Source: Burkholderiaceae bacterium (GTDB taxonomy: Bacteria; Pseudomonadota; Gammaproteobacteria; Burkholderiales; Burkholderiaceae_C). Taken from it: a DNA stretch of 40,584 nucleotides. The DNA is taken from the NCBI GenBank assembly GCA_023150375.1, contig JAKLLA010000028.1, positions 1 through 40,584 of the forward strand, read 5' to 3'. Shown in pieces: positions 1-40,584 of the stretch. The notes below the pieces were generated by a model. That model was given only the letters and a program-made list of their open reading frames with translations, was not told where the DNA came from and ran no database searches. Made by a program: the position numbers and the translations under genes. The first letter of the stretch is position 1. Each line of letters begins with the position of its first letter.

Positions 1-155
1 GGTCCTGTCGGGCGGCCATCAGGCGGCCGTGGTGCCTGCACGGAGCTCTTCGCGCTCTTCAGCATGCGCCCAATGGCGATTGACGTCGGGCGCTCATCGC
101 CATGCGGTCGGTCGCGTGGGATGAATTTCGCAAGGCCGACTAATGAATGGGCGGT
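1..155. other. Left-edge sequence, no confident gene
   Basis: No gene can be called here. The minus strand is open across the stretch and could encode the C-terminal part of a truncated protein (a basic run containing GRMLKSAKSS), but it has no start and I recognise no family. It lies directly against the left inverted repeat of the IS30-type element, so it may be the remnant of a gene the element entered. Confidence 0.3.
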
Positions 156-177
156 TTCAAACTCGAAGTGCAACACC
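156..177 (+). repeat. Left terminal inverted repeat of the IS30-type element
   Basis: The repeat reads TTCAA-n4-GAAGTGCAACACC and matches the complement of 815-836 in 18 of 22 positions. All mismatches lie in the 4-bp block 161-164. Confidence 0.8.
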
Positions 178-184
178 GGCGGGA

Positions 185-796
185 TCAATGGATTGTGGCG
201 CTGGCCTGCTCAGCGATGCCTTGCATGATGCTGAGCAAATCGGCCATGGCATCGAGGGCCTGCTGATCGTGCACGGACAGGTCCGTGCCCTTGGGCATCA
301 TCTGGCGCAGCAGCCCGTTGGTGTTCTCGCAACTGCCGCGCTGCCAGGGGCTGTGCGGGTCGCAGAAGTACACGCGGATGTTGGTGTTGCGAGACAGCTC
401 TCGATGCCGCGCCATCTCCTTGCCCTGGTCGTAGGTCAACGTCTGACGCAGTGGCTGGGCGATGTCGTTGAGCTTGGCCGTGAAGGCCGCCAGCGCCGAC
501 TCGGCCGTGGCATCGGGCATCTTGGCCAGCAGGACCAAACGAGTGGTGCGCTCGACCAGCACCCCCACGGCAGAGCGGTTGCCTGCACCCTTGATCAGGT
601 CACCTTCCCAGTGTCCAGGCATCACCTGATCGCTCACCTCGGGCGGGCGCACGTGGATGCTGACCATCTCCGGGATCTGGCCGCCGAGGTCTTGACCGCC
701 CGAGCGCGGCCGGCGCGTGTTGCGCGACTGGCGCAGGCAGGCCAACGTCACTCGCTCTTCAGGCTGCAGTTGCTTGTATCTCGTCATCATCTTCAC
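185..796 (-). pseudogene. IS30-family transposase, internally deleted and altered at the C-terminus
   Basis: The 203-residue frame opens with the family's N-terminus (TRYKQLQPEERVTLACLRQ). It then jumps straight to the catalytic half (RRPRSGGQDLGGQIPEMVSI, PGHWEGDLIKG, LTYDQGKEMARH, DPHSPWQRGSCENTNGLLRQ). The DDE-region D, D and E residues (HWEGDL, TYDQGKE, CENTNG) are visible. Intact members have about 320-380 residues; the N-terminal HTH and linker, roughly 100 or more residues, are missing. The junction falls in LACLRQ, a motif that family members carry both near the start and just before RRPR, so loss by recombination between short repeats is plausible. The last 20 residues after ALDAMADLL leave the family pattern. 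It is unlikely to make active transposase. Confidence 0.85.
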
Positions 797-814
797 ACCT
801 TACCGGGTCGGCAA

Positions 815-836
815 GGTGTTGCACTTCATTCTTGAA
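815..836 (-). repeat. Right terminal inverted repeat of the IS30-type element
   Basis: This is the mirror of 156-177. It starts 11 bp past the stop codon of the Ig-cytochrome lipoprotein (848-850), so insertion was just beyond that gene's 3' end. Confidence 0.8.
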
Positions 837-847
837 TCCGACCCGGA

Positions 848-2644
848 TCATTGGTTTAGAATCCATGTAACAATTGTCCGCGCATCACTCTCCGATATGC
901 TGTTCGCTGGCATGGGGATCTGACCCCACATGCCTGTGCCACCTCGAATTGTCTTCAGAGTCAAGGTGTCCAGTGCGGCATCATTGCCGCGATATCTCGC
1001 TGCAATATCTCTGAATGCCGGACCCACAAGCTTCTTGTCCAAGGCGTGGCAGGCCGTACAGTTTTTCTTCTGGGCAAGTTTAACTGGATCGGTTTCGCCG
1101 TCGTCAGGTATCGAGGTCGTTGATCTAACCCTGTATGTTTCGGTCCAAAGCGACTGGTTTTCGTCGGAGCCAGTTGCGGTGACGATGAAATGGCCTGGTA
1201 CGTCGGCGATGAAAGTCGCATGAAACGCGTCCTCGAGGGAAATGGAGGATGTGCTGACACGCGGCCGGATGTCGAACCGCCAGCTCACCGTCTTGGTCTG
1301 CGGATGGGTCCTGAAACGGCTGGATGCATCGAGCGAAACGGTTCCTCCGACGACGACATTAACCTTATCTTTCCAGATGGTTTCGCTTTCATTCAGGTAG
1401 ACGATCAAGCTGACCGGGCTGCTGATAACCGTGCCTGCAGCGTTGCTGACCAGTACCCTCAGTTGCATACCACTTGCCGTAGCCTGCGGATTGGTCGTGA
1501 AGGTCGACCTCGTTGCCCCTGTGATGTTCTCGAACGTGGCACCCTTGTCGGTACTGACCTGCCACTGGTAGGTCGGGGTTGGCGTGCCTGTTGCGTCCAC
1601 CCTGAAGGTCGCCGCCGCGCCTTCAGTGATCGTGATGCTGCTGGGTTGGGCTGCGATGGCAGGAAGCGCGCTCCGAGCCTCGACCGTCAATGTTGCGGAC
1701 TCGCTGTATGTGCTTCCTTTGGTGTTGGTGATCTGTGCACGGTATAGCCCGCCAGAGTCATCCGTGGTGGTGGCCGCGATGGAGAAGGTTGCTTCTGTTG
1801 CACCTGCGATGTTTCGGTAGCTGGTGCCTTGGTCGATGCTGCGTTGCCACTGGACGGTCGGAGCAGGCACACCCGTCGCGCCTACCGAGAATGTGGCAGG
1901 CTGGCCCGCGACGACGGTTCTGCTGGTCGGTTGCAGGGTGATCCGGGGAGCCTCGGGTGCGGCGGTTACGCTCAGTTGCGCTTCGCTGCTGGTCACTGAG
2001 CCCGCCTGGTTTCGGACGATCACTCTGAATGTGCTGCCGTCCTGTTCCATCGTCAGGTTCTCGAGCAGCAGAGTGGCGTCGGAGCCGCCTGCGATGTCGG
2101 CCCATGAGCCATCGCTGTTCTTGGACTGCCACTGGTAGGTGGCGGCCGTCCCCTGGGCAGTCACCATGAAGGTTGCACGACCTCCTGCCACGGCTTCTTG
2201 CGAAACGGGTGCGACGCTGATGGCCGGTGGAATCACCTGACTCGTGACCGTCAGGGTTGCCAAGTTGCTCACCGCCTGCCCTGTACTGGCTGTGACGATG
2301 ACCCGGTACAGGCCGGCGTCGCCCGAGGTCGGAGAAGAGATGCGGAGTTGGTGGGTCGTCGCTCCCATGATGTCGACCCAAGTGGCGCCGTCGTTGGTGC
2401 TTCGCTGCCACTGGAAGCTCAGGTCATTCCCTGAGGCGTCGACGGAGAAAGTGACGGTACTGCCCTCCGTCGTGCTGGCACTGGCGGGCTGTCGAGTGAC
2501 GGCGGGCTGCCCAGTCTCGTTCGCCGGCGGTTCGGCCTGCCGCATCGGCGAGCTGTCCGGGCATCCGGCCAGCGCCACTGCGCAGGCGACGACCAGTATG
2601 CGCAGTGCGGACGGGACGATCGACGAGGTGGCGCTGTGTGGCAT
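848..2644 (-). CDS. Lipoprotein with four Ig-like domains, a PKD-like domain and a C-terminal cytochrome c
   Basis: This 598-residue protein is probably an envelope-anchored redox or adhesion protein. A lipoprotein signal ends in a lipobox (ALAGC, Cys28). Four bacterial Ig-like repeats follow at about 45-133, 138-227, 232-322 and 327-417, each with an Ala/Gly-Thr-Phe-x-Val strand and a Y/FQWQ core. A PKD-like beta domain spans about 420-510. The C-terminus is a class I cytochrome c: heme motif CTACH at 529-533 and a probable axial Met578 in WGQIPMPAN, a motif typical of the c551/c8 type. The Ig repeats could hold the heme domain away from the membrane; the redox partner is unknown. It has its own upstream region with paired direct repeats and a CRP/FNR-like palindrome, and lies downstream of a BTAD regulator on the same strand. 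GC content looks lower than in the rest of the window. Confidence 0.85.
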   Translation of the reverse strand: MPHSATSSIVPSALRILVVACAVALAGCPDSSPMRQAEPPANETGQPAVTRQPASASTTEGSTVTFSVDASGNDLSFQWQRSTNDGATWVDIMGATTHQLRISSPTSGDAGLYRVIVTASTGQAVSNLATLTVTSQVIPPAISVAPVSQEAVAGGRATFMVTAQGTAATYQWQSKNSDGSWADIAGGSDATLLLENLTMEQDGSTFRVIVRNQAGSVTSSEAQLSVTAAPEAPRITLQPTSRTVVAGQPATFSVGATGVPAPTVQWQRSIDQGTSYRNIAGATEATFSIAATTTDDSGGLYRAQITNTKGSTYSESATLTVEARSALPAIAAQPSSITITEGAAATFRVDATGTPTPTYQWQVSTDKGATFENITGATRSTFTTNPQATASGMQLRVLVSNAAGTVISSPVSLIVYLNESETIWKDKVNVVVGGTVSLDASSRFRTHPQTKTVSWRFDIRPRVSTSSISLEDAFHATFIADVPGHFIVTATGSDENQSLWTETYRVRSTTSIPDDGETDPVKLAQKKNCTACHALDKKLVGPAFRDIAARYRGNDAALDTLTLKTIRGGTGMWGQIPMPANSISESDARTIVTWILNQ

Positions 2645-2679
2645 CTGGGTTGCTCCGCTGTGTTAACCGTGATGGATGC

Positions 2680-2711
2680 ACGATACGAAGCGGGCGTCAC
2701 ACCTGCGTCAC
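2680..2711 (-). promoter_or_regulatory. Putative BTAD/SARP operator with -10 element, cytochrome lipoprotein gene
   Basis: Two copies of GCGTCAC (plus strand; GTGACGC in the gene's direction) lie at 2694-2700 and 2705-2711, exactly 11 bp apart. Eight bases after the gene-proximal copy is TATCGT (2685-2680), a fair -10 hexamer, while no good -35 is present. Direct heptamers at 11-bp pitch ending 8 bp from the -10 are the published layout for Streptomyces SARP activators. The same repeat recurs at 6545-6562. The site is 50-67 bp upstream of the ATG. Confidence 0.6.
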
Positions 2712-2766
2712 ACCAGACGTCCGGCGATGCACTGCTCACGCGGACGAGAGGTTCGGTCTCGATTGT

Positions 2767-2782
2767 TGTGATTTAAGTCACG
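2767..2782. promoter_or_regulatory. CRP/FNR-superfamily-like palindrome
   Basis: The sequence TGTGA-TTTAAG-TCACG matches the CRP consensus TGTGA-n6-TCACA at nine of ten defined bases. It lies between the BTAD regulator's stop and the cytochrome lipoprotein gene, 123-138 bp upstream of that ATG and outside the proposed BTAD operator. Control by a cytochrome-linked CRP/FNR/DNR regulator is inferred only. Confidence 0.45.
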
Positions 2783-2792
2783 ATATCGGCGC

Positions 2793-5700
2793 TCAGGTCG
2801 GGCGAGGAGTCCTGCTCGGCCGGCCTGCAAGGATGGCCCGGTTGGTGCGGTTGCCGTGCAGGAAGCTGTGCTGGAAGAGTTCAGGCACTTGTTGGGCCGC
2901 GATGTCCGTGATCCATTGCCTGGCGAGCAGCAGCACGGCGTCGGAGGTTCGCGGGTCGCTGTCTCGCAGCGCCTGCGCGATCGTCGACCACACCTGCGGG
3001 GGATAGAGGCCGGGCGGCATGCCGTCGCGTTCGCACTGTTCCAGGAGTCGGTGTGCCATCGGTGCCGCGGCCGACGATCCGCGTGCCTGGGCCATCTGGA
3101 TGCGCAGCAACCGGACGTGGGCAACGAGCATGTATTGCTCGCGCTGCTCGGCCTCCTGTTCGATGGCGGCCAACTCTGTGTCGTCGGCAGCCGCCCCGTC
3201 GGCGCGAGCGCATTCCAGTGCAACCTTCAGGCGGATGTAGTTGCGCCCGAGCGCACCTTCCTCGCGCAGGATGGCTGCAGCCTGGCGGGTGAGATCGGCG
3301 TGCCGCTCGCCGTTGTGCAGACTCACACCGTGGTCACGTGCCAGGGATGCCTTGACCATCAGCCGGATTGCGCCAGCCAGCCGCGGGCTGTCAGGAGGGA
3401 GATCACCGTGCACGATCCGGTAGGCCAGATCGGTGCGGCCCAGCCAGCAGTAGGTGACGGCCAGATCGTTGTCTGCATTGACGGACCACAGCAGGTAGCC
3501 GGCCTCCAGCAGCCCTGCGGGCAAGGGTTCCGCGAGCTTCAGGTATTCCCGAAAGTGTCCCTGGTCCCGGAGAAAGCCAGCCAGGTTCATCTTGTCGACG
3601 AGCAGCGCCGACGCACCGAGGGTGCTGTGCCCATAGCAGGCCAAGCCAGCTTCGACAGCCTGGCGGCCCGCGGCGGTGCGCCCCAGGTACATCAGCGCAA
3701 CCGACTGATTGCAATAGGCCGCACCGGCTGAGACCCAGCGTTGAGCGCGCTCAGCCTCTTGTGCCAAGTGACCGAGCGTGGCGACGGACTCCTGGCGTCG
3801 GTCGGCCAGATCGAGCAGGGTGGCGTACTCGGTCAGCCAAGCCAGGCGGTCATCGACGGACAGTCGCTGCAGCGCAGGGGACGAGGGGTCGAGGTCTCCC
3901 AGCGCCTGTGCCCCCTGGCCCAGGCGCGTCAGTGCCGAAGCCCGATACAGGTGGGCCAGAACGCGGGTTCGATCGTCGCTGCTGGGATCCAGCAGTTCGA
4001 GCGCGTGGTTCGCTGCGTCGAGGGCGAGCGGGTAGTCACCTGCCTCGAGATGGGCGCGGGCCTGGATTTGCCAGGCGGCGGCGCGCTGGGTGTCGGCAGT
4101 GGCCAGTGCCAGCAGATCCTGGCAACGCTGGATCGCCGCAGAGGATTGCAGCTGCTCGATGGTCAGGTTTGCAGCTTGGAGCGCGCAGTCGAATGCCGCG
4201 CCCGGACGTGCGCCCGGGTTGCGTCGATGGCATTCGGCGGCTGCGTCCAGCGAGGCCAACTGCTCTGCAACAGCGTTGCGCAATGCACTTTCCGCCGCTG
4301 CCGCCTCGTAGGCGGTGGCCGCTTCGGCCCACTGGGAGGCGGCGTGCCAGTGCCGGGCAAGGATCGATGGCGGGGTGTGGCGTGAAGCCAGCTTGGCCGC
4401 GATGGCTGCATGCAGCTGGGGCTGAAGAGAGGCGGGGATGGATTCCAGTGCCGCCTCGCCGATGAGGTCATGCGTGAGGCGACCTCCGGTCATCCATTGG
4501 GCTGACTCCAGTTCACGCCAGGGCGGCGCCAGTTCAAAGGCGGAAACGGACAGGGTGGCCGACGCCAGCTCGGCATCGAAGGCCTCGCCCGCCATGGCCG
4601 CCACCTGGGCCAGCGCCAGCGCTCTTGGCGAGAGCTGCGCCAGTTGTCGAGCCAGCAGGGTCTTCAGTTCGTGCGCAGCGGGCAGGCCGATCTGGGACGT
4701 ACCGGGGGATGCTGCCGCCTGCTCACCGAGCAGGCGGAGGGTGCGCAGGACGAACCAGGGGTTGCCGCCGGTGTGGCGTGACAGTGCTTCTGCACTCGGC
4801 AATGACGGCAGCAACGGCCCGAGAGCTTCCTGGATGTCCGTGAGCAGGGCATCCAGATCCGGCAAGGCCAACGGGTGGAGTGGTATGTGCACGACAGACC
4901 TTTGTGCCGAGGTCGGAGGCGACCCGTTCGACGGTGATGGCAGAAGGTCTTCGGCGGGCAGTCCAGCCTCGTGGGCCTGTGCCCATTCGCGCAGGACGAT
5001 GGGCATCTCCGCCTCCCGGCTGGCGAGCACGACGGCCACCTCAGGGCGCTCCCGCTCCGTGGACCACGGCAGGAGCCAGGCCAGCGACGAGGCATCGGCA
5101 TGCTGCAGGTCATCGAAGGCCAGCCCCCGCAACCCCTGCGTGTGCCAGCGTTGCAGCGCCGCCCCGATGGCCCAGCCGATCCGGGTCTGCGAGGCGGGTG
5201 CCGTCGGCGCCTGCCCCCACTCCGGCAGCAGGCGCGCCAATTCGGCCCGCACCGCCTCGTCGGAGAGTCCGGGTGACCAGCGCCGACCACACTCGCGCAG
5301 CAACCTGGCGACCAGGCCGTAGGGCACCCACTCGTCCCCGGGACGTGCACATATGGAAAGGCGGTCCGGCGCTTGCGTCACCCATTCGCCCAGCATCCGG
5401 CTCTTGCCGATGCCCCCCGGGCCAGTGAGCAGGGCGCAGTTCCCGGAGGACAACGCGGTCAGCAGGGTCCTCCAGGGGCCGGACCGCCCGACCAGGCGCG
5501 GAGGTCTCGCGACAGCCGACCTCCACGCCTGAACGGACCCGCTTGCGGGTGATGTCGGTGGCGCGGGAGGCGCGGACGCGAGGGCGAGGCGTTTCAACGC
5601 CCTGGCTTGCGGGCCAGGCTCGACGCCCAGCTGATCTGCCAGCACCTGTTCGCAGCGCTCGTAGGTGGCCAGTGCAGCGGAGCGATTCCCCAGCTCGTAG

Positions 5701-6290
5701 TACGCCTGCATCAAGCGCACGTGGAGCGATTCATCCGTCGGCTCCAGAGCCAGTGCGCGCTCGATGAAAGCCACGGCGCCCGCGGGGTCACGGCTGTCGG
5801 CACATCTGCCTGCGCAGGCCAGCAGGCCGTCGATGCATTTCGCCCGGTGCTGCCTTCTGGCGGCCTCGAGCCACTGCCCGAGCGTGTCGAGCGCGGCCGT
5901 GTCCATGCCAGCGAGCAAGTCGCCAAAGGAAGCCCCGTCGGCCTCAGGCAGCTGGTCAGAGATGTCTCGGGCGTCCACCGAGATCCGTGGTGACAGCATC
6001 AGGACATGGCTGCCGATGACCACTTCGTCGCCGAGAAGCCGGCGTAGTCGCAGAAGGCGCTGCCGCAGGTTTCCCCGGGCGCGTTCGCCGGGAACGTCGG
6101 GCCAGAGCAGGGCCGCCAGCTGCTGTCGACTCCGTTGGCCATCCAGTGCCAGCAGCGCCAGCAACAGCGCGTCCTTGTCTTCGAGCGGGGTGCTGCTGCC
6201 ATCGGACCTCTCGAACCGGGCCGGACCCATCAGGCGCAGCCTGCCTCCCACTCCGTTGGGGTGTGAGATCCCTTGCTCTTTTTGACCCAC
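2793..6290 (-). CDS. BTAD (AfsR/SARP-like) transcriptional regulator with ATPase and TPR domains
   Basis: This large one-component regulator has an N-terminal winged-helix DNA-binding segment (about 18-95), a BTAD helical repeat domain (about 110-245, with the family's LADQLGVEPGPQARAL) and a STAND-type ATPase. The ATPase shows Walker A GPGGIGKS (about 290-297) and a Walker B-like LAFDDLQHADASSL (about 390-402). The C-terminal half is alpha-helical TPR-like repeats. BTAD regulators bind direct repeats and activate transcription, with the ATPase/TPR part gating activity; the input here is unknown. The frame can open at TTG 6296, but GGAGGAGGG at 6298-6306 is 7 bases before GTG 6290 and only 1 base before the TTG, so I place the start at GTG (1165 residues). 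The layout is typical of actinobacteria but also occurs in beta-proteobacteria. Confidence 0.85.
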   Translation of the reverse strand: MGQKEQGISHPNGVGGRLRLMGPARFERSDGSSTPLEDKDALLLALLALDGQRSRQQLAALLWPDVPGERARGNLRQRLLRLRRLLGDEVVIGSHVLMLSPRISVDARDISDQLPEADGASFGDLLAGMDTAALDTLGQWLEAARRQHRAKCIDGLLACAGRCADSRDPAGAVAFIERALALEPTDESLHVRLMQAYYELGNRSAALATYERCEQVLADQLGVEPGPQARALKRLALASAPPAPPTSPASGSVQAWRSAVARPPRLVGRSGPWRTLLTALSSGNCALLTGPGGIGKSRMLGEWVTQAPDRLSICARPGDEWVPYGLVARLLRECGRRWSPGLSDEAVRAELARLLPEWGQAPTAPASQTRIGWAIGAALQRWHTQGLRGLAFDDLQHADASSLAWLLPWSTERERPEVAVVLASREAEMPIVLREWAQAHEAGLPAEDLLPSPSNGSPPTSAQRSVVHIPLHPLALPDLDALLTDIQEALGPLLPSLPSAEALSRHTGGNPWFVLRTLRLLGEQAAASPGTSQIGLPAAHELKTLLARQLAQLSPRALALAQVAAMAGEAFDAELASATLSVSAFELAPPWRELESAQWMTGGRLTHDLIGEAALESIPASLQPQLHAAIAAKLASRHTPPSILARHWHAASQWAEAATAYEAAAAESALRNAVAEQLASLDAAAECHRRNPGARPGAAFDCALQAANLTIEQLQSSAAIQRCQDLLALATADTQRAAAWQIQARAHLEAGDYPLALDAANHALELLDPSSDDRTRVLAHLYRASALTRLGQGAQALGDLDPSSPALQRLSVDDRLAWLTEYATLLDLADRRQESVATLGHLAQEAERAQRWVSAGAAYCNQSVALMYLGRTAAGRQAVEAGLACYGHSTLGASALLVDKMNLAGFLRDQGHFREYLKLAEPLPAGLLEAGYLLWSVNADNDLAVTYCWLGRTDLAYRIVHGDLPPDSPRLAGAIRLMVKASLARDHGVSLHNGERHADLTRQAAAILREEGALGRNYIRLKVALECARADGAAADDTELAAIEQEAEQREQYMLVAHVRLLRIQMAQARGSSAAAPMAHRLLEQCERDGMPPGLYPPQVWSTIAQALRDSDPRTSDAVLLLARQWITDIAAQQVPELFQHSFLHGNRTNRAILAGRPSRTPRPT

Positions 6291-6297
6291 GAACAAA

Positions 6298-6306
6298 CCC
6301 TCCTCC
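6298..6306 (-). promoter_or_regulatory. Ribosome binding site deciding the start of the BTAD regulator
   Basis: GGAGGAGGG on the minus strand ends 7 bases before GTG at 6290. It is too close to TTG at 6296 to serve that codon. Confidence 0.6.
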
Positions 6307-6370
6307 AGCCGGACACTAATCGAGCGTCGACTGGGATTCCTGTGGGTTTGCTCAAGCTTGTATAGAAAAG

Positions 6371-6431
6371 CAGGGGCTGCTGAATGCGCGGAGCAACGTG
6401 CCTGCGTCCTCTGCTCATTCAGCTGCCCCTG
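6371..6431 (-). promoter_or_regulatory. Long inverted repeat in the presumed leader of the BTAD regulator
   Basis: Arms 6371-6386 and 6416-6431 pair over 16 bp with one mismatch (CAGGGGC-T/A-GCTGAATG). The 29-base loop can extend the stem with GAGCA (6391-6395) and TGCTC (6412-6416). If transcription starts near the direct repeats at 6545-6562, this forms a stable hairpin about 75 bases before the start codon. No T-run follows on the minus strand, so it does not look like a simple terminator. A binding site for a dimeric protein is the alternative. Confidence 0.5.
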
Positions 6432-6529
6432 GTCCCTGCTCTATGGCGATCCCTGAGCCTGTGCCTTGTTGTCACCGAGTCGACAGCCTCATTCGCTGCC
6501 GGATGCAGCGGAGCGAGGTGTCCATCAGA

Positions 6530-6562
6530 AGGTTAGCGGTCGAAGCGTCACAGCAGCGTCAC
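6530..6562 (-). promoter_or_regulatory. Putative BTAD/SARP operator upstream of the regulator's own gene
   Basis: GCGTCAC occurs at 6545-6551 and 6556-6562, again exactly 11 bp apart. The 21-bp block 6545-6565 is identical to 2694-2714 at 18 positions. TAACCT (6535-6530) lies 9 bases after the proximal copy as a weak -10. The site is about 255-272 bp upstream of the GTG start, implying a leader of about 230 bases. It suggests that the BTAD protein controls both itself and the cytochrome lipoprotein. Confidence 0.5.
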
Positions 6563-6565
6563 ACG

Positions 6566-6787
6566 AGGTGATGGCCGCCACCGCGTTGCGCGCCCGGCTG
6601 CGTGACTCGACGCGTGCGGGCTGAAGGCGGCGATCCGCCCGGCCATCACCGTCTGTGCGGCGGCACTCGTCGGGAGCGGCAGGGGGTCGGCGCAGCGGGA
6701 ACCGCCGTGGCGTTCCGCGCCGAGGTGCGGGCTGTGCATGCCCGGGTTTGTGGCACGCAAGGAGGGTGACGCATCAGCCTGGCAGCT
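6566..6787. other. Gap between metF and the BTAD operator
   Basis: No credible gene was found. The only structure worth noting is a short GC-rich hairpin on the minus strand (GGCGG-ATCG-CCGCC, about 6627-6640), which could weakly terminate the metF transcript. A single GTGACGC at 6766-6772 has no partner. Confidence 0.4.
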
Positions 6788-7633
6788 TCAGCCCCCCAGC
6801 CCCAGCCGCCGGCAGATCTCCAGCACCGTGGCGCTGGTGTTCATCGTGTAGAAGTGCAGACCCGGCACGCCCTGGCTGCGCAGGCGGTCGCACAGGGCGG
6901 TGACCACGTCCAGGCCGAAGGCGCGGATGCTGGCGCTGTCGTCGCCGAAGCTCTGCAGGCGCAGGCGCACCCAGCGGGGAATCTCTGCGCCGCAGCCGTC
7001 GGCGAAGCGCAGGATGCCGCTGGCGTTGGTGATGGGCATGATGCCGGGCACGATCGGCACGTCCACACCCAGCGCGCGGGTCTCGTCGACGAAGCGGAAG
7101 TAGGCGTCGGCGTTGAAGAAGAACTGCGTGATGGCGGAGTCCGCCCCGGCCTGCACCTTGGCGGCGAAAGCCTGCAGATCGGCCTGCGGCGATCGGGCCT
7201 GCGGGTGCGTCTCCGGGTAGGCCGCCACCTCGATGTGGAAGTGGTCGCCCGTCTCGGCGCGGATGAAGGCCACCAGGTCGCCGGCGTAGCGGAACTCGCC
7301 CATCTGGCCGTAGCCGCTGGGCAGGTCGCCGCGCAGCGCGACGATGCGGCGCATGCCCATGGCGCGGAACTGCGTCAGGCGCTCGCGCACCGACTCGCGG
7401 GTGGCGCCCACGCAGGTGAAGTGCGAGGCGCCCTCGCGGCCCTCGTCCAGGATGGCCTGCACCGCGGCCAGGGTGCCGTCCTGGGTGCTGCCGCCGGCGC
7501 CGTAGGTGACCGAGCAGAACTGCGGGTTCAGCGCGTACAGCGCCTGGCGCACGCCGGTCAGCTTGGCGCTGCCTTCGGGCGTCTTGGGCGGGAAGAACTC
7601 CAGGCTCAGCGGCAAGGAGGGGGAAGTCGTCAT
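6788..7633 (-). CDS. metF: 5,10-methylenetetrahydrofolate reductase
   Basis: This 281-residue flavoenzyme reduces 5,10-methylene-THF to 5-methyl-THF, the methyl donor for methionine synthesis. The N-terminus shows the family signature LSLEFFPPKTPEG. It is followed by the barrel motifs SVTYGAGGSTQDGT, HFTCVGATRE, VALRGDLPSGYGQMGEFRYA, FFFNADAYFRFVD, VPIVPGIMPI and the C-terminal GVPGLHFYTMNTSATVLEICRRLGL. The length is normal. The frame extends upstream to 7804, but that part is low-complexity and overlaps tlyA; ATG 7633 begins the conserved protein 25 bp after tlyA. Last gene of the ahcY-tlyA-metF run. Confidence 0.95.
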   Translation of the reverse strand: MTTSPSLPLSLEFFPPKTPEGSAKLTGVRQALYALNPQFCSVTYGAGGSTQDGTLAAVQAILDEGREGASHFTCVGATRESVRERLTQFRAMGMRRIVALRGDLPSGYGQMGEFRYAGDLVAFIRAETGDHFHIEVAAYPETHPQARSPQADLQAFAAKVQAGADSAITQFFFNADAYFRFVDETRALGVDVPIVPGIMPITNASGILRFADGCGAEIPRWVRLRLQSFGDDSASIRAFGLDVVTALCDRLRSQGVPGLHFYTMNTSATVLEICRRLGLGG

Positions 7634-7658
7634 GGCGGATCCGGTGGGGCCCCTGGCC

Positions 7659-8465
7659 TCAGGTCGCGGCCTTCCTGGGCGTGGACCTGGCGATGGGCTT
7701 GTCGCCGGGCGCGAGGTGGCGCGCCCAGAGGAAGAACTCGGTGTTGCCGTTGCCGCCGGTGATGGGGCTCTGGAAGTAGGCGTGCACCTTGATGCCGTGG
7801 TCACGGCAGCATTGGCGCACGCGGGTTTCGACGTCGGCGAACAGCGCCTTGTTGCGCACGATGCCGCCCTTGCCGATCTGCTCGGGCTGCAGTTCGAACT
7901 GCGGCTTGACCAGCACCAGCAGGTCGCCCTCGGGGGCGAGGTAGCCGAACAGCGTGGGCAGCACGTGGGTCAGCGAGATGAAGGACACGTCGGCCGTGAC
8001 GAAGCCGAAGCTGGCGGCAGGCCAATCCTGCGCGAAGGCGCTGCCGGCCACGTCGCGGGCGTTGATGCCCTCGTAGGCCACCACGCGTTCATCGGCACGC
8101 AGCCTGGCGGCGAGCTGGTCGCGGCCCACGTCCAGGCCCACCACCCTGGCGGCGCCCTGCTGCAGCAGCAGGTCGGTGAAGCCGCCGGTGCTCTGGCCGA
8201 CGTCGAGGCAGGTGCGCCCCTGGACGGACAGGCCGCAGTGGGCCAGCGCGCCTTCGAGCTTGAGCCCACCGCGCGAGACGAAGCGCAGCTCCGCATCGTC
8301 GGTGATCTCGACCTGGGCGGCCTCGGGCACGTCCTCGCCGGCCTTGGTCGGCACGGCCCAGCCCTTGGGGCCGAGCCAGCGCACCGCCCGGCGGTCGATC
8401 AGCCGCTGGGCGGCCGAGCGCGTCGGTGCCAGGCCCAGTTGGACGATCCGCTGATCGATGCGCAT
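7659..8465 (-). CDS. tlyA: TlyA-family rRNA 2'-O-methyltransferase
   Basis: This 268-residue protein is annotated as hemolysin or, better, as a SAM-dependent 2'-O-methyltransferase for 16S and 23S rRNA. An N-terminal S4 RNA-binding domain (about 1-60, RIDQRIVQLGLAPTRSAAQR) precedes a FtsJ-like Rossmann domain. That domain has the SAM-binding motif TCLDVGQSTGGFTDLLLQQG and a K-D-K-E type catalytic set (GGLKLEG, TADVSFIS, LVKPQFE, NTEFFLWAR). It sits 22 bp after ahcY and 25 bp before metF. As a SAM user that makes S-adenosylhomocysteine, it fits an operon controlled by a SAH riboswitch. Confidence 0.9.
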   Translation of the reverse strand: MRIDQRIVQLGLAPTRSAAQRLIDRRAVRWLGPKGWAVPTKAGEDVPEAAQVEITDDAELRFVSRGGLKLEGALAHCGLSVQGRTCLDVGQSTGGFTDLLLQQGAARVVGLDVGRDQLAARLRADERVVAYEGINARDVAGSAFAQDWPAASFGFVTADVSFISLTHVLPTLFGYLAPEGDLLVLVKPQFELQPEQIGKGGIVRNKALFADVETRVRQCCRDHGIKVHAYFQSPITGGNGNTEFFLWARHLAPGDKPIARSTPRKAAT

Positions 8466-8487
8466 GGCGTGTCCTGTCTCGGGTGGC

Positions 8488-9921
<1,434 letters not shown>

Positions 9922-10008
9922 TGCTTGCTCCACGGACAGGTGAGCCGCGCGCCGGTCGGGCTGCCGAGATCCTTGGGGAGGGCGCAGGCGTCGGGGTCGA
10001 CGTCCCGT

Positions 10009-10055
10009 GCTCACCCTGGGGACCTCGCCGGCCGTCGGCCTGCGAGCGGGTGAGC
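10009..10055 (-). promoter_or_regulatory. Possible expression-platform hairpin of the SAH riboswitch
   Basis: In the ahcY transcript, GCTCACCC (10055-10048) can pair perfectly with GGGTGAGC (10016-10009) across a 32-base loop. The upstream strand is the same CGCTC that closes the riboswitch pseudoknot helix, so the two pairings exclude each other. SAH binding would free the downstream strand. This switch is inferred from complementarity only. Confidence 0.45.
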
Positions 10056-10140
10056 GCCGTTGCCAGGGGACCGGCGCCGCCGGTCCCGGAAGGGGTTCGA
10101 GCCTGGGGCGGAGACTCCGCCTTGCAACGCTCCTCGAACG
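10048..10140 (-). ncRNA. S-adenosylhomocysteine (SAH) riboswitch
   Basis: The leader of ahcY carries the conserved SAH-riboswitch core: TTCGAGGAGCGTTGCAA, then a GGCGGAG-T-CTCCGCC hairpin, CCCAGGCTCGAAC, and 3' GCAACGGCGCTCACC. P1 forms from GTTCGAG/CTCGAAC, and the pseudoknot helix from GAGCG/CGCTC. An extra 9-bp hairpin (GGGACCGGC/GCCGGTCCC) lies in the variable loop, as in many family members. These riboswitches turn on expression when SAH accumulates and are typically found before ahcY in beta- and gamma-proteobacteria. Confidence 0.92.
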
Positions 10141-10149
10141 CGAGGCGCG

Positions 10150-10155
10150 ATTCTA
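10150..10155 (-). promoter_or_regulatory. -10 element for the ahcY operon
   Basis: TAGAAT on the minus strand begins about 10 bp before the riboswitch. It would place the transcript start near 10143, almost exactly at P1. No clear TTGACA-like -35 is seen. Confidence 0.5.
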
Positions 10156-10271
10156 GCCAGACCGCCTCGCCGCCGTGCGTGCGTCCGACCCCCTGCGCCG
10201 TGAGGTTGTGACGACCCGCGGCCGTCGCAACCACGGTCCGCGGCCCGGGGCCGGGGGGCAGGGCCGCGAGG

Positions 10272-10700
10272 TCAGGGCGTGACGGCCTGCTGCAGCGACA
10301 GTGTCAGCGGCTGCGACCAGGCCTGCGCCGTGGTGCGCAGCATGTCGGCAAAGGCCGAGCCGACCGCCTCCCAGCGCGCGATCATCAGCCGGGTGGCATG
10401 TCCGCACAGGCGCTGCTCCTGGCCCAGCAGCGCAAGCCACTCCTGCCGCGAGCGGGCCAGGGTCTCCTGCAGCAGCAGCAGGCTGCGCCACTGGGCGTCC
10501 AGTTCCTGCCGCCAGGCGGTCTGCGCCGAGTCGCTGCAGGGGCGGCACTGCGCCAGCCAGCGCATCAGGCGCTCGCCCCCGCTGTCCCAGGCCAGGTGCT
10601 GCAGCCGCTGCTGCGCCTCCAGGCCGATGCGCCAGGCCTGACTGGCCTGGTCGTGCTGCTGGCGGAACCAGAGGTTCCAGTCGTCGTGGCCGCTGTACAT
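10272..10700 (-). CDS. Hypothetical helical protein
   Basis: I do not recognise this 142-residue protein. It is rich in Trp, Gln, Leu and Arg, has no signal peptide or membrane span, and should be almost all alpha-helix (for example DAQWRSLLLLQETLARSRQEWLALLGQ). Its size and helical character resemble phasin-like granule proteins, but no diagnostic motif supports that. ATG 10700 is preceded by GGAGG at 8 bases, so I prefer it to the upstream starts at 10724 and 10793. It lies downstream of the FixJ-type regulator on the same strand, separated by 89 bp. Confidence 0.65.
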   Translation of the reverse strand: MYSGHDDWNLWFRQQHDQASQAWRIGLEAQQRLQHLAWDSGGERLMRWLAQCRPCSDSAQTAWRQELDAQWRSLLLLQETLARSRQEWLALLGQEQRLCGHATRLMIARWEAVGSAFADMLRTTAQAWSQPLTLSLQQAVTP

Positions 10701-10782
10701 GGCCGCTGCCTCCGTGAGGATCATGGCGGCCGATTCTTCCGGCAAGGCCCGGTTCTGCACAATCCGGGCTGCCGGTGCGGTC

Positions 10783-10800
10783 CTCCGGGTCAACCCGGAG
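10783..10800 (-). terminator. Hairpin at the stop codon of the FixJ-type regulator
   Basis: CTCCGGGT/ACCCGGAG can form a perfect 8-bp stem overlapping the stop codon at 10790-10792. No T-run follows, so it may stabilise the mRNA end or only weakly terminate. Confidence 0.35.
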
Positions 10801-11449
10801 CGCAGGGGGCAGGCGGTGTCGGCGCAGGAGCCGTCTCGTGGCGGCGCAGCAACTGCAGCATGCGGAACAGATCGGCCACCTTGCGGGCCTCCATCTTGGC
10901 CATGACCTGGCCGCGGTGCTGCTCGACCGTCTTCAGGCTGATGCCCAGGCGCGCGGCGATCTCCTTGTTGGCGTGCCCGGCCATGACGCCCTCGAGCACG
11001 TCGCGCTCGCGACCGGTGAGCGTGTCCAGACGGCGCTGCACGTCGGCCGCCTCGGCGGCGCGGCGGCGGCCCTCCTCGCGGCGCTGGATCGCGGTGTGGA
11101 TCCAGTCGATCAGCGCCTGGTCGTTGAAGGGCTTCTGCAGGAAGTCCAGCGCCCCGGCGCGCATCGCGCGCACCGCCATCGGGATGTCGCCATGGCCGGA
11201 GATGAACAGCACCGGCACCTCGGCATGCTGCTCGTTGAGCAGCTGCTGCACCTGCAGGCCGCTCAGCCCGGGCATGCGCACATCGAGGATCAGCACGTCG
11301 CAGTCCAGTGCCTGCGCATCGGCCAGGAAGCTGCTGCCGTCGGCGTAGGTGCTGACCCGCATGCCCAGCACGTCGAGCAGCATCTGCAGCGAGCTGCGCA
11401 CCATCGCATCGTCATCGACGACGCAGACGTGGGGTCGGGCGGGGGGCAT
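10790..11449 (-). CDS. FixJ/NarL-type response regulator
   Basis: This 219-residue protein has an N-terminal receiver domain with the acidic pocket VVDDD (about 10-14), phospho-acceptor Asp56 in LILDVRMPG and the conserved Lys in LQKPF. The LuxR-type HTH lies at about 140-200 (LTGRERDVLEGVMAGHANKEIAARLGISLKTVEQHRGQVMAKM). The HYGDIP-like SGHGDIPMAVRAMRAGALDFLQKPF stretch is typical of the FixJ/TodT/StyR branch. It overlaps the 3' end of the kinase gene by 38 bp and is its presumed partner. Confidence 0.92.
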   Translation of the reverse strand: MPPARPHVCVVDDDAMVRSSLQMLLDVLGMRVSTYADGSSFLADAQALDCDVLILDVRMPGLSGLQVQQLLNEQHAEVPVLFISGHGDIPMAVRAMRAGALDFLQKPFNDQALIDWIHTAIQRREEGRRRAAEAADVQRRLDTLTGRERDVLEGVMAGHANKEIAARLGISLKTVEQHRGQVMAKMEARKVADLFRMLQLLRRHETAPAPTPPAPCAPG

Positions 11450-13502
11450 CGGAGGTCTCCTGGGCGGGCGGTGGCGAAGGGGGGCGGGGCGTCGCTGCCG
11501 TCACGGCGCGCCGGCGGCGCGGCGAAGGGGGCGGCTCGACCGTGGGTGTCGGGGGCGGCGGGGCCGCGGTGGGTACTGGGCCAGTTACCGGGGCGGCCGG
11601 CAGGCTGAAATGGAACACGCTGCCGCCGCCAGGGTTCGGGCTGGCCCAGAGGTGGCCGTGGTGCGACTCGACGATGGAGCGGCAGATGGCCAGGCCCATG
11701 CCCAGTCCGTCGCGCTTGCTGCTCACGAAGGGGGCATAGATGTCGCCCTGCAGGTCGGCGGGCAGGCCGCGGCCGCGGTCGGCCACGCTGACCTGCACCT
11801 GGCCGTCGTCGCCGAGTGCGGTGCCGATGGTGATGCGCAGCTCCGCATCCGGCGGCGGCGGGGGCGGCTCGCCCGGCGGGGGCACCGTCACCACGCCCAT
11901 CGCCTCGAAGCCGTTGCGCACCAGGTTGAACAGCAGCTGCTCGGTGAGCACGCGGTCGGCCTGCACCGGCGGCAGCCCGGTGGTCAGCGCCAGATCGATG
12001 TGCACCCCGGCGCGGCCGGCCTGCATCTCGGCAAAGCGCTGGAAGCCGGCCACCAGCTCGTTGATCGACAGGGTCTCGAACTGCACCCGGCCCTTGCGCG
12101 CGAAGGCGTGGATGTGGTGCAGGATGCGCCCGGCGCGCATGGCCTCGTCGGCGATGGGCTGCAGGGCCGGGCGCAGCGCCTGGGGGTCGAGCTGGCCGCC
12201 CGCGGCATCCAGGCGGCGCAGCGCGGCGGCGCTGAAGTTGCGGATCGCAGTGAGCGGCTGGTTCAGCTCGTGCGCCAGCGTGGCGGCCATCTCGCCCATG
12301 CTGGTGATGCGCGAGGTGTGCAGCACCTGCTCGCGCCAGCGGGTCAGCTCCTCGGCCAGCTGCTTGTGTTCGTGGATGTCGCGCGCACTGCCCAGCAGGC
12401 GCAGTGCGCGCCCGTCGCCGGCGCGCTCGAGCACCCGCCCGCGCAGCCAGACCCAGCGCTCGCCCCGCCGGCGGGTCTGCAGCCGGGCCTCGACGTCGAT
12501 CTGCGGCGTCTCGCCGCGCAGGTGGGCCTGCAGGGCGCGGTACACGCGCGGCCGGTCGGTGGGGTTGAGGCGGTCGAACCACTGCTGCGGCGACACGTCG
12601 AGCAGGCCGGGCGGCGACGCGGCGGCCTCGCCGAGTTCGCCCGAGACCTGCATGCGCTGGCGCGGCAGGTCCCATTCCCAGAGCACGTCGCCGTGGCCCT
12701 CGAGGGCGAAGCGCCAGCGGGCCTCGCTGGCGCGCACCCGCTCGAGCAGGTCGTGCGCTTCGGTGACATCGTGCACCACCGCCACCGCATGCACCTGGGC
12801 CGACTGGCGCAGCAGGGACACCTCCACTTCGGCCAGGAAGCTGCTGCCATCGCAGCGCCGGTGCAGCGCGGGCGGCAGCCGGCTGTGGGCGGCGCGGTAC
12901 CAGCGCAGCGCGCTGCGCCCGTCCTGCAGCAGCTGGGCCACCGGCTGGCCGATCAGCGTGGCACTGCTGTGGCGGTACAGCGCCAGTGCGGCCTCGTTCG
13001 CGTCGGTGACGCTGCCGCGCCGGTCGAGCAGCAGCACCGGGAAGGGGGCCGCGCGGAAGATCGCCTGGTAGCCGGCCTGCGCCGCCCGCAGGCGCCGTTC
13101 GTCCTCCTCGCTGCGCGAGAGGTCGTGCACCCGGAAATAGCCCAGCTCGCCGCCTTCGTCGGGCGGGCCGGGCGTCCAGTGGATGGCGATCTCCACCGGG
13201 AAGCGCGAGCCGTCGGCGCGCCGGTGGTAGCGCAGCGGCACATGCTCGCGGTGGCGCTCGAACAGGTCGTCGGACGCGCCCGGGTCGGTCACCAGGTCGT
13301 CGTAGCGCTGCCGGCACAGGGTGTCGGCGCGCATGCCGTACAGGCGCTCGGCCGAAGGGCTGGCCGCGACGATGCATCGGTCGGCATGGCGCACCAGCAG
13401 CAGCGCATCGCGCGAGACCGACAGCAGCGCCTGCACGGCCGCCGCGTCGCTGCCCGGCGGCAGCGGCGCGGGGCTGCGGCGGCGGGTGGACTCAGGGCGC
13501 AC
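11412..13502 (-). CDS. Three-PAS sensor histidine kinase (FixL/TodS-like)
   Basis: This 696-residue soluble kinase has PAS-like domains at about 20-130, 140-248 and 255-378. HisKA follows with phospho-acceptor His411 in TLAHELNQPLTAIRNF, then an HATPase domain with N-box NLVRNGFEAM (526-535), G1 DRGRGLP and G2 GLGMGLA. There is no membrane segment and no obvious heme or flavin residue, so the ligand is unknown. A run of prolines (541-551) interrupts the ATPase domain between N and G1, and the last 60 residues form a Pro/Arg-rich tail. The start overlaps the CheB-CheR gene by 11 bp, and the 3' end overlaps the regulator gene, so all three should be translated together. Confidence 0.92.
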   Translation of the reverse strand: MRPESTRRRSPAPLPPGSDAAAVQALLSVSRDALLLVRHADRCIVAASPSAERLYGMRADTLCRQRYDDLVTDPGASDDLFERHREHVPLRYHRRADGSRFPVEIAIHWTPGPPDEGGELGYFRVHDLSRSEEDERRLRAAQAGYQAIFRAAPFPVLLLDRRGSVTDANEAALALYRHSSATLIGQPVAQLLQDGRSALRWYRAAHSRLPPALHRRCDGSSFLAEVEVSLLRQSAQVHAVAVVHDVTEAHDLLERVRASEARWRFALEGHGDVLWEWDLPRQRMQVSGELGEAAASPPGLLDVSPQQWFDRLNPTDRPRVYRALQAHLRGETPQIDVEARLQTRRRGERWVWLRGRVLERAGDGRALRLLGSARDIHEHKQLAEELTRWREQVLHTSRITSMGEMAATLAHELNQPLTAIRNFSAAALRRLDAAGGQLDPQALRPALQPIADEAMRAGRILHHIHAFARKGRVQFETLSINELVAGFQRFAEMQAGRAGVHIDLALTTGLPPVQADRVLTEQLLFNLVRNGFEAMGVVTVPPPGEPPPPPPDAELRITIGTALGDDGQVQVSVADRGRGLPADLQGDIYAPFVSSKRDGLGMGLAICRSIVESHHGHLWASPNPGGGSVFHFSLPAAPVTGPVPTAAPPPPTPTVEPPPSPRRRRAVTAATPRPPSPPPAQETSDAPRPTPRLRRR

Positions 13503-16428
13503 CGCCGTCGACCCAGCCGCCGAGGTGGCGGGTATCCACCAGCTTGGTGCACACAGCGGTGATCACGCCGTCGTCCGAGCGCAGCGGGAAACGCAGCGCG
13601 ATGAAGCGCCGCGTGGTGTCGCCCAGCGGCAGCGTCTCCGACAGCTCGGTGGCCTCGCCGCCGCGCAGCACGTCCAGGTCGCGCTCGCGCAGCAGCCGCG
13701 CGATCTCCGCGGGGAAGACCTGCTGGTCGGTCTTGCCCAGGATCTCCGCGCCCGACAGCCCGGTCACCTCCTGCAGGAACTGCTCGAAGCGCGGGTTGAC
13801 GAACTCGTAGCGGCCCGAGGCGTCCTTCACCGAGATCAGCGTGGTCGAGAAGGTCATGATCGCCATCAGCCGCTGCTGCTGGTCGCGCAGCTCGCGCTGG
13901 ATCTCGAACAGCGCCGTCTCGTCGAGCAGGCTGAGCACGCAGCCGCGCAGCTCGTCCTGCGGGGTGCTGCGCGGCGAGGCGCGCAGCAGGTAGTGGCGCT
14001 GGCCGTCGGTGATCTGGCGCTCCAGCGGCCGGCGGCTGCGGATCACCTCGTCGACCGCCTCCAGCGCGCCCGCCAGACGGTGGCCGGCCAGCAGGTCGCG
14101 CAGGCTGTCGCCCACCCGGGTCGGCCCCAGGCCGAACAGGCGCGCGGCGGTTTCGTTGTAGCGCAGCAGGCGCTGCTGGTCGCCCACCACGACGATGGCG
14201 AAGTCGACGCTGTTCTGGATGCTCTCGAGATCCCCGTTCGCCTCGGCCAGTTCGGCGGACTTGATCTGCAGCTCCTCGTTGACGGTGGTGAGCTCCTCGT
14301 TGGTGGACTGCAGCTCCTCGTTGGCCGCCTGCAGTTCCTCGTTGGCCGCCTGCAGCTCCTCGTTGGAGGCCTGCATCTCCTCGTTGAGGGCCTGGGTTTC
14401 CTCGTTGGAGGTCTCCAGCTCCTCGATGACGGTCTGCAGGTGCTCGCGCGTGGCGATCAGCTCGTCCTCGAGGTCCTTCGGGGTCAGGCCGGCCGGCAGG
14501 GCCGCGTCGGCGCCGACCTCGCCCTCGGCCAGCGTGCCCTGCTCGAAGCCGATCAGCAGCAACGGCTCGACCTCGCCGCCGGGCAGCGGGTGCACCGCGA
14601 TGCGCACGAAGCGCCCCGGGGTCGCCGCGGGGTGCTGGCGCCCCAGCACCGTGGCGCGCTTGTGCTGGGCCTGGTGGATGAGGGTCTGCACCTCGGTGCG
14701 CCATTCCTTGCGGATCAGCGACAGCAGGTTGAAGTCCACCCGGCCGGAAGGCAGGCGCAGGTAGTCGCTGACGTCACCGAAGACATGCAGCAGCTCCAGC
14801 TGGGCGTTGACCATCACGCTGGCAGGCACGTAGACCGAGGCGGCGGCGCTGAAGAAGCGCTCCTCCAGCGTGCGCGGCTTGGCCGGCAGCGCCGCGGCGC
14901 GCTGCGCCGGGGCCTGCTCCATCATCAGCGAGACCACCGTCGACTTGCTGGCGGCCACGTCGCGGCGGCGGAACACGCGCTGGTCGCGGTGCACCGTCTC
15001 GAACAGGTTGTCGCGCTGCCAGGTGGTCTCCGACTTGCCCAGGAAGAGCAGCCCGCCGGGGGCCAGCGCGTAGTGGAAGATGTCCAGCACCCGCTCCTGC
15101 AGCGAATTCTGGAAGTAGATCAGCAGGTTGCGGCAGGACACCAGGTCCAGGCGCAGGAAGGGCGGGTCCTGCACCACGTTCTGGCGCGCGAACACCACCA
15201 CCTCGCGCAGGTCCTTGCTGACCTCGTAGGCGTCGCCCAGCGGCCGGAAGTAGCGGGCCACCAGCGCCGGATCCATGCCGGCCAGGCTGGCCTCGGAGTA
15301 CTGGCCGCGCCGGGCGATGCCCATCGCGGCCAGGTCGATGTCGGTGGCGAAGATCTGGATGCGGTGCTCCTGCCGGGCCGCGCCGAGCAGCTCGAACAGC
15401 GCGATGGCGATCGAGTAGACCTCCTCGCCGGTGGCGCAGCCGGGCACCCAGATGCGGATCTCCTCGCCCGGGGCCTTGGTGGCCAGACGTTCCTGCAGGG
15501 CCTGGCGCAGCGCGACGAAGGCCTCGGCGTCGCGGAAGAACGAGGTCACCGAGATCAGGATGTCCTTGCACAGCTGGCCCAGCTCGTCCGGGTTCTTGCG
15601 GGTCAGTGCGATGTACTCGTCCAGCGAGGTGACCCGGTTGGCCGCCATGCGGCGCAGGATGCGTCGCCAGACCGTGGACTCCTTGTAGCCGGAGAAGTCC
15701 ACCTTGGTGTAGCGCTGCACCTTCGCCAGCAGCGTCTTCAGCGTCGCGGGGCTGGCCAGGTCGGGGCCGGGCGGCTGGATCTGGCCGTGCGTGCGCACGA
15801 TGCCGGCGATTTCGCGGGCGATCTCGGCCGGCGCGAGCACCCAGTCGACGCAGTCGGTGTCGATGGCCGCCTGCGGCATGCCGGAGTACTTCGCGGTGGT
15901 CGGATCCTGGGCGAAGGTCAGCCCGCCGCCGGCCTTCACGGCGCGCAGCCCGGAGGCTCCGTCGGATCCGGTGCCCGAGAGGATCACGCCGATCACGTCC
16001 TCGCCGCGCGATTCGGCCAGCGAGTACAGGAAGGCGTTCACCGAGGGCTTGGGCAGCACCTCGAGGGCCGGCTCGACCAGGTGGAAGCGCTCCTCGCGGA
16101 ACTCCAGGTTGCGGTTGGGCGGGGTGGTGTAGATGCAGTTGGGCTCGGGCGCCATGCCGTCCTCGATCTCCAGCACCCGCATCGCGGTCTCGCGCCCGAG
16201 CAGCTGGGCCAGCATGCTGCGGTAGGTCGGCGACAGGTGCTGCAGGACCACGAAGGGCACGTTCAGGTCGGCCGGCAGCTGCGCGATCAGCTGCGACAGC
16301 GCCTCCAGTCCGCCGGCGGAGGCGCCCACCGCGACGATGAACTGGCGGCGGGTCTCGGCGACCCCGCTCGGCGGAGGCGCGTCGGCAGGCGTGTCCGGCA
16401 GCCCGGCCGGGTCGTCCGCAGGGGGCAT
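13492..16428 (-). CDS. CheB-CheR-PAS fusion protein
   Basis: This 978-residue fusion joins a CheB-type methylesterase (about 28-215; Ser37 in GASAGG, His64 in QHLSP, Asp156 in GTGSDGA) to a CheR-type SAM methyltransferase (about 225-490; SVTSFFRD, WVPGCATGEE, SCRNLLIYF). After a linker comes a long heptad coiled coil (about 655-735; repeated NEELQ-type units) and two PAS domains (about 740-845 and 850-970). No receiver precedes CheB. Such fusions are known in proteobacteria outside the classical chemotaxis operon; target and signal are unknown. ATG 16428 has GAGGAG 9 bases upstream; the frame also allows 16470 and 16620, but those lack a good site. First gene of the operon with the PAS kinase and FixJ-type regulator. 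Confidence 0.9.
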   Translation of the reverse strand: MPPADDPAGLPDTPADAPPPSGVAETRRQFIVAVGASAGGLEALSQLIAQLPADLNVPFVVLQHLSPTYRSMLAQLLGRETAMRVLEIEDGMAPEPNCIYTTPPNRNLEFREERFHLVEPALEVLPKPSVNAFLYSLAESRGEDVIGVILSGTGSDGASGLRAVKAGGGLTFAQDPTTAKYSGMPQAAIDTDCVDWVLAPAEIAREIAGIVRTHGQIQPPGPDLASPATLKTLLAKVQRYTKVDFSGYKESTVWRRILRRMAANRVTSLDEYIALTRKNPDELGQLCKDILISVTSFFRDAEAFVALRQALQERLATKAPGEEIRIWVPGCATGEEVYSIAIALFELLGAARQEHRIQIFATDIDLAAMGIARRGQYSEASLAGMDPALVARYFRPLGDAYEVSKDLREVVVFARQNVVQDPPFLRLDLVSCRNLLIYFQNSLQERVLDIFHYALAPGGLLFLGKSETTWQRDNLFETVHRDQRVFRRRDVAASKSTVVSLMMEQAPAQRAAALPAKPRTLEERFFSAAASVYVPASVMVNAQLELLHVFGDVSDYLRLPSGRVDFNLLSLIRKEWRTEVQTLIHQAQHKRATVLGRQHPAATPGRFVRIAVHPLPGGEVEPLLLIGFEQGTLAEGEVGADAALPAGLTPKDLEDELIATREHLQTVIEELETSNEETQALNEEMQASNEELQAANEELQAANEELQSTNEELTTVNEELQIKSAELAEANGDLESIQNSVDFAIVVVGDQQRLLRYNETAARLFGLGPTRVGDSLRDLLAGHRLAGALEAVDEVIRSRRPLERQITDGQRHYLLRASPRSTPQDELRGCVLSLLDETALFEIQRELRDQQQRLMAIMTFSTTLISVKDASGRYEFVNPRFEQFLQEVTGLSGAEILGKTDQQVFPAEIARLLRERDLDVLRGGEATELSETLPLGDTTRRFIALRFPLRSDDGVITAVCTKLVDTRHLGGWVDGGAP

Positions 16429-16510
16429 GGGTTGTGTCTCCTCTTGTGGGCGGCCAGCCCGTCTTGTCATGGCCCGCGGCACTTGGCACCGGGGCAGGTG
16501 CGGCGGGCGG

Positions 16511-16516
16511 ATTCTA
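16511..16516 (-). promoter_or_regulatory. -10 element for the CheB-CheR operon
   Basis: TAGAAT on the minus strand lies in a locally A/T-rich patch (ATTCTAGAAAAATG on the plus strand), about 83 bp before the chosen start. No good -35 is seen. Apart from this, the 250-bp gap between the ppk2 stop and the fusion gene holds only GC-rich sequence. Confidence 0.4.
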
Positions 16517-16677
16517 GAAAAATGCTCCCATGCCGCGTGCCGTCCTGCATCCGCCCGCGGCCAAGCATGCCAGGCCGACAGGGTCTTTCGGGGGCGCCCG
16601 GGTCCGCCCCGCCGGCGCATGCCGCCCGCAGCCGGGCGGGGCCGGGCGGCCCTCGCGTGGCGAGAGGGTGCGGCGCG

Positions 16678-17853
16678 TCAGCCCGCCGGCGTCTGCGCCA
16701 GCTCGTCGTCGTAGGTGCTCGACACCAGCGCCGGGCGGCCGACGATGAGCGGATCCACCGAACCGATGATCGGCAGGTCCTTCCTGCCATAGGGCAGGCG
16801 GTGCAGCACGTAGCGCATGGTGTTCAGGCGCGCGCGCTTCTTGCAGTCCGACTTGATGACGGTCCAGGGCGCATCCGAGGTGTCGGTGTGCAGGAACATC
16901 GCTTCCTTCGCGCGGGTGTAGTCGTCCCACTTGTCCAGGCTGGCGAGGTCCACCGGCGAGAGCTTCCACTGCTTGAGCGGGTGCAGCTTGCGCTCCTTGA
17001 AGCGGCGGCGCTGCTCGGCGCGGCTGACCGAGAACCAGAACTTGAACAGGTGGATGCCCGAGCGCACCAGCTGGCGTTCGAACTCCGGGCACTGGCGCAG
17101 GAACTCGTCGTACTCGTGCTCGCTGCAGAAGCCCATCACGCGCTCGACGCCGGCCCGGTTGTACCAGCTGCGGTCGAACATGACGATCTCGCCGCGGGTG
17201 GGCAGGTGCTGGATGTAGCGCTGGAAGTACCACTGGCCGCGCTCGACCTCGCTGGGCTTCTCCAGCGCCACCACCCGTGCGCCACGCGGATTGAGGTGCT
17301 CCATGAAGCGCTTGATCGTGCCGCCCTTGCCGGCCGCGTCGCGGCCCTCGAACAGGATCACCACGCGCGCGCCGGTCTCCTTCACCCAGGCCTGCAGCTT
17401 GAGCAGTTCGACCTGCAGGCGGTACTTCTGGTGCTCGTAGCTGCGCCGCGACAGCAGGTTCTTGTACGGATAGCCGCCTTCGCGCCAGCCCGGGGCCAGC
17501 GCCAGGTCGGCATCCGGGGTGCGGTCGGCATGGCGGGCGACTTCCTGCGACAGCACGCGGCGCAGCGCCTTCAGATCGTCCGGTGAGGCCCCCTGCAGCA
17601 GCGGCGCGACGCGGCCGACCAGTCGGGCCGGGTCGGCCTCCTGCGGCGCCAGCGCGTCGGTCAGCGCCAGTTCCTGCACCACGTGGGCACGCTCGAGGGC
17701 GCGTTCGACGCGGTGTTCCTCGAGCGCCTGCGGCTGCAGGGACGGCGGGATGTCCCCGGCGGCGACCGCGCGGGAGCGCCGGGGCGCGGCGCGGCGCGAG
17801 GCCTTCTTGGCCGGAGCGGGCGGGGGCGGGGCGGTAGGGAGGTCCTGGGCCAT
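16678..17853 (-). CDS. ppk2: Polyphosphate kinase 2
   Basis: This 391-residue cytosolic enzyme transfers phosphate between polyphosphate and nucleotides. After a basic, low-complexity N-terminus (1-45), the PPK2 core runs from about 125 (GYPYKNLLSRRSYEHQKYRLQ). It shows Walker A GRDAAGKGG (170-178), Walker B with lid MFDRSWYNRAGVERVMGF (Asp227), and ERKLHPLKQWKLSPVDLASLDKWDDYTRAKEAMF. One PPK2 domain of this length suits the short, single-domain class; ADP versus GDP preference cannot be read from sequence. It follows the two porin/PstS-like pairs on the same strand after a 152-bp gap that contains an FNR-like box. Confidence 0.93.
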   Translation of the reverse strand: MAQDLPTAPPPPAPAKKASRRAAPRRSRAVAAGDIPPSLQPQALEEHRVERALERAHVVQELALTDALAPQEADPARLVGRVAPLLQGASPDDLKALRRVLSQEVARHADRTPDADLALAPGWREGGYPYKNLLSRRSYEHQKYRLQVELLKLQAWVKETGARVVILFEGRDAAGKGGTIKRFMEHLNPRGARVVALEKPSEVERGQWYFQRYIQHLPTRGEIVMFDRSWYNRAGVERVMGFCSEHEYDEFLRQCPEFERQLVRSGIHLFKFWFSVSRAEQRRRFKERKLHPLKQWKLSPVDLASLDKWDDYTRAKEAMFLHTDTSDAPWTVIKSDCKKRARLNTMRYVLHRLPYGRKDLPIIGSVDPLIVGRPALVSSTYDDELAQTPAG

Positions 17854-17916
17854 GGCGTGCGGGAGTGACGGTGCGATGAAACGATCGATGGTGCGCCCGG
17901 CGCCGGGCCGATCGGA

Positions 17917-17930
17917 TTGATCGATGTCAA
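17917..17930. promoter_or_regulatory. FNR/ANR-like box upstream of ppk2
   Basis: TTGAT-CGAT-GTCAA differs from the FNR consensus TTGAT-n4-ATCAA at one base. It lies 64-77 bp upstream of the ppk2 start, where an activator at -41.5 would give a leader of about 30 bases. Low-oxygen control of ppk2 is inferred. Confidence 0.5.
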
Positions 17931-18005
17931 TCCGTTGGCGCGGCAGGGCGGGGCAGACCTGCGCCGGGCGGCGTCGGGCGTGGCGCGGCTGCGACGCCGC
18001 GGGCC

Positions 18006-18425
18006 TCAGCGCCGCAGCAGCAGGTGCACGCCGGGGCGCAGGTCGGCGGCGTCGAGGTAGCCGATGGCGCCGGGGGTGCGTTGGACATGGGCGACGAGCT
18101 CGGCGGGGCTGGACAGCTCGCGCGGCGGGGCGCCCTTGCCGATGTAGCGGCGCACGGTCCAGTAGGCGACGAAGTCCTCGTCGGACTGCTGCAGGAAAGC
18201 GCTGGCGAAGCGGCGGCGCAGGGGATGGCCGGCCGGCAGTTGCACGGGGCGCAGGGGCAGGCCGTCGAGCTCGACCATGCGGCCGGTGTAGATGCGGCGG
18301 ATGGCCTCGGCGTCCAGTCCGCGCAGGGGGGCGTGGGCGATGACCGCCACGCCCTCGTCGGCAGCATGTGCATGCAGGCCGAAGGCGGCGGCGCCGGCCA
18401 GGGTGAGGAAGGCACGTCGTTGCAT
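18006..18425 (-). CDS. Small PstS-like periplasmic protein, copy 1
   Basis: This 139-residue exported protein resembles one lobe of phosphate-type ABC substrate-binding proteins: AIRRIYTGRMVELDGLPLRPVQLP, HPLRRRFASAFLQQSDEDFVAYW and TPGAIGYLDAADL. The signal peptide starts QRRAFLTLAG, compatible with twin-arginine export, and is probably cut near AHAAD. No ABC permease or ATPase lies nearby, and at 139 residues it is far shorter than PstS, so it is more likely a ligand-sensing or porin-associated protein. It starts 10 bp after the porin copy 1 stop with a GAGAAGG site. It differs from copy 2 at only 2 residues (L/Q in ELDG-x-PLRP, V/M in G-x-HLLLRR). Confidence 0.8.
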   Translation of the reverse strand: MQRRAFLTLAGAAAFGLHAHAADEGVAVIAHAPLRGLDAEAIRRIYTGRMVELDGLPLRPVQLPAGHPLRRRFASAFLQQSDEDFVAYWTVRRYIGKGAPPRELSSPAELVAHVQRTPGAIGYLDAADLRPGVHLLLRR

Positions 18426-18580
18426 GGCGGCCTTCTCAGAAGGTGAAGCTGTAGTTCACCGACAGCACGTCGATGCTGCGCGGCCGGAACAGCTTCTCCC
18501 CGGGGGCCAGGTCGAACATCGACGAGACCTCGGCGCGGGTGTGCAGCCACTCGGCCTTGAGCCTGTGCGTGGGCGACAGC
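18006..18580 (-). repeat. Near-identical duplicated tract, copy 1
   Basis: This tract matches 19861-20435 almost base for base (offset 1855). It covers the whole small PstS-like gene, the 10-bp spacer and the last 45 or so codons of the porin. Similarity falls sharply beyond about 18580, inside the porin body. Confidence 0.8.
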
Positions 18581-19797
18581 GCGTAGGCGCCGCCGAAGGA
18601 CCAGGCGCGCTGGTCGTAGACCGGGACCGCATCGGCCGAGGCCCGCATCGACGCGTTCAGCAGTGTGCTGCCCGGCACGGCGGACGGCACGGTGGTTTCG
18701 TCCAGCGTGCGGGCCCAGGCCAGCGAGCTGCCCGAAGACTTCAGCCGACCGAAGGTCAGGTAGGGCGACCAGCGGCCGATCTGCCGCGTCAGCGAGAGGT
18801 AGCCCCCGCGGGTGTCGATGCTGCGCTGCGTGTTCACCGGACGCACCCGGTTGAGCTCCATGGTGACCCGCCAGCCGGGCGCCGGGCTGAACTCCACCCC
18901 GCCGGCCAGGTACCAGCTTTTCAGGTGCGCGACGGTCTCGACCCCGGGCCCGGGCATGCCCGGCGCGGTCTGCCAGAAGCCCACGCCCGGGCCCAGCGGG
19001 ACCCCGCTCGGCTCTTCGACGACGGCCATGCCCGCCGGCGGGGTCACGACCACCCGGTGCAGGCCCAGGCGCGCCTTGGTGTCCGGGGCGAGCCAGGTGG
19101 CCACGACGCCCTGGGCCTCGGTGGTCATGCGGATGAAGTTCGCCCCGGTCGACAGCTCTTCGCCGATGCCGTCGCGCACCCAGGCGCGCAGTGTCTGCTT
19201 CGAGCGCCCGCCATAGACGTCCAGGCTCAGCTCGCCGTCGCCGATGCTCCAGCTGCGGGTGATGTCCAGGCTGTCCAGGTTGTCCGGCGGCAGCACCGCG
19301 TAGACCTCGGCCGGCAGCCGGGCCGCGTTGTAGGTGGCCGCGACGTCGAGCTGCTCGGAGTTCAGGTACGCCGGCAGGCGCAGTCGCCCTGCGCGCAGCA
19401 GCCAGTCGTTGTCCGGCCGCCAGGCGACGAAGGCCCAGGACGGTCGCAGTCTCCAGGCGGTTTCGTCCCGATTGGACGGGGCCAGCCGCAGCTGCAGCGC
19501 GGCCGACCAGCGGCTGTCGAACTGCAGGTCGGCCTGGGCGCCCAGCACGCTGTCGGCCCGCGCGCTGCCGCCGTCGTCGATGGAGCGCTGGTAGGCCCAG
19601 GTGCGGTTCGACCGCGCCCAGCCGAGCGTGCCGAAGCCCGAGAGGTTCAGGCGCAGCCCCTGCGCAGGGTCGGTCGCATCGGCCGTCGTGGCGGTGGCGG
19701 CCGGTGCGTCGGGGGGGCTCTGGGCCAGCGCCGGGGTCAGCCCCAGCCAGAGGGCCGAGGCGGCGATGCGGCGGGTGACGGACGATCGGGCTTTCAT
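18436..19797 (-). CDS. Outer-membrane porin, copy 1
   Basis: This 453-residue protein starts with a signal peptide (to about ALAQS) and continues as a beta-barrel-like protein with alternating hydrophobic strands. It ends in SVNYSFTF with a terminal Phe, the usual signal for barrel assembly. Shared motifs with copy 2 include LSGFGTLGWARSNR, WAFVAWRPDNDWLLRAGRLR, GPGVGFWQT and WARTLDETTVP. The substrate is unknown; the neighbouring PstS-like protein and ppk2 make phosphate or phosphorylated compounds a possibility. Its body is clearly diverged from copy 2, although the last 40 residues are nearly identical. I see no convincing Shine-Dalgarno before ATG 19797. Confidence 0.8.
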   Translation of the reverse strand: MKARSSVTRRIAASALWLGLTPALAQSPPDAPAATATTADATDPAQGLRLNLSGFGTLGWARSNRTWAYQRSIDDGGSARADSVLGAQADLQFDSRWSAALQLRLAPSNRDETAWRLRPSWAFVAWRPDNDWLLRAGRLRLPAYLNSEQLDVAATYNAARLPAEVYAVLPPDNLDSLDITRSWSIGDGELSLDVYGGRSKQTLRAWVRDGIGEELSTGANFIRMTTEAQGVVATWLAPDTKARLGLHRVVVTPPAGMAVVEEPSGVPLGPGVGFWQTAPGMPGPGVETVAHLKSWYLAGGVEFSPAPGWRVTMELNRVRPVNTQRSIDTRGGYLSLTRQIGRWSPYLTFGRLKSSGSSLAWARTLDETTVPSAVPGSTLLNASMRASADAVPVYDQRAWSFGGAYALSPTHRLKAEWLHTRAEVSSMFDLAPGEKLFRPRSIDVLSVNYSFTF

Positions 19798-19860
19798 GTT
19801 CGGTCGGAGGGGGCAGGGGCCGGCGGTCGGGCGGGGTGGGGGATCGCGGCGGCGCGGGCC

Positions 19861-20280
19861 TCAGCGCCGCAGCAGCAGGTGCATGCCGGGGCGCAGGTCG
19901 GCGGCGTCGAGGTAGCCGATGGCGCCGGGGGTGCGCTGGACATGGGCGACGAGCTCGGCGGGGCTGGACAGCTCGCGTGGCGGGGCGCCCTTGCCGATGT
20001 AGCGGCGCACGGTCCAGTAGGCGACGAAGTCCTCGTCGGACTGCTGCAGGAAGGCGCTGGCGAAGCGGCGGCGCAGGGGGTGGCCGGCCGGCAGTTGCAC
20101 GGGGCGCAGGGGCTGGCCGTCGAGCTCGACCATGCGGCCGGTGTAGATGCGGCGGATGGCCTCGGCGTCCAGTCCGCGCAGGGGGGCGTGGGCGATGACC
20201 GCCACGCCCTCGTCGGCGGCATGTGCATGCAGGCCGAAGGCGGCGGCGCCGGCCAGGGTGAGGAAGGCACGTCGTTGCAT
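19861..20280 (-). CDS. Small PstS-like periplasmic protein, copy 2
   Basis: This near-twin of the 18006-18425 gene (137 of 139 residues identical) has the same Tat-like signal peptide and the same PBP-like single lobe. It starts 10 bp after the porin copy 2 stop with a strong GAGGAGG site. A 63-bp gap separates it from porin copy 1. The identity with copy 1 is far above that of the porins it accompanies. Confidence 0.8.
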   Translation of the reverse strand: MQRRAFLTLAGAAAFGLHAHAADEGVAVIAHAPLRGLDAEAIRRIYTGRMVELDGQPLRPVQLPAGHPLRRRFASAFLQQSDEDFVAYWTVRRYIGKGAPPRELSSPAELVAHVQRTPGAIGYLDAADLRPGMHLLLRR

Positions 20281-20435
20281 GGCGGCCTCCTCAGAAGGTG
20301 AAGCTGTAGTTCACCGACAGCACGTCGATGCTGCGCGGCCGGAACAGCTTCTCGCCGGGGGCCAGGTCGAACATCGACGAGACCTCGGCGCGGGTGTGCA
20401 GCCACTCGGCCTTGAGCTTGTGCGTGGGCGACAGG
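19861..20435 (-). repeat. Near-identical duplicated tract, copy 2
   Basis: Partner of 18006-18580. Only scattered substitutions are seen, for example the GTG/ATG difference giving V/M near the end of the small protein. Confidence 0.8.
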
Positions 20436-21670
20436 GCAAAGGCGGCGCCGAAGGCCCAGGCGTGCTGGTCGTAGACCGGCACCGAGTCGGCTGCGGCCCG
20501 CATCGAGGCGTTCAGCACCGTGCTGCCCGGCACCATGGCCGGGACGGTGGTCTCGTCGAGCGTGCGGGCCCAGCGCCTGGACACCGGGCTGGAGAACAGC
20601 CGCGACCAGGTCAGGTAGGGCGTGAGCCGGCCGAAGTCGCGCGAGACGGTCAGGTACCCGCCGGTGGAGTCGAGGCTGCGTTCGGTGTCGACCTGGCGGA
20701 TGCGGCCGTACTCCGCCGCCAGCATCCAGCCCGGTCGGGGGCGCCACTCGGCGCCGAGGGTCAGCATGGTGTTCTCGAACCGATGCGCCACCTCCACGCC
20801 GGGTCCCGGCAGCGCGGGATGGGTCTGCCAGTAGCCGATGCCGGGACCCAGCGGGGCCCAGGCCGGGCGCAGGACGAAGGTGCCGCCGTCGCGCTGCTCG
20901 GTACGGGCGCGGTGCCCGCCCAGGCGCCATTTCAGCGCCGTGCCGTCGTAGGTGGCCACCAGGCCCTGCACGGTCGTCGTCACGTCGCGGAACTGCACCC
21001 CTGCGGCCATCTGGCCCGGCATGCCCTCGCGCATCCAGACCCGCTTGACCATGTTGGCCTTGCCGCGATAGGCGTCCAGGCTCAGCTCGCCGTCGGCCAG
21101 CTCCCAGCTGCGCGACAGGTGCAGGCCCTGGAAGTCGTTGGTCGGCACCATCGTGTAGACCTCTGCGGGCAGGCGGGCCTCGGTGTAGGTGCTGCCCACG
21201 TCCAGGTGCTCGGAGCGCAGGAAGAAGGGCACGCGCAGCTTGCCGGCGCGAATCAGCCAGTCGTTGTCGGGCCGCCAGGCGACGAAGGCCCAGGTGGTGC
21301 GCAGGTCCCAGGCGTTGTCCTGGCGGTCCGACGGCGCCAGCCGGGCCTGCAGGGTGGCCGACCAGCGTGCACTGAGCTGCGCGTCGATCTGCCCGCCCAG
21401 CAGGCTGTCGCGCTCGAGGCCGCCCTGCCGGTCGATGAAGCGCTGGTAGTCGGCCGAGCGGTTCGACCGGGCCCAGCCCAGCGTCCCGAAGCCCGACCAG
21501 GCCAGACGGGGGGTGTCGGCGGCGAGGGCCGACTCCGTGCGTGCATCCGCGCGGGGACTGTCGGCGCTCGGCTCGCCGGACGCGCTGCTCGTCTGGGCCA
21601 GCGCTGCGCTGCCCAGGCACAGCCCGGCGAGGGCGCCTGCCAGGAGGGTGAGGGGTCGGTGTGTGCTCAT
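20291..21670 (-). CDS. Outer-membrane porin, copy 2
   Basis: This 459-residue paralogue of the 18436-19797 porin starts with the signal peptide MSTHRPLTLLAGALAGLCLG, probably cut after SAALAQ. The barrel contains SGFGTLGWARSNR, TWAFVAWRPDNDWLIRAG, PLGPGIGYWQTHP and WARTLDETTVPAMVPGSTVLNASMRA, and ends SVNYSFTF. It is first in the run porin 2, PstS-like 2, porin 1, PstS-like 1. The region immediately 5' of ATG 21670 is an 11-bp tandem repeat and lacks a Shine-Dalgarno. The frame is open far upstream, but that part overlaps the HD-GYP gene and carries no signal peptide. Confidence 0.82.
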   Translation of the reverse strand: MSTHRPLTLLAGALAGLCLGSAALAQTSSASGEPSADSPRADARTESALAADTPRLAWSGFGTLGWARSNRSADYQRFIDRQGGLERDSLLGGQIDAQLSARWSATLQARLAPSDRQDNAWDLRTTWAFVAWRPDNDWLIRAGKLRVPFFLRSEHLDVGSTYTEARLPAEVYTMVPTNDFQGLHLSRSWELADGELSLDAYRGKANMVKRVWMREGMPGQMAAGVQFRDVTTTVQGLVATYDGTALKWRLGGHRARTEQRDGGTFVLRPAWAPLGPGIGYWQTHPALPGPGVEVAHRFENTMLTLGAEWRPRPGWMLAAEYGRIRQVDTERSLDSTGGYLTVSRDFGRLTPYLTWSRLFSSPVSRRWARTLDETTVPAMVPGSTVLNASMRAAADSVPVYDQHAWAFGAAFALSPTHKLKAEWLHTRAEVSSMFDLAPGEKLFRPRSIDVLSVNYSFTF

Positions 21671-21707
21671 CGTGCGTGCGTCGTGCGTGCGTCGTGCGTG
21701 CGTCGTG
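21671..21707. repeat. 11-bp tandem repeat directly before the porin 2 start codon
   Basis: The unit CGTGCGTGCGT (plus strand) is present three times plus four bases. In the porin direction it occupies the position where a ribosome binding site should be. Copy-number change could alter translation. Confidence 0.75.
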
Positions 21708-21735
21708 TGGGGTCGAGGCGAGGGGCGGTGCGGGC

Positions 21736-22892
21736 TCAGTCCCGCCAGGTGGCGGCGATCGAGAGAAAGCGCTCCTGCTGCGCGAAGGCCGCGCGCACCA
21801 CGTCGGGGTCGAAGTGGCGTCCGGCCTGGTCGCGGATGCGCTGCATGGCCTCGGCGTGCGGGTAGGGTTCCTTGTAGGGGCGGCGGCTGATCAGGGCGTC
21901 GTAGACATCGGCCACCGCCATCAGCCGGGCCGACAGCGGGATGGCCGCGCCGGCCAGCCGGTCGGGATAGCCGGTGCCGTCCCAGCGCTCGTGGTGGTGG
22001 CGGGCGATCTGCATCGCGTAGCTCAGGAAGCCCTGCTCGCCGCCCATGCGCTGCGCCGCGCGGCGCAGCATCTCCCAGCCGTGCAGGGGGTGCTTGCGCA
22101 TCTCGGCGAACTCGGCCTCGGTGAGCGGCCCGGGCTTGAGCAGGATGTGGTCGGGAATGGCGACCTTGCCGATGTCGTGCAGCGGCGCGGACTTGGCGAT
22201 CAGCTCGATCGTGCTGGGGTCCAGGGGCTCCGTGCGCCCGGGCATGCACTCGGGGTTCTCGGCCAGGTACTCGGCCAGCGCGCGCACGTACTCCTGGGTG
22301 CGCTTGACATGGTTGCCGGTGTCCTCGTCGCGGAACTCGGCCAGCGACACCATCACGAACAGCGTGGTGTCGCGCAGCCGTTCCACTTCTTCGAGGCGCT
22401 GGCGCAGCTGCAGCTCCAGCCCGGTGCTGCGCCGGCGCAGCGAGTCCTGCCAGGTCTTGAGCTGCAGGTGGGTGCGCACCCGGGCGCGCACGATCGGCGG
22501 GCTGATGGGCTTGTGGATGAAGTCCACCGCGCCGCACTCGAAGCCGCGTGTCTCGTCGTCGGGCTGGCTCATCGCGGTGACGAAGATCACCGGCACGTCG
22601 CGGGTGCGCGGGTCGCTCTTCAGGTGGCGGCACACGGCGTAGCCGTCCATCTCCGGCATCATCACGTCGAGCAGCACCAGGTCGGGCGGCTCGCGCTGGG
22701 CCAGGTCGAGCGCACGGGCGCCGGAGTTGGCCAGCTTGACGCGGTACTCCGGGTTGAGCAGGCCGGCCATCAGACCCAGGTTGGCCGGCGTGTCGTCCAC
22801 CACCAGCAGGGTGGGCAGCGGCGGGCCGCCCAGCGGCATGGGCCGGGTGACCGGTGCGGTCGCGGCCGGAAGGTCGGGAGGGCTCGGGTCCA

Positions 22893-22896
<4 letters not shown>
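21736..22896 (-). CDS. Response regulator with HD-GYP cyclic-di-GMP phosphodiesterase domain
   Basis: This 386-residue protein has a receiver domain at about 28-145 (VVDDTPANL, phospho-acceptor Asp77 in VLLDVMMPEMDGY, Lys in IHKPI) and an HD-GYP domain at about 180-380. The HD pair is His240/Asp241 in LHDIGKVAIPDHILLKPGPLT, and the GYP loop is HHERWDGTGYPDRL (301-314). All metal-ligand motifs look intact, so c-di-GMP hydrolysis is likely when phosphorylated. ATG 22896 overlaps the TGA of the hybrid kinase (ATGA type), which couples translation and marks the kinase as its partner. Confidence 0.93.
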
Positions 22897-26210
<3,314 letters not shown>

Positions 26211-26451
26211 GATGCGCGGGCTGCGTCGTGGCAGGGCTGGCCGGCGGCGCTGCGCGGGGCGCAGCCGGAGGAGGTGGGCGCGTACATGGCGGACTGGGCG
26301 GTGGAGGTGGCGCGCCGCGACTTCGCAGGCAGCGGCGCAGGCTCGTTTATCGGCCCGCAGGCGCTGGCGCAGTCGGCGGATCAAGGCCCCGCGGGCCCGG
26401 CAGTTCCGTGCCTGCCGTCGCGCCCGATCCGCGGGGGGCAGCGGCAGCGGG

Positions 26452-26457
26452 CACAAT
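26452..26457 (+). promoter_or_regulatory. -10-like element for the ProQ-domain gene
   Basis: CACAAT lies about 40 bp before ATG 26495 in the 284-bp divergent gap between the hybrid kinase and this gene. The rest of the gap is GC-rich, with no other element I can support. Confidence 0.35.
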
Positions 26458-26494
26458 CCGGCCCATCCGGTCGTCCCTTCTGCCGCCGCTCGAC

Positions 26495-27844
26495 ATGTCC
26501 CTGCCCGAACCCGACACCGCGCCCCGTCCCGACGAGGTGGCCGCCGCCACGCCTTCCGGCGTGGACGCTTCCCTGGCCGCACCGGCCGCCGGCGCGGACC
26601 TGCCGCCGTGCGACGCCGGACCGCAGGGCCCCTCTGCCGAGCCGGTGGCCGCCGAGCCGGCCCCGGCCGCGACGGCCTTGGCTGCGGCAGAACCGGCTGC
26701 GGCAGCACCGGCCGAGATCGCCCCGGCCGGCGTCGCCGATACCGCCGTGGACACGGCCGCCGTGGCCGACACCCCGCTGCCCGTACCGGTGACCAGCCCG
26801 GCCGAGTGCGCGGCGCGGCTGCAGGCGCTCTTCCCCGCCCTGTTCGGCGAGCGCCCGAAGCCGCTCAAGCTGCGCATCCAGGCCGACATCCAGGCGCGTG
26901 CGCCGGGCGTGTTCAGCAAGGCGCTGCTGTCGGGCTACCTGCACCGCTACACCACCGGCACGGCCTACCTGAACGCGCTGGCGCGAGCGACCGAGCGCTT
27001 CGACCTCGACGGACAGCCGGCCGGTGAACTGAGCGAGGAGCACCGCGCCGCCGCGGCCGAGGAGGTCAAGCGCCGCCGCGCCCTGCGCGACGAACGCATC
27101 GCCAAGGAGCGCGAAGCCGCCCGCGAGGCGGCCCGGGCGGCCGAGCGCGAGGCGCGTCGTCAGGCCGCCGAGGCCCGCCGCGCCGACGAGCAGGCCCGCC
27201 GCGCTGCCGAACAGGCGCGCCACGAGGCCGATGCGGCCCGCCAGGTGCAGGACGAGGCCCGCCGCGAGCGTGCCCGCCTGCTGCGCGAGTACGAGTCCAC
27301 CCGCCTGACCCGGGCGAACTTCTGCGTGCTGCGCGGCGTGCCCGAGGCCGAACTCGACGCCCTGCTCGAGCAGGCCCGCCGCGAGGCCGCCGAGTGGGCC
27401 GCGCGCCGCCCGGCGCGCGACCCCGCCGGCCCGGCCGAGGGCGGTGGGGCCGCCCCGCACCGGGGGCACCGCCCGGGCGTGCCCGGGGGGGAGCGCCGCA
27501 CCGACGCGCCCCGCCGCGACGGCGAACGTGCCGAGCGCGGCGCGCGCCCGGCGCGGGGTCCGGCCGAGGAACGCCGCGGCGCACCCGAAGGCGCCGGGCG
27601 CCGGGGGCCCCCGGGCGAACGGGGCCGGGGCCCGGGCGCAGGACGCGGCGCCGGGGCGGAGCGCCCCGATCGCCTGGGGTCGGATCGCCCGGGCCGCCCG
27701 TCGCAGCCCCGGCCGACCGCGGGCGCGCCGGCCCCACGGCCTCCCCAGCGGCCCGCGGCCGCTGCGGTCGTCGACGGCTCGGCCGCCAGCGCCGGCGCGG
27801 GGGACACGCCCGCCGGCTCACCTGCCCCGCCCGAAGGTCCCTGA
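26495..27844 (+). CDS. ProQ/FinO-domain RNA-binding protein with long disordered tails
   Basis: This 449-residue protein has a central ProQ/FinO domain at about 103-175 (SPAECAARLQALFPALFGERPKPLKLRIQADIQARAPGVFSKALLSGYLHRYTTGTAYLNALA). That fold is a global RNA chaperone in gamma-proteobacteria. Around it are an Ala/Pro/acidic N-tail (1-100), a charged helical arm rich in Glu/Arg/Ala (about 185-270) and a Gly/Pro/Arg-rich tail from about 320 with RGG-like clusters. It stands alone on the plus strand between two kinases, converging on the next gene with a 35-bp gap. ATG 26495 is chosen because the upstream extension to 26228 is antisense-like low complexity. Confidence 0.8.
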   Translation: MSLPEPDTAPRPDEVAAATPSGVDASLAAPAAGADLPPCDAGPQGPSAEPVAAEPAPAATALAAAEPAAAAPAEIAPAGVADTAVDTAAVADTPLPVPVTSPAECAARLQALFPALFGERPKPLKLRIQADIQARAPGVFSKALLSGYLHRYTTGTAYLNALARATERFDLDGQPAGELSEEHRAAAAEEVKRRRALRDERIAKEREAAREAARAAEREARRQAAEARRADEQARRAAEQARHEADAARQVQDEARRERARLLREYESTRLTRANFCVLRGVPEAELDALLEQARREAAEWAARRPARDPAGPAEGGGAAPHRGHRPGVPGGERRTDAPRRDGERAERGARPARGPAEERRGAPEGAGRRGPPGERGRGPGAGRGAGAERPDRLGSDRPGRPSQPRPTAGAPAPRPPQRPAAAAVVDGSAASAGAGDTPAGSPAPPEGP

Positions 27845-27879
27845 CCGGAGCCCCCGGGCCGGGCCGCGCCAGGACGGTC

Positions 27880-30800
27880 TCAGCGCGGCGGCGCGGCCTC
27901 CTCGAGCACGGCCAGCGCGGCCGGAAACTGCAGTTCGTCCACGGCCAGCCGGGCACGGCGGAAGCGCTCCGCCCCCCAGGTTGCGCGCAGGGCCGGCGCC
28001 AGGGCCTGGAAATGATCCAGGGCCGCCAGATCCTGCCGGCGCAGCAGCTCGGCCAGTTCGGCCAGCCGGGCCGGATCGGGCGCGCTGCGGCCGGCAGCCG
28101 TGTCGTCGTCCGCGTCGTCGTCCTGCCCCTCGCGGGCCAGGAAGTCGGCGCTGGCGCGGCGCAGCCGGCTGAAGGCCTCGGCCAGGTCCTGCAGCCGGGC
28201 CTCGCAGTCGGCCGGCGCGGCCGCATCGCGCAACGCGTCCTCGGCGGCGCCGGCGGCCTGTGCCAGAGCCCGGGCGCCGAGCATGCCGCTGCTGCCGCGC
28301 AGCTTGTGCAGCTGGGCCAGCAGGGGTCGGCGCGCCTCGCCCGGCGCAGGCAGGACAGGCGGCTGCGCCAGCGGGGCGAACTCGCGCAGCACCCGGGCCA
28401 GCAGCGAGGCGAACAGGGCCCGGTCGTGGCCCAGCCGGCTGGCCAGATCCTCGGCGTCGATGCCATCGATCGCCGGCAGGGCCGGCTGCGGCACGGCCGC
28501 CCGCCGCCCACCCTCTGCCCCTGCCGGCGCGGCGAGGGCCGCCGCGGATGGCGCCCCGGTTTCGGTCGTCGCCTCGCCCGAAGGCAGCGGCAGCAGCGCA
28601 TGGCGGCTGCGTTCGACCCGCTGGCGCAGGCAGACGATCAGCGTGCGCGGGTCCAGTGGCTTGCCGATGAAGTCGTCCATGCCGCTGTCCAGCGCGCGCT
28701 GCCGCTCGTCGGTCATCGCGCCGGCGGACAGTGCGATCACCGGCAGCCGTGTCAGCCCGAGCTCGGCGCGCAGGCGTCGCGTGGTCTCCAGTCCGTCCAG
28801 GCCGGGCATCTGCACGTCCATCAGCACCGCATCGCACAGGCCGGGGCGGGCGCGCAGCCGGTCCAGCGCCTCCTGGCCGCTGGCGCAGGTCTGAACCTGG
28901 GCGCCTTCGCGGGCCAGCAGTCGCTCGGCCACCTCGCGGTTGATCTCGCTGTCGTCCACCACCTGCACGCGCAGGCCGTCCAGCCAGCCGCCGCTGCCGG
29001 CCTCCAGCCGGGTGGCCTGCAGCACGCGGGCAGCGCCGCCCTCGCGGGCCGCCAGCGCCTGGCTGACCGCGTTGAAGAGGGCGCCCGGATCGGCCGGCAG
29101 GTGCAGCACGGCGTCGACCACGCCGGCGCCCAGGGCCTCGGCCGCCAGGCCGGGGTCCTCGCTGCAGGCCACCAGGGCGGGGCGCCGACGCCCCTCCTCG
29201 GGTTCGCACAGCCGGGCCAGGGCCGGCGGGCCGGTGCGGCCCTGGTGGGCCGGCCAGCCCAGCAGCAGCACGTCCAGCGGCGTGCCCGCCGCCGTGCGGG
29301 TGAGCCACAGCGCCACCGCGGCGTCGCCGCCGGGCAGGGCCTCGACCTGCCAGCCCAGCCGGCGCGCCGTTTCGGCCAGGGCCTGGCCGGTGCGCGGGTC
29401 GTCCAGCCCGATCACCACCGCCAGCGACGGCGGCGCCTCCGGCAGGGTCACCGACGCCGCGGCCGGCGCGGCCCCGGCCGGCTGCGCGGGGACGGCGTGC
29501 GCCGGCAGGGCCTGCAGCGGCACGCTCAGCCAGAACTCGCTGCCTTCGCCCAGGCGGCTGTGCACGCCCACTTCGCCGCCCATCATCTGCACCAGGTGGC
29601 GCACGATCGACAGCCCCAGGCCGGTGCCGCCGAAGCGCCGGCTGGTGGAGGCGTCGGCCTGCACGAAGGGCTCGAACAGCCGCGCCTGGTCCTGCGCGTC
29701 GATGCCGATGCCGGTGTCGCGCACCGCCAGGCGCAGCCTTGCGTGGCCGTCCGCGTCCGCGCCGTCCGGCGCGGCGAGCAGTTCCACCCGGCCCTGTTCG
29801 GTGAACTTGATGGCATTGCCCAGCAGGTTGACCAGCACCTGGCGCAGCCGGCCGGCGTCGCCGCGTACCCAGACCGGCAGGGCCGGATCGCGCTGCAGCG
29901 ACAGGTCCAGGCCCTTGGCGCGCGCCTGTGGCCCGAGCAGGCCGATCAGCTCGTCGAGCAGGGCGTGCAGGTCGAAGGGCAGCTGCTCGAGCGCCATCTC
30001 GCCGGCCTCGATCTTGGCCAGGTCCAGCACCGCGTTGATCACGCCCAGCAGGCTGCGCCCGGCCAGCTGCATCTTGGTCAGGAAGTCGCGCTGCTCGGCG
30101 TCCAGCCGGGTGCCCTCGAGCAGGTGCGACAGCCCGATCAGCGCGTTCAGCGGCGTGCGCATCTCATGGCTCATCGTGGCCAGGAAGGCGCTCTTGGCCT
30201 CGTTGGCGGCTTCGGCGACCCGGCGCGCCTCCAGCGCGGCGAGCGCCTCGCGCCTTGCGGTCACGTCCTGGATCGCACCGACCAGGCCGGCCGGCGGCGC
30301 CGGCGGCAGCTCCTCGTACTCCGGCTCGCCGATGGTGCGCACCCAGATCGCGCGGCCCTGGGCGGTGGTCAGCGGCAGCTCCAGGTCCCAGCCGCGGCCC
30401 TGTTCGATCGCCAGGCGCATCGCCTCCTGCAGGGTGGCGCGGGCCTGCGGGGCATAGAAGGCCAGGGCCTGCTGCGGTGACGGCGGCTCGCCCGGCGGCA
30501 GGCCGTGCAGCGTGAAGGTCTCGCGCGTCCAGGTGAGGCGGTCGGTGGCGAGGTCCAGCCGCCAGCCGCCCACCCCGGCGAGGCGGCCGGCGCGCTCGAG
30601 GAAGGCCTCGCTCTCGGCCAGGCGCTGGCGGCTTTCGGTCAGCTCGGTGACGTCGTGCACCAGCACGTAGAAGCCCTGCACCTCGCCGTCCACCCGGTCG
30701 GGCAGGTAGTGCGCCAGCGCGTGGCGCCAGCCGTGCTGGCCGGGCCGGGGGATGCTGCGCTCGAAGGTGCGGGCCTCGCCGCGCAGCACGGCCTCGATGT

Positions 30801-32475
30801 GCGGCCGGTTCAGCTCGAACAGCTGCGGGCCCAGCACCTCCTGCATGTGCCGGCCCGCCAGGCTGCTGCCGCGGCGGCCGAACCAGTCCTGGTAGGCGCG
30901 GTTGGCGAAGCGGTTGACCAGGTGACGGTCCCAGTAGCCGATCATCGAGGGCACCGCGTCGAGCAGGGTCTGCAGGTCGCGGTGCGCGGTGGCCAGCTCG
31001 CGGGTGCGCGCGGCGACCTGGCGTTCCAGCTCGGCGTTGAAGGCCTGCAGCCGGCGCTCGGCCAGCTTGTGCTCGCCGATGTCGCGGATCGTGCGGCCGA
31101 TGCCGACGATGCTGCCGTCGGGCGCGCTGATGGGCGCCAGCGTCTGCGAGACCTCGATCTCCGAGCCGTCGCGGCGCAGCAGCACCTCGTCGTAGGGCGG
31201 CACGGTTTCGCCCAGCAGGGCACGCTCCCGGCTCACCTGGTCGCCGCCGCGTCGGTCCAGGGGCAGCAGCAACGTGGTGGCGTGGCGGCCCAGCGCCTCC
31301 GCGGCGGTGAGGCCGAAGATGCGCTCGGCGGCGCGGTTCCAGCCGGTCAGGCGCCCGTCGCGCGATTCGGTGACGATGGCGTCGCTGGAGTTCTCGATCA
31401 GCGTGGCCATGCGGGCGCGGTGTGCCCGGATCAGGCGGATGCGGCCGCGGTCGACCAGGTGCGCGTACAGCAGCGCGGCCAGCAGCAGCGAGGTCAGCGC
31501 GCCGAGGCCGAACACCACTTCGGGGCGCAGCTGCTGCAGCCGGGCCACGAAGGCGGGCTCGGCGCGCAGCTCGATCTGCCACTGGCGCCCGAACACCTCG
31601 CGCTGCAGGCGGCGGGTCAGCGTCGGGTCGGTGGCGGCGGCGCGGCCGCTGTCCGCCCCGGCCGGCGGGGAAGGCGGGCCGAAGAAGCGCTGCGGCGCGC
31701 CCGGCTCGGTGATGTCGTGCAGGCGCAGCGTGTACTCGGCGTGGCGCGGCAGCGGGCCGGCCAGCACCTCGTCCATCACCAGCGGCGTGTAGGCCCAGCC
31801 GAAGGTGGCCGCCTCGCGGGCCTGCGGGCCCTCCGGCGTGCTGCCGCTGCGGTAGACCGGCAGCAGGATCAGGAAGGCATGCAGCGGTCGCCCGGTGGCC
31901 TGCACCAGGGTGATCGGCCCGGTCAGGGTGGCCGCATCGCTGCGCGCGGCCCGCTCGGCCGCGGCACGCCGCTGCGGCTCGGTGGCGATGTCCAGCCCGA
32001 CGGCCGCCAGGTTGCGCTGCACCGGCTCGATGTACTGGATGACGTAGCGCGTCGCCTGCGGCGGCCCCAGGCCGTGAATCGTGAAGTCGGGCGGGCCTTC
32101 GCTGCGGGCGGCGGCCAGGAAGGCCGACTCGTCCTGCGCCACGACCCGCCGGATGAAGCCGAAGCCGCGCGCGCCCGGAAATTCGATGTCGACATCGCGC
32201 GAGTCGGCGTAGAGACGGAACTGCCGCCGCGTGATGGCCTCGCCGCCGGCGGCCAGGACCGCGCCGCGCACGCCGCGCAGGCCGTATTCGAACAGGCGCA
32301 CCCGGCCGGTGACGTCGTCGGCGACACCCTGGGCCAGCGCGTCGAGCTCGTCGCGCAGCTGCGCGGCGTTCGACTGGGACTGCCGCAGCCCGAGCGCGCC
32401 GGACAGCAGCAGGCCCACCCCCAGCAGCAAGAGGGCGCGCAGTGCGCTGCGGCGTTGCTGCAGCGACTCAGGCAT
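27880..32475 (-). CDS. CHASE/PAS hybrid histidine kinase with a degenerate receiver
   Basis: This 1531-residue kinase has TM1 (about 10-30), a periplasmic CHASE domain (about 75-300; ARGFGFIRRV, TRYVIQYIEP) and TM2 (about 320-340). Three PAS domains follow (about 350-470, 500-615 and 625-740), then HisKA with His770 in TMSHEMRTPLNALIGLSH and HATPase (LGNAIKFTEQG, RDTGIGI, GGTGLGL). Receiver 1 (about 1017-1140) is degenerate: the acceptor site reads VLLLGWP with Gly1073 in place of Asp. Receiver 2 is intact (Asp1220 in VLMDVQMPGLDG). An Hpt-like end carries His1390 in QLHKLRGSSGMLG. It lies 41 bp downstream of the double-receiver gene on the same strand. Confidence 0.92.
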   Translation of the reverse strand: MPESLQQRRSALRALLLLGVGLLLSGALGLRQSQSNAAQLRDELDALAQGVADDVTGRVRLFEYGLRGVRGAVLAAGGEAITRRQFRLYADSRDVDIEFPGARGFGFIRRVVAQDESAFLAAARSEGPPDFTIHGLGPPQATRYVIQYIEPVQRNLAAVGLDIATEPQRRAAAERAARSDAATLTGPITLVQATGRPLHAFLILLPVYRSGSTPEGPQAREAATFGWAYTPLVMDEVLAGPLPRHAEYTLRLHDITEPGAPQRFFGPPSPPAGADSGRAAATDPTLTRRLQREVFGRQWQIELRAEPAFVARLQQLRPEVVFGLGALTSLLLAALLYAHLVDRGRIRLIRAHRARMATLIENSSDAIVTESRDGRLTGWNRAAERIFGLTAAEALGRHATTLLLPLDRRGGDQVSRERALLGETVPPYDEVLLRRDGSEIEVSQTLAPISAPDGSIVGIGRTIRDIGEHKLAERRLQAFNAELERQVAARTRELATAHRDLQTLLDAVPSMIGYWDRHLVNRFANRAYQDWFGRRGSSLAGRHMQEVLGPQLFELNRPHIEAVLRGEARTFERSIPRPGQHGWRHALAHYLPDRVDGEVQGFYVLVHDVTELTESRQRLAESEAFLERAGRLAGVGGWRLDLATDRLTWTRETFTLHGLPPGEPPSPQQALAFYAPQARATLQEAMRLAIEQGRGWDLELPLTTAQGRAIWVRTIGEPEYEELPPAPPAGLVGAIQDVTARREALAALEARRVAEAANEAKSAFLATMSHEMRTPLNALIGLSHLLEGTRLDAEQRDFLTKMQLAGRSLLGVINAVLDLAKIEAGEMALEQLPFDLHALLDELIGLLGPQARAKGLDLSLQRDPALPVWVRGDAGRLRQVLVNLLGNAIKFTEQGRVELLAAPDGADADGHARLRLAVRDTGIGIDAQDQARLFEPFVQADASTSRRFGGTGLGLSIVRHLVQMMGGEVGVHSRLGEGSEFWLSVPLQALPAHAVPAQPAGAAPAAASVTLPEAPPSLAVVIGLDDPRTGQALAETARRLGWQVEALPGGDAAVALWLTRTAAGTPLDVLLLGWPAHQGRTGPPALARLCEPEEGRRRPALVACSEDPGLAAEALGAGVVDAVLHLPADPGALFNAVSQALAAREGGAARVLQATRLEAGSGGWLDGLRVQVVDDSEINREVAERLLAREGAQVQTCASGQEALDRLRARPGLCDAVLMDVQMPGLDGLETTRRLRAELGLTRLPVIALSAGAMTDERQRALDSGMDDFIGKPLDPRTLIVCLRQRVERSRHALLPLPSGEATTETGAPSAAALAAPAGAEGGRRAAVPQPALPAIDGIDAEDLASRLGHDRALFASLLARVLREFAPLAQPPVLPAPGEARRPLLAQLHKLRGSSGMLGARALAQAAGAAEDALRDAAAPADCEARLQDLAEAFSRLRRASADFLAREGQDDDADDDTAAGRSAPDPARLAELAELLRRQDLAALDHFQALAPALRATWGAERFRRARLAVDELQFPAALAVLEEAAPPR

Positions 32476-32516
32476 CGGTGCCGGCCCCCCTCACCGTGTG
32501 ACCCTTGCCCGGCCGG

Positions 32517-34427
32517 TCAGTCGGGCAGCACCGGCGGTGCGTCCGGCAGGTGCCGGCCCCAGCGCGGCAGGCTCAGGGTGAGCCGGGCGGGCGCGTCGTC
32601 GAGCAGCAGGTCGGCCCCCAGCGCGGTGAGCAGGTGATGCGTCACCGCCAGGTCGAGCGCCTCGAGGTCGGCGCGGGCGGTGTCGTGGCTGCCATCGTGG
32701 CCGCCATCGTGGCCCTCGTCGCTGCCGTTGCCGGGGTCGGCCTGGCCGGGCAGCGGCCAGCGCAGGCGGCGCACCGCGTCGGCCTGCCAGGTCCAGGCCG
32801 GGTGCTGCAGCTGCAGGTGCAGCCGGGCGTCGTCGACGGTCAGGCCCAGGTCCAGCGCCGGCCGCTGCTCCGCGGGGGCAAGCGTGGCCAGGCGTCGCAG
32901 GGCGTGCACGAGTGCAGCCGCGTCGCTGGCCACTGCCGGCCAGGGCCCGGGCGGGAGCGGGCTGCGGGTGTCCGCCAGGCCGGCCCGACGCAGGCAGTCG
33001 GCCAGGTCCACCGCCACGCACTGCGGGGCCGGGTGTTCCGGGCCCAGGCCGAGCAGGTCTTCCAGGTTGCGCAGCAGCCGGGCCTGGGTGGCCAGGGCCT
33101 GCTGCAGCGGGGCGTCGGCCCCGGCCGCCCGGGCCTGCAGGGCCTCGGCCGCGCGGCGCAGCCGGGCGAGCAGCCGTTCCAGCGTGAGCCGCCGTGTCGG
33201 GGCGTCGTCCAGCGCCGTGGCGGCCTCCGGGCCGGGGGCCAGGGGCTGCAGGCTCAGCGTGGTGAGCTGTTCACCGTCCTCGCCGGACACCCGCAGCGTG
33301 GCCAGCACCTCGCAGCGGCTGCCGTCGCGTCGCTGCAGGGTGCACAGCCGCTCCTCGCAGGGGCCGGGCAGGGCCGCCTCGTCGGGCCGCTCGGCGTCGT
33401 CACCGGGGCGCTGCAGCCGGCGCCACAGGGCGCCCGGGCCCAGCCCCAGCACGTCGGCGGGCTCCACCCCCAGCAGCGCCTGCGCGGCCGGGTTGAGGGC
33501 GTCGAGCCGGTCGGCCGCGTCGAACAGCAGCAGGGCCTGCGGGTGCGCCTGCGCCAGCGCGCCGACGCGGCGCGCCGCCCAGCGCTGCCAGGCCGCGCCG
33601 TCGCCCTGCGCATCCGCGCCGGCCTGGGCGCTGCGCGGCGGCTGCAGCGCGCGCTGCACGCGGGCCTTCAGCACCGCCGGCCGGTAGGGCTTGCCGATGA
33701 AGTCCACCGCACCGGCGTCCAGCGCCAGGGCCTCGGTGAGCGGGTCGTCGGCCCGGGTGACGAAGATCACCGGGGTGTCGGCCAGGGTGGGGTCGAGCTT
33801 CAGGCGCCGGCAGACCTCGAAGCCGTCCAGCCCCGGCAACTGGGCGTCCAGCAGGATGACGTCGGGATGCACCTGGGCGGCCAGCTTCAGCGCCTCCTCG
33901 CCGCGGGTGGCGAAGTGGAACTGCACCGGCATGGCCTCGAGCGCGTTGCGCAGCATCTTGATGGCCACCACGTCGTCGTCGACGATCAGCACCCGCAGCG
34001 CGTCGCGCAGCGGGGTCGGCGCGGCGGTGGCGGGGGCCTCCGGGCCGGGGCGCTGGCGCAGCTGCGCGCGCACCCGCGCCAGCAGCTGGGCGGCCTGCAG
34101 CGGCTTGGGAATGAAGTCGACGGCGCCGGCTTCCAGCGCGGCCACCTGCAGGTCGTCGCGGGCATGCGCGGTGACGATCATCACCGGCACGCCGGCCAGG
34201 CGGCGGTCCTGCTGCAGCAGCCGGCACAGGTCGAGGCCGCTGCCGTCGGGCAGTTCCAGGTCGAGCAGGATCAGGTCGGGCGGCTGGGACTGCGCCAGGG
34301 CCAGGGCCTGTTCGGCCGACTTGGCAAAGCGGATCTGCGCCTCGTCGGACAACATGCACCAGAGCACCTGGATCGTGGAGATGTCGTCGTCGACCAGGAG
34401 GATGTGGGGGCGGCGACTCGTGTCCAT
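32517..34427 (-). CDS. Double-receiver signalling protein with PAS domain and kinase-like tail
   Basis: This 636-residue protein has two receiver domains at about 7-125 (Asp56 in LILLDLELPDGSG) and 143-270 (Asp194 in VILLDAQLPGLDG), both with the conserved Lys (PKPL, GKPY). A PAS-like domain follows at about 290-400 (LLLFDAADRLDALNPAAQALLG). The last 230 residues resemble a worn HisKA/HATPase, with a helical pair, a remote N-box-like segment and a final DLAVTHHLLTALGADLLLDD, but lack the His and glycine boxes. A His/Asp-rich loop (GHDGGHDGSHD) interrupts it. No DNA-binding or output enzyme domain is present. ATG 34427 has GGGAG 6 bases upstream. Probable partner of the hybrid kinase downstream. 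Confidence 0.85.
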   Translation of the reverse strand: MDTSRRPHILLVDDDISTIQVLWCMLSDEAQIRFAKSAEQALALAQSQPPDLILLDLELPDGSGLDLCRLLQQDRRLAGVPVMIVTAHARDDLQVAALEAGAVDFIPKPLQAAQLLARVRAQLRQRPGPEAPATAAPTPLRDALRVLIVDDDVVAIKMLRNALEAMPVQFHFATRGEEALKLAAQVHPDVILLDAQLPGLDGFEVCRRLKLDPTLADTPVIFVTRADDPLTEALALDAGAVDFIGKPYRPAVLKARVQRALQPPRSAQAGADAQGDGAAWQRWAARRVGALAQAHPQALLLFDAADRLDALNPAAQALLGVEPADVLGLGPGALWRRLQRPGDDAERPDEAALPGPCEERLCTLQRRDGSRCEVLATLRVSGEDGEQLTTLSLQPLAPGPEAATALDDAPTRRLTLERLLARLRRAAEALQARAAGADAPLQQALATQARLLRNLEDLLGLGPEHPAPQCVAVDLADCLRRAGLADTRSPLPPGPWPAVASDAAALVHALRRLATLAPAEQRPALDLGLTVDDARLHLQLQHPAWTWQADAVRRLRWPLPGQADPGNGSDEGHDGGHDGSHDTARADLEALDLAVTHHLLTALGADLLLDDAPARLTLSLPRWGRHLPDAPPVLPD

Positions 34428-34542
34428 GTGGGTCTCCCGCGTAACGGCGGCCGATGCTAGCAGCGAAGCCCCGCGCGGGGCAGGTTCTGCCATCCGGACA
34501 TGCCCGGGCCGGTCGCGCCGCCGCCCCGGCGCACGCGGACGC

Positions 34543-35193
34543 TCAAGGCGCGCTGCAGGCGCTCCAGGCCCGCCCGCCCATGGCCTCGCGCAGGCGCGGC
34601 AGGTTGGCCTGGGTCTCGGCGTCGGCGCGCGGCAGGCGCAGCGTGTGGGTCGTGGAGGGCGCCACCAGCCGCACCACACGGACGTAGCGCACCTGCTGGG
34701 CCGCCAGGCGCGCCTGCAGGGCGCGGGCATCGGCCTCCACCGCGTAGCGGCCGAACAGCAGGCCCTGCTCCCAGCCGGGCAGGTCGCGCACTTCCTCGAA
34801 AGCGATCTGGCGCTTGCGCAGGTCCTCCATGCGGCGGCGCAGCAGCTCCGGGCGCTGGTAGGGGCCGAGGTAGACCATCCACTGGCCGGGCTTCTCGCGC
34901 GTCAGGCGCTGCCAGCTGCCTTCGGGCAGGGCGCTGCGCAGCACCGCCTCGGCGCGGCCGAGTTCGGCCGTGGTCAGCGGACCGACCTCGACGCACACCG
35001 GCGGCGGGGTGCGCCGCGCCAGCGTGTTCGGCGGCAGGATCTGCAGCGCCTCGGGCTGCAGCTGGCGGGTCAGCCGCTCGGGCTCGCGCCCGGTCTGCGG
35101 CGGCGCGCCGGTCAGGGCGCCGATCCAGCCCTGGCTCCAGGCGAAGTAGCCCAGGTTGGCCAGCAGCAGCAGGATCACCAGGCCCCTCAGCAT
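34543..35193 (-). CDS. SPOR-domain membrane protein
   Basis: This 216-residue protein has one N-terminal membrane segment (LVILLLLANLGYFAW) and a SPOR-like region at about 65-175 (CVEVGPLTTAELGRAEAVLRS, WMVYLGPY, FGRYAVEADARALQARLAAQ). SPOR domains bind denuded septal peptidoglycan; many beta-proteobacterial versions sit, as here, right after birA. ATG 35193 overlaps the birA stop by 7 bp, so the two are translationally coupled. Confidence 0.82.
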   Translation of the reverse strand: MLRGLVILLLLANLGYFAWSQGWIGALTGAPPQTGREPERLTRQLQPEALQILPPNTLARRTPPPVCVEVGPLTTAELGRAEAVLRSALPEGSWQRLTREKPGQWMVYLGPYQRPELLRRRMEDLRKRQIAFEEVRDLPGWEQGLLFGRYAVEADARALQARLAAQQVRYVRVVRLVAPSTTHTLRLPRADAETQANLPRLREAMGGRAWSACSAP

Positions 35194-36014
35194 GGGCGCA
35201 CGCTCACTTCTCCGCTGGCCACGGCGTGCAGGCGACCGGCGGCATCGCGCAGGTGCAGGGCGCCATCCGGGGCCAGGCCGACGGCCTCGCCCTCCAGCTC
35301 GCCGGCGCGCACCCGGCGCCCGGCCAGCACGTCGCGGCGGGCGTAGGCGGCCCGCCGCGGCGCCAGGCCGTCGCGTTCGAAGTCGCGCAGGGCGCGCAGC
35401 AGGGCCGGGGCCAGGCGCTGCAGCACGGTCGGCGGGTCGGCCGGCGCCAGCTCGGCCAGGCAGGCGTAGCCGCTGCCGAAGGCGGCCGCGTCGGCGTCGA
35501 CCGGCTGCAGGTTCAGGCCCACGCCGATCACCGTCCAGCGCGCCGCATCGGCCCGTCCCGGCAGGGCCAGGACCTCGATCAGGATGCCGGCCAGCTTGCG
35601 GTCGCCGTCGCGCAGCCAGAGGTCGTTGGGCCACTTCACGCCGATGCGGCCGGCTCGCGCGGCGTCGGGCGGCAGCGGTTCGAGCGCCTCGGCCAGCGCC
35701 AGCCCCACCGCCAGCGACAGGCCGGACCAGTCTGCCGGGGCCAGCGCCAGCCCGAGCGAGAAGGTCAGCCCCTGGCCGGGCTGCGACCACCAGGGCCGGC
35801 CGAGCCGGCCGCGCCCGGCCGTCTGGCGCTCGGCCACGCGCAGCACCGGTGCCGGGGCGGCGCCGGCACCGCGGGCACGGGCCGTCAGGTCGCTGTTGGT
35901 CGAGCCGGTCTCGGCGCAGACCTCCACGACCAGGCCCGGCGCGAGCGGCTGCAGCGCGGCCTGCAGGGCATCGGCCTGCCAGTCGAAGGCCAGGGGCGGG
36001 GCGGCGGCGGTCAT
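35187..36014 (-). CDS. birA: Biotin--[acetyl-CoA-carboxylase] ligase
   Basis: This 275-residue enzyme makes biotinyl-5'-AMP and transfers biotin to carboxylase carrier protein. It has the ligase motifs ETGSTNSDL, the biotin-AMP loop AGRGRLGRPWWSQPGQGLTFS, VKWPNDLWLRDGDRKLAGILIE and VGLNLQP. The final beta domain contains AYARRDVLAGRRVRAGELEGEAVGL. There is no N-terminal HTH, so it is a monofunctional class I ligase rather than a repressor. ATG 36014 lies 19 bp after the SET gene. Confidence 0.93.
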   Translation of the reverse strand: MTAAAPPLAFDWQADALQAALQPLAPGLVVEVCAETGSTNSDLTARARGAGAAPAPVLRVAERQTAGRGRLGRPWWSQPGQGLTFSLGLALAPADWSGLSLAVGLALAEALEPLPPDAARAGRIGVKWPNDLWLRDGDRKLAGILIEVLALPGRADAARWTVIGVGLNLQPVDADAAAFGSGYACLAELAPADPPTVLQRLAPALLRALRDFERDGLAPRRAAYARRDVLAGRRVRAGELEGEAVGLAPDGALHLRDAAGRLHAVASGEVSVRPC

Positions 36015-36033
36015 GGGGGGCTCGGCTCGGGTT

Positions 36034-36528
36034 TCAGCGTTTGGGGCCGAGCATGGTGCCCCGGCAGCGCGGGCTGCCGCACCAGCAGGCGTACTCGCGC
36101 TTGACCTTGGGCGTGTGGCGGCCTTCCAGGACCAGGCGGTAGTCGAAGAACAGCTCCTCGCCGGCGGCGATGTCGCGCAGCGCCTTGACGAAGATGCGCC
36201 CGTCGACCTCCTCGGTCTCGCAGTTGGGCTCGCAGGCATGGTTGATCCAGCGCGAGGCGTTGCCGCCCACGCCGCCGTCGACCACCCGGCTGTCGTCGAG
36301 GTGGAAGTAGAAGGTGTGGTTCGGCTGGGCCGGGTCGTGCGGGTGGCGGCGCAGGGCTTCCTCCCAGGAGATCACCTCGCCCTTGTACTCGATCAGCACC
36401 TCGCCGGCCGCCAGGGGCTGCAGCGCGAACACCCCCTTGCCGTGCACGCCGGAGCGGCGCACCTGGATGCGGCGGCCGCGGGGCGCGGCGGCGCCGGCAG
36501 GAGGGCGCGAAGGGCGGCTCGGCGGCAT
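36034..36528 (-). CDS. SET-domain protein lysine methyltransferase
   Basis: This 164-residue protein is almost entirely a SET domain: IQVRRSGVHGKGVFALQPLAAGEVLIEYKGEVI, the cofactor motif NHACEPNCE and FFDYR. A post-SET cysteine cluster CWCGSPRCRGTM ends the domain. Bacterial members with this short layout, including post-SET, are common in Burkholderiales; the substrate is unknown. The start at 36528 is the first ATG that leaves a normal-length SET protein; the longer frame (36771) runs into the topB 5' region and has no conserved sequence. First gene of the SET-birA-SPOR run. Confidence 0.9.
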   Translation of the reverse strand: MPPSRPSRPPAGAAAPRGRRIQVRRSGVHGKGVFALQPLAAGEVLIEYKGEVISWEEALRRHPHDPAQPNHTFYFHLDDSRVVDGGVGGNASRWINHACEPNCETEEVDGRIFVKALRDIAAGEELFFDYRLVLEGRHTPKVKREYACWCGSPRCRGTMLGPKR

Positions 36529-36556
36529 GGTGGGGCGGGATTTGGTTAGATTGGGG

Positions 36557-36606
36557 GTGTGTGCAGGCGCGTGCGCGTATGTGTGAGCGCGCGCCGGCGC
36601 ACGCGC
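36557..36606. repeat. Alternating purine-pyrimidine tract between SET gene and topB
   Basis: About 50 bp of near-continuous GT/GC dinucleotide alternation (for example GTGTGTGCAGGCGCGTGCGC) lies in the 163-bp divergent gap. Such sequence readily adopts Z-DNA under negative supercoiling. Confidence 0.6.
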
Positions 36607-36613
36607 GGGGCGG

Positions 36614-36619
36614 ATTGTA
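36614..36619 (-). promoter_or_regulatory. -10-like element for the SET-birA-SPOR run
   Basis: TACAAT on the minus strand lies just upstream of the alternating tract and about 86 bp before the SET gene's ATG. No strong -35 is seen. Confidence 0.35.
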
Positions 36620-36691
36620 GAGAGGGCATCGGCGGGGGTCGGGCCCGGTCCGTTGCCAGGTTCCAACTTCCGGGTTCCGAGTCTCCCATCC

Positions 36692-39295
<2,604 letters not shown>

Positions 39296-39309
39296 TCCGG
39301 GGCCGGCGG

Positions 39310-39333
39310 CGGCCGGGCGGCCCTGCCCGGCCG
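39310..39333 (+). terminator. GC-rich hairpin after topB
   Basis: CGGCCGGGC/GCCCGGCCG form a perfect 9-bp stem with a 6-base loop, starting 15 bp past the topB stop. No T-run follows. It lies in the 98-bp gap before the AEC transporter gene. Confidence 0.45.
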
Positions 39334-39393
39334 CTGCGGCCCATGCGTCGTCCACACAGGGCGCACCCTGCGCCCAGCGGCTAAGGTCGGGCC

Positions 39394-40398
39394 ATGACCT
39401 GGGATCTGTTCTTTCGCCTCGTGGCCCTGTTCGGCGTGATCGCGCTGGGCTGGATCGGGGCACGCCGCCGCCTGCTGGCGGGGCCGGACGGGCTGCGCGC
39501 ACTGGGCAACGCGGCCTTCCTGCTCTTCGTGCCGGCGCTGCTGTTTCGCACCATGGCGCGGGTGGATCTCGCCGCGCTGCCCTGGCGGCTGCTGGCGGCC
39601 TTTTTCCTGCCGGCCATCGGCTGGCTGCTGCTGGTCTGGGCCTGGGAGCGCCGCCGCCTGACCCGTGGCGGCACGCAGCCCCTCACCCCGGCACTGGCGC
39701 CGCAGCCCACCACGCGGGCCATCTCGGTGACCTTCGGCAACGGCGTGCAGATGGGCCTGCCCTTCTCGGCCGCGCTGTTCGGCGAGGCCGGGCTGCGGCT
39801 GCAGGTGGCCATCGTCAGCGTGCACGCGCTGATCCTGCTGAGCGTGCTCACCGTGCTGGCCGAGATCGACATCGCCCGCGCCAGCGCCCACCACAGCGGC
39901 CGGGGCCACTCGCTGCTGGCCACGCTGGCGAACACGGTGCGCCAGACGGTGATCCACCCCGTCGTGCTGCCGGTGCTGCTCGGGCTGGCGTGGAACCTCG
40001 CCGGCCTGCCGCTGCCGGCCCAGGCCGACGAGACGCTGCAGATGCTCGGCCAGGCGGTGGTGCCGCTGTGCCTGGTGCTGATCGGCGCCTCGCTGGCGCA
40101 GCACGGGCTGGGGCCGCGCTGGCAGGTCGCCCTGGGGCTGGCGCTGCTCAAGCTCCTGGCACTGCCGGCGCTGGTGCTGGTGGTCGCGCACTGGGGCGCC
40201 GGACTGGACGGCCTGCCGCTGGCGGTGGTGGTGATTGCCGCGGCGATGCCCACCGGCAGCAACGCCCTGCTGTTCGCGCAGCGCTATCGCACGCTGGAGG
40301 TGGAGGCCACCGCGGTGATCGTGCTGTCCACGCTGGCCTTCGCGGCGGTGCTGCCGCTCTGGCTCAGCCTGCTGCGCGCGCTCGGGGTGGCGTTCTAG
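39394..40398 (+). CDS. AEC-family transporter (auxin efflux carrier type)
   Basis: This 334-residue inner-membrane protein has about ten hydrophobic segments in the AEC arrangement, including LFRLVALFGVIALGWIGARR, NAAFLLFVPALLFRTMARVD, TFGNGVQMGLPFSAALFGEAGL, VVPLCLVLIGASLAQHG and AAAMPTGSNALLFAQRY. Bacterial members move organic acids or other small anions; the substrate cannot be inferred. It is transcribed in the same direction as topB, with a hairpin between them. Confidence 0.9.
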   Translation: MTWDLFFRLVALFGVIALGWIGARRRLLAGPDGLRALGNAAFLLFVPALLFRTMARVDLAALPWRLLAAFFLPAIGWLLLVWAWERRRLTRGGTQPLTPALAPQPTTRAISVTFGNGVQMGLPFSAALFGEAGLRLQVAIVSVHALILLSVLTVLAEIDIARASAHHSGRGHSLLATLANTVRQTVIHPVVLPVLLGLAWNLAGLPLPAQADETLQMLGQAVVPLCLVLIGASLAQHGLGPRWQVALGLALLKLLALPALVLVVAHWGAGLDGLPLAVVVIAAAMPTGSNALLFAQRYRTLEVEATAVIVLSTLAFAAVLPLWLSLLRALGVAF

Positions 40399-40514
40399 GT
40401 GGCCGGCGGCCCGCCGCGCGCGGCCGGTTCATTCACAGGTTCTCAGAGGGTGTATCCCAAATCAATATCTCGTGTGCACGCCGATGCAGAATCGGCCGAC
40501 TCGCGAGGGATCGA
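40399..40514. other. Boundary sequence at the right edge
   Basis: After the AEC stop comes a short GC-rich run (to about 40430), then distinctly more A/T-rich sequence with GGTTCTCAGAGGGTGTATCC and AAATCAATATCTCG. The change in composition and the ORF that follows suggest a mobile-element end, but the other end is outside the window. Confidence 0.35.
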
Positions 40515-40584
40515 ATGGGAAGTGCGCAAGCAAAGATCAAGGGGCGCCCGGGGCGCAAGCCCGTGTTGACGGCTGATCACGGCG
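40515..40584 (+). CDS. Start of an ORF cut by the window edge, possible transposase
   Basis: ATG at 40515, preceded by GAGGGA, opens a frame reading MGSAQAKIKGRPGRKPVL and running to the last base. The basic GRPGRKP segment followed by an LT-type start of a helix recalls the N-terminal HTH region of IS630-like transposases. With 23 residues this is only a guess. Confidence 0.3.
   Translation, partial: MGSAQAKIKGRPGRKPVLTADHG

Follow-up and report, generated by a model that had tools for sequence, protein, structure and literature searches.

A direct repeat upstream of an Ig-domain cytochrome gene in this Burkholderiaceae genome is very probably the docking site of the BTAD regulator encoded beside it. 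In the fuller reading, to which a probability of roughly 0.85 is assigned, the repeat is the operator of this adjacent BTAD protein, a SARP-type activator in Burkholderiales that would control surface proteins as well as itself. The sequence, pitch, -10 register and genomic placement of the repeat, its covariation with the regulator and the regulator's fold were all computed; from them we infer binding, activation, self-regulation and a gating signal.

The repeat and candidate promoter before the cytochrome gene

Within the window, the whole 40,584-nucleotide stretch analysed, the cytochrome gene and its upstream region contain the following features:

848..2644, minus strand: predicted target gene, whose 598-aa product combines Ig domains with a cytochrome c domain at the C-terminus
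2680..2685, minus strand: -10-like TATCGT, 8 nt past the proximal repeat, without a -35
2694..2712, minus strand: candidate operator 1, ahead of the cytochrome gene: direct repeat TGTGACGC-AGG-TGTGACGC with an 11-bp pitch

On the plus strand, GCGTCAC stands at 2694-2700 and again at 2705-2711, the 11-bp pitch that the original prediction described. Read in gene-strand order from 2712 to 2680, the segment runs TGTGACGC AGG TGTGACGC CCGCTTCG TATCGT; the gap between repeat and -10 spans 8 nt (2693-2686), and the cytochrome ATG then follows at 2644. The further claim that the proximal copy lies 8 bp from TATCGT with no usable -35 also holds, as a scan of window positions 1-8600 returned no sigma-70-type promoter on either strand. 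The stop codon of the BTAD gene comes first, 83 nt before operator 1. According to PMC4393881 and PMC7040171, the SARP operators of Streptomyces consist of direct repeats at 11 bp whose 3' repeat lies about 8 bp from the -10, and the geometry here matches them as had been predicted, with two direct repeats at an 11-bp pitch.

The cytochrome protein carries a lipobox-like LAGC, recognized by eye, and CTACH at residue 529. Its gene adjoins an IS30-family transposase fragment (185-796, minus strand) at the contig end. Elsewhere in the window, an ordinary SAH riboswitch (Rfam RF01057; 10045-10141, minus strand) lies upstream of an adenosylhomocysteinase gene.

The adjacent BTAD regulator and its candidate promoter

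The regulator gene and its upstream region add four features:

2793..6296, minus strand: regulator gene, with a SARP-type N-terminus (winged helix plus BTAD), an AAA_16 ATPase and a weak C-terminal TPR
6366..6430, minus strand: strong hairpin and trailing TTTT in the interval that separates operator 2 from the regulator gene
6530..6535, minus strand: -10-like TAACCT, 9 nt past operator 2
6545..6563, minus strand: candidate operator 2, ahead of the BTAD regulator gene: direct repeat TGTGACGC-TGC-TGTGACGC

A BTAD regulator is indeed encoded next door, as the original prediction stated, with BTAD, AAA and TPR parts all found in the neighbouring gene. The protein has 1167 residues, and its start codon is TTG 6296 or GTG 6290. 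Pfam detects BTAD (PF03704, 9.2e-17) and AAA_16 (8.5e-11), the C-terminal TPR_2 match reaches 20.8 bits, under the cut-off of 27, and the same scan gave no separate winged-helix match. Against PDB sequences, the N-terminal 250 residues match AfsR (E 2.3e-8, spanning regulator residues 19-243) and EmbR (E 9.4e-12). An AlphaFold model of this N-terminal part has a pLDDT of 89 and a helix at 70-88, and its only PDB fold matches at E <= 0.001 are again EmbR and AfsR; their TM-scores, taken by query length, are moderate (0.54-0.64). The protein follows the SARP order of an OmpR-type winged helix and then a BTAD, and it has the extra ATPase and TPR parts of large SARPs, the TPR lying below cut-off. 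Within the genus, the regulator is found in 1 of 13 genomes; the module is sporadic, since the other 12 have no ortholog.

Operator 2 was absent from the original prediction and is newly found here. It has the same orientation as operator 1 and lies about 250 nt before the regulator start. At both operators the repeat stands about 8 bp before a -10 without a good -35, as in SARP promoters. We propose that operator 2 is the autoregulation site of the regulator gene. The proposed 241-nt leader, taken as a whole, folds better than 200 of 200 shuffles (z -4.6), and its hairpin at 6366-6430 is a possible attenuator, terminator or small-RNA terminator.

Elsewhere in this genome, a paralogous BTAD on contig C1 has two operators, TCACGC-TCACGC and TCACGC-TAACGC, and the congener G787 has preserved both together with their -10s.

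Rarity of the repeat

Random scatter of the repeat would have spoken against the original prediction. Instead, exact GCGTCAC-n4-GCGTCAC pairs occur at only two places in the 4.63 Mb genome, both in the window and the second at 6545-6562, whereas the single heptamer is unremarkable there (10 copies against 12.8 expected). The third exact TGACGC pair of the genome (C20:43401) lies in coding DNA without a -10. Across 399 genomes of the order, the exact TGTGACGC pair is limited to this genome's two copies; in 150 genomes of the family there are three further sites, two of which adjoin BTAD-lipoprotein pairs, and the third (G069, L039) has no BTAD match on its 20 kb stretch.

Degenerate operator matches are near background genome-wide: with one mismatch allowed, TGACGC-n5-TGACGC has 45 matches, compared with 33 for the reversed control. 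A degenerate regulon search in this genome was dropped for this reason. The one-mismatch matches, leaving out C27:828, were checked for coding and -10 context; that at C6:12771 is apparently non-coding and has a weak -10-like GAGATT at 8 nt.

A repeat that arose by chance would agree with the background frequency of the single heptamer in the window and of the one-mismatch pairs genome-wide, but there are only two exact pairs and both lie beside one regulator. Together with the pitch, -10 and control statistics from relatives, this makes chance very unlikely, its probability being almost nil.

Pitch, spacing and placement in relatives

The BTAD loci of relatives came mainly from protein searches and comprise 52 ORFs in 46 regions, 48 of them with at least 600 residues; L031, whose N-terminus is truncated, was left out of the search model. 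At pitch 11 there are 21 TGACGC pairs around these BTADs, spread over 16 of the 46 regions; each of the other pitches from 6 to 40 gives 0-4. The 178 other permutations of the hexamer average 0.35 at pitch 11, and the best of them, GACGCT with 7, overlaps the same sites. When the 21 sites are aligned on the repeat alone, A appears at +27 in 17 (binomial 6e-12) and T at +31 in 13 (binomial 1e-6). In a -10 that begins 9 nt past the hexamer, these are positions two and six. One site, L137, was fetched by a pattern requiring a -10, so its -10 is not independent; A at +27 is found in 16 of 20 sites without it.

The wider hexamer TNACGC behaves in the same manner, with 39 pairs at pitch 11 in 49 regions and 0-6 at other pitches from 8 to 25. 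Followed by 9 nt and NANNNT, such pairs number 23 at pitch 11, none at the other pitches from 8 to 24 and one at 25; in unseen loci, the same pattern occurs 4 times at pitch 11 and 0 times at 17 other pitches. A strong -10 lies at 9 nt in 19 of 57 pairs and at none of the other spacings from 3 to 19. The "textbook 8-bp spacing" of the original prediction is therefore accurate for site 1, but relatives mostly have 9 nt between TNACGC and the -10, with 8 nt as a minority form. An 8-nt textbook constant is rejected; counted from the hexamer, relatives as a rule have 9 nt.

This register also bears on the direction of control. A BTAD protein positioned over the -35 region could block polymerase and act as a repressor, or bind the operator in some other non-SARP way, yet the weak -10, the lack of a -35 and a distance that relatives keep at 9 nt are consistent with an activator standing in for the -35 contact, making such a role highly improbable.

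TGACGC pairs with a -10 at 8-9 nt number 16 in 11 of 399 family genomes, and the reversed-pattern control gives 15 sites in 14 of 399. Site number alone was rejected as evidence, and because the total is not in excess, placement relative to BTAD genes was tested. Ten of the 16 have a BTAD gene no more than 10 kb away, compared with 0 of the 15 controls (Fisher 2.5e-4). Chance may explain the site before a malic enzyme gene (G012) and those in G707, G688 and G581, none of which has a BTAD closer than about 10 kb.

Regulators of the OmpR/PhoB type likewise recognize direct repeats with an 11-bp pitch that precede a -10, the Pho box being an example, and the repeat could instead be the box of such a response regulator. 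Its pitch and its placement relative to the -10 would be identical in that case, but we take the repeat here to be unlike the Pho-box sequence, and both the proximity of the sites to BTAD genes and the covariation of the operator base with a BTAD helix residue (see below) argue against it. The SARP DNA-binding domain is itself OmpR-like, according to PMC10936776 and PMC4393881, which speaks for this alternative; a response-regulator box is nevertheless distinctly unlikely.

No TNACGC site accompanies 22 of the 48 BTADs of the first set or 47 of the 59 unseen ones. Other arrangements also occur. One MAG, G580 (L141, L142, L143), contains four TGACGC sites with a -10: two BTAD genes lie near three of them, and the fourth precedes a PEP-CTERM gene with no BTAD in about 10 kb. 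At L084:6756-6800, a tandem array of three TGACGC copies and one TGAAGC, with an 11-bp pitch, precedes a BTAD gene by about 70 nt; no -10 was found there. TAACGC operators at L065:9766 and 9802 lie back to back in opposite directions within one intergenic region. TTACGC pairs at pitch 11, with no -10 match, are located at L289:5564 and L291:288, 82-84 nt from BTAD genes whose helices are near-identical.

Target genes in relatives

Besides the window cytochrome, 17 genes downstream of such sites were scanned, including L140 and L142, whose sites have no BTAD within 10 kb, and L058, L078 (5834) and L079, where the near site is an 11-of-12 match. The PEP-CTERM motif exceeds the Pfam cut-off in 6 of the 17, and L055 is a seventh, above the NCBIfam cut-off. 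Ig domains in L060 and L062 and a Big_2 domain in L081 are also above cut-off; L077 (Ig), L072 (PKD) and L040 (ZU5) have matches below cut-off only, and the Pfam scan of L038, L041, L140 and L080 gave none. Lipobox-like stretches were recognized by eye in 9 of 18 targets, the window cytochrome included. L081, L049, L053 and L041 keep the order seen in the window, with the BTAD stop codon, the site and then the surface gene; L038 and L040 have the lipoprotein gene ahead of the BTAD gene.

By these sequence features, the system is wider than one cytochrome, and many of its predicted targets are lipoproteins or PEP-CTERM surface proteins. The original prediction of a SARP-type operator for a cytochrome is supported in its interpretation, but the cytochrome appears as only one case in a wider class of surface-protein targets. 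Similarly, the conservation in relatives on which the prediction depended is partly seen: the repeat-promoter arrangement recurs, but no second BTAD/Ig-cytochrome gene pair was found among the relatives' loci.

Residue 72 and the operator base

The fourth operator base, the N of T-N-ACGC, tracks residue 72 of the regulator. In these residue comparisons, a site counts as promoter-like if NANNNT follows at a distance of 8 or 9 nt, or TANA at 9 nt. The first set contains 26 BTADs with a promoter-like site, from which four ambiguous rows (L077, L060, L061 and L062) were removed before the tree test; they are included in the comparison of 38 BTADs. After removal, the 12 regulators with Arg72 all have TGACGC as both half-sites, and the 10 with another residue all have another base, with 0 exceptions. 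All 38 BTADs with sites comprise 12 Arg/GG, 1 Arg/other, 2 other/GG and 23 other/other, so that Arg72 is present in 12 of the 14 with TGACGC-TGACGC and in 1 of the 24 with another site type. The rule-breakers are L077 (Arg, mixed site) and L060/L062 (no residue 72, TGACGC). Residue 72 is the best discriminating N-terminal column over the 38 BTADs (p 4e-7; next column 1.2e-5), and this covariation between a regulator helix residue and an operator base supports the reading as a SARP operator.

Once the prediction was fixed, 59 unseen BTADs were examined, 6 duplicates having been removed. They yielded 13 promoter-like sites at 12 BTADs (10 AA, 1 AC, 1 CC and 1 GA), and no promoter-like TGACGC pair was found at the 11 unseen non-Arg regulators that have residue 72; the non-Arg L286 has a TGACGC pair inside its reading frame, without a -10. 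These data cover the non-Arg half of the rule only, as the 59 include no Arg-type regulator with a site. By phylogeny, the link corresponds to 5 changes on the best tree and to 2 independent pairs on well-supported (starred) branches, for which a sign test is not significant. In the AfsR geometry, residue 72 is not obviously over base 4.

Comparison with known systems and proposed mechanism

Structurally, the system resembles AfsR and the afs box of Streptomyces coelicolor (PDB 8hvr, 8k60; PMC10936776), which combine a SARP domain, an ATPase and TPR with two 11-bp direct repeats over a missing -35 and a poor -10. PMC10936776 describes a side-by-side AfsR dimer that engages the afs box and sigma region 4, NOD/TPR parts that are inhibitory until ATP binds, and residues T88 and R92 that read afs-box bases, with R92 contacting the repeat T. 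AfsR T88/R92 align with regulator Q79/R83; the contacted T is invariant in the operators here, and the arginine is conserved as R83. Unlike the afs box, given as CGTT(T/C)ATCGNN in PMC10972967, the repeat here is TGTGACGC and does not match the known Streptomyces sequence CGTT(T/C)ATCG. Operator sequences differ among known SARPs, so this mismatch is not disqualifying. Other distinctions from AfsR are the host phylum, surface-protein targets in place of antibiotic regulation, and low sequence identity.

Cluster-situated SARPs of Streptomyces (OtcR and others), as described in PMC4393881 and PMC7040171, share the 11-bp repeats and the distance of about 8 bp to the -10, but are antibiotic-cluster activators with other repeat sequences. 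EmbR of Mycobacterium (PDB 2fez, 2ff4) has the N-terminal fold in common and differs in carrying an FHA domain in place of AAA/TPR (PMC10936776). One survey doubts that proteobacterial matches are typical SARPs (PMC7040171). Among open-licence papers, none was found that joins BTAD with PEP-CTERM or the BTAD domain name with betaproteobacteria and lipoprotein, and no title among the matches listed concerned a proteobacterial SARP operator.

By analogy, the mode of activation may be the same as that of AfsR. Two BTAD protomers would sit next to each other on the same DNA face, occupying the two 11-bp repeats, stand in for the absent -35 contact and keep RNA polymerase at the poor -10. This would switch on the Ig-cytochrome surface lipoprotein from site 1 and the regulator's own gene from site 2, and the AAA and TPR parts would presumably gate activity by nucleotide and a signal, as in AfsR. 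Other BTADs of the family may use T-N-ACGC variants with the same pitch and -10 register before other surface-protein genes, the N base following recognition-helix residue 72.

Biological significance

SARP operators and the sigma-holding mechanism are already known from antibiotic control in Streptomyces. The Burkholderiales may have a family-wide set of SARP-type regulators, many of them paired with their own surface gene (an Ig lipoprotein, a PEP-CTERM protein or, here, a cytochrome) through a T-N-ACGC direct-repeat promoter in which a single residue where the recognition helix begins would determine the N base, with Arg specifying G; the evidence leaves this extension evenly poised. If true, it would mean that the specificity of SARP-type activators follows a readable code, and that bacteria outside Actinobacteria have a mechanism to switch surface proteins individually. 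If the operator reading itself is right, the same machine works in Burkholderiales to control surface proteins, and it would offer a simple DNA signature by which to find the genes that otherwise unannotated BTAD regulators control, together with a testable residue-to-base rule.
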